The notes beneath the pieces were generated by a model. The model saw only the letters and a list, made by a program, of their open reading frames with translations. It did not search any database and was not told the origin of the DNA. This document shows, piece by piece, positions 1-64,000 of a DNA stretch of 64,000 bases (within the stretch, counting starts at the first letter, position 1; each line of letters begins with the position of its first letter). The DNA comes from Ignavibacteriales bacterium (GTDB lineage Bacteria > Bacteroidota > Ignavibacteria > Ignavibacteriales > Ignavibacteriaceae). The translations under genes and the position numbers were made by a program. The stretch covers positions 1-64,000 of the forward strand of contig CP054182.1 in assembly GCA_015709675.1 (NCBI GenBank), read 5' to 3'.

Positions 1-630
1 GTCAGGATTTCCTGCCTTATAGGTATATTCACTTTTGCTGCTGTTAGACCACTGCTGCGTAACCATATTGTATGATTCAGAAAGCGCGAGCAGAGGATTA
101 CCATTGCTGTTATTGGTGTAGGTTGTTCTCATCACTGCAAGGAATGTTCCCGGAGTCAGCTGAAATTCTGTTGTCACACTCAGAAGGTAATTGTTTCCGT
201 CGTATGTATATACTGTTCTTCCCTGCATAACCCAGTCAGTCCCTGTCCATGAATAAAATTCCGAACGGTTAATTTTAAAAACGGAATCCTGCAGGTTCAG
301 CTCCGCGTAAACCACATACTTATCAGCGTTTGTCAACTGGCCGTCAACGGTATCCTGTTCAATAACAGTAATCGTTCCTGCCAGAGTATCATAGATGGTT
401 ATCTCTTTGGAAATGGAAATCCAGTCATTCAACGTTTCATTCCAGTCCTGGTTCAGTTCTTCGGAGTAGAGATCAAATGCGGTGAAAGTACCGGTATAAT
501 TACCCGGCTTAGATTTATCCAGAGTAAACTGAGACGGAAGTTTGATAAACAGTTCACCCGAACGGAATTTATTCGCGCCGGCAAATGATACTGCTGCCAT
601 CAGAAGCAAAGTTACAATAAAACGGTTCAT
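1..630 (-). CDS. Secreted protein of unknown function, N-terminal part (runs off the window)
   Basis: The reverse strand is open from an ATG at 628-630 to the window edge, giving 210 residues without a stop. The N-terminus (MNRFIVTLLLMAAVSFAGA) is a clear Sec signal peptide with a cleavage site near residue 18. The rest is polar and rich in Thr, Asn and Tyr (for example YTYDGNNYLL and SEYTYKAGNPD), with a repeated Y-T-Y-D/K pattern like cell-surface beta-strand proteins. The C-terminus lies outside the window, so a T9SS sorting domain is possible but not seen. I do not recognise a family. The reading frame is certain; function is unknown. Confidence 0.8.
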   Translation of the reverse strand, partial: MNRFIVTLLLMAAVSFAGANKFRSGELFIKLPSQFTLDKSKPGNYTGTFTAFDLYSEELNQDWNETLNDWISISKEITIYDTLAGTITVIEQDTVDGQLTNADKYVVYAELNLQDSVFKINRSEFYSWTGTDWVMQGRTVYTYDGNNYLLSVTTEFQLTPGTFLAVMRTTYTNNSNGNPLLALSESYNMVTQQWSNSSKSEYTYKAGNPD

Positions 631-817
631 TAATGTGTCCTCTTAATAAGTGATTATGATTCTATAACTGTATACGAAATGGGGAAGTGTTTTGTTTCAG
701 CAGTCAAAAATAGAGTTTCCCTTGTTTGATTTTTATCACACTTTGATTTATGGAACAAAGTCCTGATTAACGGCTTTTCAGGCGGGCGAAGTGTTACAGT
801 TTTTCTTATTTTCCCCA

Positions 818-1792
818 ATGAAAAAGCTGTTTTTCCCCGTTTCACGTTCCTGCGGCAGAATGATTTTCTGTCTCCTTTTAGGGCTGTCTTCAGTCCTGTA
901 TGCAGATCAGGATACCATCACTCTTCACTTTAGTTTTGATGTGCGCGCGGTCATAACGCTCCCCCGGATTCCGGAAGAAGAAAAAACTGCCGGTAATGCC
1001 ATCCTGGTTTACTTTGCACTCCCCAACGGCAATACAATAGAACAGACCATGGGGCGCATCCCCCGGTCAGAAGAAGAATGGCGCTATGGAATTCAGCATA
1101 TTGACGCACAGACAAGATGGCTGAGGAAGCATGCCGGAATGAATAATCTTATAACCGTGTATCTCGAAACGAAACAGAAAAGCTGGCCTGCATGGAAGAA
1201 AGAGCATGCGGCAAACTACAGGGAATATATACGGAGCGTGGACAGTTCGGTTAAAGCACAGATCGGGGCTGTCAGCTACCGCATCTGCCTGAACGGCCAC
1301 AGCGGAGGAGGAAGATTTATCTTCAGTTATATTGATGCTTTTAACGGGGTACCGGAGGATGTTGAGAGGATTGCTTTTCTTGACAGCAATTACGGTTACG
1401 AACTGATGTATAAAGAACCGCTTCTTCAGTTCACCAGCCGGCCGGGCAGAGTTCTTGCGGTCTTCGCCTATAACGACAGTGTGGCGCTTCTTAAAGGTGA
1501 AAGAATTGTGAGTGATACAGGAGGAACCTGGCACCGTTCCCATATGATGCTGAAAGACTTCAGCCAGTCATATACATTTATCCGGAGTGGTGACAGTGAG
1601 GTAATCCGGTATACTTCCGGGGAAAACAACATATTCTTTTTTCTGAAAAACAATCCCGACAGAGGCATCTATCACACACAGCAGGTAGCAAATAACGGAT
1701 TCATCCACTCCATGCTGGCAGGAACTCCGGTATCAGAGAAGGGCTACAGGTATTACGGGGAAAAGGTGTATATAGGGCTTGCGGCAGAATAA
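818..1792 (+). CDS. Secreted alpha/beta-hydrolase-like protein
   Basis: About 324 residues from the ATG at 818; a GTG at 791 would add nine residues before the signal peptide (MKKLFFPVSRSCGRMIFCLL, cleavage near SVLYA), so the ATG is preferred. The middle of the protein carries NGHSGGGRF, a G-x-S-x-G nucleophile elbow typical of serine esterases and lipases, followed by FLDSNYG, which could sit near the acid residue. A candidate histidine is in GFIHSML near the C-terminus. Substrate unknown. The gene is monocistronic and converges on the DUF6132/DUF302 pair, with a terminator hairpin between. The fold assignment rests on the elbow motif only. Confidence 0.65.
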   Translation: MKKLFFPVSRSCGRMIFCLLLGLSSVLYADQDTITLHFSFDVRAVITLPRIPEEEKTAGNAILVYFALPNGNTIEQTMGRIPRSEEEWRYGIQHIDAQTRWLRKHAGMNNLITVYLETKQKSWPAWKKEHAANYREYIRSVDSSVKAQIGAVSYRICLNGHSGGGRFIFSYIDAFNGVPEDVERIAFLDSNYGYELMYKEPLLQFTSRPGRVLAVFAYNDSVALLKGERIVSDTGGTWHRSHMMLKDFSQSYTFIRSGDSEVIRYTSGENNIFFFLKNNPDRGIYHTQQVANNGFIHSMLAGTPVSEKGYRYYGEKVYIGLAAE

Positions 1793-1841
1793 AAAAATTC
1801 CGCGCCTTTTCTGAGGAGACTCAGTGAGCAAAGACGCGGAA
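1791..1841 (-). terminator. Intrinsic terminator of the DUF302-DUF6132 pair
   Basis: TTCCGCG (1798-1804) pairs with CGCGGAA (1835-1841), and CTGAG/CTCAG (1811-1815/1820-1824) forms an inner stem. On the reverse strand the outer stem is followed by seven T (1791-1797). It lies just 3' of the minus-strand gene ending at 1852; on the plus strand the tail is not T-rich. Confidence 0.7.
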
Positions 1842-1851
1842 CCGGTTCTTG

Positions 1852-2070
1852 TTATTCTGTTTCTTTTTTTTGAGGCTCTTCCGGTGTTTTCTTCTTCAGC
1901 GGAAAGCCAATGATGCCTCCCGTGAAGGCACCGTAAAGCGTCATAATCATTGCATTGCTCTGCAGCGGGCAGCCATTTTTACACCCGATAAAGTGATAAT
2001 AGGCATATCCCAGCAGGCCGCCAAGTATGGTAAATGAGGCGAGTTTAATCCCCTCCTTTTTAGAGAGCAT
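1852..2070 (-). CDS. DUF6132-like small membrane protein
   Basis: A 72-residue protein with two membrane segments: GIKLASFTILGGLLGYAYYHF and AMIMTLYGAFTGGIIGFPL, separated by a short loop with two cysteines (GCKNGCPLQSN). This pattern matches the small DUF6132 proteins of Bacteroidota as I remember them. The ATG at 2070 is chosen over the TTG one codon upstream. The start overlaps the stop of the DUF302 gene by 11 bases, so the two are almost surely co-transcribed and translationally coupled. The C-terminus is charged (KKKTPEEPQKKETE). The role is unknown; the CxxxC loop could bind a metal or thiol, which is speculation. Confidence 0.75.
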   Translation of the reverse strand: MLSKKEGIKLASFTILGGLLGYAYYHFIGCKNGCPLQSNAMIMTLYGAFTGGIIGFPLKKKTPEEPQKKETE

Positions 2071-2452
2071 CAATCACCCTCTGCAGTTTTGAACGGACTT
2101 CACCGGCTATAGGATGCAGTGATTCATTATGAACTGCTGCCATTGAGGCAATTGGATCCACCGCACTCACGATTGTTTCTTCCGGAGTGTTTTGATACAC
2201 GATTACGTTACATGGGAGCATCAGCCCGATCTGCTCTTCAGCCTGAAGCGCTTTGTGGGCAAACGGCGGATTGCATGCGCCAAGTATCCTGTATGGCTTA
2301 AAATCCACATCCAGTTTCTTCTTCAGGGTAGCCGTTACGTCTATTTCGGTCAGAACACCGAATCCCTCTTTTTTCAGTTCTTCCGTTACTTTTTCAATTG
2401 CTTCGTTAAAGCCAAGTTTTACATGTTTTGTGAAGCCATAGGTCGCTGACAT
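2060..2452 (-). CDS. DUF302 family protein
   Basis: 130 residues, a single DUF302 domain. Diagnostic features are the N-terminal strand-helix (YGFTKHVKLGFNEAIEKVTEELKKEGFGVLTEID), the segment YRILGACNPPFAHKAL with the conserved cysteine before N-P, and the GLMLPCNVIVYQ strand. No signal peptide, so cytoplasmic. DUF302 proteins are often found beside sulfur or metal metabolism genes but have no established reaction. It is the first gene of a two-gene unit with the DUF6132 protein, with an 11-base overlap. Length matches single-domain members. The family call is firm, the role is not. Confidence 0.85.
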   Translation of the reverse strand: MSATYGFTKHVKLGFNEAIEKVTEELKKEGFGVLTEIDVTATLKKKLDVDFKPYRILGACNPPFAHKALQAEEQIGLMLPCNVIVYQNTPEETIVSAVDPIASMAAVHNESLHPIAGEVRSKLQRVIDAL

Positions 2453-2648
2453 TGTTCCTCTATAATTTTAATACTAATGGAAATATGATTACAAAACGGG
2501 AGAGAGGATTCAGATACCGGAGGAATTTGCAGGGATAAAAACATAAAAAATTGAAGCTGCCCCGGAAAGGCACTCCCGGTATTGCCGGCCGCTTAATCCC
2601 CCGGGCAGAATCCCCTGCTAAGCATAACTTGTGCAGAGAGTTCCCTCC

Positions 2649-2675
2649 CTCCGCGGAGTATGCTGCTCCGCGGAG
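2649..2675. repeat. Double CTCCGCGGAG palindrome forming a hairpin
   Basis: The 10-base palindrome CTCCGCGGAG occurs at 2649-2658 and 2666-2675, separated by seven bases, so the copies can pair as a 10-bp stem. It lies just 3' of the minus-strand gene ending at 2691 and may be a transcript end, although no T-run follows on either strand. Confidence 0.5.
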
Positions 2676-2690
2676 TAAGGGTATAAAGTG

Positions 2691-3446
2691 TTAAGGTTTT
2701 AGAATTGCGTAAATGGATTTTGCAATATCTTCTCCCTCAGGGTTATCAGGGAATACAAATTTTAGACGGGGATATTCCATAAAATTTGTGAGAATATCCA
2801 GCCGCCACTCATAATGATCCTGAGTTTCGGAATGATGCTGCGTGGTTGTTTTAGCGCGAAGGTTATAACCGGTTCCGAAAACATTTTCATTCGCGGAGCC
2901 CTTTGTGGTTGAGGTGGAAGTTCCTACAGTTGTGCTGCCAAGATGAACATGCTCAATCATTACTTCTTTTATATTTTCTCTGGCAAACCCGGCGAGTTTT
3001 CCGTTACTTACATCACCATAAAGCATTGATTCCTCAGAATAGAGCAGGAATGTGCCGTCATAGAATGAGTAGCCCTGCCCTCCCAGCCGGTCAAGCAGTT
3101 CCTGAGTTACAGCCTGGGTATGCTGCCACTTGGCATCCTCATAATTGTTATCAGCGCTGTTTCTGAGTCTGGTGAGAACCCAGGTCCCGACTGAAAAGAT
3201 ACCGAATATTACGGCAGCAGCAATTAGCCCCTCTATGATGCTTGACTCAGCAATATAAACATAGATGCCAAAAAGTGCCGCCGCACCCATACGGACATAT
3301 TTTCCGATCTTGAGGCGGTTCTCTGCTTCCTGAAGTTTTGTGAGTGCTTCACCAACCATCCGGTTAGTGTTGAAAGTTTGTACCTGAAATTCCTTTTCGA
3401 AATTATAAACTCCCGGATATTGTAATGCAACTACGGCTTCTTCCAT
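2691..3446 (-). CDS. Membrane protein of unknown function with cytosolic domain
   Basis: 251 residues. A soluble N-terminal helix region (about 1-48) precedes two closely spaced hydrophobic segments (about 50-90, YVRMGAAALFGIYVYIA and IEGLIAAAVIFGIFSVGTWVL), then a soluble C-terminal domain of about 150 residues. That domain alternates short strands (FLLYSEESMLYGDV, IKEVMIEHVHLG) with a Thr/Ser-rich loop (TTVGTSTSTTKGS) and ends in a helix (GEDIAKSIYAIL), which looks like bacterial PH-type membrane domains. I do not recognise a specific family. Start ATG at 3446. It appears to stand alone. Confidence 0.65.
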   Translation of the reverse strand: MEEAVVALQYPGVYNFEKEFQVQTFNTNRMVGEALTKLQEAENRLKIGKYVRMGAAALFGIYVYIAESSIIEGLIAAAVIFGIFSVGTWVLTRLRNSADNNYEDAKWQHTQAVTQELLDRLGGQGYSFYDGTFLLYSEESMLYGDVSNGKLAGFARENIKEVMIEHVHLGSTTVGTSTSTTKGSANENVFGTGYNLRAKTTTQHHSETQDHYEWRLDILTNFMEYPRLKFVFPDNPEGEDIAKSIYAILKP

Positions 3447-3905
3447 GTGTGTCTCCGTTTTCAGTTAAAGAATTTTTCAGGTCTTTTCCGGACCTGATGT
3501 ATGTTACTTTAGCACACAATTCTTATACCAATTCACCGCTTGTATTTTGCATTTACCTCAAAAATAATAGCTCCCCCTTCGTTACTGATTATGTAGAATT
3601 TTTCATCAGCGGTCAGATGAATGAAGTGTTTATCAGCAAAAAATCTTCGTCTGATTTGTTGAATTTTTTCACACTCACATGAGCTGTATAATAATTAAAC
3701 AAATTCTTCCTGTTAAAGTTTTTTTTCGGGCTCTTTTCTGAGTATCAACTGCAAGAACAGAAAAGCAAAATTCCCAAAAAGAAGAATCATCATTATGCAG
3801 AGGATGCTTCGATTTTTTCATATACTCGACTTTATGCAATAGTCATGATGGAGCATGAGCCCTGCCATGCAGGGCTCTGAATACTGATCCGTGTGTGAGG
3901 AATAG
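3447..3905. other. Gene-free interval with two hairpins
   Basis: No convincing gene. TCAGGTC (3477-3483) and GACCTGA (3491-3497) form a 7-bp inverted repeat just upstream of the membrane-protein gene on the reverse strand. GAGCCCTGC (3857-3865) pairs with GCAGGGCTC (3869-3877) through a three-base loop; it lies 3' of the GH97 gene and may mark its transcript end, but lacks a T-run. Confidence 0.4.
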
Positions 3906-6029
3906 TTACTCTCCGGAAAGAAATTGGACTGCAGCACCGCCGCCAGGAGCAAGTCTTAGTTCAAGCTGTTCGCCGGATTTCACCTTTTTCTTCGTGATGG
4001 TGTATGATTTGGGGTTTGCGTCCCAATGCGCGTCTTTGCCATCCGCATATATAACAGCAGTATATATGACATCCCTGTCAAGAAAATCCAGCGGCAGATT
4101 CATTGTTCTGGAATTCTCATCGGTAATTGCGCCCAGGTACCAGGCATTACTCCCCTTTTCTTTTCTGGCAATTGTTATATAGTCTCCCGGCTCAGCATTA
4201 AGGATTTTTGTATCATCCCAGTCAGCAGGCACATCTTTAATGAACTGAAAAGCATCCGGGTACCGCTCATAGTTTTCAGGGAAGTCGGCTGCCATCTGAA
4301 GCGGGCTATACATGGTGACATAAAGCGCAAGCTGTTTTACCAGAGTTGTGTGCACCTGTTCTTTCTTTTCGGGGAAATAAAAACTCATTTTGGTTTCAAA
4401 AATACCGGGGGTATAATCCATAGGCCCTCCCATCAGGCGCGTAAATGGCAGAATAGTCTCATGTGAAGGGGGATTACCGGAACTCCATGCATTAAACTCA
4501 TTGCCTCTTGCTGCTTCATTTGCTATCCAGTTCGGGTAAGTGCGGTGCAGTCCGGTCGGGCGGACGGATTCATGGGCATTCACCATAATCCCGTATTCAG
4601 CAGCTTTTTTCGCGGTGTGTATATAGTGATTTACCATCCACTGTCCGTCATGGTATTCACCCCGGGGAATAATTCTCCCAACATATCCTGTCTTTACCGC
4701 GTCATAGCCGTGTTTCTTCATAAAGCGGAAAGCTTCATCCATTCTGCGTTCGTAGTTTGTAGCTGAGGCTGATGTCTCATGATGCATGATCATCTTCACT
4801 CCTTTTGAAGCCGCGTAGCGCTGTACTTCCTCAACATCAAAATCAGGATAGGGAGTAACAAAATCAAATACGTTTTCTTTCCAGTTGCCGAACCAGTCCT
4901 CCCAGCCGACATTCCATCCTTCAACCAGCACCGCGTCAAATCCGTGCTTAGCGGCAAAATCAATATATATCTTTGTCCGCTCAGTTGTTGCTCCGTGCCT
5001 TCCGTTCGGCTTCAGTGATTTCCAGTCAGTCCCGTCTATCTTTACATTGTTCACATCCGAGTAATTCCAGGAAGCGGTACCCACATGCATCTCCCACCAG
5101 ATGCCTACATATTTAACCGGTTTTATCCAGTCTGTCTGCTTAATAACTGACGGTTCATTCAGATTCAGAATCATCTTTGAGGAGAGAATTTCCCCGGCCT
5201 GGTCACTTACAATAATCGTGCGCCAGGGGGTTTTTGCGGGTGCCTGCAGATACGCCATATTCCCCACCGCATCCGGCACCAGATGAGAGGTTAAAATATA
5301 TTTTTCCCGGTCAGCGGTCAGGTGCATGGCAGGATAATTAACCAGCGCCGCTTCAAAAATGTTAATATATAAACCGTCGTCACTTTTCATCATGAGGGGC
5401 GTCTGCACTCCGTTATCACCAATGATGGAGCGTGTTGAAATTTCAGATGAGTTTCTTCCCCTGAGCGCGTTAATCCTGCTGATTCTTGTTTCAGAATATT
5501 CATATTCGTTGGTATCATAATCTCCCGGAATCCAGAACGCGTTATGGTCTCCGGCCAGGCGGAACTCCGTGAGTTCCTCCTTCACCGTGAAATATTTCAG
5601 ATGTTCCTGCTCCGGGAACTCATACCTGAACCCGACTCCCTCATCGTATATACGGAAGACCAGAATCATCACCCGTTTTTTTTCTCCTGCCTGGCGGAGC
5701 GTAATTTTCAGCTCCTTATAGTGGTTCCTGATCTGCCTAACCTCGCCCAGGACCGGTTCCCAGGTTTCACCAAACGTTGTGCTGTCCGCGTTTTCCAGAA
5801 CAAATCCTTCCGAAAAGTTCAGACCATCGGCTGCAATAATTCCCATTTTTGACTGCAGAATAACCGGCCTGTTCTTAAAACTGACAGCATACTGCGGTTC
5901 CCCTTTGCTGCTAAGGGTAAACGTTACAGCGGTTTTACCGCCGGGGGATGTTACTGTCACAGCGGAGAGTTCATAGCATAAAAGGATAAGAAAAAGTAAA
6001 GTAAAAAGGCGCATAGCTATTCCGTTCAT
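3906..6029 (-). CDS. GH97 family alpha-glucosidase (SusB-like), secreted
   Basis: 707 residues; signal peptide MRLFTLLFLILLCYELSA, so the true start may be the ATG five codons in (6014). The order is an N-terminal beta-sandwich (TSPGGKTAVTFTLSS), a catalytic barrel and a C-terminal beta domain, matching GH97 in length. Acidic residues at the positions conserved in the inverting SusB-type group are visible: VEGWNVGWEDW, MHHETSAS, NAHESVRPTGL and ARGNEFNAW. The retaining members carry an Asp nucleophile where this protein has VKTGYVG, so I infer an inverting enzyme cleaving terminal alpha-glucosides in the periplasm or outside. Divergent from the M1 aminopeptidase gene; no SusC/D pair adjoins it. 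Confidence 0.9.
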   Translation of the reverse strand: MNGIAMRLFTLLFLILLCYELSAVTVTSPGGKTAVTFTLSSKGEPQYAVSFKNRPVILQSKMGIIAADGLNFSEGFVLENADSTTFGETWEPVLGEVRQIRNHYKELKITLRQAGEKKRVMILVFRIYDEGVGFRYEFPEQEHLKYFTVKEELTEFRLAGDHNAFWIPGDYDTNEYEYSETRISRINALRGRNSSEISTRSIIGDNGVQTPLMMKSDDGLYINIFEAALVNYPAMHLTADREKYILTSHLVPDAVGNMAYLQAPAKTPWRTIIVSDQAGEILSSKMILNLNEPSVIKQTDWIKPVKYVGIWWEMHVGTASWNYSDVNNVKIDGTDWKSLKPNGRHGATTERTKIYIDFAAKHGFDAVLVEGWNVGWEDWFGNWKENVFDFVTPYPDFDVEEVQRYAASKGVKMIMHHETSASATNYERRMDEAFRFMKKHGYDAVKTGYVGRIIPRGEYHDGQWMVNHYIHTAKKAAEYGIMVNAHESVRPTGLHRTYPNWIANEAARGNEFNAWSSGNPPSHETILPFTRLMGGPMDYTPGIFETKMSFYFPEKKEQVHTTLVKQLALYVTMYSPLQMAADFPENYERYPDAFQFIKDVPADWDDTKILNAEPGDYITIARKEKGSNAWYLGAITDENSRTMNLPLDFLDRDVIYTAVIYADGKDAHWDANPKSYTITKKKVKSGEQLELRLAPGGGAAVQFLSGE

Positions 6030-6345
6030 AATAATTAAAAGCGACTCCTGAAAAATACGTGCCTAAGAAGAACACACCCAAATAAAACTATTGCCAGTGG
6101 CCCTCACTCAGGCCCGCCGGCTGGGTTGCCGGTAAGCACCTGTGTAATCCTGTTTGGTACGAATTATGAATGCATATTCTCATTCATTACATGCTTGCAG
6201 GAATACTGTTTCTTTACTTTTGGCTGAGCTCAGAACCCCTTTATAATCTTCATTTTGGGCATCTCTTTGAATGATAGCGATTGTCTGCCGGAATCAGAGA
6301 AATGTAGTTTACCTGTTTTAAGAAATTAACCCGATTGGATTAAAA
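6030..6345. promoter_or_regulatory. Divergent intergenic region between GH97 and M1 peptidase genes
   Basis: About 316 bases separating two divergently transcribed secreted-enzyme genes, so both promoters should lie here. I could not identify a convincing -33/-7 pair or an operator by eye; nothing else stands out. Confidence 0.35.
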
Positions 6346-8637
6346 ATGAAAAAAATGTCCCTGTTTTTTTTGATTCTTCTGGCAGCCTTTGCTATTCAGG
6401 CCCAGACACCGGACTCTCCCTCCGGCTCACGTCTTGAGAGCGGATCCCATAAATGTTTTGATAAAAGAATCCACAGTCCCAATCTGCCTGATGGCTGGCT
6501 GACTGAAGCAAATCTTCCTCATACGTATGATGCTTTGCATTACGCACTTGATCTTGACCTCTATAATTGCTTCATCTCCCCTTACCCAAAATCGTTTAAG
6601 GGTTCAGTAGCTCTCACGCTCAGGGCTGATTCTGTTATCAGCAGTATCCAGCTGAACGCGGTCAACACGTCCATTCAGATTGATTCGGTAAGGATGGCAG
6701 CAACAGGAGTGAATCATGTTAACAACATTGCTACCCTCACTCTGGACAGAACCTACAACCCCGGTGAGCAGCTGCAGGTGAAAATCTTCTACCAGCATAA
6801 AAATGTGTCTGATAATGCTTTTTATGTGAGTAACGGTTTTGTATTTACCGACTGTGAGCCGGAAGGCGCCCGCAAGTGGTTCCCCTGCTGGGACAAACCC
6901 TCTGACAAAGCAACCATGGAACTCCGCGCTAAAGTACCTGCCACCGTAAAGCTCGGCTCTAACGGACGGCTGGCTGATTCTGTTAAAACAGGCGACTCCA
7001 TTTATTACCACTGGATAAGCCGCGACCCGGTAGCAACGTATCTTTTCGTCATATCAGCCAAGGTAAACTACGGACTGGATATCGTCAACTGGGTTCACCC
7101 AACCGATCCTTCCAAGAACTTCCCGATACGGTTTTATTATAATTCAGGAGAGAACATTACCAACGCGAAAAATCTTGCCGTGCCCATGACAAACTTTTTC
7201 ACGAGTATATATGGCGATCATCCGTTTGAAAAGAACGGCTTTGCAACGCTGAACAGTCAGTTTAGCTGGGGAGGTATGGAAAACCAGACACTCACCAGTC
7301 TCTGCCCCGGCTGCTGGAGTGAATTGCTGCTTGTACATGAATATGCTCATCAGTGGTTCGGCGATATGATAACCTGCGCCACCTGGGCTGATATATTCCT
7401 GAACGAAGGATTTGCAACCTACTCAGAGTCACTCTGGCTTGAGCATACAGGCGGGCAGAGTGCATACAAAAGCAATGTGCTCAGCAATGCTTCATCATAT
7501 ATGAACTCAAACCCCGGATGGGCAATATCAAATCCATCATGGGCAATAACAACCCCGGGCACGAACACTTTGTTTAATTATGCAATCACTTATGCAAAAG
7601 GTGCTGTTGTTCTTCACCTTCTCCGCTATGTGGTTGGCGATGCTGCGTTCTTCACCGGAATAAGACAATACGCTGACAACGTGCAGGTTAAATATAAGAG
7701 CGCCGTTATTGCAGATTTTCAGAATATCATGGAACAGGTAAGCGGACAGGACCTGGACTGGTTCTTTAATCAGTGGGTCTTTCAGCCAAATCATCCGCTG
7801 TATGCAAACAAATACTGGATTACCACTGCCGGACAAAATCTGTGGCAGGTAGGGTTTATCGGCAAGCAGACACAAACTAACACGGTATTCTTTAAGATGC
7901 CAATAGAGATAAAAGTAACATTCCAGGGAGGTACCGATACCACCATGCGTGTTTTCCATGAAAGCAACGATCAGATGTTTACTTTTTATTTCAACCGTCA
8001 GCCGCTTTCGGTTTCATTTGATCCTAATAATCAGATTGTTATTAAAACAGCATCGCTTTCTGTAACCGAACCGATTCCGGTTGAGTTTGTATCATTCACG
8101 CACCGTGTTATCGAGAATACCGTTCTGCTTGAATGGAAAACCGCAAGTGAAGTTAATAACCGCGGATTCGCCGTTGAACTTTCCCGTGACGGAAAAAGCT
8201 GGAAAGAGATTGGTTTTGTTGAGGGAAAAGGAAGTTATACCGGTATTTCTGAATACAGATATATTCACTATGTTGAAGAATACGGAACAAGATATTACCG
8301 TCTGAAGCAGATTAACTATGACGGAACATTTGATTACAGTAATGTAATTGAAACTGCTGCCGGACTTCTCCCTGAAAAAATTACACTTCATCCGGCTTAC
8401 CCTAATCCGTTTAATCCGGCCACGACAGTAACCTTTGAGCTTCCTGTTGCTATGAATATAACTTTAACGCTCTATGATGCAGCAGGGCAGAAAGTATTTA
8501 CTGCGGCAGAGGGATTATACACCGAAGGATTCCATTCCGTTCTCATCCGCGGAGATCAGCTCACCAGCGGAACCTACTTTGCCGAACTGATTGCAGCAGA
8601 AACAGCCAAAAGGATAAAGCTGCTGCTGATAAAATAG
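6346..8637 (+). CDS. M1 family metallo-aminopeptidase with T9SS sorting domain
   Basis: 763 residues with a signal peptide (MKKMSLFFLILLAAFAIQAQ). The M1 signature is complete: exopeptidase motif GGMEN (about residue 309), zinc site H331-E-Y-A-H335 and the third ligand E354 in NEGFATYSE, with the HExxH-x18-E spacing of gluzincins. It should remove N-terminal residues from peptides. After the catalytic part comes a linker module beginning PVEFVSFTHR, then a C-terminal T9SS sorting domain (AYPNPFNPATTVTFELP ... IKLLLIK). Hence it is predicted to be exported across the outer membrane and held at the surface or released. Monocistronic; the stop is followed by a heptamer tract and a terminator. 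Confidence 0.93.
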   Translation: MKKMSLFFLILLAAFAIQAQTPDSPSGSRLESGSHKCFDKRIHSPNLPDGWLTEANLPHTYDALHYALDLDLYNCFISPYPKSFKGSVALTLRADSVISSIQLNAVNTSIQIDSVRMAATGVNHVNNIATLTLDRTYNPGEQLQVKIFYQHKNVSDNAFYVSNGFVFTDCEPEGARKWFPCWDKPSDKATMELRAKVPATVKLGSNGRLADSVKTGDSIYYHWISRDPVATYLFVISAKVNYGLDIVNWVHPTDPSKNFPIRFYYNSGENITNAKNLAVPMTNFFTSIYGDHPFEKNGFATLNSQFSWGGMENQTLTSLCPGCWSELLLVHEYAHQWFGDMITCATWADIFLNEGFATYSESLWLEHTGGQSAYKSNVLSNASSYMNSNPGWAISNPSWAITTPGTNTLFNYAITYAKGAVVLHLLRYVVGDAAFFTGIRQYADNVQVKYKSAVIADFQNIMEQVSGQDLDWFFNQWVFQPNHPLYANKYWITTAGQNLWQVGFIGKQTQTNTVFFKMPIEIKVTFQGGTDTTMRVFHESNDQMFTFYFNRQPLSVSFDPNNQIVIKTASLSVTEPIPVEFVSFTHRVIENTVLLEWKTASEVNNRGFAVELSRDGKSWKEIGFVEGKGSYTGISEYRYIHYVEEYGTRYYRLKQINYDGTFDYSNVIETAAGLLPEKITLHPAYPNPFNPATTVTFELPVAMNITLTLYDAAGQKVFTAAEGLYTEGFHSVLIRGDQLTSGTYFAELIAAETAKRIKLLLIK

Positions 8638-8643
8638 CGATTC

Positions 8644-8678
8644 AATTATGAATTATAAAGTATGAAGTATGAATTGGT
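8644..8678. repeat. Heptanucleotide repeat tract
   Basis: Five consecutive 7-base units: AATTATG, AATTATA, AAGTATG, AAGTATG, AATTGGT. It starts six bases after the M1 peptidase stop codon and lies before its terminator. Similar 7-bp-period tracts occur at 15112, 22155, 31645 and 62441. Confidence 0.65.
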
Positions 8679-8702
8679 TTAATTCGTATTTCTGAGTTTC
8701 GA

Positions 8703-8732
8703 AGCCCCGGTTTGCAGCCGGGGCTTTTTTTT
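8703..8732 (+). terminator. Intrinsic terminator after the M1 peptidase gene
   Basis: AGCCCCGG (8703-8710) pairs with CCGGGGCT (8718-8725) across a seven-base loop, followed by a run of T to 8732. Textbook rho-independent terminator on the plus strand. Confidence 0.9.
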
Positions 8733-8979
8733 GTCTATGGATAATTATATCAATTGTACTGCTTCCGGGCTATTCTGAAAGGATATGGCAACTATATCTC
8801 AATGCCCTTATTCAATACCGGGAAGGTGCACCCTTAGGTTGAATCCAGCCTTGTTTAATCACCAGTTGCTTCGTTTACAGCCTGTCTGCACCTTTAGCAA
8901 AGGAAAGCAGCCCTGATGACAGAACCCGGTCACCGCAAATATCAACAGGGATTGTCAGAAAGATAAAAAATGGAATAAT

Positions 8980-9010
8980 TTTGCTTGATTTGATTAGAAA
9001 TATCTATTTT
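8980..9010 (+). promoter_or_regulatory. Possible promoter of the 7TM sensor kinase gene
   Basis: TTTG at 8980-8983 is followed after 19 bases by TCTATTTT at 9003-9010, a partial match to the Bacteroidota TTTG-N19-TAnnTTTG consensus. The same stretch also reads TTGCTT-N18-TATTTT. Weak evidence, based on position and partial match only. Confidence 0.25.
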
Positions 9011-9164
9011 AACCCATCAAAATGAAACGAACTTGTATGGCACAACAGTTCGGACGGTTTTGCACTTTATCACCTCTTTTTACTGCCGGTTACTTTTTCA
9101 ATCCGGCCGAAACGCGGCCCGGATCCTGGTTTTTAACATACGAAGGTGCTTCTTGTACTCCGCC

Positions 9165-11000
9165 ATGAGAGTAAGTATTCTGTTGCTCGTATTTTTTTGC
9201 TGTAATCAAGTATCTGCACAGCCGGTTTTAAATCTGGAATCCGGCAGAACACATTACAAATTGGAACCATACCTTGGTGTTTATGAGGATGAAACAGGAA
9301 AGGTTGGTATAAATCAGATTTCCGGAAGCGAATTTTCCGCTAAGTTCAGGTACTTCAGTAACGGCACAGTAAACCTGCGATTTTCAAAATCTGTTATCTG
9401 GGTGAGAATAATAATAGCCAAACCACCAGGGGGAACACAGGATGAAGGCATGCATCCGGTATTCAGGAGGCGCTGGATTCTGTCTAATAACGATCCTTTA
9501 ACAGAAGAAACAATTTTGTATTTCAGGAATTCAGAGAGGGAAGGCGAATTATTCAGTGAAGCCCGGGCCGGGCGAAGTGCGGATTTTTCAAAAAAAGAAA
9601 TTCATCTGAACGATTTTACCGGTTCGTTCACCCTTAGCCAAAAAATGCGGGACACTATTTTCATTCGCGTCAAATCACCTTCTCAGTTAATTATTTCTTT
9701 CAATCTGCTCTCAGAGAGTGAATATGCAGTTCAGAGTGCAAAGTCTAACATGTTCCACGGTATTCTTTTCGGGACATTCATAATCCTCGTTATCTTTAGT
9801 TCTATCCTTTACGTTGCAGTAAAGAACAATATTTTTCTATACTATTTAATGTATATAACATTTTTCGGACTCTTTCTGTTTTTTTACCACGGCCACCTGA
9901 CGGAAATTTTCGGGTACACATCAAAAAATGTTTTTTATTTTTCCATGCTCGCTCTTCTGACCCTTGCGGCAGTTTCCTGGGTGCTGCTTACAAGAGAGTT
10001 TCTTCTTACGAAGCAATATTTTCCTTCCACTGACAAACTGTTGGTTTTTTTAACTCCGCTTGCTCCCCTTAACCTGGTGCTGATGTTTATTTCCCAAAAA
10101 TCGTATTTAGCGGCAATTCTGGCTCTTCAGTTTCTGGTCTATTACACAATCGGCTTAGTTCTCGCGATATTCGCCGTCAAAAAAGGAATTTACCTTGCGA
10201 AATATTATCTTCTTGCTCTAACAGGGATTACCGTTTCGGTATTTATCTCCGTGTCCACAAGAAATAATTTTCTTCCCTTCCCCTGGAATTTCTGGACCAT
10301 TAATGCTATTCCATTCGGCATTCTATGGGAGTCCGTTATTCTGGCGGGTTCTGTCGGGTATATATTTAACAGGATCATTACGGAAAAGGAGAGAGAAAAA
10401 GCGCTTATCAGATCGCAGATTGCCTCAGACCTGCACGATGAGGTCGGCAGCAACCTGAGCACCATCTCACTGCAGAGCCGGCTGATGACGCAGGAGGCCG
10501 GACTCAGCCAAAAAATGAAAGACCAGCTTAATACTATTGCTCTGGCGGCATCTTCAACCGTGGAAACCATACGAGATATTGTCTGGTTCATAAATCCTTA
10601 CCACGACCGTTCTGAAGATCTCTATTCCCGCATGAAAGAACTTGCCTCAGGAATGCTCTTTCAGTTTAATTATGATTTTTCTTCTTCCCGCAATGAGAAA
10701 ATATTCGAGAATCTGCCCGACCTCAATAAGCGGCGTCATATATATATGATATTCAAGGAATCACTTACCAATATCACTAAGCACTCCGGAGCCACAACCG
10801 TGGCGATACATCTATTTGAACAGGAAAACTCTTTCCGGATGAACATTACTGATGACGGCAGAGGTTTTGAAGACACAAAGATAACCATGGGGGAAGGGCT
10901 GAAAAATATACGCAACCGAGCTGCCTTAGCCGGCGGAACTATTACTATCGGAAAAAGAGACGGCGGGGGGACGGAGATTCTTCTGGAGGTTCCTCTCTAA
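9165..11000 (+). CDS. 7TM-DISM sensor histidine kinase (HisKA_3 type)
   Basis: 611 residues from the ATG at 9165, chosen because a signal peptide follows (MRVSILLLVFFCCNQVSAQ); the frame stays open upstream to a TTG at 9033. The order is a periplasmic 7TMR-DISM-type beta domain, about seven membrane segments (from HGILFGTFIILVIFSSILY), a HisKA_3 domain with phospho-acceptor H424 in SDLHDEVGS, and a HATPase_c domain with DDGRGFED and GEGLKNIRNRA. This family pairs with NarL/LuxR-type regulators, and one is encoded convergently 17 bases downstream. It presumably senses an extracellular ligand at the periplasmic domain. Confidence 0.88.
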   Translation: MRVSILLLVFFCCNQVSAQPVLNLESGRTHYKLEPYLGVYEDETGKVGINQISGSEFSAKFRYFSNGTVNLRFSKSVIWVRIIIAKPPGGTQDEGMHPVFRRRWILSNNDPLTEETILYFRNSEREGELFSEARAGRSADFSKKEIHLNDFTGSFTLSQKMRDTIFIRVKSPSQLIISFNLLSESEYAVQSAKSNMFHGILFGTFIILVIFSSILYVAVKNNIFLYYLMYITFFGLFLFFYHGHLTEIFGYTSKNVFYFSMLALLTLAAVSWVLLTREFLLTKQYFPSTDKLLVFLTPLAPLNLVLMFISQKSYLAAILALQFLVYYTIGLVLAIFAVKKGIYLAKYYLLALTGITVSVFISVSTRNNFLPFPWNFWTINAIPFGILWESVILAGSVGYIFNRIITEKEREKALIRSQIASDLHDEVGSNLSTISLQSRLMTQEAGLSQKMKDQLNTIALAASSTVETIRDIVWFINPYHDRSEDLYSRMKELASGMLFQFNYDFSSSRNEKIFENLPDLNKRRHIYMIFKESLTNITKHSGATTVAIHLFEQENSFRMNITDDGRGFEDTKITMGEGLKNIRNRAALAGGTITIGKRDGGGTEILLEVPL

Positions 11001-11017
11001 GCTTTTCCCCACCGGAT

Positions 11018-11659
11018 TTATTTTTTCTGAACCAGCCCCTCTTTCAGGGCTTTTGAAACCAGCCCGCTCCGGGTATTAACCTGAACCTTTGTATATATGT
11101 TTTTGATATGCGTCTGTACTGTCTGCACGCTGGTAAAAGTAATTTTGCCGATTTCCGGAGCTGTTTTTCCGTCCACCAGATAGTTAAGAATTTCATTCTC
11201 CCTTTTTGTAAGGCCATAACTGTTTTCTTTTTGCTTCATTGAAGCAAACATCGAGAAAACCTTCCGCGCAAGGCCCGCATTGATGGATGAGCCGCCGTCT
11301 ATAACTGATTCTATTGCGCTGAGAATTTCCTCCGGTGCCGAATTTTTAAGCAGATAACCATTTGCTCCATTGCAGATTGCTTCAAAGATTTTTTCGTTAT
11401 CATCAAACACGGTGAGAACAATAATTTCAACATCCCCCGAAATTGCTTTAATCTTTTTTATGCCTTCTGTTCCGCTTATTCCCGGAAGATTAATATCCGT
11501 CAGAATCACATCCGGCGAACTGTTGCTTGAAAGTTCTTTAAGAGCATCCTCCGCGCAAATAAATTCTTTTCCGCAAAAAAAGTTTTTACTGGCGTCAATT
11601 ATTGACCGGATCATTGCAGAGTATGAGGGATTATCCTCAATTATCCATATTTCTTTCAT
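11018..11659 (-). CDS. NarL/LuxR-type response regulator
   Basis: 213 residues. Receiver domain: acidic pocket IIEDN, phospho-acceptor D55 in VILTDINLPG, Thr in VLTVF and Lys in YLLKN. The C-terminal LuxR-type HTH starts near residue 146 with LTKRENEILNYLVDGKTAPE and has VQTHIKNIYTK as recognition helix. It is the natural partner of the HisKA_3 kinase, with which its gene is convergent rather than co-transcribed. Its 5' side faces a divergent T9SS surface-protein gene, and a long palindrome sits between them, suggesting that it may control itself and that gene. Partnership and target are inferences. Confidence 0.9.
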   Translation of the reverse strand: MKEIWIIEDNPSYSAMIRSIIDASKNFFCGKEFICAEDALKELSSNSSPDVILTDINLPGISGTEGIKKIKAISGDVEIIVLTVFDDNEKIFEAICNGANGYLLKNSAPEEILSAIESVIDGGSSINAGLARKVFSMFASMKQKENSYGLTKRENEILNYLVDGKTAPEIGKITFTSVQTVQTHIKNIYTKVQVNTRSGLVSKALKEGLVQKK

Positions 11660-11783
11660 AAGCCTTTAACGTTGAATTGCATTCTGCAAATTGCCGCCTT
11701 TTGTCCTCCGCAGGCAACTGTTGGCAGTCCGCCAAAAAAAATCAAACCTTCCTGTAATAAATTCCCCAATTTACTCAACTGGT

Positions 11784-11807
11784 AAAATACCCTGAACAGG
11801 GTATTTT
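11784..11807. promoter_or_regulatory. 24-bp perfect palindrome, candidate regulator-binding site
   Basis: Arms AAAATACCCTG (11784-11794) and CAGGGTATTTT (11797-11807) are perfect inverted repeats around a two-base centre, with further partial symmetry outside (GGT and GCC). It lies about 125 bases upstream of both the response regulator start (11659) and the repeat surface-protein start (11919). It has no T-run and is not at a transcript end, so an operator is more likely than a terminator. Confidence 0.5.
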
Positions 11808-11918
11808 GCCTGCCCAATGCTCAGAGTAACTTTCAAATGTACATAATGAAAATATCAATTTTCAGTGACTTTTTACCTGAAGTGCAGATAAAATTAAAAA
11901 ATAATACCAGGATTATTT

Positions 11919-14621
11919 ATGAAACAGTTATTCTTTTGTTTTGTATTTCTGCTGCCAATGTATTTGAACGGGCAGCCGCAAACAGCAAATCCGGATATGG
12001 CGGTTGCTAACTTACCAGTCAGAGCAGTTGCTGTTGATGGCAATTATACTTACATAGGGGGTGATTTTACCTATGTCGGGCCAAATACAGGCAACGGAGT
12101 GAAAGTTAGTACAACTTCCCAAATCCCGGATGGCAGTTTTCCTAAAGTGAACGGTTATATCAGAGCGGCAGTTCCGGACGGAAGCGGCGGATGGTATATA
12201 GGCGGATCATTCTCACGGGTTGGAAACTACACGCGAAACAATATTGCTCACATACTGAGCACTGGTGCCGTTGATGAAACATGGAATCCAAATGCAGGCA
12301 GTGTCGTCAGAGCCATTGTTCTTGACGGCAGTTATATTTATGTCGCAGGAGATTTTCTATCCATTGGCGGTTTAACAAGATACCGGCTGGCAAAACTTAA
12401 CAATACCACTGGTGCAGCTGATGCAACCTGGAATCCTCATTCGAGCCACCGCGTCTACACTATTGCAGTATCAGACACCAGCATCTACGTCGGAGGTCAG
12501 TTTAGCTCAGTCGGTGGTCAATCACGATTCTCCATAGCAAAACTAAACAACACAACCGGCGCGGCTGATGTGAACTGGATTCCAAATCCGAGTGCCACTG
12601 TCCATACGATTGCAGTAAGCGGAAACGACATCTATGCAGGAGGGCAATTTACCAGCATTGGCTCCGCCTCCAGAAATAGGATTGCAAAGCTCAACAACAC
12701 AAACGGTGCCGCTGATACAGTATGGAACCCAAATGCCAACAATAATGTGTACAATATTGTAATAAACGGCAGCGATATATATGCAACCGGTATATTTTCC
12801 TCTATTGGAGGGGCAACCAGAAACTGTATTGCTAAGCTAAACAACACAACCGGAGCGGCTGACGGAACATGGAATCCAGATGCAAACGGTACTGTAGAAG
12901 TTATTGCTCTTGCCGGTAGTGATATTTTTGCGGGCGGGTCATTTACCTCTATTGGAGGGCAGTCATTTTCATATATTGCCAAACTGAACAATACCACTGG
13001 TGCTCCTGACGTATCCTGGAATCCGGGCGCCGGCCACAGTGTATATACTATTGGAGTAAACGGCAGCGACCTGTATATAGGCGGACAATTTGTGAATTTT
13101 AACGGAAAAAGCCGCAGCCGGCTTGCAAAAATCAACAATGTAACCGGTGAAGTTGATCCGGACTGGAACCCTGTTTCAGGAAGTCCCGTCTATGCTATCG
13201 CAGTCAGCGGAGACAGTGTTTTCGTGGGCGGACAGTTTGCCAACCTCGGGGGCAGAAAAAATATTGCAAAACTGAACAACACAGATGGCAGCGTAATAAC
13301 AGCTTTTAATGCAAACCCAAATAATTATGTTGAAGTGATAAAAATTAGCGGAAGTGATTTATATGTCGGGGGGCGATTTACCTCAATCGGAGGTGCATCA
13401 AGGAATCGTGTTGCAAAGCTTAACAGCACAACTGGTTTAGCAGATGCAACCTGGAATCCAAACGCTGACAATACGGTATTTGCCATGGAAACCAGCGGAA
13501 GCAATATATTCATTGGCGGCGAGTTTACCACGGTAAACGGCTCCGTTGCCAGAAACCGGCTTGCAAAACTAAATACTTCTGACGGCACTGCCGACAGCAC
13601 ATGGAATCCCAACGCGGACGGAATTGTCCGTGCTCTTGCCTTTGACGGAAGTAATGTTTACGCAGGCGGAGAATTCATTACCATTAACGGTGCTACGGCA
13701 AGAAACCGGATCGTTAAGCTGAACAACTCGGATGGCACGGCGGACGGTTCCTGGGACCCCAATGCCAACAATATTGTTCGCTCAATCGCTATAAGCGGCA
13801 CTGACATCTATGCAGGCGGTGATTTTACCAGTATTGGGGGTAATTCCCTTTCCGGTGCAGCCAAGCTGAACAATACCGATGGAGCATCTTATGCTTCATG
13901 GAATCCATCGCTGACCGTAACCGTAAATGTCAATACCGTAGTACTCAGCAATGATGATATATATCTTGGAGGCGGCTTTACAAGCGCAGGAGGAATTGCA
14001 CAGGGATACTTTGCGCTCTTTACGGACCGCGCCCTGCCTGTTGAACTCACAACTTTTACTGCGAAACGAATTTCAGGAGGTATATTGCTCATCTGGCGCA
14101 CTGCAACAGAAGTAAATAATTACGGTTTTGAAATTGAGCGCAAAGGCAATGCACAGGAAGATAATTGGCAGACTATCGGATTTGTTACCGGAAACGGCAA
14201 CAGTAATTCTGAAAAGAACTATCAGTTTACTGACACAGCTCCTCTTTCAGGCAGAAATATGTACCGCCTTAAGCAAATCGATTCGGATGGTAAGTTTACG
14301 TATAGCCCCTTAGTTGAAACGGGAAGCATAATTTCCCCTGACAAATTTACTGTTTTTCAAAATTATCCAAATCCGTTTAACCCTGAAACAACGATAAGAT
14401 TCGGACTTCCGGATGAAGCCCGGGTTAAACTGGAACTTTTCAGCATTACCGGAGAACGCATTGCGGTGCTAATGGATGAAATGCGTACAGCCGGTTTCCA
14501 TTCAACGAAACTGAGCACCAGTGAATTTAAACTTTCTTCCGGAATCTATTTTTACCGGATAACCGCGGTCAACAGCAAAGAGAGCATCAGCGAAATGAAA
14601 AAACTGACAATACTTAAATAA
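11919..14621 (+). CDS. Surface protein with 12 delta-60/DUF5122-type repeats and T9SS sorting domain
   Basis: 900 residues with a signal peptide (MKQLFFCFVFLLPMYLNGQ). About twelve repeats of 42-46 residues follow, each with the pattern [IY-GG-FTSIGG--R--IAKLNN-TGAAD--WNPNA---V], including WNPNAGSVV, WNPHSSHRV, WNPNANNNV and WDPNANNIV. These match the delta-60/DUF5122 beta-propeller family; twelve units may form two six-bladed propellers. Then a linker module (PVELTTFTAKR ... YRLKQID) and a T9SS C-terminal domain (NYPNPFNPETTIRFGLPDEA, ending MKKLTILK). It is likely displayed on the cell surface, perhaps for binding or adhesion. A palindrome and a regulator gene lie upstream. Confidence 0.88.
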   Translation: MKQLFFCFVFLLPMYLNGQPQTANPDMAVANLPVRAVAVDGNYTYIGGDFTYVGPNTGNGVKVSTTSQIPDGSFPKVNGYIRAAVPDGSGGWYIGGSFSRVGNYTRNNIAHILSTGAVDETWNPNAGSVVRAIVLDGSYIYVAGDFLSIGGLTRYRLAKLNNTTGAADATWNPHSSHRVYTIAVSDTSIYVGGQFSSVGGQSRFSIAKLNNTTGAADVNWIPNPSATVHTIAVSGNDIYAGGQFTSIGSASRNRIAKLNNTNGAADTVWNPNANNNVYNIVINGSDIYATGIFSSIGGATRNCIAKLNNTTGAADGTWNPDANGTVEVIALAGSDIFAGGSFTSIGGQSFSYIAKLNNTTGAPDVSWNPGAGHSVYTIGVNGSDLYIGGQFVNFNGKSRSRLAKINNVTGEVDPDWNPVSGSPVYAIAVSGDSVFVGGQFANLGGRKNIAKLNNTDGSVITAFNANPNNYVEVIKISGSDLYVGGRFTSIGGASRNRVAKLNSTTGLADATWNPNADNTVFAMETSGSNIFIGGEFTTVNGSVARNRLAKLNTSDGTADSTWNPNADGIVRALAFDGSNVYAGGEFITINGATARNRIVKLNNSDGTADGSWDPNANNIVRSIAISGTDIYAGGDFTSIGGNSLSGAAKLNNTDGASYASWNPSLTVTVNVNTVVLSNDDIYLGGGFTSAGGIAQGYFALFTDRALPVELTTFTAKRISGGILLIWRTATEVNNYGFEIERKGNAQEDNWQTIGFVTGNGNSNSEKNYQFTDTAPLSGRNMYRLKQIDSDGKFTYSPLVETGSIISPDKFTVFQNYPNPFNPETTIRFGLPDEARVKLELFSITGERIAVLMDEMRTAGFHSTKLSTSEFKLSSGIYFYRITAVNSKESISEMKKLTILK

Positions 14622-14634
14622 ACGGAAATCAGAG

Positions 14635-14835
14635 ATGAACAGAGAACCCTTAATAAAAGACTGGCATATAAACTGCGGGGACTACATCAGCAAAAATGAA
14701 AGTCTTGATGACTTGTATGCCCGAATTACTAAATCCGAAAAAAGACGAAGGCAGATTGCCTACGCGGGATACGGCGTGCTTGTGGTATTTCTTCTTATGA
14801 AAGCGCTAAAGTATGCAAGTGTTATGGTAATTTAA
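14635..14835 (+). CDS. Small membrane protein, unknown
   Basis: 66 residues starting 13 bases after the stop of the repeat surface-protein gene. The N-terminal 45 residues are polar and helical (SLDDLYARITKSEKRRRQIA), followed by one membrane helix (YAGYGVLVVFLLMKALKYASVMVI) reaching the C-terminus. Topology suggests a tail-anchored protein with its N-terminus in the cytoplasm. The close spacing points to co-transcription. I recognise no family; coding status rests on spacing, a plausible topology and a clean start. Confidence 0.5.
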   Translation: MNREPLIKDWHINCGDYISKNESLDDLYARITKSEKRRRQIAYAGYGVLVVFLLMKALKYASVMVI

Positions 14836-15031
14836 TGAGCGCCGGCGTGAAAGGATAAAGCAATCCGGATTTTCTGGTTAGTTAACAAAAAATCACGAGA
14901 GGGTAAGATTCAGCTGTTATTGCTAAACTGTGATGAACTTACAATTGACAATAACACTTGTGCCGGGACATCATTTGGGCAATTCGCGCAGTGAACGCAC
15001 ATTTTTTTGTTCGTAAGATTTCATTTTTATC

Positions 15032-15097
15032 GGAAGACATTTCGCCGAACTGATTGCTGGTGAAACCTCAAAAAGGATAAAGCTGCTGCTAAAATAA
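15032..15097 (+). pseudogene. 3' relic of a T9SS-sorted protein gene (M1 peptidase paralogue)
   Basis: The frame reads GRHFAELIAGETSKRIKLLL-K-stop, closely matching the last residues of the M1 peptidase (TYFAELIAAETAKRIKLLLIK). The DNA match is strong from GCCGAACTGATTGC to the stop. Upstream the frame meets a stop within a few codons and no start exists, so the body of the gene is gone. As after the M1 gene, a heptamer tract and then a terminator follow, so the whole 3' end looks duplicated. Confidence 0.75.
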
Positions 15098-15111
15098 GCC
15101 GCATATAAAGA

Positions 15112-15164
15112 AGAATTAAGAATGTAAATTGCATTCAACTTTTCACTCTTAACTTTTCACTAAA
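15112..15164. repeat. Heptanucleotide repeat tract
   Basis: Units with a 7-base period: AGAATTA, AGAATGT, AAATTGC, and then AACTTTT, CACTCTT, AACTTTT, CACTAAA (15137-15164). It occupies the same place, between stop and terminator, as the tract after the M1 peptidase gene. Confidence 0.6.
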
Positions 15165-15194
15165 AAGCCCTGATCTGCAGTTGGGGCTTTTTTT
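15164..15194 (+). terminator. Intrinsic terminator after the T9SS relic
   Basis: AAAGCCC (15164-15170) pairs with GGGCTTT (15184-15190), extended by a T-G pair, and runs into a T-tract to 15194. It outlived the gene it served. Confidence 0.75.
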
Positions 15195-15430
15195 GATATA
15201 TCAAAGGTGAAGACGATGCAAATGCTTTGTGGATGCTTCACAACCAACTGACCCCTGCATTTGCGTCGTCTCAGGGAAGATTGCTGGAGACAACTATTCT
15301 GTGAAATACTGAGACTCTGCATTTTTTGCCTGCCGTTTTTTCTTATAGGTAATTAGAATCTATATTCCAAAATCACCTTGCCCCTGTCCGGTTTTATAAA
15401 TAACTTTTTTTAGCCTTTTGCTCTTATCTT
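15195..15430. other. Gene-free interval, nothing recognised
   Basis: AT-rich spacer between the relic's terminator and the terminator of the TPR gene. I see no open frame, repeat or motif that I can support. Confidence 0.4.
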
Positions 15431-15431
15431 T

Positions 15432-15478
15432 AAAACAAAACAGCCGCCCTGAAAGAAATTCACGGGCGGCTGTTTTTT
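15432..15478. terminator. Symmetric terminator 3' of the TPR protein gene
   Basis: CAGCCGCCC (15441-15449) pairs with GGGCGGCTG (15464-15472), extended by AAAA/TTTT to 13 bp. T-runs follow on both strands, so it can act in both directions; the gene it serves ends at 15509 on the minus strand. Confidence 0.85.
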
Positions 15479-15508
15479 TAATACCAACCAAAGCTGTTCA
15501 GTAGGATT

Positions 15509-17029
15509 TTACCATCCGTCCTGATTGGTTTCTTCTTCCTTCTTTACTTTCTTCTTTCTTGGTTTTGCGGGAGCTTCTGATTCAGCCGGTGCTTCGTTAA
15601 CCGGTTCCGGCTCCACTGTCTGCTCTGTCTGAACCGGTGCTTCCGCCTGAGGTGCTGTCTCGGCCTGAGATGTTTCACCGCCCTCGGTTTCCTTTTTCTC
15701 CGGTTTCGGAGTTTCAGGTACAGGGGTCACCTCCACCGCGTGGCGTATATATCTGTTCTTTTTTGGATCAAAGAGGTCTGCCACATAGTAGGAGACCTTC
15801 ATATTACGCACCAGCGGCATCTCTTCAGTGGTATGGGCTTCACTGATACGGAAAGGCAGTACAAAGTTTTTGCTTCCTCCCGCCTTAATATATCCGAGAT
15901 TGATATCCTTTTGCAGTTTGTCAATTCTGCCGGTAAAGGGATCACGCAGCTTAAACATTTCTTTCTGCCAGAAAGCCCGGCACTCATTAAGAATCGGCTG
16001 CATTTCATACTGCTGATCTGCCGGAATATTGAACTCGGCGCAAAGATCAAGCAGCACCTGTTCCATCGGCTCCTGCTTTTTCTGTTCAATGGAAACCATC
16101 AGACGTACGACCTGCTCCGCAATTTGCCGCTGTTCTGATTTCTTATAAAGGTCAACCATCAGCTCAAACATCTTGGTCTTTTTGCTGGTTTCTCCGGGGA
16201 GAAGCGCGGCCCCAGTAAGCATCTGAATCGCCTCTTCATTCCGGCCGGTCAGCACGTATATATCCGCAATATCCTTCATCACAAACCAGCGGCTGTTTTC
16301 ATCCAGAATGTCATGAAGCTGTTCAAGAGCCAGATCGTATCTGCCGAGTTTAACGTTGGAAAGAGCAACCCTTCTGAGCAGCCAGATATCATTATTATTG
16401 TGGAAGTTACGAATAACTTCAAACGCTTCCTTGCAGAGATCAATGCTTTCCTGGTACCGTTCCTTTTTATACAGGGCCTTTGCCTTAAAGGTGTAGTACT
16501 GTTCAAAAAACGAAGCCGGACTTACCTGTTTGCCGTGGCGATTGGTATACACTTCCGCTTCAGTGGGGAGCTTTTTATAATCAACCTTGCCCAGCCATTC
16601 CAGAATTTCATCTGCCGGATAGTCCTCTTTCCGGTCAAGGTAATCAAGCACGCGGAAAACGGTTTTGGTATAAGGGGACTGGGATTCATTTTGTGAGGTT
16701 ATTGAGGTGATTAAGCGGGCAAGCCGGAAGAAGTTTTCAGGGTTGTTTACTCTCTCTTTCAGCATTTCCCTTTTATATATACTCCAGGCGTACAGGCCGT
16801 TATTGAATACGAAATTGGGGTCCATCTGATAGACGGCATGACATACGTCATAGGCATCGTCATATTTTTTTTCTTTCAGAAGGCAGGTTGCGTAACCCCA
16901 GCCGTCCCATTTGGTACGTTCTTCAGGGTGTTCCTCCCACAATTCACGGTACTTGGGTATGGCAAGCCGGAATTTTTTGTTTTTACGTAAATCCTCTGCT
17001 CTCAGACGTAATTCTTCAGCAACAGACAT
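15509..17029 (-). CDS. TPR protein with cold-shock/OB-like segment and acidic-basic tail
   Basis: 506 residues from the ATG at 17029 (MSVAEELRLRAEDLRK); the open frame extends 48 codons upstream but that part is not protein-like. TPR-type helix pairs fill most of the protein (for example KFRLAIPKYRELWEEHPEE, YDLALEQLHDILDENSRWF). Near residues 400-460 is a segment, GRIDKLQKDINLGYIKAGG ... NFVLPFRIS ... MKVSYYVADLFD, whose strand order and G-x-I-K-G pattern resemble a divergent cold-shock/OB fold. The tail is Pro/Glu/Ala-rich and ends with a Lys cluster (KPRKKKVKKEEE). No signal peptide, so cytoplasmic. A nucleic-acid-binding scaffold is a guess. Confidence 0.7.
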   Translation of the reverse strand: MSVAEELRLRAEDLRKNKKFRLAIPKYRELWEEHPEERTKWDGWGYATCLLKEKKYDDAYDVCHAVYQMDPNFVFNNGLYAWSIYKREMLKERVNNPENFFRLARLITSITSQNESQSPYTKTVFRVLDYLDRKEDYPADEILEWLGKVDYKKLPTEAEVYTNRHGKQVSPASFFEQYYTFKAKALYKKERYQESIDLCKEAFEVIRNFHNNNDIWLLRRVALSNVKLGRYDLALEQLHDILDENSRWFVMKDIADIYVLTGRNEEAIQMLTGAALLPGETSKKTKMFELMVDLYKKSEQRQIAEQVVRLMVSIEQKKQEPMEQVLLDLCAEFNIPADQQYEMQPILNECRAFWQKEMFKLRDPFTGRIDKLQKDINLGYIKAGGSKNFVLPFRISEAHTTEEMPLVRNMKVSYYVADLFDPKKNRYIRHAVEVTPVPETPKPEKKETEGGETSQAETAPQAEAPVQTEQTVEPEPVNEAPAESEAPAKPRKKKVKKEEETNQDGW

Positions 17030-17676
17030 TATAGCAATTCTCCATTTTGGTTTTTCTGTTAAGTAAAAGAAAGGAATTCCGCGGAAGAAGAGCGGGAACA
17101 CTATGACCGGAGGAGATCCTGCGATAACAGCAGGGTAAGACCTGGAAGTGTTTAGTAATTCCTCAGTTATCAATTTTTTACCCCCGCTATCAGGCGTTTC
17201 CCCGGCTGCCTCTTCCCCGCCTGCACATAGGGAAAGGCTCTAAAGTACCTTAATTGATTATTATGCGAAAATTAATAAAAAACGCACATTTGAATGCAAG
17301 GAAAAAACCATTTTTTCAAAAAATTTTCCAAATAACTCTGATTGGAATATGTCCGGAATGATTGATATTTCGATCACGCAGGCATCTTGTAGCAGCGCTT
17401 TTCCGAAATAACAGGATAACCAAAGTAATGGAGTTAAAACAAAATATCCGGATTGCTCCGGATTCAGTGTGGTGTGACCGTCCCGATGGAATCGGGAAAC
17501 CACCGACCCTCTGCTTAAAAGTCCCGACGTGGCGGGATCTACCCCTGAGCTACGCGGTCATTTTTCAAACACTTCCCCTACCGACCCGCTGCTTAAAAGT
17601 CCCAATATGTCGGGAAACCACCGACGTGGATTTAAAACAAAAAATCCGGATTGCTCCGGATTTTATTGTGTGACAG

Positions 17677-17692
17677 TCCCGACATGTCGGGA
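17677..17692. repeat. Perfect 16-bp palindrome TCCCGACATGTCGGGA (best of seven copies)
   Basis: Self-complementary over all 16 bases. Variants occur at 17481-17497, 17522-17537, 17600-17615, 17717-17732, 17941-17956 and 18062-18077. All seven sit inside tRNA-Lys-derived sequence at one of two positions, replacing either the 3' part of the T-arm or the 5' side of the anticodon stem. Confidence 0.85.
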
Positions 17693-17750
17693 AACCACCG
17701 ACCCTCTGCTGAAGAGTCCCGATATGTCAGGAAACCACCGACGTGGATTT

Positions 17751-17780
17751 AAAACAAAAAATCCAGCTTTCGCTGGATTT
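17751..17780 (-). terminator. Terminator of tRNA-Lys
   Basis: AAATCCAGC (17759-17767) pairs with GCTGGATTT (17772-17780) across a four-base loop; on the reverse strand it is followed by a T-rich tail (complement of 17751-17760). It starts three bases after the encoded CCA end. Confidence 0.85.
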
Positions 17781-17782
17781 TC

Positions 17783-17857
17783 TGGTGACCGCGGGTGGGC
17801 TCGAACCACCGACCCTCTGCTTAAAAGGCAGATGCTCTACCCCTGAGCTACGCGGTC
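17783..17857 (-). tRNA. tRNA-Lys (UUU)
   Basis: 75 bases on the reverse strand with encoded CCA. Acceptor stem GACCGCG/CGCGGTC, D-arm GCTC-AGGGGTA-GAGC, anticodon stem TCTGC/GCAGA with loop CTTTTAA (anticodon TTT), variable region GGGTC, T-stem GGTGG/CCACC with loop TTCGAGC, discriminator A. All stems are perfectly paired, so the gene looks functional. It decodes AAA and probably AAG. It is the only intact member of an array of decayed copies. Confidence 0.97.
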
Positions 17858-17881
17858 ATTTTTTGTTAAAAATTTTCTTTT

Positions 17882-18143
17882 CCCCTGAGCTACGCGGTCA
17901 TTTTTTCAAATTCTTTCTCTACTGACCCTCTGCTTAAAAGTCCCGACGTGTCGGGATCTACCCCTGAGCTACGCGGTCATTTTCTGTTAAAATTTTTCTT
18001 TTCCCCTGAACTTCGCGGTCATTTTTTCAAATTCTTTCTCTACTGACCCTCCGCTTAAAAGTCCCGACGTGTCGGGATCTACCCCTGAGCTCCGCGGTCA
18101 TTTTCTGTTAAAAATTTTCTTTTACCCTGAGCTACGCGGTCGT
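17882..18143. repeat. Tandem 121-bp repeat made of tRNA-Lys fragments
   Basis: Two units (17882-18002 and 18003-18123) differ at only about five positions, and the first 20 bases of a third follow (18124-18143). Each unit holds two copies of the tRNA 5' end (CCTGAGCTACGCGGTCA), an anticodon-arm fragment (CTCTGCTTAAAA), the palindrome TCCCGACGTGTCGGGA and an AT-rich spacer. On the reverse strand it lies upstream of the intact tRNA gene, so it would be the leader side. Confidence 0.85.
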
Positions 18144-18275
18144 GTTGCCGAAAGAATTCGTAAACAGATTTTAAAATTATGACTTTTTTTGCTAAAATCA
18201 AAGCCCTGGTATCTGAAAAAATACCTATATTCGAGAACGGGAATTTAACCGCTTTGGTTCCCTAAATTCCCCGAA

Positions 18276-18297
18276 TTCCGGTGACTGCACACCGGAA
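18276..18297 (+). promoter_or_regulatory. Stem-loop in the MgtE leader
   Basis: TTCCGGTG (18276-18283) pairs with CACCGGAA (18290-18297) across a six-base loop, about 50 bases upstream of the mgtE start. It lacks a T-run. I do not see the conserved core of the M-box magnesium riboswitch, so any regulatory role is a guess. Confidence 0.35.
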
Positions 18298-18350
18298 AGC
18301 TGTCCTAATTAACCATTTCTTTAATCTTGTAACCGCAAGAGGTGCAGGCA

Positions 18351-19733
18351 ATGATAGGCAACGTCATCTTCCCTGAAATCGTGAATTTAATCGAAATTCG
18401 CGATTTTGCTACTCTTAAATCAGTACTTGATGATCTCCTTCCCCAGGATATTGCCGATTTATTATCAGACATACCCACTCCGAACGAGCAGGCCGTAGTT
18501 TTCCGTCTTGTACCCAAGGATGCCGCAACCGAGATTTTTGAGTATTTAGATACCGATATTCAGCTTAACCTCCTCAAAGCACTTGGTAATGAGGAAGTCT
18601 CCGCCATTCTCAACGATATGTCAGCGGATGACCGTACCACCCTGCTTGAAGAAGTCCCTGCCTCTGTAGCAAAAGAAATTCTTCTCAAACTTTCCCCCGA
18701 TGAGAGAAAGATTGCCAAAACTCTGCTCGGCTACCCTGAGGAAAGTATCGGCCGTTTGATGACACCGGACTATGTGGCAGTCCGCTCGGACTGGACCGTC
18801 AGCCAGGTGCTTGATCATCTGAGGGATGTCGGGAAAAAAAGCGAAACACTGGATATGATCTACGTCGTAAACAGCAAAGGCATTCTTATTGACGATATCC
18901 AGATCAAAGAATTCCTCTTCGCTCCGCTGCACAGCACCGTTGAGGAACTGATGGACGGCAACTATATATATCTTTATGTGTATGATGATCAGGAAAAAGC
19001 GGTAGATACCTTTCAGCGGTATGGACTTCCGGCAATTCCCGTAACAGATAATTCCGGCATCCTTATCGGCATTGTAACCCACGATGACGTAATAAACGTT
19101 GCACAGGAAGAAGCAACTGAAGACTTTCAGAAATTCGGCGCGGTGGAAGCGCTGGATGAACCATACGCAGAAACTCCGCTGCTTGAAATGATTAAAAAAC
19201 GCGCCGGATGGCTGAGTGTACTCTTTCTGGGTGAGACTGCAACTGCCGCGGCGATGGCATTTTATGAGCATGCAATCGCTAAAGCGGTCGTGCTGACACT
19301 TTTTATTCCCCTCATTATCTCAAGCGGAGGTAACTCCGGTTCACAGGCATCAACGCTGGTAATCCGTGCACTTTCTCTGGGTGAAATAACTCTGAAGGAA
19401 TGGTGGTTTGTGATGAAACGGGAAATTATTTCCGGATTTCTTCTGGGTTTTATTCTCGCCCTGCTGGGATTTATAAAGATATATATCAGCGAGGCAAGCA
19501 CAGGCGCTTACGGTGAACACTGGGCGCTTATCGGGCTGACACTCGGTACTACTCTTATCGGCGTGGTTATGTGGGGCACCGTGGTAGGTTCAATGCTTCC
19601 TTTTATTCTGAAGCGGCTCGGATTTGACCCGGCTACTTCATCAGCGCCATTTGTTGCTACTCTGGTGGATGTGACCGGTTTGATAATTTATTTCACCTTT
19701 GCATCGCTTCTGCTGACGGGAACTCTTCTCTGA
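18351..19733 (+). CDS. mgtE: MgtE family magnesium transporter
   Basis: 460 residues from the ATG at 18351, which has an AGAGGTG ribosome-binding site eight bases upstream; a GTG at 18342 is the alternative. Domain order is standard: an MgtE N-domain of short helical repeats (about 15-120, DLLPQDIADLLSDIP), two CBS domains (about 130-250, RLMTPDYVAVRSDWTV and VTDNSGILIGIVTHDDV), then five membrane helices (about 280-460) with the conserved pore sequence FIPLIISSGGNSGSQAS. It moves Mg2+ into the cytoplasm, with the N and CBS domains as Mg2+ sensor. Convergent with the GNAT gene. Confidence 0.95.
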   Translation: MIGNVIFPEIVNLIEIRDFATLKSVLDDLLPQDIADLLSDIPTPNEQAVVFRLVPKDAATEIFEYLDTDIQLNLLKALGNEEVSAILNDMSADDRTTLLEEVPASVAKEILLKLSPDERKIAKTLLGYPEESIGRLMTPDYVAVRSDWTVSQVLDHLRDVGKKSETLDMIYVVNSKGILIDDIQIKEFLFAPLHSTVEELMDGNYIYLYVYDDQEKAVDTFQRYGLPAIPVTDNSGILIGIVTHDDVINVAQEEATEDFQKFGAVEALDEPYAETPLLEMIKKRAGWLSVLFLGETATAAAMAFYEHAIAKAVVLTLFIPLIISSGGNSGSQASTLVIRALSLGEITLKEWWFVMKREIISGFLLGFILALLGFIKIYISEASTGAYGEHWALIGLTLGTTLIGVVMWGTVVGSMLPFILKRLGFDPATSSAPFVATLVDVTGLIIYFTFASLLLTGTLL

Positions 19734-19741
19734 TAGTTATA

Positions 19742-19758
19742 TCTGATTGATAATCAGA
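19742..19758. terminator. Short hairpin between mgtE and the GNAT gene
   Basis: TCTGATT (19742-19748) pairs with AATCAGA (19752-19758) across a three-base loop, in the 20-base gap between two convergent stop codons and running into the GNAT stop. Followed by ATATTTCTT on the plus strand; a weak terminator. Confidence 0.4.
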
Positions 19759-20197
19759 GATATTTCTTCATGGCAAAATGCGGAATAGTTACTTCCGTAA
19801 ACTGATGGCCATAGACTGTATATCCCAGCTTTTCATAAAACGGAACAGCCGAATCACGGGCATGCAGCGTGACATAATGGAATCCTCTGCCTTTAGCCCA
19901 TCCTTCTGAATAGAATACAAGCGCCTTGCCAATGCCTCCTTTTTGCATTCCCGGCCATACGGCTACCTGACGCATTTTAATTTCATCGGCGGAAATAATT
20001 TTCATGAGAAGAGTGCCCGCAAGGGTCTCTCCCACAAATGCATTAAAATGAATCTCCTCTTCTTCTGCAAGGAGCTGTTCTTCAGTATAAGAGAGCCCGA
20101 GCGGTTCACGGAGAACGGCATGTCTTAATGCAACTTCACGGACATAATCTTCGGAATGATAATCAATGATTCTTACAATCAGCGGTTCATTTTCCAT
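19754..20197 (-). CDS. GNAT family N-acetyltransferase
   Basis: 147 residues from the ATG at 20197 (MENEPLIVRIIDYHSEDY); the frame extends 19 codons further but those overlap the DinB gene. Core GNAT features are visible: the strand IKMRQVAVWPGMQKGGIGKA with the acetyl-CoA pyrophosphate loop (Q-x-x-G-x-G/A type, here QKGGIGKAL), and HARDSAVPFYEKLGYTVYG, the usual C-terminal end of the domain. It transfers an acetyl group from acetyl-CoA to an unknown amine. The start overlaps the DinB stop by 11 bases, so the two genes form an operon. Confidence 0.88.
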   Translation of the reverse strand: MENEPLIVRIIDYHSEDYVREVALRHAVLREPLGLSYTEEQLLAEEEEIHFNAFVGETLAGTLLMKIISADEIKMRQVAVWPGMQKGGIGKALVFYSEGWAKGRGFHYVTLHARDSAVPFYEKLGYTVYGHQFTEVTIPHFAMKKYL

Positions 20198-20657
20198 TTT
20201 TGCGTTTCTCCTCTGCCGCGAACACAAGATAATCCAGCTTGGGTATATAGGCAAGGTGGGGCTTCAGATGCACAATGACCTGTCCGCGGTGATACGCCGC
20301 ATGCAGTGCAAGCTGTGTAAGCACTTCTGTAACTGTATAATAAAGCGGGCCGCGCGGAGTCTGCATTGCCACTGATTGAGCAAGTGCTTCCGGGTCTGAC
20401 TTCACCAGATAGTCCCTCATGGTTTCATACAGTTCCTGCTGCTTGGTCAGGAGCTGATCAGATGGCAGGACATTCCACACACTGGTTATATCAGCGCTGC
20501 CGGTAATTTTCGCCAGCCAGAACTCTTTTACACTAAGGATATGACACAGAACCGCGGATGCCCGTTCAGAGGGTCCGGCAGCACTCAGAAAGGCCTGTAT
20601 CAGCTTGTTATTGGCCCAGTTTTCATACTCATTCTGCTTCAGAAAAAACTCTCTCAA
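20187..20657 (-). CDS. DinB/YfiT-like metal-dependent protein
   Basis: 156 residues folding as a DinB four-helix bundle. The family's three metal-binding histidines are present with normal spacing: H39 (VLCHIL), H119 and H123 (LHAAYHRGQ). Members include bacillithiol- and mycothiol-dependent transferases and many of unknown activity; the thiol cofactor used here cannot be told from sequence. The gene overlaps the downstream GNAT gene by 11 bases and follows phoH after a 32-base gap, so phoH-dinB-GNAT may be one transcript. Confidence 0.85.
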   Translation of the reverse strand: MREFFLKQNEYENWANNKLIQAFLSAAGPSERASAVLCHILSVKEFWLAKITGSADITSVWNVLPSDQLLTKQQELYETMRDYLVKSDPEALAQSVAMQTPRGPLYYTVTEVLTQLALHAAYHRGQVIVHLKPHLAYIPKLDYLVFAAEEKRKNGK

Positions 20658-20689
20658 CCCGTGACCCTTTCTTATATATTATCAGCTTA

Positions 20690-22102
20690 TTACAATAAGT
20701 TGCTCGCCAGTTCCGCCAGTTCTGAGCGTTCCCCTTTTTCAAGATTCACATGCGCGTACAGTTTCTCCCCCTTGAAATGATCTATAAGATAAGACATGCC
20801 GTTTGACTGGGAATCCAGATACGGATGGTCAATCTGGTATATATCACCCGTGAAGACAATTTTTGCCCCCTCACCGGCACGTGTAATAATCGTTTTAATT
20901 TCATGCGGAGTAAGGTTCTGCGCTTCATCCACTACAAAAAATATCCTTTGCAGGCTTCTGCCCCGTATATAACTGAGCGGTTCAATCACCAGTTTTTCAT
21001 CTTTTATAAGCTGATTGATAAGAGTGTGCTGCTTGTCATCTTCCTTATACTGATCCTGAATGACCTTAAGATTATCCCACAATGGCTGCATATATGGCGC
21101 CAGTTTGCTTTCAACATCTCCCGGAAGAAAACCGATATCTTTATTGCTGAGTGGAACGACCGGGCGGGCAAGATATATCTGACGGTACTGCTTGCGTATC
21201 TGCAGGGCGCTTGCCAGAGCGAGCAGTGTTTTTCCTGTTCCCGCTTTGCCGGTTATAGTCACCAGAGGGATATTGGGGTCAGAAAGAGCATCAATGGCAA
21301 ATGCCTGTTCTGCATTCCGCGGACGGATGCCATATACGTTATTCTTATCAATACGGATGAAATTCTGCACATCAGTATCAACCCGTGCAAGTGCTGAGCG
21401 TGCCGGGCTGCGGAGAATGAAATATTTATTCCGGAGCAGTTCGGTTTTTCTTCCTTTCGGCATTGCGCTGACCGGCAGGGTAAAGGGGATCTCAAAAAGA
21501 GTGTTCAGTGCATCATCATCAAAGTCATCTATAATATCTTTGCCTGAGTAAAGCTCCTCAATACTTCTCACCCGGTCGGTGGTATAATCTTCCGCCCTCA
21601 GGGAAAGAGCTTTTGCCTTCATCCGCAGGTTAACATCCTTGCTTACCAGAATTACCGATTCCTTGTTCGGCGATTCTTTCATAATATCGTACGCAGTGCT
21701 CAGAATGCGGTGATCAGGGTTATCCTCATAGAAGAATTCCCGTATCTCCTTTAGGAGCCCTCTGGTTAAGGCGACCCGGACTTTTCCTTTTCCTTTGCCC
21801 AGTGAGACACCGCCATTAAATATTGCGTCCCCGGTTATCTCGTCAAGAGTACGGGCAAACTCCCGCGCGTTCAGATTAATCACCTGGCTGCCCCGCTTAA
21901 AGTGGTCAAGCTCCTCTATAACGGTTATTGGGATTACTATGTTATGTTCCTGAAAATGATGGATGCAGGAAGCATCATGAAGGATGACATTGGAGTCAAG
22001 GATAAAGGTTTTTACTGCTTTTGATCTTGCCACGAAAACTGCTCTCTTATTGCGGAGCGCAATATCCGCAACAACCGGCAAAATTGCAACCATGTTCACC
22101 AA
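20690..22102 (-). CDS. PIN-PhoH family ATPase
   Basis: Up to 470 residues. The N-terminal PIN domain begins about residue 31 (TFILDSNVILHDASCI) with acidic residues D36, E63-E64 and others near D156 (SKDVNLRMKA) for a metal-dependent RNase site. The PhoH ATPase domain starts near 255 with Walker A TGKAGTGKT (about 284-292) and Walker B FFVVDEAQN. PIN-PhoH proteins are ribonuclease/helicase-like enzymes that unwind or degrade RNA. The first 28 residues are not typical, so the real start may be internal; ATGs at 22102 and 22093 are the only early Met codons. First gene of a likely operon with dinB and GNAT. Confidence 0.92.
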   Translation of the reverse strand: MVNMVAILPVVADIALRNKRAVFVARSKAVKTFILDSNVILHDASCIHHFQEHNIVIPITVIEELDHFKRGSQVINLNAREFARTLDEITGDAIFNGGVSLGKGKGKVRVALTRGLLKEIREFFYEDNPDHRILSTAYDIMKESPNKESVILVSKDVNLRMKAKALSLRAEDYTTDRVRSIEELYSGKDIIDDFDDDALNTLFEIPFTLPVSAMPKGRKTELLRNKYFILRSPARSALARVDTDVQNFIRIDKNNVYGIRPRNAEQAFAIDALSDPNIPLVTITGKAGTGKTLLALASALQIRKQYRQIYLARPVVPLSNKDIGFLPGDVESKLAPYMQPLWDNLKVIQDQYKEDDKQHTLINQLIKDEKLVIEPLSYIRGRSLQRIFFVVDEAQNLTPHEIKTIITRAGEGAKIVFTGDIYQIDHPYLDSQSNGMSYLIDHFKGEKLYAHVNLEKGERSELAELASNLL

Positions 22103-22154
22103 TATTTTACCTAATGATAATATGCCTCTTGAGCAAAATCACAGGATTTGAATA

Positions 22155-22182
22155 ATTAGTAGTTAGGAATTAGTAATTAGTA
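22155..22182. repeat. Heptanucleotide repeat tract
   Basis: Four 7-base units in a row: ATTAGTA, GTTAGGA, ATTAGTA, ATTAGTA. It lies upstream of phoH and downstream of nothing on that strand, so it is the only tract of this kind not next to a stop codon. Confidence 0.6.
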
Positions 22183-22202
22183 AACAGCGATTCCGCTCAA
22201 AC

Positions 22203-22330
22203 TTTGATGGCTCTGCGCTTAAAGAGCCAAGGACAATAAGGACACCAACGACAATAACAACTGCGCGGTTTACCTCTGCAGTACCTTGCGCCTGAACTTG
22301 TTCACTCTGCGTTAAAGATTTCGTAAACAT
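22203..22330. repeat. Intergenic minisatellite-like sequence (GGACAAT / CTCTGCGTTAAA family)
   Basis: Contains AAGGACAATAAGGACACC-AACGACAATAA (22229-22256) and CTCTGCGTTAAAGATTTCG. A related block, AAAGACAATAAAGAAAGC-AACGACC, lies at 31613-31637, again near CTTTGCGG and TTTGCATTAAAAGA elements. Also holds a 7-bp hairpin, TGGCTCT/AGAGCCA (22208-22229). No gene seen. Confidence 0.45.
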
Positions 22331-22363
22331 CTGATAATGGTCTTTCCTCAGGAGGATCTAAAC

Positions 22364-22391
22364 AAAAAGCCCCGCCGGAGCGGGGCTTTTT
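22364..22391. terminator. Terminator of the hydrolase/barrel operon
   Basis: AAAAAGCCCCG (22364-22374) pairs with CGGGGCTTTTT (22381-22391) across six bases. T-runs follow on both strands. It lies nine bases past the stop of the minus-strand lipoprotein hydrolase. Confidence 0.88.
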
Positions 22392-22399
22392 GGTATATA

Positions 22400-23350
22400 T
22401 TACTTTTTTAAGAAGTCTAAAACCGCACGGGTGAATTCCGCAGGCTTTTCAATCTGCAGCATATGTCCGCATTCAGGTATCTCATAAAGTTCACAATCGG
22501 GAATTCTCCTCTGCCCCTCTTTGAATACATCAGCGGTAAAGCCGGGGTTCAGATAGGGGTTCGGAATCAGCCCGTCGTTTTCGCCATAGACAATCAGGGT
22601 TTTTACTGAAATCTGCTCCAGTTTACCTGAAGTCGGTTCATCAAGCATGGCATTCACACAGCGGACAACCGTATAAGCAAACTCATCAAAGTCTTTACTC
22701 TTAGCTGTTCTTGCGCGCTCTTCTACCATCCACTCCAGGTCATCACGCCAGTTATAAAAGTTATTGCTCAGATTACGGCGGATGCCTTCTTCTGTGGTTG
22801 CTTTCACAAACGGAACTGAGAAAACCGAACGAAGCCAGTCCCCCTCTCCCTTCTGGAAAGGCTCAATGCCAGCCGGTGAAGCGAGAATCAGTTTGTCGAG
22901 CATCTCAGGGTACTTCAGCGAGAAATGAATACCTATCTGCCCTCCCATAGAGTGTCCGACATAATAGACTTTATCGAGCTTCAGTTCCTTAAGGAGTTTG
23001 TATATAACATCAGCATAAAAAGTCAGGGAGTATTTATAACTTTTTTTATCTGACTTTCCGTATCCCGGAAGATCAACCGCGATAACACGGTAGTCCTTTG
23101 AGAGTTCATCAATCGTATATCGCCAGAATCCCGCGTTGCTGGCAAGTCCGTGAACCAGGACTATAGTCTTCGGACCGTTACCCTGGTCTATATAAGCGAC
23201 TTTCGGATTTTCCAGCGCTTTCTTAACCGGGTATCCGTAATCCACATCTTCAAATTCAAGGACAGGAGCATTGGTATATAAATACCCTCCTGAACATCCT
23301 GTGAGTGTCATAAGTACCACACTTACTGCAATTGCTAATTTCAATTTCAT
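22400..23350 (-). CDS. Alpha/beta-hydrolase lipoprotein
   Basis: 316 residues. The signal peptide ends in a lipobox (LTGC, lipidated C19), so the protein is membrane-anchored outside the cytoplasm. The hydrolase fold is complete: oxyanion strand VLVHGLASNAGFW, nucleophile S134 in GHSMGG, a likely acid in YGENDGLIP and the catalytic His in CGHMLQIEKP near the end. This makes an esterase or lipase-type enzyme of unknown substrate. It follows the outer-membrane barrel gene after 16 bases, so they are probably co-transcribed and may handle the same substrate. A terminator follows. Confidence 0.88.
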   Translation of the reverse strand: MKLKLAIAVSVVLMTLTGCSGGYLYTNAPVLEFEDVDYGYPVKKALENPKVAYIDQGNGPKTIVLVHGLASNAGFWRYTIDELSKDYRVIAVDLPGYGKSDKKSYKYSLTFYADVIYKLLKELKLDKVYYVGHSMGGQIGIHFSLKYPEMLDKLILASPAGIEPFQKGEGDWLRSVFSVPFVKATTEEGIRRNLSNNFYNWRDDLEWMVEERARTAKSKDFDEFAYTVVRCVNAMLDEPTSGKLEQISVKTLIVYGENDGLIPNPYLNPGFTADVFKEGQRRIPDCELYEIPECGHMLQIEKPAEFTRAVLDFLKK

Positions 23351-23366
23351 AGTTTCTTCTCCTTCT

Positions 23367-24929
23367 CTAAAACATCAGCCAGCTAAGGGTGGTGAATAAA
23401 ACCCACGGATCTTTGGGCCTGACGCGGTCGTAAGTAGCTGTGGGAGCGTTATAGAAATCACCCAGCTGCAGGTATGCCGCACTGACGCCAAGGGTGAGGA
23501 AGACTTTTATATTATACTTAAACTCCGCGTTCAGCTCCTGACCAATAAATGAAGTTCCTCCTGCCGGAGTAACATTTGAAATTGCAAACGCATATCCTGC
23601 CTTGAAAGACATCTTGTTTGGAACCAGATCCTTTGAGTAATTAAAGAATCCTGCGGTAACACCGTAACCCAGATTGGATATATCATGCACGGCAGAGTAA
23701 TATCTGTTAATCACCTGCGGATCAGGGAAAAGAAGAAACGCGCGGTGGGCTGAATAGATGCCTACCGGTGAGCCATAGACATTCCCTGTAATAACACTGT
23801 TCAGAGTTCCGTCTGAAATACCGTTCTCATCTCCGGTTGAAAAAAGAACCTCAGCGCTCAGCTTATCGTTTGCTGTCATGCCGTATTTATACTGAACTGC
23901 TGCATTAGCCGCCAGACCGAAGATGGTGCCATAGGAGCCAAAATCATTACTGTTAATAGAACTGACGGTATCAAGGGTGCCGTAATTTGTCATAACATAA
24001 GCATCCGCCTGCCATCTGCCTGCAAGAAAGTCCCGGTTATAAGCAGTTCTGAGACCGGTCCAGAAAATATCAGCTTCATATTTATTATTTGCAACCGGAA
24101 GAAAAATGCGGGTTGCACCGTTATACTCAGCAAGAGCGCTGTTAAGCCCCTGCCCGAGAACGGAAATACCTCCGAAGCCCTTGCCCCGGTCGTAGGCATA
24201 CCAAAAATCCGCACCCACTTCCACCAGAGGCGCAACACGTGATTCAAGATCAAGCATCCAGAGAGCCACATCATCATCACGGCGGACTTCATTTTCCCAT
24301 AACTGGAAATATCCGATTCTTCCTTTTGTTACAGGAGAAAGATTTGCAAAGAGACTCACGCCTACTGCCTGAGTGCCCCAGTAAGAAAGTTTATATGAAC
24401 TGTTCTGAAAATAACTGAGCGTATTTACGTTCGGGTCGCGCGCATTGTCAAAGAGCCTCTGCATGCCTATCACCAGATTCCAGTCGGCTGAGTCGGGATG
24501 TATATCCACGTTAGCCATGAGTGTCTGCATATTTATCTGACCGCCGTTAATAGCTCCGCCGCGGTTGTTTCCCACTCCGTATGCCTGGTCGCCCCAGGTG
24601 TAATCAATCTTAAACAGTCCTCTGAAGGTTGCATATCCGTCAAGAATCTTGGGCTTATATACAAAGAGGGGAACAAAGCGCTGTTCAAGATAGACTGCGG
24701 TCTGGGGTATGGTGTTGGTGGAATTCTGACCGAATAGGCGGCCGATTACCTGTCCCTGTAATATATCATTGGTCGGGCTGACGTTAGAGCCCGTCCATCT
24801 GGTAAAAGAATAACCGATGAACTGCAGTTCACCGGGAACGGGGTCGCTGACCCGCTCTGTCTCCTGAGCATAAAGCTGAGGCAGCAGGAGGAGTATCAGC
24901 AGTAGCGCTGAAAGCTGAAGTCTGTTCAT
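23367..24929 (-). CDS. Outer-membrane beta-barrel protein, possible porin
   Basis: 520 residues with a signal peptide (MNRLQLSALLLILLLLPQLYAQ). The rest is rich in alternating aromatic strands (YATFRGLFKIDYTW, ADFWYAYDRG, QADAYVMTNYGTL, SFKAGYAFAIS) and ends in an aromatic residue (LFTTLSWLMF), the hallmark of BAM-inserted barrels. Length and strand density fit a 16-18 stranded porin, in the style of alginate-export or phosphate-selective families, but I cannot assign one. It is upstream of, and 16 bases from, a lipoprotein hydrolase gene. No TonB plug is present. Confidence 0.75.
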   Translation of the reverse strand: MNRLQLSALLLILLLLPQLYAQETERVSDPVPGELQFIGYSFTRWTGSNVSPTNDILQGQVIGRLFGQNSTNTIPQTAVYLEQRFVPLFVYKPKILDGYATFRGLFKIDYTWGDQAYGVGNNRGGAINGGQINMQTLMANVDIHPDSADWNLVIGMQRLFDNARDPNVNTLSYFQNSSYKLSYWGTQAVGVSLFANLSPVTKGRIGYFQLWENEVRRDDDVALWMLDLESRVAPLVEVGADFWYAYDRGKGFGGISVLGQGLNSALAEYNGATRIFLPVANNKYEADIFWTGLRTAYNRDFLAGRWQADAYVMTNYGTLDTVSSINSNDFGSYGTIFGLAANAAVQYKYGMTANDKLSAEVLFSTGDENGISDGTLNSVITGNVYGSPVGIYSAHRAFLLFPDPQVINRYYSAVHDISNLGYGVTAGFFNYSKDLVPNKMSFKAGYAFAISNVTPAGGTSFIGQELNAEFKYNIKVFLTLGVSAAYLQLGDFYNAPTATYDRVRPKDPWVLFTTLSWLMF

Positions 24930-24982
24930 GGAGTCTCCGGTTAATATAATATATATTTATCTGTTCTCAGAGGAAAACAGAA

Positions 24983-25008
24983 ACGGAGGCGGTTTGCACC
25001 GCCCCCGT
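24983..25008 (-). terminator. Hairpin terminator of the lipoprotein gene
   Basis: GGCGGT (24988-24993) pairs with ACCGCC (24998-25003), extended outward by four pairs past one A-C mismatch. On the reverse strand it is followed by TTTCTGTTTTCC. It lies 30 bases past the stop at 25038. Confidence 0.7.
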
Positions 25009-25037
25009 CCTGACAACAAGGTTCTTATTTTTTGTTG

Positions 25038-25970
25038 TTAGTTTGTGGCAACAAATTTCTGAATCCAGGTGGCACCCAGCGGAAAGCTGTTATAAGAAGT
25101 GCTGCCGAATCCGCCTGATACGGTCGGTGCGCCGAAACCGGGGATAGCTGGTGTGGTCTGCACTACTTCATATGTAAGCACTCCTTTTGCAGTAACCTGA
25201 TAAATACCGGTTGATGTTACTGAAGTCGGAGTTGTCTGATTGAGCACGATATTACGGATGGTTGTGCCTGAAGCAGCGGTGGTGGTGAAGGTACCTGTAT
25301 AGGTAACAGCAACATTTGCACTGTCAGTAGCAACAACGGTATAGGTGTTGTTTGCATTAAAGGTTGCAGTGATAGATTTGGTCTTCAGGGTAGCTTTGAG
25401 TCCTGGTGCAACAAAATCACCTTCAGAAAGCCATGAACCAACGATTGGCTCGCTTGCAGGAACAGGCTTTACATAGCCCTGAATCCAGGTCTGTCCGAGC
25501 GCAATGTTGTTATATTTGGTGCTTCCAAATCCTTCTGAAGCAACAGGAGCGGTGAATCCCGGAATTGCCGGAGTTGTCTGAACAACTTCATACTTCATGT
25601 GCCCTTTGGCATTAACTTCATATATACCGGTTGAGGTAACTGAAGTCGGGACGGTCTGATTCAGCACGATATTACGGATGGTTGTGCCTGTCGCAGCGGA
25701 AGTTGTATAGGTACCGCTATAGGTAACGGATGTATTTGTGCTGTCGGTGGCTACAACCTGATAGGTGTTGTTAGAATTGAATGTTGCTACAATCTTTTTG
25801 GTTTTAAGAGTTGCAATAAGACCAGGAGCAACATCAATATTTTCGGAATTCCAGGTGCCTACCATTGGTTCAGCAGGAGGAGTTACCGGAGGATTGGTGC
25901 CGTTGTCATCTTTATCACAAGCGGCAAAAAGGAACGGAAGAAGAACAAGAACATAGAGAAGGCGTTTCAT
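25038..25970 (-). CDS. Lipoprotein with two tandem lipocalin-like domains
   Basis: 310 residues; lipobox FAAC with C18, then a Pro/Asn-rich linker. Two copies of a domain of about 132 residues follow (about 36-167 and 175-310), each starting V-G-(T/S)-W, then APGL-ATLKTK, ATFN-NNTY, GTTIRNIVLNQT, PTSVTSTGIY and EVVQTTPAIPG, and ending T-W-I-Q. The copies share most residues, and parts of the DNA are near identical, so the duplication is recent or homogenised. The pattern resembles lipocalin-like domains of Bacteroidota lipoproteins. The gene starts 25 bases after the acyl-CoA synthetase stop, so it may belong to that operon. Ligand unknown. Confidence 0.8.
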   Translation of the reverse strand: MKRLLYVLVLLPFLFAACDKDDNGTNPPVTPPAEPMVGTWNSENIDVAPGLIATLKTKKIVATFNSNNTYQVVATDSTNTSVTYSGTYTTSAATGTTIRNIVLNQTVPTSVTSTGIYEVNAKGHMKYEVVQTTPAIPGFTAPVASEGFGSTKYNNIALGQTWIQGYVKPVPASEPIVGSWLSEGDFVAPGLKATLKTKSITATFNANNTYTVVATDSANVAVTYTGTFTTTAASGTTIRNIVLNQTTPTSVTSTGIYQVTAKGVLTYEVVQTTPAIPGFGAPTVSGGFGSTSYNSFPLGATWIQKFVATN

Positions 25971-25995
25971 TATGAACCTCTGTTAGTTTAGTGAG

Positions 25996-27522
25996 TTATG
26001 GTTTATTTGGTTGTAAATGTCTTTTAAGCAATTCACGTTTGTTTATTTTTCCGGCATCGGTTTTGGGAATTTCTGCAATAATTTCAGCATGCTTAGGAAT
26101 TTTATACCCGGCAAGCTTTCCTTTGCAAAATTGGATGAGATCAGCAGGTGTAAGAGTGCTTCCCTCATTAACCACCGCGTAAATTTTTCCGGTTTCACCC
26201 CAGCGCTCATCCGGCACCCCGATAACGGCAACTTCCTTTATATCTTCAAGCGTATAGAGCAGTTTTTCCGTCTCCGCGGGATAAACATTTTCCCCTCCGC
26301 TGATATACATATTTTTTTTTCGGTCAACCACATAGAAGTATCCCTCCTCATCCTGGCGGACAATATCTCCTGTATGAAACCAGCCGCCGGTAATTGCTTC
26401 CGCGGTTTCTGCCGGCTTTTTCCAGTAACCCGGAGTTACTACCGGACTCTTAAGCCAGAGCTCTCCCGGCTCCCCCTGCACGGCTTCAGTACCGTCTTCC
26501 CGTATCACCTTTACGTCAATATAAAAGTTAGGATATCCGATTGAACCGATTTTCCTGATTGCATCATCCTGATGGAGTGAGAAGCAATTCGGGCCGACTT
26601 CAGTAAGGCCAAATCCCTGACGGATATATACACCCTTTGCATGCCAGGTTTCAATCAGGGGAATCGGCATTGCCGCTCCTCCGACGATCGCGTATCTCAG
26701 CGAACTTAAATCCGCCTTTTCAAAACGTTCACACTCAGCCATCATTTGCAGCATTGTCGGAACACCGAACAATAATGTGGTCTTTTCTTTTTCCATCAGA
26801 TCAAGAATCAGCGGCGCATCAAATTTTCTGAGAATGGTATGCGATGCACCGTGAAAAAGGAAAGGTGTAAAAAGAACATTCCAGCCCCCAGTATGGAAAA
26901 ACGGTGCGTAACTCTGTGTATGATCCTGTGAGTTAATATCAAGCCGGAGTCCTGTGTTGACCGCATTCCAGAAAAGCATTTTATGCGTGATGATTACCCC
27001 CTTGGATATACCGGTTGTTCCCGCGGTATAAAGCAGCATAACCGTATCATTCTCACTGATATCAGCTAGGGTTACATTGGCTTTGTGGTCCAGCTTATCA
27101 TACAGGTAACCGGAGATCTTTTCAAGCAGCAGAACCTGCATTTCGTTTTTTATAACGGTCAGTTCTTTTACCTGCGATTCAAACTCCTCCGCGTAGATAA
27201 ACAGTGCAGGGTCTGCATCGCAGATCTGTGCGTCAAGTTCGGAGGGAGTTAGCCGGAAATTCAGCGGTACAAGCACCATTCCGGCTTTCACGCATGCAGT
27301 AAAAAGCAGTATATGCTCTGACCTGTTAAAAGAGTACACAGCAATTCTGCTTCCTCTTGTGAGATTCAGTCCTCCCGATAAATATTCCGCAAGATGATTT
27401 GCCCGGCTGTTAAAATCGGAAAAGCTCCACTCACTGCCGTTTTCATACTCGCGCAGAAAAAATCTGTGCGGTGTATAGAGAGCCCATTTCGCCAGCCAGT
27501 CAAACTGCAGATTATTCATCAC
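25996..27522 (-). CDS. AMP-dependent acyl-CoA synthetase (ligase)
   Basis: 508 residues, full ANL superfamily length. The ATP-binding P-loop is LLYTAGTTGISKGVIITH (about 164-181); later come FGLTEVGPN, the adenylate-binding W-L-x-T-G-D-like motif WFHTGDIVR, and the hinge/catalytic lysine region VDRKKNMYISGGENVYPAE and KTDAGKINKREL. It activates a carboxylic acid to its CoA thioester using ATP; chain length cannot be told. The start overlaps the symporter stop by 11 bases. The context (FabG, KAS III-like enzyme, Na+ symporter) suggests a pathway that imports and then activates a carboxylate. Confidence 0.93.
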   Translation of the reverse strand: MMNNLQFDWLAKWALYTPHRFFLREYENGSEWSFSDFNSRANHLAEYLSGGLNLTRGSRIAVYSFNRSEHILLFTACVKAGMVLVPLNFRLTPSELDAQICDADPALFIYAEEFESQVKELTVIKNEMQVLLLEKISGYLYDKLDHKANVTLADISENDTVMLLYTAGTTGISKGVIITHKMLFWNAVNTGLRLDINSQDHTQSYAPFFHTGGWNVLFTPFLFHGASHTILRKFDAPLILDLMEKEKTTLLFGVPTMLQMMAECERFEKADLSSLRYAIVGGAAMPIPLIETWHAKGVYIRQGFGLTEVGPNCFSLHQDDAIRKIGSIGYPNFYIDVKVIREDGTEAVQGEPGELWLKSPVVTPGYWKKPAETAEAITGGWFHTGDIVRQDEEGYFYVVDRKKNMYISGGENVYPAETEKLLYTLEDIKEVAVIGVPDERWGETGKIYAVVNEGSTLTPADLIQFCKGKLAGYKIPKHAEIIAEIPKTDAGKINKRELLKRHLQPNKP

Positions 27523-29023
27523 TCTTCTTCCCTGTTAGTATATAAACAATACCTGCGACAAAAGCGGATACCAGAATAGCAGCAGCCGCGGAAACTCCCG
27601 GATTCTGTCCGGTTGCAAGAGTGAACGGCACCGGCAGATTAAGATAGAACATGGAAAAATGAACTATCAGAGCGGTTACAGATGCGGCTATTGGAATAGC
27701 ACGGTTGATATTCTTAACGAACATCCCTAGCAGTATCGGCAGAAACGCTGCACTGAAATATGCATAAACACCGTTCTGAGCAAAAATTGCAACGCTCACA
27801 TTCGGATTGATAAGCTGTTCATAAGATAAAAACACAGCTGCAATACCAAGCCCGATGATGACCATTTTGTTAATAAGCAGCATTCTGACTGCTGTCCCGG
27901 ATTCATCTTTTGATTTGATAAACAGCGGTTTTATGATGTCACTGGTGATGGTTGTTGCCAGGGACTGAATAAGTCCCTCAAGCGTGGATATACCGGCTGA
28001 CATCAGACCGAGTATTACGATAATGCCGACATAGACAGGAAACTCTGAAATTACATACGCCGGAATAACTCCGTCAACCTTCAGCACCGTTCCGTTAATC
28101 TGCAGATCAGGAAAACTGAGACGGGCATAAAGTCCCGCAAACACAACCAGGAAAAACAAAGTCTGCACAATTACTCCCGTTGTGAGGTAACGATGTACAT
28201 CTTTATCCGATTTAAGCAGGAGTGACTTCGTAATGATATGCGGCTGACAGACAATGGCCACACCGATTATTAACTGAGAACCGATGATTTCAAAGAAATC
28301 GCGGAAGAGAAAACTTTCCGGATTGGTAAGGGTTACCAGATTTGCATCAACAGCCTCAAGCCGGACAAGGAATCCCTTCACTCCTTCGCTGAAGTGTTCA
28401 TACCCTGATCCAAGCAGAATAAATGCCACAATAAGCATCAGCAGCGCCTGAATGGTATTGGTATATACCATCGAGTTTGCGCCTCCGAACATCATATATC
28501 CGAAGATAAAAACTGCAATACCGGTCAGCACATAAACTTCTTCGAAGTTCAGCGCTTTGGCAAGCACTTTGGTCAGCCCGACACAGATAAGAACAATAAA
28601 CGTAATAAGCAGCAGTGAGGTAAACGCAAAGAAGAGACCGTATCCTTTGCTGTTATATCTGGTTCCCATCCATTGAGCCATGGAAAGTGCTTTAACAGTA
28701 GTTCCGTGCCGGCGGAAACTTTTTGTCAGGAATACAAGCGAGGTCATTGATGCAACAGGCAGAACCACTCCGTAGGAAATAAATCCGCTGATGCCGTAAT
28801 AAGCAATGAGTCCCGGGTTGATGATGAACGTAGCGGCACTGGTCATTGAAGCGGCAAGTGCAAGACCAACGGCATAGGGAGAAAAGAGGATGCTGCCCAC
28901 AGCATAATCCTCTATGTTTTTTATTTTCCGCGCTCCGCGTATTACCAGAAAAATTGTCAGGCCGGCATAGAGAGCCATGACAATTCTTGTCAGCAGAACC
29001 AGGGATTCATTAGCTGAATTCAT
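27512..29023 (-). CDS. Sodium:solute symporter family protein
   Basis: 503 residues from the ATG at 29023 (MNSANESLVLLTRIVMALYAG), one base after the stop of the upstream ketosynthase gene; the frame extends into that gene but the longer form makes no sense. About 13 membrane helices are visible, with the SSS-family features MTSAATFI and GISTLEGLIQSLATTITSD. It would import a small organic anion with Na+. Embedded between a ketoacyl synthase and an acyl-CoA ligase, it likely carries a monocarboxylate such as a short-chain or branched acid, which is inference. Confidence 0.88.
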   Translation of the reverse strand: MNSANESLVLLTRIVMALYAGLTIFLVIRGARKIKNIEDYAVGSILFSPYAVGLALAASMTSAATFIINPGLIAYYGISGFISYGVVLPVASMTSLVFLTKSFRRHGTTVKALSMAQWMGTRYNSKGYGLFFAFTSLLLITFIVLICVGLTKVLAKALNFEEVYVLTGIAVFIFGYMMFGGANSMVYTNTIQALLMLIVAFILLGSGYEHFSEGVKGFLVRLEAVDANLVTLTNPESFLFRDFFEIIGSQLIIGVAIVCQPHIITKSLLLKSDKDVHRYLTTGVIVQTLFFLVVFAGLYARLSFPDLQINGTVLKVDGVIPAYVISEFPVYVGIIVILGLMSAGISTLEGLIQSLATTITSDIIKPLFIKSKDESGTAVRMLLINKMVIIGLGIAAVFLSYEQLINPNVSVAIFAQNGVYAYFSAAFLPILLGMFVKNINRAIPIAASVTALIVHFSMFYLNLPVPFTLATGQNPGVSAAAAILVSAFVAGIVYILTGKKSDE

Positions 29024-29024
29024 C

Positions 29025-30014
29025 TTATCTGTTCCATTCAAATAACTGACATGCAAAAGCGAGCCCTCCGCCGGAGCCCATAAATATGATTTTATCACCA
29101 TTGTTCAGAATTCCCTGCTGATGAGCATCATCAAGCGCCATGGGAATGCATGCAGAGCCGGTATATCCGTACTTGTGCATGATGGTCACCGCGCGGTTCC
29201 GGGGTATATTCAGGTTGTCAAGTGTCTGCCAGATGCTGTTGATGTTAATCTGCGTGAAAAAGAAGTGTTTAACATCTTTAACCTCAACACCGGCTTTTGC
29301 ACAGACGGAGTTAATCATGGATGTCCACTTCTCAGGATTAAGCTCTTTGGGGAATTTCTTCACGAACTTCAGCAGATGGTCTTTGCTTCTTACCCGCTCT
29401 TCAGTGAGAGGCATATTGGTCCCTCCGCCGTATATACCCATCCAGCTGTTATACTGCCCTTCCGTGTGGAGCATACTGCCGAGAAATCCTTTTTTATCAG
29501 ATGACTCAAGCACTACAGCCCCGGCTCCGTCGGCAAAGAGTGTAACGGTTTTTTTGTCATACAGATCCAGATACTTGCTCATGGCATAGGCGCCTACAAC
29601 AAGCACTTTGTTATACTGTTCATCTGCTTTGATAAATTTAACGGCTGTGTCGCATGCAGTAACAAACCCCGCACAGGCAGTATTAAGATCAAACGTTCCG
29701 GCTTTCACCGCTCCCATACGGTCCTGAATCACCGATGCGGTTGAAGGTGATATAAATTCAGGTGTATCGGTGGCAACGATAATCAGATCAAGATCTGCTG
29801 CCGTTATACCGACATTCTCAAGCGCTCGTTTTGCAGCAGCTTCCGCAAGGTCAGCGGTGGACTGATTTTCACTGCACCATCTTCTTTCGCGGATAGTAAG
29901 ATTTTCTACCAGCCAGGTATCAACATCTTCACCCAGCAGTTCATTAAAATAACTGTTTGGCACCACTTTTTCGGGAGCATAGTGCCCGGTTCCGGATATA
30001 CGCACTTCTCTCAT
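29025..30014 (-). CDS. KAS III-like beta-ketoacyl synthase with altered catalytic triad
   Basis: 329 residues with the FabH-type thiolase fold: GTGHYAPEKVVPN at the start, nucleophile C114 in FDLNTACAGFV, and GSGGGLAFACQLFEW at the end. In FabH the triad is Cys-His-Asn, in HQAN and YGNTSAA. Here the corresponding segments read FFTQININ (T254 for His) and KYGYTGSAC (Y284 for Asn). Only the Cys is kept, so classic decarboxylative condensation is doubtful; acyl transfer or a different condensation is possible. It lies one base after the fabG stop and one base before the symporter gene, in a compact operon. Confidence 0.85.
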   Translation of the reverse strand: MREVRISGTGHYAPEKVVPNSYFNELLGEDVDTWLVENLTIRERRWCSENQSTADLAEAAAKRALENVGITAADLDLIIVATDTPEFISPSTASVIQDRMGAVKAGTFDLNTACAGFVTACDTAVKFIKADEQYNKVLVVGAYAMSKYLDLYDKKTVTLFADGAGAVVLESSDKKGFLGSMLHTEGQYNSWMGIYGGGTNMPLTEERVRSKDHLLKFVKKFPKELNPEKWTSMINSVCAKAGVEVKDVKHFFFTQININSIWQTLDNLNIPRNRAVTIMHKYGYTGSACIPMALDDAHQQGILNNGDKIIFMGSGGGLAFACQLFEWNR

Positions 30015-30015
30015 A

Positions 30016-30759
30016 TCAGATTACTAATCCGCCGTCAACTGAAAGAACCGCGCCATTTACGTATGACGCATCATCACTTGCAAGGAAGAGATACGCTTTA
30101 GCTATATCAATCGGATCGCCAAGCCGCCCTACAGGAGTTTTTTCGCGCATCATCTGAAGCACTTTTTCAGGAACACTGTTTACCATTTCAGTGGCAATAA
30201 ATCCCGGAGCAACAACGTTTACCGTAATTCCTTTTTTACCGAGTTCGCGCGCCCAGACTTTAGACATTCCGATAATGCCTGATTTGGTTGCAACATAATT
30301 TGTCTGCCCGAAATTACCGTATATACCTACAACGGAAGAAGTATTAATAATCCGTCCGTAACCGTTTTCAATCAGATGAGGTGTAACTGCTTTTGTGCAG
30401 TTAAAAACACCGGTCAGGTTAACATTCAGCACAGACTGCCACTGCTCTTCTGTCATTTTCACCAGCGTAGCATCTTTTGTAATGCCTGCATTATTAATAA
30501 GAATATCAATTTTTCCGAATTTCTGCCTGACAGCTCCGGCAGCAGCGGTGACTGACTCAAGTGAAGTCACGTCAATCTGCATAAATTCAGCGGTGAAGCC
30601 TTTTTCCTTAAGTGAAAGTTCTGCTGCTTTTCCTGCTTCCGCGTCGCGGTCCCAGAGGATAACTGCCGCGCCTTCAGAAGCGAAAAGTTCTGCTGTTGTT
30701 TTTCCGATGCCGCGGGCAGCACCGGTGATAATTGCTGTTTTACCTTGTAATCTCATCAT
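30016..30759 (-). CDS. fabG: 3-oxoacyl-ACP/CoA reductase, SDR family (FabG-like)
   Basis: 247 residues with all classical SDR features: NAD(P) motif TGAARGIG (about 13-20), NNAG (89-92), and the Ser-Tyr-Lys triad S141/142, Y155, K159 in GQTNYVATKSG; the C-terminus LSVDGGLVI is typical of FabG. It reduces a 3-ketoacyl thioester to the 3-hydroxy form. Two adjacent ATGs (30759 and 30756) are possible starts. First gene of the operon fabG-KAS III-symporter-acyl-CoA ligase; a perfect inverted repeat lies 16 bases upstream of the start, so a repressor may control it. Whether the carrier is ACP or CoA is open. Confidence 0.92.
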   Translation of the reverse strand: MMRLQGKTAIITGAARGIGKTTAELFASEGAAVILWDRDAEAGKAAELSLKEKGFTAEFMQIDVTSLESVTAAAGAVRQKFGKIDILINNAGITKDATLVKMTEEQWQSVLNVNLTGVFNCTKAVTPHLIENGYGRIINTSSVVGIYGNFGQTNYVATKSGIIGMSKVWARELGKKGITVNVVAPGFIATEMVNSVPEKVLQMMREKTPVGRLGDPIDIAKAYLFLASDDASYVNGAVLSVDGGLVI

Positions 30760-30774
30760 TGTGTTCTCGTTTTT

Positions 30775-30798
30775 ATCGTTTGAAAAAAATCAAACGAT
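30775..30798. promoter_or_regulatory. Candidate operator upstream of fabG
   Basis: ATCGTTTGA (30775-30783) and TCAAACGAT (30790-30798) form a perfect 9-bp inverted repeat with a six-base A spacer. The same element, slightly degenerate, is found upstream of the GbsR/MarR gene at 31342-31365. Size and symmetry suit a dimeric winged-helix repressor. Confidence 0.7.
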
Positions 30799-30844
30799 CC
30801 GGGCAAAACCGAAGCCGGTCTTACCGGACCGTCATTCTGCCTGG

Positions 30845-31333
30845 TTATTTATAAATTTTCTTCCGTTCTTTAGTCCATTCGTTCAGAAATTTTTCGTAGT
30901 GTTTCTCCATCAGGGAGTAAAACCGCTCCATCTCAAGCACGCGCAGCGCGGTTGTTTCAAGCTCTTTATTCTTATTGGTTTTAAACTTGGATTTAAGTTC
31001 GGAAGCAATGCGGGTATTATTTTTTATCAGTTCAAGATTGTTCCGGAAGGCGTTCTCGAAGATGGCAGGTTCAATTTCGTAATAGTCTTTGCGGTTGTTT
31101 TCAGTAATCCATGCTTTGCGGATCAGATTGTGGTCTCTGAGGCGGCGGACAATCTGGCTGACCGGTCCTTTGCTCCGTTTGAGGGATTTGCTGATTTCGT
31201 CCAGAGAAACAGGCCTGGGGGAGTAGAGCAGCAGAGCCACCACATGCCCCATCAGCTTGCTCAGGCCAAATGCCCGGTAGGCATCGCCAAAGCGGTGAAT
31301 CAGTTCTTTACGGACCTGTTCTTCCTGCGTCAT
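30845..31333 (-). CDS. GbsR/MarR family transcriptional regulator
   Basis: 162 residues with a winged helix-turn-helix: MGHVVALLLYSPRPVSLDEISKSLKRSKGPVSQIVRRLRDHNLI (about 28-71, recognition helix SKGPVSQIVRRL), then a dimerising helical region. The AFGLSKLMGHVVALL start is typical of GbsR-type members of the MarR superfamily. It is encoded just upstream of, and in line with, the fabG operon. The same inverted repeat precedes its own gene and fabG, so the simplest model is autorepression plus repression of the operon, relieved by an acyl or carboxylate ligand. The model is inference; the family call is firm. Confidence 0.88.
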   Translation of the reverse strand: MTQEEQVRKELIHRFGDAYRAFGLSKLMGHVVALLLYSPRPVSLDEISKSLKRSKGPVSQIVRRLRDHNLIRKAWITENNRKDYYEIEPAIFENAFRNNLELIKNNTRIASELKSKFKTNKNKELETTALRVLEMERFYSLMEKHYEKFLNEWTKERKKIYK

Positions 31334-31341
31334 GATTCCTT

Positions 31342-31365
31342 AACTTTTGAAAAATTTCAAACGAT
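31342..31365. promoter_or_regulatory. Candidate operator upstream of the GbsR/MarR gene
   Basis: AACTTTTGA (31342-31350), six-base spacer, TCAAACGAT (31357-31365). The right arm is identical to the fabG operator and the left arm matches seven of nine bases. It lies 8 bases upstream of the regulator start codon. Confidence 0.65.
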
Positions 31366-31499
31366 CAAAACTTAGGGGTATTTTCATTTAAAGTCAAGCA
31401 AAATCGGAGGGGTTCCGGCTGGCTGAATTACGGCAAACGACGGGAGATCAGGACGGGAAGAGAAGTGGTGAGAGGGTTCAGGATTTGGAGTGATTTACT

Positions 31500-31640
31500 T
31501 ATAGGAAGGCAGCTCTTTGCGCCTTGGCGTCTTTGCGCGAGTATTCTTCAAACTTTGCGGTTACCTTTGTTCCCTTTGCATTAAAAGATTCTGCAATTGT
31601 TTCAATGACTTAAAAGACAATAAAGAAAGCAACGACCTCG
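31500..31640. repeat. Intergenic minisatellite-like sequence (CTTTGCG and GACAATAA families)
   Basis: CTTTGCGC, CTTGGCGT, CTTTGCGC at 31513-31539 form an 8-base period; CTTTGCGG and CCTTTGC elements follow; AAAGACAATAAAGAAAGC-AACGACC (31613-31637) matches the block at 22229-22256. No gene seen in 31366-31644. Confidence 0.45.
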
Positions 31641-31644
31641 TGCG

Positions 31645-31693
31645 TGTACATTGTTAATTGTACATTGTTAACTGTACATTGTACATTGTACAT
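31645..31693. repeat. Heptanucleotide repeat tract TGTACAT/TGTTAAT
   Basis: Seven uninterrupted 7-base units: TGTACAT, TGTTAAT, TGTACAT, TGTTAAC, TGTACAT, TGTACAT, TGTACAT. It ends five bases from the stop codon of the GH13 gene (minus strand), so it lies in the 3' end of that transcript. Confidence 0.85.
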
Positions 31694-31697
31694 TTAT

Positions 31698-33155
31698 TTA
31701 ATACCGGAATATATGACTCTGCCAGGGACCAAGTTCAACAAACAACCCTGGCAGCAACAGTTCTTCACGGTAGCGGCGGTATGTTTTATTATTCAGCACA
31801 TCAGTCAGGTCAAACTGTTCATCATAACTGCTCACGTCAAGCGGAAGACGGCACTGCGATGTTGAACCTGAGTAGTTGACCACCACCAGAGCACGCTCGC
31901 TGTCAAGACTCCACTGCCAGGCCATCATATTGCTGTTTGAATAATTATTGTCCCACACCCGCTTGCATTCAAGCATCTGCCACTCTCCCGCGCGGAAGAG
32001 TTCATTATGCACTATTCCAAGAAGCTGTTCGTAAAATGCTTCAACCTGCTCATTAACCTGCTCTTTTGGTTCACGGCCTAGCTGTACGGGCAGCTTAATT
32101 TTTTTTCCCTGAAACTGTCCGTGATGAAAAAAGCGCATTCCTCTAATCGTTGCGATAATAACCGCGGCTGCAAGAGATTTATCTTTGCCAAGAGCTGTTA
32201 CGGCCCTCTCCTCATCATGATTCTCAATGAAGCGGAGTGATTTCATCTGATACGCCTCTTCGGCTTTCAGATGATCACGAACCTTGTCGGCCGTACTGTC
32301 TTTCAGCCTGTCAAGGAGCTTTTTATCGTAGGTATAATCAAACCCCATCTGCTGCAGCTCCCACTCAAGATCCCAGTAGGCCTCGGCAATAAAAAGAAAA
32401 TCATTCCGTTTGTTTTTTACTGCTGATATCAGTTCGGTCCAGAGTTCAGCCGGCATGGCATCATTGTTCTCAAGAAGCATGCCCCAGGTATTATTAAAAA
32501 CATTATTCAGCGCAAGCATTGCCATATCGCACCGCACGCCGTCACAGATTTCCGTAAGTTCAGTAAGTGTCTCTCTGTAATACTCGCGAAGACCCGGGTT
32601 TGTAAAGTTCACCTGAATGGTATCAGTCCACGCGGGGAAGAAGGGATCACGCCCGTGAGCGAAATATTTTCCTCCTCCGTTTTCAGGACGGTAAAAAGTA
32701 TGCGGCTCACCATTATATATATCTTCACTCACCTCCAGAAAATATTCCGGATGCTTGGCAATCAGTTCGGAGTCAGCGCTGAAATGATTCGGCACAAAAT
32801 CCAGGATAAGCCCCATTCCCAGGGAGCGGAGCAGATCGCGGAATGCTTTGAGATCCTGCATGGTTCCGATGATTTTGGAAGGGCGGTATGCATTAATGGC
32901 ATAGGGAGAACCGATAACATCCTCCTTTGTCCAGTCCTTAAGCGCTTTGGTATAAGAGCGGATAAGCCCCTCCTGAAAACAATGCTTCGGCACAACCGAC
33001 TCACAGGTTTCCCAGACCCCCATCAGCCATATATATCTGAATCCTTTATTCCGGATAGCCTCCCAGTAAGAAGCAGGTATATCAAGCAGCCATTCATGAT
33101 TTCCCCCTCTGAGGAGCAGCCTGATATTGATCTCATAGATTAAAGGATTCTTCAT
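31698..33155 (-). CDS. GH13 alpha-amylase family enzyme, cytoplasmic
   Basis: 485 residues without a signal peptide. GH13 regions visible are: LGMGLILDFVPNH (region I), CDGVRCDM with nucleophile D210 (region II), LFIAEAYWD with acid E258 (region III) and FIENHDEERA (region IV). A small C-terminal beta domain follows. It hydrolyses or transfers alpha-glucosidic bonds inside the cell; the exact specificity is not evident. It lies 11 bases downstream of the phosphoglucose isomerase gene in the same operon, consistent with glycogen or maltodextrin use. A heptamer tract follows the stop. Confidence 0.9.
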   Translation of the reverse strand: MKNPLIYEINIRLLLRGGNHEWLLDIPASYWEAIRNKGFRYIWLMGVWETCESVVPKHCFQEGLIRSYTKALKDWTKEDVIGSPYAINAYRPSKIIGTMQDLKAFRDLLRSLGMGLILDFVPNHFSADSELIAKHPEYFLEVSEDIYNGEPHTFYRPENGGGKYFAHGRDPFFPAWTDTIQVNFTNPGLREYYRETLTELTEICDGVRCDMAMLALNNVFNNTWGMLLENNDAMPAELWTELISAVKNKRNDFLFIAEAYWDLEWELQQMGFDYTYDKKLLDRLKDSTADKVRDHLKAEEAYQMKSLRFIENHDEERAVTALGKDKSLAAAVIIATIRGMRFFHHGQFQGKKIKLPVQLGREPKEQVNEQVEAFYEQLLGIVHNELFRAGEWQMLECKRVWDNNYSNSNMMAWQWSLDSERALVVVNYSGSTSQCRLPLDVSSYDEQFDLTDVLNNKTYRRYREELLLPGLFVELGPWQSHIFRY

Positions 33156-33166
33156 TGCGGAGCCCT

Positions 33167-34843
33167 TCAGATTTTTGACAGCAGATATTCCAGTGCGTTA
33201 TGGATGCCGTTGGTACAGTGAATGCGCATTACTTTCCGGTGCTTGTTTCTGAGCGCCTGCAGATCACCCTGCGCCTGTGCCGTTACCAGCACGCCGAAGG
33301 TATATCCCTGTCCGGGGACTTCAACATCATGGTCAATCGCACCGGTAATCTGAAGGAAGAGCCCGTTATTCTTTCCTCCTTTATGAAGCTGCCCGGTTGA
33401 GTGAAGGAAGCGCGGTCCGTAGCCGGATGTGGTTGTGCAGTGATATTTATCTTTAATCTTTGTGCGGATCTGCGCCAGGAGTTTATCCGTCTTTTCATCA
33501 TAAGGAATAAACCCGAGCAGTGAAACAAACTTTCCTTCAAGCTGAGAAGTAAAGAAATCAGCAAGAGCTTTCTGCAGCACCGTCTTTTTTGTATCACAGT
33601 AAATCTCAATGCCTTCTTCAGTAAATGCCGGTTTTTCTTCCGGAAAAGATCCGCTTGCTTTATATGCCGCCAGACTTTCATTCGCAAGTGTTTTTGCAAG
33701 CTGCACATTCGGCTGGTCAAAGGGATTAATCTGCAACACGGCGCCCGCCACCGCGGTTGCCATTTCCCACCGGTAGAACTCCTGCGCAAGGGTATATATA
33801 TCACCCAGCTCAATGGTGATGATGTTATGCTTTTTTTCAAGCAGTGATTTTTTTACCGCGTCCAGCTGCTCATTGTCATCATTTTCCAGACGGAGGAAAA
33901 CAAATACCCGGTCTTTGCCGTAAGACTCATCTGAGGTGAAGGGCTCGTCAGCAACCGGAAGAATACCAACTCCCTCCTTACCGGTGCTCTCGGCAACAAG
34001 CTGCTCAATCCACTGCGGAAATGATGCCAGCGAGGGAGAAGCAAAAAAGGTGAGTTTATCGGCTCCCTGTTTGGCGGCCTCACCGATGACAATTCCGGGC
34101 ATTACTCCGGGATTTTCATGCGGATTTTCTTCCTGGCATGCTTTTTCCATCTGTCCGGCAAATTTAAGGAACCGCTCAACATCCATCCCGGTAAGCCCGG
34201 CTGGTACCATGCCGAACTCCGTTAATGCTGAGTATCTTCCCCCTACTTCCGGAGGAGTGCTAAAAATTTTTCTGAATCCTTTTTCTTTTGCAAGCTGCTC
34301 TAACCCTGAGCCCGGGTCGGTAAGGGCAATAAACTGCAGACCCGGCAGCGGATTCTGATTTGAGACATTCTCAAAAAATGTGTGGTAAAATGACATGGTT
34401 TCAGCCGTTCCGCCTGACTTGCTGGCCACCACAAAGAGCACTTTCTCGAGCTCGTGTTTATCCAAAATTTCCTGAATCACCGCCGGGTGGGTACTGTCAA
34501 CTATGGAAAGTGTGGGGTACTTTTTCTTTGAACCGAAGGTTTTGGCGAATACTTCCGGTGCCAGACTGCTGCCCCCCATTCCGAGGAGGAGCACATGTTC
34601 AAATTCCTGGGCCACTTCATCCGCAAAAAAACTGATATCCGCGGCTTTGCTTAAATTTTCTGACGGGAGATGAAGCCACCCGAGCCTGTTACTCAGTTCA
34701 ACATCATCTTCTTTGCTGCTTTTCCAGACACTAAAATCTTTTCCCCAGATTCTTTTTACCACGCTGTTTTTCGAAAATTCATCTGCTGTCTTCTGAACTG
34801 CCTGCTGAATCGTATCGTTCAGGACATAGGAAATCTTATTCAT
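33167..34843 (-). CDS. pgi: Glucose-6-phosphate isomerase
   Basis: 558 residues. SIS-type sugar isomerase motifs are present: LLGMGGSSLAPEVF, VASKSGGTAETMS with the phosphate-binding Ser/Thr, and the catalytic Glu region ESTGKEG. The C-terminal part (TSGYGPRFLHSTGQLHKGG, GQGYTFGVLVTAQAQGDLQAL) resembles the isomerase half of bifunctional transaldolase/PGI proteins more than the classical E. coli enzyme; no transaldolase domain is present. It interconverts glucose-6-phosphate and fructose-6-phosphate. First gene of a two-gene operon with a GH13 enzyme. Confidence 0.93.
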   Translation of the reverse strand: MNKISYVLNDTIQQAVQKTADEFSKNSVVKRIWGKDFSVWKSSKEDDVELSNRLGWLHLPSENLSKAADISFFADEVAQEFEHVLLLGMGGSSLAPEVFAKTFGSKKKYPTLSIVDSTHPAVIQEILDKHELEKVLFVVASKSGGTAETMSFYHTFFENVSNQNPLPGLQFIALTDPGSGLEQLAKEKGFRKIFSTPPEVGGRYSALTEFGMVPAGLTGMDVERFLKFAGQMEKACQEENPHENPGVMPGIVIGEAAKQGADKLTFFASPSLASFPQWIEQLVAESTGKEGVGILPVADEPFTSDESYGKDRVFVFLRLENDDNEQLDAVKKSLLEKKHNIITIELGDIYTLAQEFYRWEMATAVAGAVLQINPFDQPNVQLAKTLANESLAAYKASGSFPEEKPAFTEEGIEIYCDTKKTVLQKALADFFTSQLEGKFVSLLGFIPYDEKTDKLLAQIRTKIKDKYHCTTTSGYGPRFLHSTGQLHKGGKNNGLFLQITGAIDHDVEVPGQGYTFGVLVTAQAQGDLQALRNKHRKVMRIHCTNGIHNALEYLLSKI

Positions 34844-35313
34844 TTCTTCCTCAAAGTAGAAAAACTGTTATTTACACAAAAGTAAACTATGGAAAAATGG
34901 CGTCATTTTCTAAAAAGATACTTTTTATCGCACACCGGTTTTTTTGTGATTTTTCAGAGATTTGTTGTACATTCTGACAGGGATGTATGAACCGCATTCC
35001 GGAACCCGGCAGCGGCACTTTCCTGTTTCTGCCCTGCCTCGAATCATCCTTTCGCGGAGATGATGCAATCACCAGACAGAATATATACAACCACGGCCTT
35101 CATGGGAGTGTGTGGTCTGATCGTGCCGCGGGGTATTCATGTGATTGAAATCTGCACATTTTCGTATTTTAATTTTTTCTGCGTTGATCTGCGCGATCTG
35201 CCGCGGCAGACTGGGGGAAACTTTTCGCGAGGTTTACCCTTTACTTCCCTTGAGACACCGCGAATGCAGAAGACTCATAAAATTAAATCATCCGGTTAGC
35301 AGTTGCGACCTCT
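34844..35313. other. Gene-free interval
   Basis: 470 bases between the pgi start and the truncated TIGR03790-like gene. It should hold the pgi promoter. It includes TTCTGCGTTGATCTGCGCGATCTGC (35177-35201, split here as TTCTGCGTTGATCTG and CGCGATCTGC), a GATCTGCG-type minisatellite fragment. Nothing else is recognisable. Confidence 0.35.
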
Positions 35314-35724
35314 CTACCAGGGATTACCGGAATCTATTGAGTTCAGATTATTAGCGGCAATATGCTCCTTTATTGGGGCTGCAATATATTGGTAAAAATA
35401 TTTCCAGGCGTGTTGTGTTGCATACCAGGTACCCCACTCATGGTTAAGCTCATCGCGGATTATATTCCCTCCTTCTGCAATTATTACCGGGTGAGTATTA
35501 TTATAAATGGTTATGACTGTGTCAGGCAAATAAAGAGGAACGACGTTTGATGCGGGAATGTTTCGGGCGTTGATGTAATAATCCTTAACTGAATCTGAGA
35601 GTGCAGAGTACATATTATATACAACCAAAACATTCTCCGGGCCTGGAACACTCGCATAAGTCTGTGCCTTTGTTAAATAATAGCAGCTATGTATAAGCAT
35701 AAGCGAAATAAGAAGTTTTTTCAT
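35314..35724 (-). pseudogene. Truncated TIGR03790-like secreted protein gene
   Basis: 136 residues with a signal peptide (MKKLLISLMLIHSCYYLTKAQ). The segment GPENVLVVYNMYSALSDSVKDYY, then NARNIPASNVVPLYLP, matches the N-terminus of the TIGR03790 family, in which secreted proteins of several hundred residues are usual. Here the frame ends just after IAANNLNSIDSGNPW, near the point where the family core continues. No continuation is seen in other frames beyond the stop, so the gene lost its 3' part. It lies 12 bases from a T9SS protein gene transcribed in the same direction. Confidence 0.55.
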
Positions 35725-35736
35725 CGTAGCCTCTAT

Positions 35737-38229
35737 CTATTTTATTATTGTTAGTTTTTTTATCGAAGTAAAGCTGCTGTTGGTAATAATCTTATAAAAA
35801 TATATACCCGAACTAAGACCTTCTGAATTTAATTGAATCGAATAATATCCCGATTCCAATTCTTCGTTTAGTATCTCATTTATTTCTGTTCCTGTTATAT
35901 CATACAATATTAACTTTACGAGTGTTTTCTCTTGTAATGTAAAATTGATGTTTGTCATGGAATTAAATGGGTTAGGAAAATTTTGTTTGAGATCAAATCT
36001 GAATTTGCCATTGTACTCTGTTTCAATCTCATCGCTATATTGATATTGACCATTAAAATCAAACTGTTTAAGGCGATATTTATATTTACCAACCTGAGAT
36101 AATTCATCCATGAAACGGTAATGATTTTCTGATAGAGAAGTTCCTGCTCCTCCAATAAAGCCCAAATCAATCCAATTCTTATCTGCTTTCCTCCTTCTCT
36201 GGACAAGAAACCCTCTGTTGTTTGACTCACTTGCAGTTACCCAACTCAGCAAAACAAAATTCTCTTTGATCCTTCCTGTAAAATCAGTCAGCTCAACAGG
36301 CAATGCCTCATCATAATACCTCAAGACCAGTCCCAATTCACCAACCGCATAACCTATGCCTGGACTTTGCAAACTAAGTTTACTTATTTTTATCCCAGTT
36401 AATTCATTAAAAGTCAACCAACTTAAACCGCCATTTATAGAACGGTACGATTTGTATCCAGTGATGAAAATTATGTTATCGCTGTAGGTGCTAAATTTTG
36501 CTGCAACACTAAACCCCGTAATATCAGGGATAAGGTTGAAACTAGTACCTCCATTTGTTGTTTTATAAAGTTTGTTGCTTTCTAAAATAAACCCCGATAA
36601 ATAACTTTTAATAAAAATATCTAAACTTGCCCAAATATCTAAATTAGTTTGCTGTATCCAATTATTTCCGCCATCAATGGTCTTGTAAGGTCTTCCTCCA
36701 AGATTTGCAGTCCAGCCATATAAAGAATCCGCAAAATGAATTCCCGAAAATCTTATACTTGACAAAGCGGAAAACTGAGCAAACCAATTTTCTCCGCCAT
36801 TTGTAGTTTTAAAAATAATATTGTTACGAGTAGCCCAGCCGGTCTCATGGTTTATAAAAAATATTACACTTGCTCCATTTGAACCATTTGTTATATACCA
36901 ATTCTCCCCGCCATCAGTCGTTTTCCATATAGCTCCCGGATTTCCAATGAACCCAGTAAGACTGTCAACAAAAAGCACACAACTACCACCCGGTCCATTT
37001 GACTCCCAGCTTACTCCCCCATTAGTTGTTCTATACAAAATTTTTCCTAAAACAAACCCCTTATACTCATTTATAAAAAACACATCAGCGAAGTCTTCGT
37101 TCAGAATAAGCTTCCTCCAGCTTTCTAAGTTTCCTTCGGCTTTATATATTTTAAGTGAGTTCCCCGCACTATAACCAATCTTGTGACTGACTATTGATAA
37201 TTCATATTCACCGATAGCGTTTGTTACATGAGCCCAGCTCTGCCCCCGGTTTGTTGTTTTATAAAAGCCAACTTCGTCCATCACCAGATAACCGGTATCC
37301 CGGTCTGTATATTTAATATCATTTACCGCTTCAAAGGTTAACGGAGCCCCGTCTGCCCAGGTGTTTCCTCCATCGCTGCTGTATATGTTTTTGCCTCGGA
37401 AATTTGTACCCCCGTATCCGGCTGCTGCAATATGCTGGCTGTCTATTACATCTATGCTGTATAAAGGGCGGTTGTCTCCGGCTTGCAGTACTTCCCAATT
37501 GTTTCCCCCGTCTGTGGTTCGTAAGACTTTTCCGTCCGCGGCTACAAATCCATACTGTTCGTTAAGGAAATCAATCCACCATAAATTTCCGGTATATCCG
37601 GGGGTGCTTACTCTCTGCCAGTTTTCTCCGCCGTCGGTGGTTTTAAGAAGCGCGGTTGCCCCGCAGGCCCATCCCACGGTGTCGTTAATCAGTTCTAAGC
37701 CCCAGAGGTCAAACATGGTTCCCAGCCGGCTCAGGATATGAACAAATGTCTCACCCCCATCAGTTGAGCGGAGAATAAGCCCGTCATAGCCGGTGGCTAT
37801 AACTATCTGTCCGTTATAACTTCTTACTTTAAGCAGCGGTTTTGTGGTATTTGTCTGGATTACTTTCCAGCTAAGCCCGCCGTCTGTGGTTTTAATCAGT
37901 GCTCCTAAATCTCCCACAGCCCAGCCGGTATCTTTGTTAAAAAAGTGAATTCCAAAATAGGTTACTCTCGGCACTTTTGGGTTCAGCTCTGTCCAGACAC
38001 CGGTTCCGCTCAAGGGGAACTGGCTGCTCTTTACTTTCTCAAGGTCCTCGCCGCGGTATTTTTCTTCATAGCTCTGGTAATTTTTATTGAGCTCAATGGT
38101 GCGCCTGTATTGGGTGGGTTTTTCTTTTGCAGAGTCAGGGTTGGCATTATAATTCTGTTGCGGGAGTAAACCCGTGGTTAGGAAACCTGTCAGCAGCAGC
38201 AGCCGGAAGAGGTTAGGTGGTGTTTTCAT
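35737..38229 (-). CDS. YCF48/BNR-repeat surface protein with T9SS sorting domain
   Basis: 830 residues from the ATG at 38229 (MKTPPNLFRLLLLTGFLTTG signal peptide); the frame extends 21 codons upstream but lacks a signal there. Many repeats of about 40-45 residues carry the (K)TT(D/N)GG-(N/S)W motif (KTTDGGLSWKV, RSTDGGETFVH, KTTNGGENWF), the YCF48/BNR-like beta-propeller type. The C-terminus has the linker module (PVELTDFTGR ... YRLKQFD) and a T9SS domain (FPNPFNSMTNINFTLQE ... IKKLTIIK). It is predicted to be surface-displayed. The 3' two-thirds is clearly more AT-rich than the 5' third. Confidence 0.88.
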   Translation of the reverse strand: MKTPPNLFRLLLLTGFLTTGLLPQQNYNANPDSAKEKPTQYRRTIELNKNYQSYEEKYRGEDLEKVKSSQFPLSGTGVWTELNPKVPRVTYFGIHFFNKDTGWAVGDLGALIKTTDGGLSWKVIQTNTTKPLLKVRSYNGQIVIATGYDGLILRSTDGGETFVHILSRLGTMFDLWGLELINDTVGWACGATALLKTTDGGENWQRVSTPGYTGNLWWIDFLNEQYGFVAADGKVLRTTDGGNNWEVLQAGDNRPLYSIDVIDSQHIAAAGYGGTNFRGKNIYSSDGGNTWADGAPLTFEAVNDIKYTDRDTGYLVMDEVGFYKTTNRGQSWAHVTNAIGEYELSIVSHKIGYSAGNSLKIYKAEGNLESWRKLILNEDFADVFFINEYKGFVLGKILYRTTNGGVSWESNGPGGSCVLFVDSLTGFIGNPGAIWKTTDGGENWYITNGSNGASVIFFINHETGWATRNNIIFKTTNGGENWFAQFSALSSIRFSGIHFADSLYGWTANLGGRPYKTIDGGNNWIQQTNLDIWASLDIFIKSYLSGFILESNKLYKTTNGGTSFNLIPDITGFSVAAKFSTYSDNIIFITGYKSYRSINGGLSWLTFNELTGIKISKLSLQSPGIGYAVGELGLVLRYYDEALPVELTDFTGRIKENFVLLSWVTASESNNRGFLVQRRRKADKNWIDLGFIGGAGTSLSENHYRFMDELSQVGKYKYRLKQFDFNGQYQYSDEIETEYNGKFRFDLKQNFPNPFNSMTNINFTLQEKTLVKLILYDITGTEINEILNEELESGYYSIQLNSEGLSSGIYFYKIITNSSFTSIKKLTIIK

Positions 38230-38562
38230 GACTTGTACCCATTTGCCGGATTTTTTGCTTAGAATAATAAGCATTAATTGTAAAGTAATCAAATGACCTC
38301 AGTTGCCCCGGTTTCTGCCTGAGTGTTGGTTTTGTTGTTTTCGGTAAATAACTGATAATTACATAGCGGGTTTTTCTCTGCCAGTAACACCGTCAAATCT
38401 CCCCTCCCCGCGTGTTGCCCCGGTCACAAAACCCCCTTCCATTCACCCCTGGAATCGGCCAAATAACAAAAAATTCTGCGGTAAGTCACTAAATCACACG
38501 GCAGAAATTGCTTTTTTCGCAAATTGAGATGAAAATAACACGCTACTATTCAGAAGAAGGAA
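38230..38562. other. Divergent intergenic region
   Basis: About 330 bases between the YCF48-repeat gene (minus) and a small membrane-protein gene (plus). It must hold both promoters. No motif could be supported by eye. Confidence 0.3.
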
Positions 38563-38826
38563 ATGGCAATGATCAGAAAATATCTCGTGACCCCGCTGGT
38601 GAGCGGCCTTGTTGGTTTTTCGGTGCTCTTTACCATGACGGTTTTGTATAAACTGTCGGGCAGTTTTTTCGGCATTGGAGAATCCTCCGCCATCGGAGCT
38701 GAGGATGCTCTTAACGCCCTGCATGGTTTCTGGATTGCCGGACTGGGCGGGCTTATTTACTCTGTTTTTGGCGACTATAAAGACAATTCAAACGACCAGA
38801 TAAATCTGAGCGAATCTCAGTTCTGA
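38563..38826 (+). CDS. Small two-helix membrane protein, unknown
   Basis: 87 residues from ATG 38563, preceded by AAGAAGG at a good ribosome-binding distance. Two membrane segments are visible: VTPLVSGLVGFSVLFTMTVLY and ALNALHGFWIAGLGGLIYSVF, with a short polar loop (GSFFGIGESSAIGAEDA) and an acidic, Asn-rich tail. I recognise no family. Isolated gene; coding status rests on the start site, length and clear topology. Confidence 0.6.
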   Translation: MAMIRKYLVTPLVSGLVGFSVLFTMTVLYKLSGSFFGIGESSAIGAEDALNALHGFWIAGLGGLIYSVFGDYKDNSNDQINLSESQF

Positions 38827-38921
38827 TACCCCCGCTTCCACATTCTGTCCGGAATCTCATGTGCATTTTCCGGCCGGATAAGAAAAGCGGGGCGACTGTA
38901 TAACAGGGGATCTTCATTCTT

Positions 38922-38949
38922 ATCATTTTCATCTTTACCCTCTTTCTGC
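38922..38949. repeat. 28-bp direct repeat, left copy
   Basis: Begins ATCATTTTCATC and ends CTCTTTCTGC. An exact second copy lies at 39601-39628; flanking bases differ on both sides. Together they bound 651 bases of gene-free, repeat-rich DNA. Confidence 0.9.
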
Positions 38950-39045
38950 TGACCTCTGCCAAGTAGCGTGACACTTTCCATTCAGAACCTCATTCGATTG
39001 GTCGTTATGTACGAGTAAAAACGATTTCCCGTCAGGTGCTCAAGT

Positions 39046-39481
39046 AGTATAAACTATAAAAAGTAAAAAGAATATTTCGGAAGCCCCCTCTTTTTCCGGA
39101 CCAATTGTTATTGTAGAAATAGTATTATGATTAACAAACGCACCTATTACACAAAACAATAATATGTTGGAAAGAGAGGGGGTTTGGGGGTGAGTCCGAA
39201 GACCGCGTTCAAGTTAGCCACTCAACCGGCTTTGCAATTCATAAGGGGTTTATTGATGATAGTTTTGTGCCCTGTGTATATATGTGGGTGCCCGCAGGGT
39301 CGCGCAGACACAACTCACCCCCAACCCCCTCTCTCCCGATAAGTGGAAGTAATCCCGGATGTTATAGATAGTTCACTTTGAAATTTTATCCAATTGTAAA
39401 AGTACGTTCGGGAAAGAGGGGGCTTTAAGAAAAGACTAATTGTTTATTGATAAAGATCGTTCGGGAAAGCGGGTGTCTTCC
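39046..39481. repeat. Nested inverted-repeat block with G-rich/C-rich arms
   Basis: Outer arms GAAGCCCCCTCTTTTTCCGG (about 39080-39099) and TCGGGAAAGAGGGGGCTTT (about 39408-39426) are inverted copies. Inner arms GGAAAGAGAGGGGGTTTG (from 39170, continuing GGGGTGAGT) and ACTCACCCCCAACCCCCTCT (from 39313) are also inverted copies. A fifth, weaker copy is TTCGGGAAAGCGGGTGTCTT (39460-39479). The family resembles dispersed CCCTCACCCCC...CTCTCCC repeats seen between genes in many bacteria. No open frame is credible here. Confidence 0.75.
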
Positions 39482-39600
39482 GAATTTTGAGTTTTTCAAA
39501 ATTTATAATGAAATTAGTATGGCGAAATACAAGAAAATCTGTTTTTAATCCCCTATCCAAAGGTTTTTGAGATTTGTCAAATTTTGGCAGACGTCATGAA

Positions 39601-39628
39601 ATCATTTTCATCTTTACCCTCTTTCTGC
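39601..39628. repeat. 28-bp direct repeat, right copy
   Basis: Identical over 28 bases to 38922-38949. It ends 34 bases before the SDR gene start. Confidence 0.9.
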
Positions 39629-39662
39629 GTAATTTAGGATATGAACAACGGGTAATTCCTGA

Positions 39663-40448
39663 ATGCGCTATTTTCAAAATAAAACAATTCTCATAACCGG
39701 AGCATCATCCGGCATCGGGGCTGAAATGGCCCGCCAGCTTTCACGGCTTAACTGCCGCCTGTTTCTTACTGCCCGCAGAACGGAACTTCTTGAACAGCTC
39801 GCATCAGAACTCAAAAACAGCAAAGCTGAAATCACAGTTTTCCGCATGGATGTTTCAGAAAAATCTTCTGCATCAGAAGCAATGAATACTATTCTCAGGA
39901 TTTCGGGAGGGATAGATATCGCGATTCTGAATGCAGGCGCAAGCGTGCGCAATACCCTTGATAGTTTTGATATATCAGCGGCTGAAAATATCGTGAAAAC
40001 CAATCTGCTCGGCGTGATGTACGGAATGCATCAGCTTATTCCGGCAATGATGAAGAAGGGAGGCGGAGTAATTGCAGCGGTCTCAAGTCTTGCCGATGCA
40101 CGCGGGCTGCCAAAAAGCAGCGTATATATAGCAAGCAAAGCGGGACTGACCGCATTCCTCGAAGCAGCACGAATTGAACTGATGCCCCATAATATCAGGG
40201 TGCTGATCGTTAAGCCGGGCTTTGTAACCTCTCCGATGACAGACAAAAACGAGTTTAACATGCCCTTCATCATGCCGGCTGAAAAAGGAGCACGGCTTAT
40301 ACTTGAAGGAATTACAAAAGAAAAGCGGATTATTCAGTTCCCACTCCCCTTAATCATTGCCACCAGAATGTTAAAATTTCTTCCTGGCTTTTTATTTGAA
40401 TTTATTGCAAAACGGGCGGTTGATGTTGCGGGGCTTAAGAAAAAATAA
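39663..40448 (+). CDS. SDR family oxidoreductase
   Basis: 261 residues. Classical SDR motifs: TGASSGIG (12-19), NAG (90-92), catalytic S141, Y155 and K159 (SSVYIASKAG). The length and the hydrophobic C-terminus (LPLIIATRMLKFLPGFLFEF) resemble membrane-associated short-chain dehydrogenases acting on lipid substrates. The cofactor is likely NADP(H), given the ARR after the second strand. Its 3' end overlaps the start of the large lamin-tail gene by at least 26 bases, so the two are translated from one message although their functions look unrelated. Confidence 0.88.
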   Translation: MRYFQNKTILITGASSGIGAEMARQLSRLNCRLFLTARRTELLEQLASELKNSKAEITVFRMDVSEKSSASEAMNTILRISGGIDIAILNAGASVRNTLDSFDISAAENIVKTNLLGVMYGMHQLIPAMMKKGGGVIAAVSSLADARGLPKSSVYIASKAGLTAFLEAARIELMPHNIRVLIVKPGFVTSPMTDKNEFNMPFIMPAEKGARLILEGITKEKRIIQFPLPLIIATRMLKFLPGFLFEFIAKRAVDVAGLKKK

Positions 40449-43400
40449 TTTCATTCTTCTGTTCTTCTTTCTGTGTGTTCCCCTGCAATTAAATGCACAG
40501 CAGGATACCTCCCTCACCTTTTCTGAAATTATGTTTTATGGTGCATCGGGGAACAATGAATTCATTGAGCTTTTTAATCTCAGTTATACCCAGACCATTG
40601 ATCTCTCCGGCTACAAAATAAAATACGCAGCTTCAAACAGTGATGTCATCATCTCTCTGCTGCGCGGCTCTCTTCTCAGACCCCGGAGTTATGCAGTCAT
40701 CTTTGAAGGAGATTATGACACCCTCAGCGGTATATACAGCCATCTGGTTCCTGATTCAGTTCTCATCATGCGCATAAGCGATAACTCCTTCGGCACTTCC
40801 GGCATGGCAAACACTTCCGACCGTACCCTGCTGCTGCTCAGTCCCGGGGATGATACCCTTGATATATATACCTACACCGCGAACAATTCACAGGCGCGCT
40901 CTGATGAGAAAATTTCCCTGATAAAAAGCAATCAGCCGGAGAACTGGGAGAACTCCTCCGTGGCTAACGGCACTCCGGGCTTCAGGAACAGCATCATGCC
41001 CTACAATGTTGATCTGCACGCGGTTTGGATTACCTGCACTCCGGCGCAGCTGCCTTCCGGCTCAGAGGGGGAACTTCGGTTCTCCGCGGTGAATAAGGGT
41101 TTGAATGTGGCGTCTGATTTTTCGCTCGCCATATATCTCGATGCGAATAATGATTCACTCCCGCAGCCCTCAGAGCTGATTATTTCTGAGCAGTTTAGCA
41201 ATCTCATCCGCGGTGATTCTGTGCAGCTGTATCACACATTTCTTTTTTCTGATGCGGTGCCCTACCGTTTCATTGCAGCAGCAGAAATTACCGGTGATGA
41301 GTTTCCACAGAATAACAGAACCTGGCTCACCGTTACTCCGGTCACTCCTCAGTATAGCTTTAACGAGCTGATTATTAATGAAATTATGTATGCCCCTTCT
41401 TCACCCGAAAAAGAATGGATTGAGATATATAACCGTTCGGGCAGAACCATTAACCTGAAGAAATGGAGGATTGCAGACAGAACTGCCGAAACTTCGCTTA
41501 TCAATACTGATTTTCTTCTGCAACCTCAGCAGTTTGCGGTTATTTCAGATGACTCAACCCTGCTTTCTCTTTATCCGCAGTCAATTTCGCTGCTCACCGG
41601 CAATCTCCCTTCGCTCAACAATGACGGCGACCGGCTGCTTTTGAAGGACTCACTCGGCATCATCATTGACTCAGTCACCTATTTCACTCAGTGGGGAGGA
41701 GGAGGAGGCAGATCACTTGAGCGGGTCTGGTATGATTCCGCTTCTTCATTGCCGGCTAACTGGAAGTCATCCGAAGGTATATACAAAGGTACGCCCGGGC
41801 TCGCAAACAGCGCAATCCCAAAATCATTTGATCTGGCCCTTGCCGGTTTTAATGCAGTTACTGAGTATTCAATAATAGGTGAAGCCGCTCCATTCACCGT
41901 GAAAATTTCCAACAGGGGTTTGTTGAACTCACAAAGCAGCATTCTTGAGATATATCACGATATTTCGCAAGACTCAATACCCGGCAGCAGTGAGCTGATT
42001 CTTTCACTGCCGGTTTCACCATTGCTTCCCGGTGATTCAACGCTTATCACTTTTACCGTTTCTCTCATATCCCCCGGTCTGCAAAGATTTATCGCTGTGG
42101 TAAACTATCCGGATGATGAAAACACCCTTAACAACCGCGGTTTTGCTTCTCAAAAATTTGCAGCTCCTTACACAAACCGGGGAGATATAATCATCAACGA
42201 GATTATGTATGCTCCTCAGCAGGACGAACCGGAATGGATTGAGATATATAACAAAAGCGCTGCACCCCTCCTCCTCAGCGGATTTATGATTGCCGATGGG
42301 CAGGATACCTCACGGCTGCACTCCGCTGCTGTTCTTATGCCTGATTCTTTTATGGTAATAACACGGGACAGCTCCATTACATCATTCTATAACCACACGT
42401 ATCCTTTTATTTCCGCAGGTTTTCCGGCGCTCAACAACACTGGTGACAGAATTATGCTGCTTGATTCACTTGCAAAAATTCTGGACTCTCTTGATTACTC
42501 CCCCGCCTGGGGCGGTTCTGACGGTCTTTCTCTTGAACGAATTTCTTATGAAGGAAGTTCAGCTGATTCAGCTAACTGGAAAACTGCCGCGGTAAGGAGA
42601 AGAGCAACACCCGGTCTTATGAACTCTGTATCACAGAAAGACTTTGACCTGAAACTTGATTCAGTACAGATAACACCTCTCTTTCCGGTAAAGGGAGATA
42701 CTCTCAGCGTTACTGCATTTCTCACCAATACGGGGAGAAACAACATGAGCTACGATCTGCTGATTTATGAAGACACTGATAATGATTCTCTCCCCGATTT
42801 ACTCCTTGGTTCACTTTCCGGCGGAGCATTGTCACCGCAGCAGCAGGGTTCAATAACCGCCGCCGGGGTGATTGCCGGCATCACCGGCAAACGGAATTTA
42901 TATATAACAGTCAGTGCTTCGTCAGATCAGGATACTTCCGATAATTATGAATTCCTCAGCATTCGCGGCGGCGTACCCCCCGGTGATCTGGTAATCAACG
43001 AAATTATGTATCAGCCGGCGGATGGTGAACCTGAATGGGTTGAGTTATATAATACTTCCGCTGATACAATATTTATTGACGGCTGGAAACTCCGCGATGT
43101 TTACACAACTCCGGCACAGGCAGTTATAAAAAGCGGAGTATCTATTCCCCCGGGAGAATATCTTGTGCTGGCAAAAGACTCATCTCTGTATGAGTATCAC
43201 CCGGTAATTCCGTCCATGGTCACAGTGCTTAATCTTCCCACATTGAATAATGACCGGGATGGTCTTTCTCTTCATGATGAGAGGGGTGTAATCATTGATT
43301 CAGTTTTTTATACCGGAGCGTCTGACGGTAAGTCACTTGAGAGAGTCAGCAGTAAAGCCGGTTCACTTTCTGCGGCTAACTGGGCTCTTTCAATCGACCG

Positions 43401-45060
43401 GAACAGCAGTTCCCCCGGCAGAATTAACAGCGTCACACCCCGGCAAAACGACATCGCTGTTACGTCTGTTGAACTCATCACAAAATATCCGGTCTCCGGC
43501 GATTCCCTTTCCTTTGCGGTAACGCTTGCCAGTCTTGGTACGGTTCCCCCTGGCCCGGTGATGATATATATCAGTGCGGCAGACAGCACGCAGGATTACC
43601 GCGACTCAATCCTTACATCATTTCCTCCGGGTGAAGATAGCATCACCATCCAGATATGGAATGCCGCAATGCTTGGGATAAGCAGGATGACATTCACCGC
43701 TTCACTTGCAGCAGTGGACGATGATATCTGGAATAATCGGCTTTCAACAGTCGTATTCGCTGGTTTCAGGGAAAAAGCTATAGTGATCACTGAGATTATG
43801 ATTCATCCTTTTGACCCCCTGCAGGAGTGGGTTGAGATATATAACAACAGCGATTCAGTCATCAGTCTTGACGGCTGGAAAATCAGTGATTACTCCCCGA
43901 CGATGACCATACGCACTATCTCCGGTAATTATTTTCTGACTCCGGGTGAATATGGAGTTATCTGCGCTGATTCATCTTTATCAGCACTCCCATGGGTTAC
44001 TGGCAATAATTATATCGTTCTCCCCCTTCCCGCTCTGGGAAACAGCGGAGACGGTGTTTTTCTTTTTGACAGGACCGGCTCTGTAATAGACAGTGTTATA
44101 TATACTTCCACCTGGGATCTGGAAAAGTGGTACACCCTTGAAAGAAAAGACATCAGCGGATATTCCGGCAACAGAGAAAACTGGTACGCCTCCGAAATCT
44201 ATGACGGAACTCCGGGTAGTATAAACAGCGCAACCCAAAATTTCCCCTCGGCTGAAACAAAACTTATTATCAATGAAATTATGGCCTCTCCCTCAGGCGG
44301 GATGCCGGAGTATATAGAGTTCTATAATCCTGGTGACTCCCTCATCCGCCTCAATTATATTTCTGTTAATGGCAAGCGGATAAGAAGAGGGTGGGAGCTT
44401 GAGCCGGGCGGTTATTTTGTTGCAGCAACTGACAGTTCTGTCTTTAAACACTATTCATATCTTCTCTGGCCGATGCGGGCGTCTGTAATACCTTCCCTTT
44501 CGCTCCGTAATGATGCAGATACTCTCGTTGTATCTATTATGAACGGGCCAACGCTGGATTCCGTTGTATATACCAAAGAATGGCACAATAAAAATTACCG
44601 CAACACCTCAGGTCTCTCGCTTGAGAAAATCAATCCGTTGCTTCAGTCAAACGCCCAATCAAGCTGGAGCACTTCCGTTTCTGCTGCGGGGGGCTCTCCC
44701 GGATTAGAGAATAGTATCTTCACTGGCATTACCAATAGACAAAACACTCTTAACATTGCCCCAAATCCTTTCTCTCCGGATGAAGACGGATTTGAAGATT
44801 TCACCATCGTCAGTTATTCACTTCCGTATGAGTCAGCCCGTATTACTGTATATATTTATGACAAAAACGGAAGAAAAGTCCGAACGCTTAAAGAACATGA
44901 ACCTCTCAGCGGGAGCGGGGAGTTTGTCTTTGACGGAAGAGATGACTCCGGAAGACCGCTCCGGATTGGCATCTACATCCTTTATCTTGAGGCCGCTGAT
45001 CACTCTGCCGGTAACACATTTATTCATAAATCAGCTTTTGTTATCGCCCGTAAACTTTAA
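40423..45060 (+). CDS. Giant surface protein with six lamin-tail domains
   Basis: 1,545 residues from ATG 40423, whose signal peptide (NFILLFFFLCVPLQLNAQ) begins soon after; the open frame runs nine codons further up. Six lamin-tail domains (LTD) are visible, each opening with the pattern INEIMY-P--EPEWIEIYN (first FSEIMFYGASGNNEFIELFN, last INEIMASPSGGMPEYIEFYN). Between them are CARDB-like Ig domains (for example DLALAGFNAVTEYS, DLKLDSVQITPLFPVKGDTL). The C-terminus is a FlgD-like Ig/sorting-type domain (NIAPNPFSPDEDGFEDFT ... LRIGIYILYLEA). Exported, probably cell-surface; adhesion or nucleic-acid binding is speculative. The start overlaps the SDR gene by 26 bases. Confidence 0.88.
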   Translation: MLRGLRKNNFILLFFFLCVPLQLNAQQDTSLTFSEIMFYGASGNNEFIELFNLSYTQTIDLSGYKIKYAASNSDVIISLLRGSLLRPRSYAVIFEGDYDTLSGIYSHLVPDSVLIMRISDNSFGTSGMANTSDRTLLLLSPGDDTLDIYTYTANNSQARSDEKISLIKSNQPENWENSSVANGTPGFRNSIMPYNVDLHAVWITCTPAQLPSGSEGELRFSAVNKGLNVASDFSLAIYLDANNDSLPQPSELIISEQFSNLIRGDSVQLYHTFLFSDAVPYRFIAAAEITGDEFPQNNRTWLTVTPVTPQYSFNELIINEIMYAPSSPEKEWIEIYNRSGRTINLKKWRIADRTAETSLINTDFLLQPQQFAVISDDSTLLSLYPQSISLLTGNLPSLNNDGDRLLLKDSLGIIIDSVTYFTQWGGGGGRSLERVWYDSASSLPANWKSSEGIYKGTPGLANSAIPKSFDLALAGFNAVTEYSIIGEAAPFTVKISNRGLLNSQSSILEIYHDISQDSIPGSSELILSLPVSPLLPGDSTLITFTVSLISPGLQRFIAVVNYPDDENTLNNRGFASQKFAAPYTNRGDIIINEIMYAPQQDEPEWIEIYNKSAAPLLLSGFMIADGQDTSRLHSAAVLMPDSFMVITRDSSITSFYNHTYPFISAGFPALNNTGDRIMLLDSLAKILDSLDYSPAWGGSDGLSLERISYEGSSADSANWKTAAVRRRATPGLMNSVSQKDFDLKLDSVQITPLFPVKGDTLSVTAFLTNTGRNNMSYDLLIYEDTDNDSLPDLLLGSLSGGALSPQQQGSITAAGVIAGITGKRNLYITVSASSDQDTSDNYEFLSIRGGVPPGDLVINEIMYQPADGEPEWVELYNTSADTIFIDGWKLRDVYTTPAQAVIKSGVSIPPGEYLVLAKDSSLYEYHPVIPSMVTVLNLPTLNNDRDGLSLHDERGVIIDSVFYTGASDGKSLERVSSKAGSLSAANWALSIDRNSSSPGRINSVTPRQNDIAVTSVELITKYPVSGDSLSFAVTLASLGTVPPGPVMIYISAADSTQDYRDSILTSFPPGEDSITIQIWNAAMLGISRMTFTASLAAVDDDIWNNRLSTVVFAGFREKAIVITEIMIHPFDPLQEWVEIYNNSDSVISLDGWKISDYSPTMTIRTISGNYFLTPGEYGVICADSSLSALPWVTGNNYIVLPLPALGNSGDGVFLFDRTGSVIDSVIYTSTWDLEKWYTLERKDISGYSGNRENWYASEIYDGTPGSINSATQNFPSAETKLIINEIMASPSGGMPEYIEFYNPGDSLIRLNYISVNGKRIRRGWELEPGGYFVAATDSSVFKHYSYLLWPMRASVIPSLSLRNDADTLVVSIMNGPTLDSVVYTKEWHNKNYRNTSGLSLEKINPLLQSNAQSSWSTSVSAAGGSPGLENSIFTGITNRQNTLNIAPNPFSPDEDGFEDFTIVSYSLPYESARITVYIYDKNGRKVRTLKEHEPLSGSGEFVFDGRDDSGRPLRIGIYILYLEAADHSAGNTFIHKSAFVIARKL

Positions 45061-45199
45061 ACCTGCCCTGAATGCCAAACTCCGTCTGATCAGGGGCTGA
45101 AAAAGCATACCGGATTTTGACGCAAAAATTTTGACCCGATTAAACTAATTTTACGTTCCATTTGTTTAATACATATTCCCAAATTAAACCGATTTGCAA

Positions 45200-47608
45200 A
45201 TGCTCAGGAAATTACTGTTTATTGTTATTTATTCATACTCTCTGTTTGCCGCAGATGCTCCGACCGCCAGAATAACCGGCAGGATTATGGAAAAATCCAC
45301 CGGCAAACCCCTCGAATACGCCAATATCCTGCTTTTAAATCATACCGATTCAAGCATGATTGCCGGCACGGTTTCAGGACTGGATGGAGTGTTTCTGTTT
45401 CCAAAAGTCCTGCCTGGCAAATATCTGCTTGATGTCCGCTTTATCGGGTATGACGATGTGTTTCTTGAGGTGACCGCTTCTCAACCGGAGGAAATTGTTA
45501 ATCTTGGTGATATTTTTCTTTCTCCCTCATCGCTTAAACTGGAAGATGTGGTGGTTCAGGGTGACCGCTCCCCCATCACTTATATGACAGACAAAAAAGT
45601 GATTGATGTTTCACAGATGCAGACCTCTCTCTCCGGAACAGCAGCCGAAGTGCTCGAAAATATTCCTTCTGTAACCGTGGATATTGAGGGAAATGTGAGC
45701 TTGCGCGGAAGCCAGTCATTCACGGTGCTCATCAACGGAAAAGTTTCCCCGATGGATGCACAGGATATACTTCAGCAGATTCCCGCCAGCTCGATTGACA
45801 GAATTGAAATCATTACCAACCCCTCATCACGTTTTGAAGCTCAGGGTACGGCAGGAGTAATTAACATCATCCTGAAAGAATCAACACAGCTTGGCATGAG
45901 CGGATTTATCAATGCAAATACCGGACTTAATGACAAATACGGCGGTGATATGCTTTTTGATTACAGCATGCCTGATTTTTCAACCGCTGTTTCAATAGAC
46001 TATAACAGAAGATTCTCCCCCGGAGACTCCCGCCAGACTAACCGCTACTATGGCGCCGGCTCGTTTTCAGAATTTTTATACGACGGCACTTCTAAATGGG
46101 GAAGAACTTCTTACGGTCTGCGCGGTTCTCTTTTGTGGAAGGCCACTCCAGCAGACGAGTTTTCATTCGGGTTTTACACTGGCCACCGCGAAGGGGAAAA
46201 CTCCTCTCTTTCAACAATTCGTTCAAGAGTTCAGACTGCCGTCTCAGACAGCAGTGATATATACAGCGAAAACGGCTTCCGTTCGCGGGGCGGTGATGTT
46301 ACCCGCTTTAATCTTAACTATTCAAGAAACTTTGGACGTGAGGGGCATGAGCTGATTTTTTCATTGTCGTACGATACGCATAATTCTGATGAGTCCACTG
46401 TCTCCTCTCTCTTCAGAAGCGGTTCGCAGTTTGGCGGAAGGATTTCAACCGAGGCAGGTCCTTCAGAGGGATATGAGTTTAAAGCCGACTATGTTTTTCC
46501 ATACGGTCAGGAAAACGCATTGGAAGCAGGATATCTTTTTTCCAATGAAGTATCGGATGAAGAAACCGGACTTTTAGAATATTCACAGACAGCGGGCAGT
46601 TTTCAGAAATTGTCTCTTTATGACAGGTTTACCGTGTTAACCGAAACAGACCAGGGTATATATACACAGGTTCGCCATTATATAGGCAATCTGGGTCTTC
46701 AGGCAGGGGTCCGGGCAGAATATACCTACCGTAATGTTGATGAACGGCTGAAAAAACTTTCCACAGAGGTTGAAGACTGGGATATCTTCCCGACCTTTTT
46801 CAGCAGTTATAAGTTTGCTGAGGGACACCAGATAACAGCATCATTCACGCGCCGGGTTGAAAGACCGGGCGGCTGGCAGTTAGAACCGTTTGAAACCTTC
46901 ACCGATGCAAATAACGTGAGAATCGGCAACCCTGAGCTGCTCAATGAATATATCAACTCCTATGAAGCCGGGTTCCAGACCTTTACCGGTGACATTTCAA
47001 TTTCGGGAGAGGTTTTTCACCGTCAGACACTCAATAAAATTGAAAACCTTAACTCGCTATATTCACCCGGCATAACGCTGCAAAAGCCATTTAATATCGG
47101 TGAAGATTATTCAACCGGAACTGAGCTCATGATACTTGCCGACCCGATTGCCATGTGGAACATTAATATCATGGGAACGCTGTATGATTACCGCATAAAA
47201 GGAGAGGCGGAAGGAGCAGCTTTTGAAAGAACTTCAACGAACTGGAATCTGCGCGCGGCTAACACGATCAAATTCACACCGGTTTTTCAGATGCAGGTGA
47301 ACGCCGGATATACCGGTCCGTCAGTAAGCTCACAAGGCAGTACTACCGGATTTTTCAGCGCTGACCTGGCGGCAAAATATGAGTTCCTGGATAAACGTCT
47401 TTCACTCACATTACAGATGAGAGATATTTTCGGAACTGCCAAAAGAGAAACCACACGGCAGAGTTCAACGGTTTACCGGTATGAGTATAATGTGAGGGAG
47501 TCCCCAATGGTAATGCTGAATATCCGCTACAATATTAACCGCTCAGACAAAAAAGAGAAGGGCGGACGTGACGGCAATGGCGGAGGAGACGGTCAGGATG
47601 ATTTCTGA
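45200..47608 (+). CDS. TonB-dependent receptor-like outer-membrane protein (OMP_b-brl_3 type)
   Basis: 802 residues from ATG 45200 (TTG at 45194 is the alternative). Signal peptide MLRKLLFIVIYSYSLFAA. A carboxypeptidase-regulatory-like domain comes first (about 24-105, ARITGRIMEKSTGKPLEYANILL), then the plug (about 120-225, AAEVLENIPSVTVDIEGNVSLRG, FTVLINGKV), then a barrel with many aromatic strands up to SPMVMLNIRYNINRS. A Gly/Asp-rich, charged tail (KEKGGRDGNGGGDGQDDF) follows the last strand, which is unusual for barrels. No canonical TonB box is obvious. It probably imports a large ligand; no SusD partner is adjacent. Confidence 0.9.
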   Translation: MLRKLLFIVIYSYSLFAADAPTARITGRIMEKSTGKPLEYANILLLNHTDSSMIAGTVSGLDGVFLFPKVLPGKYLLDVRFIGYDDVFLEVTASQPEEIVNLGDIFLSPSSLKLEDVVVQGDRSPITYMTDKKVIDVSQMQTSLSGTAAEVLENIPSVTVDIEGNVSLRGSQSFTVLINGKVSPMDAQDILQQIPASSIDRIEIITNPSSRFEAQGTAGVINIILKESTQLGMSGFINANTGLNDKYGGDMLFDYSMPDFSTAVSIDYNRRFSPGDSRQTNRYYGAGSFSEFLYDGTSKWGRTSYGLRGSLLWKATPADEFSFGFYTGHREGENSSLSTIRSRVQTAVSDSSDIYSENGFRSRGGDVTRFNLNYSRNFGREGHELIFSLSYDTHNSDESTVSSLFRSGSQFGGRISTEAGPSEGYEFKADYVFPYGQENALEAGYLFSNEVSDEETGLLEYSQTAGSFQKLSLYDRFTVLTETDQGIYTQVRHYIGNLGLQAGVRAEYTYRNVDERLKKLSTEVEDWDIFPTFFSSYKFAEGHQITASFTRRVERPGGWQLEPFETFTDANNVRIGNPELLNEYINSYEAGFQTFTGDISISGEVFHRQTLNKIENLNSLYSPGITLQKPFNIGEDYSTGTELMILADPIAMWNINIMGTLYDYRIKGEAEGAAFERTSTNWNLRAANTIKFTPVFQMQVNAGYTGPSVSSQGSTTGFFSADLAAKYEFLDKRLSLTLQMRDIFGTAKRETTRQSSTVYRYEYNVRESPMVMLNIRYNINRSDKKEKGGRDGNGGGDGQDDF

Positions 47609-47638
47609 CACGTTATGAATCCGCTGCTGATATTTCAG

Positions 47639-48826
47639 TCAGGTCTTTTTAAGTATGACGGCTGATATATCATCAGCCAGTTTCTGTTCTGAAGAAAGCA
47701 TGGAAATGCGGCTGCTTAATGCACCGGTAAACTTTTCGGCAGTGGATATATCAAGCCGGGAGGCAACCTCCTCAAATCCAACCGGAAGGCCGCTATTGTC
47801 GGTAAACACCAGATCGGTAAGTCCGTCAGAGTAGAGCAGCAAGGAGTCACCGCTCTTCATATCAATCATTTTGTTCTGATACGTGCTGTCACCGAACATC
47901 CCTGCCGGGAATCCGTTAAGGGGGAGCGGCTCTATTGAACCGTCATTCCGTATATACAGCACCGGCGGATGACCGGCCGAGCTGATTGTTATGGTATCTT
48001 CTCTGAGATTAAGAATCCCCAGGACGATGGTGAAATACTGAAGGCTTTCATTATCAGCTGAAAATAAGCGGTTTAGATTTTCCAGAATGGAGGAGGGTGT
48101 ATTCAGGCTGTAAACTCCGGTAGCAGGATCCTTTCTCAGAAATAAATCTCTTCCTTCAATCTGATTCAGCGAAAGTGTTTTCTTCACTGAAAACGAAAGC
48201 ATTGCCGCTGATGCACCGTGCCCCGATACATCAAACAGATAAAAAGCCGCGTAATCATCATCAATTCTGAAAAAATCAAACAGGTCGCCTGCCACATACG
48301 TTGATGGTATAAACATACCGGAAAAATCATAGCCGTTCAGTCTGAGCAGCGGGGGCGGAAGTAGAGATTTTTGAAGATCAGCAGCCATGGTCAGTTCCCG
48401 TTCCATCTGCCGGTTTGATTCCTCCAGCATCGCATTTTTAGAGGCAAGAGAGGTTTCAAGTTCAACAATTCTTTCTCCTGCCCTGATTCTTGCCCGCAGT
48501 TCGTTAAAATCAATCGGCTTTGTTATAAAGTCATCCGCTCCCTCATCAAGCCCGCGGACAAGTTCATTACGGTCATCACTGGAAGTGAGCAGAATGAAAT
48601 AGATATACCGCTCATTCAGCTCGGTCCGTATCTTTCTGCAGAGTTCAATCCCGTCCAGCTCAGGCATCCGCCAGTCACTCAGTACCATTGAAATTTCCTG
48701 GTCTCTCACAATCCTGAATGCATCAGCTCCGTTGTCAGCCGTAACAACATCATGTCCCCAGCGGACAAGTGTAGCTTTCAGGAGAAGAAGGGTTTCCTGG
48801 AGGTCATCTGCTATCAGTATCTTCAT
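47639..48826 (-). CDS. Response regulator with PP2C (RsbU/SpoIIE-type) phosphatase
   Basis: 395 residues. Receiver domain about 1-118: ILIADD, phospho-acceptor D51 in VLSDWRMPELDG, and ITKPI. A coiled coil (about 120-150) leads to a PPM/SpoIIE-type phosphatase domain with metal-binding aspartates D181 (AGDLFDFF), D199 (LFDVSGHGASA) and LLLYSDGLTDL. It would dephosphorylate a serine-phosphorylated partner, typically an anti-anti-sigma STAS protein, when its receiver is phosphorylated. No STAS or anti-sigma gene lies in the window. Its start codon directly abuts the stop of the hybrid kinase gene, which is the likely phosphodonor system. Confidence 0.93.
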   Translation of the reverse strand: MKILIADDLQETLLLLKATLVRWGHDVVTADNGADAFRIVRDQEISMVLSDWRMPELDGIELCRKIRTELNERYIYFILLTSSDDRNELVRGLDEGADDFITKPIDFNELRARIRAGERIVELETSLASKNAMLEESNRQMERELTMAADLQKSLLPPPLLRLNGYDFSGMFIPSTYVAGDLFDFFRIDDDYAAFYLFDVSGHGASAAMLSFSVKKTLSLNQIEGRDLFLRKDPATGVYSLNTPSSILENLNRLFSADNESLQYFTIVLGILNLREDTITISSAGHPPVLYIRNDGSIEPLPLNGFPAGMFGDSTYQNKMIDMKSGDSLLLYSDGLTDLVFTDNSGLPVGFEEVASRLDISTAEKFTGALSSRISMLSSEQKLADDISAVILKKT

Positions 48827-51800
48827 TTAATCAGATTCAAGCTGTTTGTTAATGAATAATCTGAGCTGTTTCATTTCCTCGGTCAGTTCAGAAATTTTTT
48901 GTTTTACTTCCGCGTCTATATATCCTCCCTTAAGCCCCTCCGAAATCTCGCCGCACAGTCTGATGGATGAGTCAACACTGAAATATCCGAATACCGGCTT
49001 TATTTTATGTATCAGTTCCTTAAGTGCCCGTATATCGTTTCCTCTTTTCAGATCCTGAAGCTGACCGGCTGACTGCATCAGATTGCCCGAGGCAATCCGC
49101 ATCAGTTCATACGCAAGGAACTCATCATTATTGGTAATCTTTTTCAGATAATCAAGATTATATGATCTTTCCGGAGATGTATCCGCCGGAGGAGGCTGTG
49201 CAGCCGGAGCAGAGCCCGGTGTAATTCCTTTTCCGGTCAGTTTTTGCACTACCCGCAGAAGTTCTTCGGGCTGAAATGGCTTCCCCACGAATCCGTCAAA
49301 AAGATTGCTTTCAGGATCACTTTCATATTCAGGAGCGGTATATGCCGTAAGAGCTATAATCGGGACAGATGTTCCCCTCTCCTGAATCTTTTTCCTGATC
49401 ATCCGGGTTCCCTCATATCCGTCAACACCGGGCATTGATATATCCATAAACACGATATCAAAGCTTCCCCGTTCAAATTCGCGGCTGGCTTCTGCGCCGT
49501 CAGAAGTAACAGTAAATTCAGCACCCCACATTTTCAGGTAGGAAGAGATTACCATCTGGTTCACCGGATTATCCTCAGCAACCAGAACTTTAATGCCTGA
49601 AAGTGAAGCAGTCCCCTTCTGCAGTGAAGCTGTTGATTCTGATTTAATGCTTCCTTCATGTCTGGCAAAAGGAATGGTTACAGAAAACTCAGAACCCTTA
49701 CCCGGAGCGCTCACAACCGCGACACTGCCTTCCATAAGCTCGGTGAGTCTCTTTACAATTGCAAGCCCGAGTCCGGTGCCTGCCGTGTGCGATTTGTTTA
49801 CTCCCTTCACCTGCTCAAAACTTTCAAATATACGGTCAAGCATATCCGCGGGAATTCCGACCCCCGTATCGGTAACAGTAAACCGTACGGTAATTTTGCC
49901 GCTGTTCTCTGATATATACGCAACAGCAAGCCTGACGGAGCCTTTTTTGGTGAACTTTATCGCGTTTGACAGCAGGTTCAGGAGAATCTGATTCAGCCTG
50001 ACAGCATCGCCGATAAGCAGATCAGGCAGGCCGCTTTCAATTGAGAAAGAAAGATCAATCCCTTTCTCACGGGCAAAATACTCAGAAGTTTTTATACACT
50101 GCTCTGTAACGGCAGCCAGCGAAAACTCCCGTTCATCTAGGATAATCTTGCCCGCTTCAAGCTTAGAAAAGTCGAGTATATCATTAATGATAACCAGCAG
50201 ATTATCCGTAGCGCCTCTGATAACCTGCAGAATTCTGCGCTGCTCCTCATTCGGGTTTGTCCGGATAAGAAGATTGGTGAGCCCCACCACGGCATTCATC
50301 GGAGTCCGCAATTCATGGCTCATATGGGCTAGAAAGTTTTCTTTTGTGCGGATGGATTCTTCAGCGGCAGTTTTTGCCTCCGTGAGCGCTTTGACCGTTT
50401 CCCTGTATATTGAAATATCAGAGAAGGATACCGTATAAAACTCTTCTTCCCCTGCAGTTGCTTTGGTAATCTGTACCGCGAGCGGGATTACAGAGCCGTC
50501 CCCCCTTCTGCCAAATGCTTCAAACCGCTCCGGAGATTCCAGCGGAAAACGGTGCGATTTCTCGCCGGAAGGCGATTCGGTATATATCAGTTCATCTATG
50601 AATCTGCCGGTAATATTGTCAATGCGGTGCAGGAAGATTTTTTCCGCGACATTATTGGCAATTTGTATCAATCTGTCTGAAGAGATGGTCAGTATTCCGT
50701 CCCCCACGGTTTGAAGCACTGATTCAAGCCGTTTTCTTGACTGAAGAATTTCAGCCTCAGCGCGCCGGAGTTCGGTGATATCCAGTCCGTAGCCGATCAG
50801 ATATTCGATGCTTCCGTCTTCATATTTGATCGGACTGATGGTCCTTTGCAAAATACGAGGCCCGTCAGGAGAATCGAGCACTTCGGTAAACGTTGTCTCT
50901 TCACCGCTCATCAGAACACGCCGGAGAGAATCCATGCGCTTCCGGGCTATCTCCGGATCGCGTCCCCTCATTTGTATATACTGCATGTCCGTCTTGCCGA
51001 TAATATTCCTGCGGATTTCCTCATCACGGATGCTGGCCGGGTTCACATAGATGTAGCGGAGTCCCCGGTCAAATACCGCGATCTGTCCGGGCAGATCATT
51101 AAGAATCTTTTCGAAAAACTTTCTGGTACGGTCAAGCTCCGCCTGTATATATACACGCTCGGTTATATCACGGGCTACTGCCTGAATTTCCATTACTTTT
51201 GTTCCGCTGTAAACAAGCTGCACACGCTGCCCTATCCAGATTTCCTTTCCGGATTTGTTCAGTGCCGGAAACTCCAGATAAGTGGAAAACATTCTCTTTT
51301 TTACCTGCTTAAGGTAAAACTCCCTGACATAGGTGCGGTAATCGGCTCTGATAAAATTATAAAAGGGGAAATTTGTCAGCTCATCAGTACTGAATCCGCT
51401 TGCTTTCACAAACGCAGGATTAAAGAAGGACATGCGCCCCTTCATATTCACGCGGTATATAAGATCGCCTGCGTCTTCAACAATCTGGCGATATTTCTGC
51501 TCGCTGGCAAAAATCTGTTCTTCCGCCCGCTTTCTTGCCGTTATATCCCGGTAATGCCAGAGATGCCCGCGGTAATTCCCGAGGATGAATATAGGGATAT
51601 AATCCCTCTCCAGTATCCGGCCGTCCCTGAGCGCAAGTATCTCCCCTTTATCAGGCTTTTGTTTATGCAGCCGGTGTTCAATTCCCTCAATGAATCCCTT
51701 TTCATCAGCAAATAATGTTTTAGAGGCTTCCGCCGCCTCGCGGCAGTCTGCCCCGACCATATCTTCAGGAGCAGCTGGTATATTAAACAAATTGCAAAAC

Positions 51801-52294
51801 TCAGCGTTGGTCAGCACCAAACGCCTGTTTTCATCTTCAACCAGAATACCCCCCTGCAGACTCTGTATCATTGCGCCCAGGGTTTCCTGCGCCTGATAAA
51901 TACGCTGCGTGCGTTCGTACCATTCGCTCACCTCAATACATCTGAGAAGTATAAGCTGCTTACCGTTATCAGCACCGGGATAAGAACTGAAGAGCCCCTC
52001 AAAAAAACGGCTCCGGTTATGTACGCTTTTTAAAAGGTATTTTGTGACAGAACCCTGCTCGGCTTTCATAAGCTGTATCAGAAATTCTTCATTATCCGGA
52101 TCGGGAGCAAACACCTCTGTCAGGCTTTTCCCCGGAACGGATGCGGTATGAAGGGCAAGTTCAAGAAAACTGCTGTTAGCCTCTTCAATAACTGCCCTTC
52201 CTTTTTCAATATATATCAGTGCCGCTGGCACACCTGCCAGCAGAGGGGAATCCAGCATGGTTTTCACTGCCTGCGGTTCTTCTGTCTTCTTCAA
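48827..52294 (-). CDS. Hybrid sensor histidine kinase, five PAS domains, receiver and Hpt
   Basis: 1,155 residues from a TTG at 52294; internal starts (GTG, ATG at residue 13) are possible. No signal peptide or membrane helix, so cytosolic. Five PAS-type domains occupy about 20-640 (for example GGILVEDENRRLVLTNAEF, KYRQIVEDAGDLIYRV). Then HisKA with H660 (SHELRTPMNA), HATPase_c (LLSNAIKF, DTGVGIP, GTGLGLAIV), a receiver with D951 (VFMDISMPGVDG), and a C-terminal Hpt with H1096 (LIHKIKP). A full His-Asp-His relay in one chain, probably feeding D51 of the adjacent phosphatase regulator. The stop abuts that gene's start. Confidence 0.93.
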   Translation of the reverse strand: MKKTEEPQAVKTMLDSPLLAGVPAALIYIEKGRAVIEEANSSFLELALHTASVPGKSLTEVFAPDPDNEEFLIQLMKAEQGSVTKYLLKSVHNRSRFFEGLFSSYPGADNGKQLILLRCIEVSEWYERTQRIYQAQETLGAMIQSLQGGILVEDENRRLVLTNAEFCNLFNIPAAPEDMVGADCREAAEASKTLFADEKGFIEGIEHRLHKQKPDKGEILALRDGRILERDYIPIFILGNYRGHLWHYRDITARKRAEEQIFASEQKYRQIVEDAGDLIYRVNMKGRMSFFNPAFVKASGFSTDELTNFPFYNFIRADYRTYVREFYLKQVKKRMFSTYLEFPALNKSGKEIWIGQRVQLVYSGTKVMEIQAVARDITERVYIQAELDRTRKFFEKILNDLPGQIAVFDRGLRYIYVNPASIRDEEIRRNIIGKTDMQYIQMRGRDPEIARKRMDSLRRVLMSGEETTFTEVLDSPDGPRILQRTISPIKYEDGSIEYLIGYGLDITELRRAEAEILQSRKRLESVLQTVGDGILTISSDRLIQIANNVAEKIFLHRIDNITGRFIDELIYTESPSGEKSHRFPLESPERFEAFGRRGDGSVIPLAVQITKATAGEEEFYTVSFSDISIYRETVKALTEAKTAAEESIRTKENFLAHMSHELRTPMNAVVGLTNLLIRTNPNEEQRRILQVIRGATDNLLVIINDILDFSKLEAGKIILDEREFSLAAVTEQCIKTSEYFAREKGIDLSFSIESGLPDLLIGDAVRLNQILLNLLSNAIKFTKKGSVRLAVAYISENSGKITVRFTVTDTGVGIPADMLDRIFESFEQVKGVNKSHTAGTGLGLAIVKRLTELMEGSVAVVSAPGKGSEFSVTIPFARHEGSIKSESTASLQKGTASLSGIKVLVAEDNPVNQMVISSYLKMWGAEFTVTSDGAEASREFERGSFDIVFMDISMPGVDGYEGTRMIRKKIQERGTSVPIIALTAYTAPEYESDPESNLFDGFVGKPFQPEELLRVVQKLTGKGITPGSAPAAQPPPADTSPERSYNLDYLKKITNNDEFLAYELMRIASGNLMQSAGQLQDLKRGNDIRALKELIHKIKPVFGYFSVDSSIRLCGEISEGLKGGYIDAEVKQKISELTEEMKQLRLFINKQLESD

Positions 52295-52329
52295 TTGCAG
52301 TTCATCTGTTTTGGTTGTCCGGATTGCGG

Positions 52330-52836
52330 TTACTTTTTCAGAATCGCAGCAAGATCTTCTTCAAGAGAAAGTGCGGGTGATTCAATAATCCTTCCGATTT
52401 CATTTCCGTTCCGGTAAACGATAAAGGTGGGTACAAACTGTATATCAAGCGCAGCCACTTCATCCCCTTCGGCAACCTTCGAACGGTTAACCGCAATAAT
52501 CGTTATGTTCTTGCGGGGGAACCCGATTAAGTCCATCAGTTTGGCAAAATGAGGGAATTCTCTTCTGCTGTCACCGCACCAGGTACCCAGAACCACAGTT
52601 ATGGTAATTTCTTCCGGATCCGGATTCAGGTCATCAATAGCTGACTCATTAATTTCATAGTCGCGGTATCCTGATTCATACCACCATCCGAAGTTGGTAT
52701 CGGTAAAAGCCTCATAATTGCACAGTCCGATAAGCATCGGCTTTTCAGTACGCTCATCCACAATAAGTTTATTCATGTCCTGACCCTGCAGCATCATTGC
52801 TCCGTATAAAACCATCATCACAAAAATTGTTTTCAT
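52330..52836 (-). CDS. Secreted thioredoxin-fold protein with single active-site Cys
   Basis: 168 residues; signal peptide MKTIFVMMVLYGAMMLQGQ. Thioredoxin fold: strand ITITVVLGTWCGDSRRE, then the cis-proline region IQFVPTFIVYRNGNEIG. The expected CxxC is C-G-D-S, so only the first Cys remains; a disulfide-exchange role would need a monothiol mechanism, and an additional Cys is present in GLCNYEAF. It is probably periplasmic. The gene lies between nadK (9 bases) and the hybrid kinase (35 bases) in one operon; how it relates to them is not clear. Confidence 0.8.
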   Translation of the reverse strand: MKTIFVMMVLYGAMMLQGQDMNKLIVDERTEKPMLIGLCNYEAFTDTNFGWWYESGYRDYEINESAIDDLNPDPEEITITVVLGTWCGDSRREFPHFAKLMDLIGFPRKNITIIAVNRSKVAEGDEVAALDIQFVPTFIVYRNGNEIGRIIESPALSLEEDLAAILKK

Positions 52837-52845
52837 TGTTCCTCA

Positions 52846-53724
52846 TTATAATTTTATCTGACTGTTTCTTACATCAAGCCCCCAGAAAAGCTTATTCCTT
52901 AGCACCTCAAAATAGGAGGATGAATGCGTCCTCAGAATCTTCAGTGACTTGCGGCACCGTGAAATACAAATTTTCGCGGGAGATATATAATCAACCACTC
53001 TCTGCCCGTCAGCATTAAACTGAATAGTCTTATGCTGCGAGAATGCAGTTATCTTCACCGTCTGATACGGACTGAGTACCAGCGGACGTGCCGTGAGACT
53101 GTGAGGAGAAATAGGCGAAATGGTTATCACTTCCGCTTTCTGTGTAACAATAGGCCCGCCTACTGAAAGGGAGTATCCTGTTGAACCCGTCGGTGTCGCG
53201 AACACCACTCCGTCAGCCGGAAAGGTGGTTACATATTCATCATCAACCACAAGCCGTATATCTATCATTTTGGGCCAGTAGCCCTTATCAATAACAAAAT
53301 CATTAAAGGCAACATGAAGTTCTCCGGGTGCCTGATTGCAGGAGGATTCCAGAACCATCCGCTCTTCAATACGGTATTCACCCCGCTGAAGTTCCGAGAG
53401 AAAGTCCGTCAGTTTATTAACGTCAACATCAGCAAGAAAGCCCAGTTTGCCAAAATTAATTCCTACAAGCGGCTTATCATGCGTATGCCCAATCAATGCC
53501 GCTGAAAGCATAGTGCCGTCACCGCCGATGGAAACCAGAAGATCGCTCGTAGTTCCGAGCGTCTTCTCATCACAGAATATATACTCCGTGTCTGCATTCA
53601 TTTTTCCGCGGAGCTGTTCATGCACCGAGACCTTAAATCCCGCAGCCGTGATCATATCGGCTATATTGGCAACGATACTGCCGATATTTTCCCTGGTAAT
53701 ATTAGCTACGATTCCTAATTTCAC
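52846..53724 (-). CDS. nadK: NAD kinase
   Basis: 292 residues, normal length. Signature motifs: SIGGDGTMLSAA (GGDG at 67-70, catalytic Asp), GINFGKLGFLADV, and PTGSTGYSLSVGGPI for NAD binding, followed by ISPHSLTARPLVL. It phosphorylates NAD to NADP using ATP or polyphosphate. The start is a GTG whose GTGA overlaps the TGA stop of the upstream glycosyltransferase by four bases, so translation is coupled. The frame KLGIVANI starts exactly as in the family. It is in an operon with a glycosyltransferase, a thioredoxin-like protein and a signalling pair. Confidence 0.95.
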   Translation of the reverse strand: MKLGIVANITRENIGSIVANIADMITAAGFKVSVHEQLRGKMNADTEYIFCDEKTLGTTSDLLVSIGGDGTMLSAALIGHTHDKPLVGINFGKLGFLADVDVNKLTDFLSELQRGEYRIEERMVLESSCNQAPGELHVAFNDFVIDKGYWPKMIDIRLVVDDEYVTTFPADGVVFATPTGSTGYSLSVGGPIVTQKAEVITISPISPHSLTARPLVLSPYQTVKITAFSQHKTIQFNADGQRVVDYISPAKICISRCRKSLKILRTHSSSYFEVLRNKLFWGLDVRNSQIKL

Positions 53725-54503
53725 TCGTCCGCTCCTTTCAGGTTCCTGCTGAGCTCCCAGTGCTTCGCATATTTGGTAAAAACGTAATTGGCAGAAAAGA
53801 CCGCAAGCAGAAATCCTTCCCTTCCGTCAAGAAACCCCCTGCGGAATATATACATCTTCAGAAACAGAAAAACAGGCCTGAGCAGCAGGTCGCTTATGCC
53901 GGTTTTCCTCCCCGCTTTTTTCAGATCGGCGGCCGCGAGCGACGTATAGGTGTTAAACTTGGTATAATAATGCTCTATTGAAGGATCAGTGTAATGATTC
54001 AGGTCTGCCTCAAGCCGGCCCGGCTCTCCTTCGTAGATCAGATGCTCATGCACTCCGTTTGTGCTGAATCGGGCTTTCTGCCGGTTAAACAGCCGTTCAA
54101 CATAGCCGGGATACCAGCCGCAATGCCTGATCCATTTCCCCAGAAAGTAGGCTCTACGGGGGAGTTCATAGACTGCACAGTGGTGTTCCCGCTCCTTAAA
54201 TTCCGTTATCTCATCAATCAGTTCCGGGGTAAATTCCTCATCGGCATCAATCCAGAAAATCCAGTCATTTGTTGCCAGGGAAAGACCCTCCTGCTTGGTA
54301 ACCCCGTAACCTTTCCATTCCACAGTCCGGCAGACCACCTTCTCAAATCCGGAGGCAATTTCTGCCGTCCGGTCGGTTGTGGCCGAATCAACCAGTACAA
54401 TAATTTCATCAATGCAGAATAATTGGCTTTTAATACACCGCCCGATGTTTTTTTCTTCATTCTTTGCTATAATAAGCGATGAGATTTTTAATTTATCTGC
54501 CAA
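53721..54503 (-). CDS. Family 2 glycosyltransferase, WaaE/KdtX-like
   Basis: 260 residues. GT-A fold: SSLIIAKNEEKNIGRCIKSQ, the metal-binding D-x-D region WIFWIDADEEFTPELIDEI, then WYPGYVERLFNRQKARFS and VHEHLIYEGEPG, typical of WaaE/KdtX-type LPS core transferases. It would add a sugar to a lipid-linked or LPS-core acceptor at the inner membrane. The start is a TTG (54501-54503), as no ATG is available before the conserved first strand. Divergent from the polysaccharide operon and coupled to nadK downstream. Confidence 0.88.
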   Translation of the reverse strand: MADKLKISSLIIAKNEEKNIGRCIKSQLFCIDEIIVLVDSATTDRTAEIASGFEKVVCRTVEWKGYGVTKQEGLSLATNDWIFWIDADEEFTPELIDEITEFKEREHHCAVYELPRRAYFLGKWIRHCGWYPGYVERLFNRQKARFSTNGVHEHLIYEGEPGRLEADLNHYTDPSIEHYYTKFNTYTSLAAADLKKAGRKTGISDLLLRPVFLFLKMYIFRRGFLDGREGFLLAVFSANYVFTKYAKHWELSRNLKGADE

Positions 54504-54751
54504 ATTACCGGTTCCGTGATGAAATTCAGGTTCAAATTTACTAAAAATATATGAATAAGACCGGAATGATACATTATCCAGAAATTTTATTATTTGGCCG
54601 TGATTTCTGATAATCTGCCTTGCCGAAAATCTTCCTTTCCGCTAAGGTTAAAGCCTTCTTTCCGGGGTAACCACCGGAATTGTTACGGCAACCGGAATCC
54701 TGTAATCCGGACCCCTTTCCGGCCTGCTCCTTACCTTCACGGAGGACCCGG

Positions 54752-56026
54752 ATGATAGCTCTCTTCCGGGAGAAATTCAGCGCAAACCGGCAGGAGATCA
54801 TTTTCTTTTTTGGGGGACAGGCAGCCGGCGTTATACTGAGTTTTGTTCTGATTAAACTTATTGCATCCGCCGGCGCGGTGGTCTATGGCGAGTATATACT
54901 AATAACCACCCTTGCCGCTCTGGCGGGCCAGCTTTACTACGGACCGCTTCAGCAGGGCTTCATCCGCTCCTATTACGAAACCGACTCCGGCAGATCCGGT
55001 TCGGTTTACCACCGGCTGATATCACTCTTCCTCATTACCGGTGCTATTGTTTTCGGAGTCATCGCCATACTGGCAATAGGCATCGTCATTCCCGCCGGGC
55101 TGGATCTTTATGTCCCGATGATTCTTCTTGCCCTCTGGTTTTCCGTCAGTTCAAAGTTCTCGGAGTTTTTCAGCGGCATCCTCAATGCAGCCCGCCTCAG
55201 GGTCTTTAATGCTGTGATGCAGACTTCTGAAAAACTGCTTTCGGTAATCTTAGTTTACGCTCTGATCGCCTATAAAGAAATTTCAACCGGAACGGTTATC
55301 ATTGTTCTATCTCTCCCTTTGCTTATTGCCGGCTACATAAAGTCCAGGCGGACCGGATGGCGGTTCTCTCTTAAAACAGACAGGGCATTACTCAAAGAAA
55401 AGCTTACAAAGGAGCTGCTTACTTATTCCCTCCCCTTCGTAATCTGGGGCGCTGCTATGTGGCTGCAGCTGAACGGCGAAAAGTGGATTATCAATGCTTT
55501 TCTTACCCCGGAGGATGTCGGATACTACGGGCTGATGTTTGCGCTGACAAACGCTTTTATCGCGATTCCGTCAAACATAATCAACGATCTTTTTCTCCCG
55601 CTGATATTTAAGAACTTTTCCGCAGAGGGGGGAGATAGAAAACGGGGCGAGTTTTACATCACGATGAGTGTGGTTTCCGTCCTGCTGCTTTCAGCCGCGG
55701 CATTTCTTGTCTTTTCATTTGCGGGTGATTGGCTTATAACCTTTCTGAGCACCGCAGAATATACCCGATATGCTTCGCTGCTTCCCTGGCTGGCCGCGGG
55801 ATCAGGACTTTTTTATGCCGGTCAGGCGCTCTGCAATAAAGGACTGGCCTATAACCGCCCCCATTTATACCTCTACCCGAAGGTTATTTCAGGCATTGTC
55901 TCTGTTATATTGTATTACTATTTTATTCAGATTTATGGGATGACAGGCATCATCGCGGCATCAGTTTTTACCGGACTTCTTTATTTCCTCCTGGTACTCA
56001 TCGCTAACAGAAAGCTGGCAGCATGA
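54752..56026 (+). CDS. Wzx-type polysaccharide flippase (MATE/MVF-like)
   Basis: 424 residues from ATG 54752, which has GGAGGA nine bases upstream; the open frame extends 24 codons further but without a ribosome-binding site. About 12-14 membrane helices are visible (IIFFFGGQAAGVILSFVLIKLI, YGEYILITTLAALAGQLYYG, LLTYSLPFVIWGAAMWLQLNGEKW). It should flip undecaprenyl-linked glycan to the periplasmic face. First gene of a seven-gene operon; its stop overlaps the next start by ATGA. No Wzy polymerase is in the window. Confidence 0.88.
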   Translation: MIALFREKFSANRQEIIFFFGGQAAGVILSFVLIKLIASAGAVVYGEYILITTLAALAGQLYYGPLQQGFIRSYYETDSGRSGSVYHRLISLFLITGAIVFGVIAILAIGIVIPAGLDLYVPMILLALWFSVSSKFSEFFSGILNAARLRVFNAVMQTSEKLLSVILVYALIAYKEISTGTVIIVLSLPLLIAGYIKSRRTGWRFSLKTDRALLKEKLTKELLTYSLPFVIWGAAMWLQLNGEKWIINAFLTPEDVGYYGLMFALTNAFIAIPSNIINDLFLPLIFKNFSAEGGDRKRGEFYITMSVVSVLLLSAAAFLVFSFAGDWLITFLSTAEYTRYASLLPWLAAGSGLFYAGQALCNKGLAYNRPHLYLYPKVISGIVSVILYYYFIQIYGMTGIIAASVFTGLLYFLLVLIANRKLAA

Positions 56027-57042
56027 AAATCATGACAGTACTCATGCAGCATGATTACGGAGTTGTAAGCCGCGGCGCTTCATTTGAATATACCAATATA
56101 CATTTGCCCGCTGTTGAAATCTTTGGCGGCGACAACGTTCTCCATTTTGATTTCTACGCTATCTTCAGGCAGGAAGGAAGGGAAATCATGAATGCACGGC
56201 TTATTGAAGATGCCAGAATGTTCTCCCCCGATATCGTGCTCTTCTGCCTTTTTGAAAATGAAATCATGGAAAGCACCATTACGGAACTGAATACGTTCAC
56301 CAAAACAGCCGTTTATTTCTTTGATGACCCGTGGCGGCAGAGCTATGTGAGACATTGGATACAATACTTCCGTTATTTCAGCACCCCCGATTATTATATG
56401 TTCAGGCAGTATCAGTCCGAAGGACTCCGGCAGGCAGTGTACTCCCCCTTCGGATATAATCAGGATATATATAAAAAGAAAAACCTGCCGCTGAAATATG
56501 AAGTTTCTTTTGTGGGGGGATTCAGTTCCTACCGGCAGTGGGTAGTCTCACTGCTCCGGAAAGCAGGGCTTGATGTCCGTGTTTTCGGGAGAGGGTGGGA
56601 CGGAGACCGCAACTGGATTACCACTGAACAGATGGTTGATATATTTAATCAGTCGGCAGTAAATCTGAATCTGAGCAATGGTGTTTCCTACAATGTATTT
56701 CATGTGCTTTCCTCTTTCAGGTCTCCTAAAGCGCTAAAGACCATCCTGATGAACAGAAAAATAAAGGAACAGGTAAAAGGAAGACATTACGAAATCTGCG
56801 GCTGCGGAGGTTTTCAGCTCAGCTATTTTGTGCCGGGGCTGAATCTTGCTTACGAGATAGACAAAGAAATTGCCGTCTTCGAAGACCCTCAGCTTCTTGC
56901 AGCTCAGATAAAATTTTTTCTGAAACATGACACACTGCGCAGTGAAATCGCCGAAGCAGGGTACCGGCGCTCACTCCGTGACCACAGCGCCAGACAATAC
57001 CTGAAAAATCTTTTTGATACCGTTGCTGAGGGTGCATTATGA
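56023..57042 (+). CDS. CgeB-like glycosyltransferase
   Basis: 339 residues. The N-terminal Rossmann part (VLMQHDYGVVSRGASFEYTN; PDIVLFCLFENEI; KTAVYFFDDPWRQSYV) and the C-terminal part (VSFVGGFSSYRQWVVSLLRKA, VRVFGRGW, GRHYEICGCGGFQLSY, YEIDKEIAVFEDPQLLAAQI) match GT-B proteins of the CgeB/DUF3880 type. It transfers a nucleotide-sugar-derived residue during surface glycan assembly; donor and acceptor unknown. ATGA overlaps at both ends show translational coupling within the polysaccharide operon. The segment about residues 225-255 (SPKALKTILMNRKIKEQVKGRHYEI) is the usual nucleotide-sugar region. Confidence 0.85.
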   Translation: MKIMTVLMQHDYGVVSRGASFEYTNIHLPAVEIFGGDNVLHFDFYAIFRQEGREIMNARLIEDARMFSPDIVLFCLFENEIMESTITELNTFTKTAVYFFDDPWRQSYVRHWIQYFRYFSTPDYYMFRQYQSEGLRQAVYSPFGYNQDIYKKKNLPLKYEVSFVGGFSSYRQWVVSLLRKAGLDVRVFGRGWDGDRNWITTEQMVDIFNQSAVNLNLSNGVSYNVFHVLSSFRSPKALKTILMNRKIKEQVKGRHYEICGCGGFQLSYFVPGLNLAYEIDKEIAVFEDPQLLAAQIKFFLKHDTLRSEIAEAGYRRSLRDHSARQYLKNLFDTVAEGAL

Positions 57043-57827
57043 GTATGCTCCGCACACTGAAAATTCTCATACAGCAGCTTGGCTTTAACCCCCGGCAGAC
57101 CGTCAACTCACTCCGCTCTGTCCCCTGGTATATACGCAACTACAGGCTGCTCAAAAAGGACTTACAGAAAACCGGCCAGCCGTTCGCGGTTGAGTCTTTC
57201 TACCCTGCACTTGAAGACAGATTTGATACTGCCGGCTCAACCCCGCTTCACTATTTTTTCCTTGATCTGCATGTTGCAGGTCTGATTAACCGGAATAATC
57301 CGGTGCATCATGTTGATATCGGATCACGGCTTGACGGATTTGTGGCTCATGTTGCCGCTTTCAGGAAAATCGAGGTATTTGATTTCAGGCCTCTTACGGT
57401 GCCTATTCCAAACGTAACCTTCACCCGGGCAGATCTTACACAGCAGGATTTTCCTTTTGCTGATTACTGCGACTCTGTTTCATGCCTTCACGCGATTGAA
57501 CATTTCGGACTTGGACGCTATGGCGATCCGGTTGACTCTGAAGGGCATATCAAAGGTCTGAACAATATATACAAACTGTTGAAACCGGGGGGCACCTTCT
57601 ATTTTGCCACTCCTGTCGGACCGCAGAGAATAGAGTTTGACGCTCACCGGGTATTCAGTCTTGCTTATCTTCTTTCCCTTTTTGAAAAGAGTTATGAGCT
57701 GGTTTCATTCTCCTGGATAGATGATCAGAACAAATACTTCCCTTCTCATAAACTCACCGGACAGGATATAGAGAATAACCTGAATTGCCGCTACGGATGC
57801 GGTATATTTGAACTTCGCAAGTTATGA
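57039..57827 (+). CDS. DUF268 protein, methyltransferase-like fold
   Basis: 262 residues, the length of DUF268 proteins. Features: HVDIGSRLDGFVAHVAAF, a Rossmann glycine loop; VFDFRPLTVPIPNVTFTRADL; SVSCLHAIEHFGLGRYGDP, the family hallmark; and LLKPGGTFYFATPVG as in SAM-dependent methyltransferases. These are nearly always in polysaccharide clusters. Methylation of a sugar is a fair guess, though the family is uncharacterised. ATGA overlaps at both ends. Confidence 0.85.
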   Translation: MSMLRTLKILIQQLGFNPRQTVNSLRSVPWYIRNYRLLKKDLQKTGQPFAVESFYPALEDRFDTAGSTPLHYFFLDLHVAGLINRNNPVHHVDIGSRLDGFVAHVAAFRKIEVFDFRPLTVPIPNVTFTRADLTQQDFPFADYCDSVSCLHAIEHFGLGRYGDPVDSEGHIKGLNNIYKLLKPGGTFYFATPVGPQRIEFDAHRVFSLAYLLSLFEKSYELVSFSWIDDQNKYFPSHKLTGQDIENNLNCRYGCGIFELRKL

Positions 57828-58645
57828 GCAGTCAGCCGGTAATCTCCGTAATTATTCCCGCGCATAACGCCGCCGAATATCTGGAAGAAGCTGTGGTAAG
57901 TGTTCTGCAACAGACCTATCAGGGTTTTGAGATTATTATCGTGAATCATAATTCTTCTGACGGAACCGGAATTGTTGCCGCCCGGCTGTCGCAGCTTGAC
58001 AGGAGAATCAGGGTCTTTACGCTTGAAAGCAGCGGCTCTGCAGCACACAGCCGTAATTTTGGAATAAGGCAGGCGAATTGCGAGTATGTTGCTTTTCTTG
58101 ACGCGGATGATCTGTGGCGCAAGGAAAAGCTCTGGCATCAGATTGAATACTATGCCGAGCATCCTTCTGCTTCATTTATTTATTCAGCCAGTCTTACCTT
58201 CGGCTCTGTCAGTCCCTTTTCTCCGCTTTATGAGGTGCTTCCCCTTCCGTGGAAAGCCGCTTACTCACATGAAGATTTGCTCAGGGGAAATCCCGTTACC
58301 TGCTCATCTGTTCTGGCCAAAAAGCAGCTTATTGAAGAAGCCGGCATGTTTGATGAAAATCCTGAAAATAAAGCTGAGGATTACGACCTTTGGTTAAAAC
58401 TCTCGCGGTTATCACCCCCATTTTTCCTTCCTGAAATTCTTGTTGACTACCGCATTCATCCGCAGCAGTTTTCAGGCAGGGATAATACCCGCGCTGACCG
58501 CCTTGAGTATATACGGAAAAAATGGGGTATATCCGCTGTCTATCATGCATCCTACCGGAGCAATCCTTTCCTCAGGACCGCACGGAGTCTGGTACATCAC
58601 GGAGCCGTTTTTTTGTATAAAGCAGGAATTGTAACGTACAAATGA
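57824..58645 (+). CDS. Family 2 glycosyltransferase
   Basis: 273 residues with a GT-A domain: ISVIIPAHNAAEYLEEAVVS, YQGFEIIIVNHNSSDGT, AHSRNFGIRQANCEYVAFLD followed by ADDLW giving the D-x-D, and later FDENPENKAEDYDLWLKL. It uses a nucleotide-sugar donor at the cytoplasmic membrane face. ATGA overlaps at both ends place it in the middle of the operon. Donor sugar unknown. Confidence 0.92.
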   Translation: MSSQPVISVIIPAHNAAEYLEEAVVSVLQQTYQGFEIIIVNHNSSDGTGIVAARLSQLDRRIRVFTLESSGSAAHSRNFGIRQANCEYVAFLDADDLWRKEKLWHQIEYYAEHPSASFIYSASLTFGSVSPFSPLYEVLPLPWKAAYSHEDLLRGNPVTCSSVLAKKQLIEEAGMFDENPENKAEDYDLWLKLSRLSPPFFLPEILVDYRIHPQQFSGRDNTRADRLEYIRKKWGISAVYHASYRSNPFLRTARSLVHHGAVFLYKAGIVTYK

Positions 58646-59751
58646 GCCGGAACACTATCAGGGTTTTAATGATTTCAGCGCGTGCTGATTTTGGCGGAGG
58701 TCCGGAACATGTCTACAGGCTGCTGGAGTCTCTCAAAGAAAAGGCAGGATTATTCGCGGCAATTCCGGAAGATATACCCTATTATGAAAGAATCTGCGGA
58801 CTTATCGGAAAAGAGCATGTGGTTGCCATTCCCCACCGCAGGTTCAGTTTTATATACCTGCTGAAGATTATCTCTTTTATATTTAAGAAGAAAATAAACG
58901 TTGTTCATTCACACGGCAAGGGAGCCGGGGTGTATTCCCGTCCCGCAGCATTTTTTACTTTTTCTTACTGCGTGCATTCCTTTCACGGAATTCATACCGG
59001 TAAATATTCCCGTCCTGCCGCCCTGCTCTACCGGCTGTACGAAAGATTACTTTCCCTGATAACAAATCAATTTATCGCCACCGGTGATGGCGAACGGAAT
59101 GAAGCACTGAAGGCAGGGCTGGCACCCCGGAAAAAAATATCACTGGTTCATAATGGTGTGGTTATACCGGGTATTCAGGCAGCATTCCCGACGGGAGGAG
59201 AGTTTAACATCATCACCGTTACCAGATTTGATGAAGCAAAAAATCCCGGCCTGATACTTCCCATCCTGCAATCCCTGCGCGGGCATCACCCCGATAAAAA
59301 GGTAAAACTGATTATCGTCGGGAGCGGTCCCGGCAGTCAGGAAACCGCCTCAGATATTTCACTTGCCGGTCTGGATGATATGGTTGAATTTACCGGTTCT
59401 TTAAGCAGCGTCACGGATGTTTACCTCCGCTCATTTTGTTATCTTTCCACATCAAAAATGGAAGGATTACCTCTTTCTGTTCTTGAAGCCCTGAGTTTTG
59501 GCCTCCCCTGCGTGGTGACTGATGTTCCGGGCAATAATGATCTGATAAAGCCGGGTCTGAACGGATTCCTGTATGGTTTGCATGATCCTTCCCTGGCAGC
59601 AGACAATATCGTCCGTCTGATGACGGATGAAAATCTCTGGAATATATATTCAAAGAATGCAGCAACTATGATTCAACAGCATTACAGCACTGAACAGATG
59701 GGAGAAAAAGTACTCGCGCTTTATGCTTCCCTTACGGGGAGTGCGCATTGA
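58642..59751 (+). CDS. Family 4 glycosyltransferase
   Basis: 369 residues, GT-B fold. N-terminal: VLMISARADFGGGPEHVYRLL; C-terminal: FNIITVTRFDEAKNPGLI, KLIIVGSGPGSQETASDI, VEFTGSLSSVTDVY and SKMEGLPLSVLEALSFGLPC, the E-x7-E retaining motif of GT4. It transfers a sugar with retention onto the growing lipid-linked glycan. Overlaps the previous stop by ATGA and the next start by TTGA. Confidence 0.93.
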   Translation: MSRNTIRVLMISARADFGGGPEHVYRLLESLKEKAGLFAAIPEDIPYYERICGLIGKEHVVAIPHRRFSFIYLLKIISFIFKKKINVVHSHGKGAGVYSRPAAFFTFSYCVHSFHGIHTGKYSRPAALLYRLYERLLSLITNQFIATGDGERNEALKAGLAPRKKISLVHNGVVIPGIQAAFPTGGEFNIITVTRFDEAKNPGLILPILQSLRGHHPDKKVKLIIVGSGPGSQETASDISLAGLDDMVEFTGSLSSVTDVYLRSFCYLSTSKMEGLPLSVLEALSFGLPCVVTDVPGNNDLIKPGLNGFLYGLHDPSLAADNIVRLMTDENLWNIYSKNAATMIQQHYSTEQMGEKVLALYASLTGSAH

Positions 59752-60860
59752 AAAAGGCTCTTGTTCATGAATGGTATGAAGTAGCCGCCGGATCGGAAAA
59801 ATGTGCTGAATCCTTCACCAATATCTGGAGTGACTTCGACCATTTTGCGCTGGTTGATTTCCTGAATGACGATGACCGCCGGCGCATCCTTAAAGGAAAG
59901 CAGGCAAAGACCAGTTTCATACAGAATCTTCCGTTTGCCAGAACCTCATTCAGAAATTATCTGCCGCTCTTTCCTTTTGCTGTTGAGCAGTTTGATCTTT
60001 CTGATTATGATTTTATCATGACAAACTCCCATGCCGTGGCAAAAGGAGTAATTACCCGTGTAAACCAGCTTCATGTCTGCTACTGCCACAGTCCCATGCG
60101 CTATGCCTGGGATCTGTATCACCAGTATATACAACAGTCTGGTTTGCAGTCCGGCCTGAAGGGGCTGATTGCCCGGTATACCCTGCACCGGCTGCGTATC
60201 TGGGATTATACCACGTCAGGACGTCCTGATTACTTCCTCGCCAACTCAGGATATACCGCTGCCCGCATCAAAAAGATTTATAACCGTGAGGCAGAGGTTA
60301 TCTATCCGCCGGTTGACACCCATAAGTTTCCTCTTGAAAGCAATAAAGATGATTTTTATCTGACCGCTTCGCGCCTGGTCCCCTATAAGCGGATGGATCT
60401 GGTTGTGGAAGCATTCAGTAAAATGCCGGATAAAAAACTGGTTGTTGCCGGTGACGGTCCTGATATGGAAAAAATCAAAAGACTTGCCGCCCCCAATGTC
60501 CATATTATCGGCTATCAGGAGTTCGATGCTCTCCGCTCCCTGATGCAGCGCGCGAAAGCATTTGTCTTTGCCGCTGAGGAGGATTTCGGCATTGTGGTCA
60601 TCGAGGCAATGGCTTGCGGCACCCCGGTCATCGGGTTCGGCAAAGGAGGCACAAAAGAAACCATTGTACCGGGTCTTTCAGGCCTTCACTTCTCCGAACA
60701 AACTGCACAGAGTATTATTGATGCTGTCAGAGAGTTTGAAAAAAAATCCGCTTCATTTAACAGCAGCGACATACACCGTTACGCGCAGCAGTTCTCAAAA
60801 GATGCATTTGAAGAAAAAGTGAAGAACTTTGTCGAATCAAAAATGTCAGAAAAACTGTAG
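59748..60860 (+). CDS. Family 4 glycosyltransferase, WbaZ-like
   Basis: 370 residues starting at a TTG (59748) that overlaps the upstream TGA as TTGA; KKALVHEWYEVAAGSEKC aligns with the normal N-terminus of the family, so the TTG is real. Features: CYCHSPMRYAWDLYHQYI, NSGYTAARIKKIYNREAEVIYPPVDT, DGPDMEKIKRLA, and FGIVVIEAMACGTPVIGFGKGG with the E-x7-E motif. Resembles mannosyltransferases of O-antigen clusters. The next gene follows after eight bases. Confidence 0.92.
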   Translation: MKKALVHEWYEVAAGSEKCAESFTNIWSDFDHFALVDFLNDDDRRRILKGKQAKTSFIQNLPFARTSFRNYLPLFPFAVEQFDLSDYDFIMTNSHAVAKGVITRVNQLHVCYCHSPMRYAWDLYHQYIQQSGLQSGLKGLIARYTLHRLRIWDYTTSGRPDYFLANSGYTAARIKKIYNREAEVIYPPVDTHKFPLESNKDDFYLTASRLVPYKRMDLVVEAFSKMPDKKLVVAGDGPDMEKIKRLAAPNVHIIGYQEFDALRSLMQRAKAFVFAAEEDFGIVVIEAMACGTPVIGFGKGGTKETIVPGLSGLHFSEQTAQSIIDAVREFEKKSASFNSSDIHRYAQQFSKDAFEEKVKNFVESKMSEKL

Positions 60861-60868
60861 CAGCAAGA

Positions 60869-62263
60869 ATGATTTTTGGCAAAAGAAACTTAAAGGTTGT
60901 CCGCACCGCAGCTGATATTTCGCTGATATTTGCGTCCTTTCTTGCGGCAGCCCTGCTGGCCCAGCCCTCAGAAGTACTCAGTCAGCGTTTATATATGTTT
61001 CTTCTTCCGGTACTGCTTTCCGCGCTGTGGTATTTTTCCGCCGGCGCCACAGGATTTTATGAAGATTTCAACTCCCGGTATTTCCCTTACCAGGTTGTCT
61101 ATATTCTTAAAAATATCATTCTGCAGGCAGGCGCCGCGATATCATTTATATTTCTGATAAAAGAAGATCTTTACACCCGTAATTTCCTGATATTCTATTC
61201 ATTCATACTTACCACTGCCGTATCAGCCGAGTTTCTTTACCTCCGGCATGCAATACGCCGTCAGAAAAGAAAAGGGGTGAACTTCAGGAATCTTCTTATA
61301 GCGGGAGCAGGTGAAGTAGGGCGTGATTTCAGAGCCATGATTGAGCAGGATATATCTCTCGGATATTCGGTCGCCGGTTTCCTTGATAATGATCAGCCCT
61401 CAGGCGGTGATATTCTCGGAAGCGTTGATGATCTGGAAGAGATTGCCAAAAAACGGGAAATTGATGAGGTGGTTATTGCTCTTCCCGGGGGTATGATTAG
61501 CGACATCGAAAAGATCATGAGAGTCTGCAATAAACTGGCTATCAGAACATATATCATCCCCGACTACTTCAAGTTTCTTTCACGGAAGTTTCAGGTAAGT
61601 CTTATAGGAAGTTTCCCGATTATCACCGTTCGTAATGAGCCGCTGCAGGAAATCCACTGGCAGTTCCTTAAAAGGGCATTTGATATCAGTATATCTCTTG
61701 CTGTTCTGCTGCTTTTTGCAAGCTGGTTTTTCCCTTTTATCATCATTCTCCAAAAGATTTTCTCCCCCGGACCGGTATTTTATATACAGGACAGAATCGG
61801 AAAAGACAACAAAACCTTCCGCTGTTATAAGTTCAGGAGCATGATTCCTGCCGGTGCGGACAAAGAATTCAGGGCAACTTCATCAGATGACCCCCGCATA
61901 ACTCCCTTTGGCAGATTCATGCGCAAAGCAAATATTGACGAACTGCCTCAGCTGCTTAATGTTCTTTTGGGAGATATGTCATTAGTGGGACCACGCCCCC
62001 ATGCTCTCAACTACAATAAAAAGTATGAGGAGTATATCGAAGCATTGCGGCTGAGGAATCTCGTAAAACCGGGAATAACCGGATGGGCTCAGATCCACGG
62101 CCTCAGAGGTGATGTTGAAGATGAAGAAGAAAACAAAGCAAGAATCCAGAAACGTTTTGACTATGATGTCTGGTATGTGGAAAACTGGTCATTCGGACTT
62201 GACCTTCAGATAATTTTTCTCACCTTTTGGGAGATTCTTAAAGGAAAGGCCCAAGGGGTTTAG
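60869..62263 (+). CDS. Polyprenyl-phosphate sugar phosphotransferase (WcaJ-type)
   Basis: 464 residues. Four N-terminal membrane helices, a CoA-binding-like Rossmann domain (NLLIAGAGEVGRDFRAMIE; DIEKIMRVCNKLAIRTYIIP), one membrane helix (ISISLAVLLLFASWFFPFII), then the catalytic sugar-transferase domain: QDRIGKDNKTFRCYKFRSM, FMRKANIDELPQLLNVLLGDM, SLVGPRPHALNYN and KPGITGWAQIHG. It starts glycan synthesis by moving a sugar-1-phosphate onto undecaprenyl phosphate. Placed last in the operon, though it acts first. Confidence 0.95.
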   Translation: MIFGKRNLKVVRTAADISLIFASFLAAALLAQPSEVLSQRLYMFLLPVLLSALWYFSAGATGFYEDFNSRYFPYQVVYILKNIILQAGAAISFIFLIKEDLYTRNFLIFYSFILTTAVSAEFLYLRHAIRRQKRKGVNFRNLLIAGAGEVGRDFRAMIEQDISLGYSVAGFLDNDQPSGGDILGSVDDLEEIAKKREIDEVVIALPGGMISDIEKIMRVCNKLAIRTYIIPDYFKFLSRKFQVSLIGSFPIITVRNEPLQEIHWQFLKRAFDISISLAVLLLFASWFFPFIIILQKIFSPGPVFYIQDRIGKDNKTFRCYKFRSMIPAGADKEFRATSSDDPRITPFGRFMRKANIDELPQLLNVLLGDMSLVGPRPHALNYNKKYEEYIEALRLRNLVKPGITGWAQIHGLRGDVEDEEENKARIQKRFDYDVWYVENWSFGLDLQIIFLTFWEILKGKAQGV

Positions 62264-62406
62264 TTTATTGTTGAAATTTTAATAAACACACTCATCTGCT
62301 CAATTTTAAGATAAAGCAAAATATGGCTGAGTATAACAGGGCTTAAACTCTGCATTTTCGCCGCGGCAGAATGTGTTTATTCAATTATCAAGTATGGCTT
62401 AGAACA

Positions 62407-62436
62407 AAAGCCCCGGAAATTACCAGGGCCTTCTTT
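62407..62436. terminator. Possible terminator between convergent genes
   Basis: AAAGCCC (62407-62413) and GGGCCTT can pair imperfectly around 12-13 bases and are followed by CTTTAAT. Imperfect stem; located between the end of the polysaccharide operon and the convergent T9SS gene. Confidence 0.35.
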
Positions 62437-62440
62437 AATG

Positions 62441-62482
62441 AAAGATTAAGAATGAATAATGAATAATGAAGAAAAGAATAAT
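62441..62482. repeat. Heptanucleotide repeat tract
   Basis: Six 7-base units: AAAGATT, AAGAATG, AATAATG, AATAATG, AAGAAAA, GAATAAT. It lies about 28 bases 3' of the stop codon (minus strand) of the T9SS protein gene at 62510. Confidence 0.65.
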
Positions 62483-62509
62483 TATTCATTCCGCCGCCGT
62501 GGATCACAA

Positions 62510-64000
62510 TTATTTTAGAAGGGTCATTTTCCTGGTAATGCTCTGCCCCTTGCCATAGCTGAGTTTGTAGATATATACTCCGCTTGCGTGGTTGGTGCCG
62601 TCAAAGGGAACAGTATATCTGCCTGCTGAGTAGCTGCCCGAAGCAAGTGTTGCGATCTCTTTGCCGAGGATGTCATATACTTTTAGTGTAACATCACTCT
62701 GCTCAGGGAGGGCAAACTCTATCATTGTAACAGGGTTAAACGGATTCGGATAATTCTGTGTAAGTGAATAGTCCTTTATCGGTTCTGCTCCGTTATAATG
62801 TATTCTCTTCAGACTGCCTTTTGCCTGCTCTTCAGCAGAGCGCACTCTGGTTATCAGAGAAGGAGTAAGTTCGGCTGATGTGAACGGTATCAGACGTAGC
62901 CGGACAAGCCGTGAACCAATGCCCGCCGTGTTTACTTCATAACTGATATTGTCATATTTTGTCAGGTCGTTCTGGGTAAAGGTGATATTATCATACTCAC
63001 CCAATACCTCACCGCTGTTGCTGTCCTCGAGAACAAGTCGGAAGTTTACTTCGCCTGCTGCTCCTAATACTGCCGAGCAGGAACCAGTATCTACTGCACG
63101 GTACTGTACTGAGTACATAAAGCCGGACTGATTCTCAAGCATAAAGGGGTCACTCACCAGATACTGCTTCAATTCTTCAAGTCCGGTTAGCCGCATAGTA
63201 TCAGGTATTACCGGAAAGAAAACCGGTGCATTGTTAACTGATATATCTCCGAACGAAAACATAAACTGTGCGTTTCCTGAGTAGAGCACACCGGAACGGG
63301 CTGCTGTCATATTATTTAATTGCTCTTTCTGAAGGGTATTAACAAACTGGCTCTTTCCGAAATAATATGGCGTTGAGCCGGTGTGAAGGGCATACCCGAA
63401 CATATTAGAAAACAGCCCTGCGTTGTTCAGTTCGATGGCTGAACCTGTTGTATTCAGGGTGTATTCCGAATAGAAGTTTGTGTTTCGCATCAGTTTGTTC
63501 TGGTAGCCGGAACCGTTTTCCTGCGCCCAGGCGATGGCATAACCGGGAGTACCTTCAAGACGGTTTATGTTTGCGTGCACAACATTTGAGCCGTAAGACC
63601 AGGATGAGGGATTGTCTAACGCACGGAAAACAGTTTCGCGGTAGATAGTTTGGGTCTGGGTTCCTGAGGTGCTTCCCATTTTCCCCATCTCACCTTGTGC
63701 ATCATATAGGTAACCAATCCAGGCAACTCTGGGGATATCATCGCTGGTGATTGAGGTAATGGAGGGTTTATAGTTTTTGGTATAGCCGCATCCGTTTGAA
63801 ACATTCACCTGAGCGGGGAAGGTAAATCCGCTGCCATTCCACTGAATTTTCTGATAAAGAATATGGCTGATAGATTCTGACTCAAGCCCCTGCTGCCAGA
63901 CAAGGTGGATATTAGTGGGATCTCCGGACGGTTTTGTTGAAACCGCTGGGTTTACAGATTTTATAGTTGTACCGCTTATTAAATCATCATTACCATAATC
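62510..64000 (-). CDS. T9SS-sorted secreted protein, C-terminal part (runs off the window)
   Basis: The frame is open from the window edge (64000) to the stop at 62510, 496 residues; no start is needed inside the window, so an internal GTG at 63808 is not the real start. The visible part is Asn/Ser/Thr-rich (DPTNIHLVWQQGLESESISH, IPRVAWIGYLYDAQG), suggesting beta-propeller-like repeats, and ends in a T9SS domain: NYPNPFNPVTMIEFALPEQS ... ASGVYIYKLSYGKG ... RKMTLLK. It is predicted to be exported to the cell surface. I recognise no enzyme domain. A heptamer tract follows the stop. Confidence 0.85.
   Translation of the reverse strand, partial: DYGNDDLISGTTIKSVNPAVSTKPSGDPTNIHLVWQQGLESESISHILYQKIQWNGSGFTFPAQVNVSNGCGYTKNYKPSITSITSDDIPRVAWIGYLYDAQGEMGKMGSTSGTQTQTIYRETVFRALDNPSSWSYGSNVVHANINRLEGTPGYAIAWAQENGSGYQNKLMRNTNFYSEYTLNTTGSAIELNNAGLFSNMFGYALHTGSTPYYFGKSQFVNTLQKEQLNNMTAARSGVLYSGNAQFMFSFGDISVNNAPVFFPVIPDTMRLTGLEELKQYLVSDPFMLENQSGFMYSVQYRAVDTGSCSAVLGAAGEVNFRLVLEDSNSGEVLGEYDNITFTQNDLTKYDNISYEVNTAGIGSRLVRLRLIPFTSAELTPSLITRVRSAEEQAKGSLKRIHYNGAEPIKDYSLTQNYPNPFNPVTMIEFALPEQSDVTLKVYDILGKEIATLASGSYSAGRYTVPFDGTNHASGVYIYKLSYGKGQSITRKMTLLK

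Follow-up and report, generated by a model that had tools for sequence, protein, structure and literature searches.

Hairpin-interrupted tRNA copies around a tRNA-Lys gene and their probable relation to small GIY-YIG nuclease genes beside structural RNA genes

The window analyzed here, i.e., the whole stretch of DNA under study, corresponds to bases 1–64000 of a 4.21 Mb genome assembled as a single contig. It contains a single tRNA gene, tRNA-Lys(UUU), located on the minus strand at 17783–17857 according to ARAGORN and at 17786–17857 according to Rfam, for which the RF00005 score (71.7 bits) was well above the gathering cut-off of 29. A preliminary description of this DNA had announced one perfect tRNA-Lys(UUU) with its terminator, and both tRNA searches bore this out, the terminator lying directly behind the gene. 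The flanks hold ten further pieces of tRNA-Lys, detected on both sides by blastn-short. Four pieces (17498–17521, 17538–17559, 17580–17599, 17693–17710) fall within the interval first reported, 17443–17857, and six (17882–17899, 17924–17940, 17957–17978, 18045–18061, 18078–18099, 18125–18141) fall beyond it, upstream of the tRNA. The interval first reported covers only the downstream half of the array; with the six upstream pieces, the full array extends over ca. 17446–18141, from a terminator-like stem at 17446 to a stub ending at 18141 (Table 1).

Table 1. Features of the tRNA-Lys array, listed from the intact gene outwards, downstream side first.
Feature	Position	Strand	Basis
Intact tRNA-Lys(UUU), CCA encoded	17783–17857	-	ARAGORN; Rfam RF00005
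Terminator of intact tRNA-Lys	17755–17784	-	Terminator scan; fold -18.1 kcal/mol, z -7.5
Downstream unit 1: tRNA piece 17693–17710 (tRNA 37–54), palindrome 17717–17732, spacer	17693–17754	-	Repeat/palindrome search, blastn-short
Perfect palindrome 17677–17692 (TCCCGACATGTCGGGA) at the expected T-arm place	17675–17692	-	Palindrome search
Downstream unit 2: tRNA 31–50 piece, palindrome 17600–17615, terminator 17641–17664	17580–17670	-	blastn-short, terminator scan
Downstream unit 3: end-to-end tRNA-Lys copy with two hairpins	17473–17561	-	blastn-short; acceptor ends judged by eye
Terminator-like stem, outermost downstream unit	17446–17463	-	Terminator scan
Upstream unit 1: tRNA 1–18 stub, tRNA 31–47, palindrome 17941–17956, tRNA 1–22	17882–17983	-	blastn-short
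Upstream unit 2: 121-nt repeat of upstream unit 1, palindrome 18062–18077	18003–18104	-	Repeat search, blastn-short
Outermost upstream stub: tRNA 1–17	18125–18141	-	blastn-short
Weak promoter-like site preceding the entire array	18168–18195	-	3 sites in region for 1.6 expected: count not beyond chance

The derivation of the units from tRNA-Lys and their tandem order, both claimed previously, were confirmed by the ten pieces and by a period of 121 nt on the upstream side. Downstream unit 2 is 87% identical to 17697–17787. In downstream unit 3, one hairpin (17481–17497, a 17-nt version of the palindrome) stands in for the T loop together with the 3′ strand of the T stem, and the other (17522–17537) for the end of the D stem and the 5′ strand of the anticodon stem. 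The terminator stem recurs in three versions, as had been noticed; this count is near chance (1.8 expected), and the two stems folded were far more stable than shuffled sequences (z -7.5 and -5.1). The palindrome has the near-constant consensus TCCCGA-N4-TCGGGA and replaces set pieces of the tRNA. Read in tRNA sense, the Lys context is GGTAGA, then GCATCTGC, then CTTTTAAG, and it is GCATCTGC, covering the end of the D stem and the 5′ strand of the anticodon stem, that gives way to the palindrome. With at most two mismatches, TCCCGACNTGTCGGGA has six sites in the array (12 matches over both strands; shuffle mean 0.02). An assembly artefact is unlikely, since the genome is one contig and a different genome of the genus carries an equal two-hairpin Lys unit. 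Elsewhere in the window, a 900-aa ORF (11919–14621, plus strand) displays, by eye, a signal-like start and many similar repeats of ~45–50 aa.

The same palindrome is found throughout the genome. When two mismatches were allowed, TCCCGACNTGTCGGGA gave 49 forward matches vs. a single one for the backward control, and the looser exact form TCCCGANNNNTCGGGA gave 40 matches vs. none. Thirty-six of these 40 exact palindromes, including the one at 3620104, are no more than 1 kb away from a tRNA or 5S gene, a space representing 1.7% of the genome (0.7 expected). As judged by eye, three of the four others belong to a tRNA-Ser-like unit (1039740) or to Pro-like units (3297494, 3297589), and the one at 1982351 has no apparent RNA origin. 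Also, a related palindrome, TTCCGACGTGTCGGAA, was seen by eye in an inverted repeat pair separated by ~8 kb (L066 and L067, genome 1973955 and 1982203).

Searches by BLAST against their own flanks, combined with reading by eye, revealed self-derived arrays at 11 of the 43 tRNA genes found (Lys-UUU, Ser-UGA, Ser-CGA, Ser-GGA, Asn, Thr-UGU, Asp, Met, fMet, Val-UAC, and Pro-UGG). The figure of 43 may be a few short, as 150 of the 223 candidates were scored in the tRNA search. The other 32 genes had no unit in the flanks examined, where matches were absent or else few and short, mainly linking neighbouring tRNAs; the flank of tRNA-Gln covered only 123 bp on one side. The upstream units of Ser-CGA escaped this search and were counted by pattern. 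The 3′ end of the 5S rRNA is likewise present as three tandem copies bearing the palindrome (L074, genome 3411600–3412000), each with a terminator-like stem by eye. Every array is built from its own RNA gene, and the palindrome is common to the arrays, Ser-GGA having other hairpin inserts.

The preliminary description had explained the Lys array by tandem amplification followed by decay. In its favour, we found tandem tRNA-derived units, one intact copy and diverged spacers. However, the breaks are not random: the same palindrome occupies fixed tRNA positions in unrelated tRNAs. Because it replaces the matching stretch in both Val and Asn, the latter in another genus as well, the copies cannot be regarded as simply decayed. 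Plain tandem amplification of the tRNA gene with random decay is therefore disfavoured by the recurrent inserts, and we hold it to be very improbable. RtT repeats, which had also been evoked, are tandem repeats at E. coli tyrT composed of the tRNA 3′ end and the downstream region; we know of no hairpin inserts or nuclease gene in them. They share with the units only the idea of a tRNA-derived repeat and are set apart by their description; membership was rejected, the units described here holding 5′ and internal tRNA parts as well as hairpins.

A fuller form of such arrays exists in relatives, where tandem units combine a GIY-YIG ORF of ~80 aa with a partial tRNA copy whose T, anticodon or D loop bears a hairpin. 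For example, in a genome of the same family (G007), tRNA-Lys is followed by two units, each with a small GIY-YIG ORF and the 3′ part of the tRNA, in which the palindrome takes the place of the anticodon arm. Intact GIY-YIG ORFs also occur in the Asn and Met arrays of the genome studied here and in the Ser-UGA array of its congener; none was found in the remaining arrays of the former (two of 12 hold one). In the window, neither a profile search nor tblastn with 84 GIY-YIG domains found such an ORF or a recognisable remnant. The best profile match, which lies beside the Lys array (17275–17373; 7.5 bits, E = 0.38), was discarded as noise, and none of the 15 best tblastn matches fell there.

All five ORFs tested with Pfam (80–84 aa) matched PF01541 above the cut-off, with E-values between 7e-15 and 1e-17. 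They match the GIY-YIG domain alone or, for three of the five, also the overlapping T5orf172 model, and in these five no separate DNA-binding domain was found, so that each amounts to a bare catalytic domain. Residues Y5, G18, R26, H30, and E62, which we take to be those of the catalytic motif, are among the columns invariant in 7/7 ORFs. Among solved structures, the best sequence matches were PDB 1zg2 (E = 5.6e-6) and 1ywl (E = 0.0013), two UPF0213-type entries listed as hypothetical proteins. These small stand-alone GIY-YIG proteins are of similar size (107 and 96 residues), and to our knowledge they have no known link to tRNA genes.

A profile (A1) built from seven array-linked GIY-YIG ORFs of four genomes matched 36 of 41 genomes, including the one studied here. 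Among the best A1 loci of 30 genomes, 28 include a tRNA, both misses starting near a contig end, and the figure is 24 of 26 once the four source genomes are set aside; the median distance between ORF and tRNA is 45.5 bp (22 full-length loci with a tRNA). At the level of the phylum, 189 of 296 genomes matched the profile, and 17 of 19 new loci, which were top-scoring and hence not a random sample, contain a tRNA. In two complete genomes (G019 and G002), 10 of 14 ORF clusters among the matches listed accompany a tRNA and one accompanies tmRNA; the three others (L318, L320, L322) hold no RNA gene. Two loci of the clade adjoin tmRNA, L323 (G002) and L329 (G029). PF01541 loci in four genomes (n = 26) include nine with a tRNA; none was seen at the six large loci (L185–L188, L191, L192; open frames of 172–661 aa), at the small loci L173–L175, at L189 of the congener, and at others. 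A single-protein scan of named genomes returned 17 loci, one of them in the query's own genome (L219) and two starting at a contig end: a tRNA is present somewhere in 11 and at ~600 bp or less in eight, and nine, two of which are cut by contig ends, have no tRNA within ~600 bp.

Over the loci examined, we tabulated 56 interrupted-copy events, each defined by genome, tRNA and position, some being near-duplicates or inherited. The table requires matches on both sides of inserts of 8–58 nt and misses inserts near tRNA ends. Fourteen inserts are clean, i.e., without deletion, and 42 replace 2–23 nt. All 14 clean inserts lie within the T, anticodon or D loop, where 3.6 were expected; two are common to both congeners, and inheritance may account for some of the Ser events. 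In the T loop, 8/8 stand exactly after GGTTC. The T-, anticodon- and D-loop positions were seen again, by eye, in further genomes of the phylum (12 lines). Two adjacent perfect hairpins were present in 7 of 14 inserts tested (13 clean ones plus a second Val variant) vs. 8 of 7000 shuffles. Stem sequences of the inserts vary between genomes. The folding energy was in the lowest 5% of shuffles for 34 of 41 replacement inserts and only 4 of 14 clean ones. Also, a hairpin replaces the anticodon arm in Lys copies of three genomes (G007, G029, G039) and in a Val copy of another (G010).

The palindrome also occurs outside these copies. In relatives G003 and G013, it is located mostly outside tRNA pieces, in other repeats (by eye), which suggests that it may constitute a small mobile hairpin in its own right, a module independent of the tRNA copies. 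In most of loci L257–L275 of G003, it appears by eye at the centre of a different intergenic repeat, in which it is preceded by approximately GTAACGCC and followed by CTGTCGGTACATTT; in G013 (L241, L244, L247, L254), it fills the middle of the repeats CATTGCGA..GAAGCAATC and CATTCTGA..GAAGAATC. We rejected the idea of a general insertion at hairpin tips, the complementarity of the flanks over 72 sites in relatives being 2.46/8 vs. 2.24 for mismatched controls; five of the 72 sites reach 6/8 (control 2.7%) and four sites are perfectly nested (8/8).

The location of the palindrome in G003 and G013 raises the possibility that tRNA flanks were duplicated in an ordinary manner and that spare copies simply tolerated an independent REP-like mobile palindrome, with the GIY-YIG genes as mere neighbours. 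An insertion into an intact single-copy tRNA would kill the cell, so that surviving inserts would necessarily be confined to copies, and the scarcity of intact GIY-YIG ORFs in the arrays of this genome points the same way, as do its four Y1 transposase genes (PF01797). Nevertheless, none of these four genes adjoins an array, which led us to reject a REP/RAYT identity, and an independent palindrome would hardly be expected to gather around tRNA and 5S genes as observed, nor clean inserts to fall in loops without exception, nor the best GIY-YIG loci to contain a tRNA so regularly. We thus consider this explanation unlikely. REP/BIME elements are short palindromes forming intergenic clusters, according to the portion of PMC2817692 available; the palindromes described here differ in being inside tRNA copies and, by eye, have no fixed flanking bases. 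Tiny double-hairpin or repetitive hairpin elements, some of them inside rRNA genes, occur in the mitochondrial DNA of Allomyces and sponges, and those of Allomyces have no flanking duplications (PMC2800124, in part). They resemble the hairpin and double-hairpin inserts of the arrays. However, they are mitochondrial, and the part of PMC2800124 available ties them neither to tandem tRNA copies nor to a GIY-YIG gene.

The number of units changes between genomes. Behind tRNA-Leu in G019 there are about five units of 450 bp with 98% identity, and behind tRNA-Asp in G002 about five units of 315 bp with 99% identity. Six units precede tRNA-Met in the genome studied here vs. none in its congener, and the outermost one abuts the very flank that directly adjoins the intact tRNA-Met in the congener. 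Similarly, the interval between Ser-CGA and Ser-GGA measures 491 bp with six units in the former and 157 bp with one unit in the latter.

Such turnover bears on another hypothesis, in which the units would be functional RNAs, i.e., hairpin-modified tRNA fragments transcribed as leader or trailer and influencing either the processing of the tRNA or the mRNA of the nuclease. Hairpins in loops, or in place of the anticodon arm in the Lys and Val copies mentioned above, could spare the remaining tRNA fold. The terminator stems recur, and in the Lys T-arm hairpin one compensatory change from T-A to C-G keeps the pairing. Against this, the Lys unit with both hairpins, taken whole, is hardly more stable than shuffled sequences (z -1.1), the upstream units of 59 nt only weakly so (z -2.0 and -1.9), the number of units varies strongly within the genus, and most tRNA genes have no unit in their examined flanks. 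As the units fold poorly as RNA, an RNA function is disfavoured and appears to us quite unlikely.

The nuclease lineages track the identity of the RNA gene. On a poorly resolved tree, built from 81 columns and comprising 48 of the 84 domains, RNA-gene identity changes 20 times, whereas 300 shuffles required at least 30 changes and 33.8 on average; when the loci of named outside groups were removed, there were 16 changes vs. a shuffle minimum of 23. One domain of at least 65 aa was retained per locus with an RNA gene at 700 bp or less, and seven duplicate loci were dropped. The group of nucleases associated with fMet spans two families. As far as such a tree can indicate, this pattern agrees with elements remaining attached to a single RNA gene. 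The two tmRNA-linked loci share an unresolved three-row fork.

The nearest analogue, by its described properties, appears to be SegB, a free-standing GIY-YIG homing endonuclease of phages T4 and T6 whose gene lies beside tRNA genes (PMC13096335; PMC2988022, each in part). In the part of PMC13096335 available, tandem amplification of tRNA and segB requires the nuclease activity of SegB, whose cleavage motif is RAWTSGAAC. The complement of this motif, GTTCSAWTY, corresponds to the T-loop sequence, and the full motif is present in only 23 of 68 tRNAs examined. Both systems have a GIY-YIG gene adjoining tRNA genes, and the SegB motif resembles the T-loop sequence. In contrast, SegB belongs to phages whereas the present arrays are chromosomal, and the segment amplified by SegB holds a full-length tRNA (PMC13096335, in part) whereas the units described here hold partial ones. 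Also, the words “hairpin” and “palindrom” are absent from that text as available, whereas the units carry hairpins, and the ORF here is a bare domain of ~80 aa. Comparison with phage proteins gave one weak match for one query ORF, and the likeness to SegB rests on its description. A homing endonuclease gene would sit at its target site and interrupt it; the ORFs adjoin RNA genes and the copies are interrupted in loops, but the intact gene keeps the site. A SegB-like amplifier would carry its nuclease gene and a full tRNA gene in each tandem segment; the periodic arrays described here hold a nuclease ORF and a tRNA that is not full-length. Since the separate DNA-binding domain is absent from the scanned 80–84 aa ORFs and the functional features are putative, we do not file the element as a homing endonuclease gene, although it may work like one.

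Considering all these observations together, we regard it as probable that the Lys array is an ORF-less form, either non-autonomous or eroded, of a GIY-YIG cassette targeting tRNA genes, whose cutting and mobility are putative. The nuclease would first break the RNA gene at a T-, anticodon- or D-loop sequence. The cassette would then enter the break and supply the missing part of the gene, leaving one intact and functional RNA gene. This second step is suggested by the presence of a single intact copy, by the location of 3′ pieces mostly downstream and 5′ pieces mostly upstream, and by the native flank adjoining the outermost tRNA-Met piece, all of which entry and rebuilding would account for. 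The displaced native piece would remain with its target interrupted by a hairpin and would resist recutting. By analogy with SegB, tandem amplification might follow through break repair between short tRNA repeats, and units without ORF would be copied on along with the array, giving the anatomy seen in the window. Several results weigh against this reading. The main gap is that the intact tRNA retains the loop that the nuclease would cut. Also, three quarters of the events, the 42 described above, replace nucleotides instead of being clean insertions, not every ORF of the clade adjoins an RNA gene, and the ORF is reduced to its catalytic domain. The window itself has neither a GIY-YIG ORF nor a recognisable remnant, only the Asn and Met arrays of this genome hold an intact one among those found, and the position of the palindrome in G003 and G013, the minority of tRNAs with the full SegB motif and the small number of unusually stable clean inserts count against it as well.

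A broader proposal, which we regard as possible though somewhat less likely than not, is that minimal GIY-YIG elements across the phylum parasitise the loops of structural RNA genes (tRNAs, 5S rRNA, tmRNA), one gene per lineage. They would rebuild the gene so that the host survives, and would close off the displaced fragment by a hairpin preventing a further cut; arrays would then be a polar record of past entries, and the Lys array an ORF-less record. If true, this would explain a recurrent tRNA-flanking feature across a whole phylum, give a role to tiny stand-alone GIY-YIG genes, and show how a selfish nuclease persists in essential single-copy RNA genes without death of the host. It would also make the movement of very small hairpin elements testable, and nuclease lineages each devoted to one tRNA could supply minimal nucleases with differing site preferences. 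Among the best-ranked matches in open-licence full texts, we found no description of bacterial chromosomes in which GIY-YIG genes accompany tRNA copies interrupted by hairpins, which is no proof of absence.

Finally, in two genomes of candidate phyla (L223 and L228, ~2960–3275), similar GIY-YIG ORFs were seen by eye between the halves of an inverted repeat resembling a terminator hairpin, the ORF seemingly lying within the loop of this hairpin.
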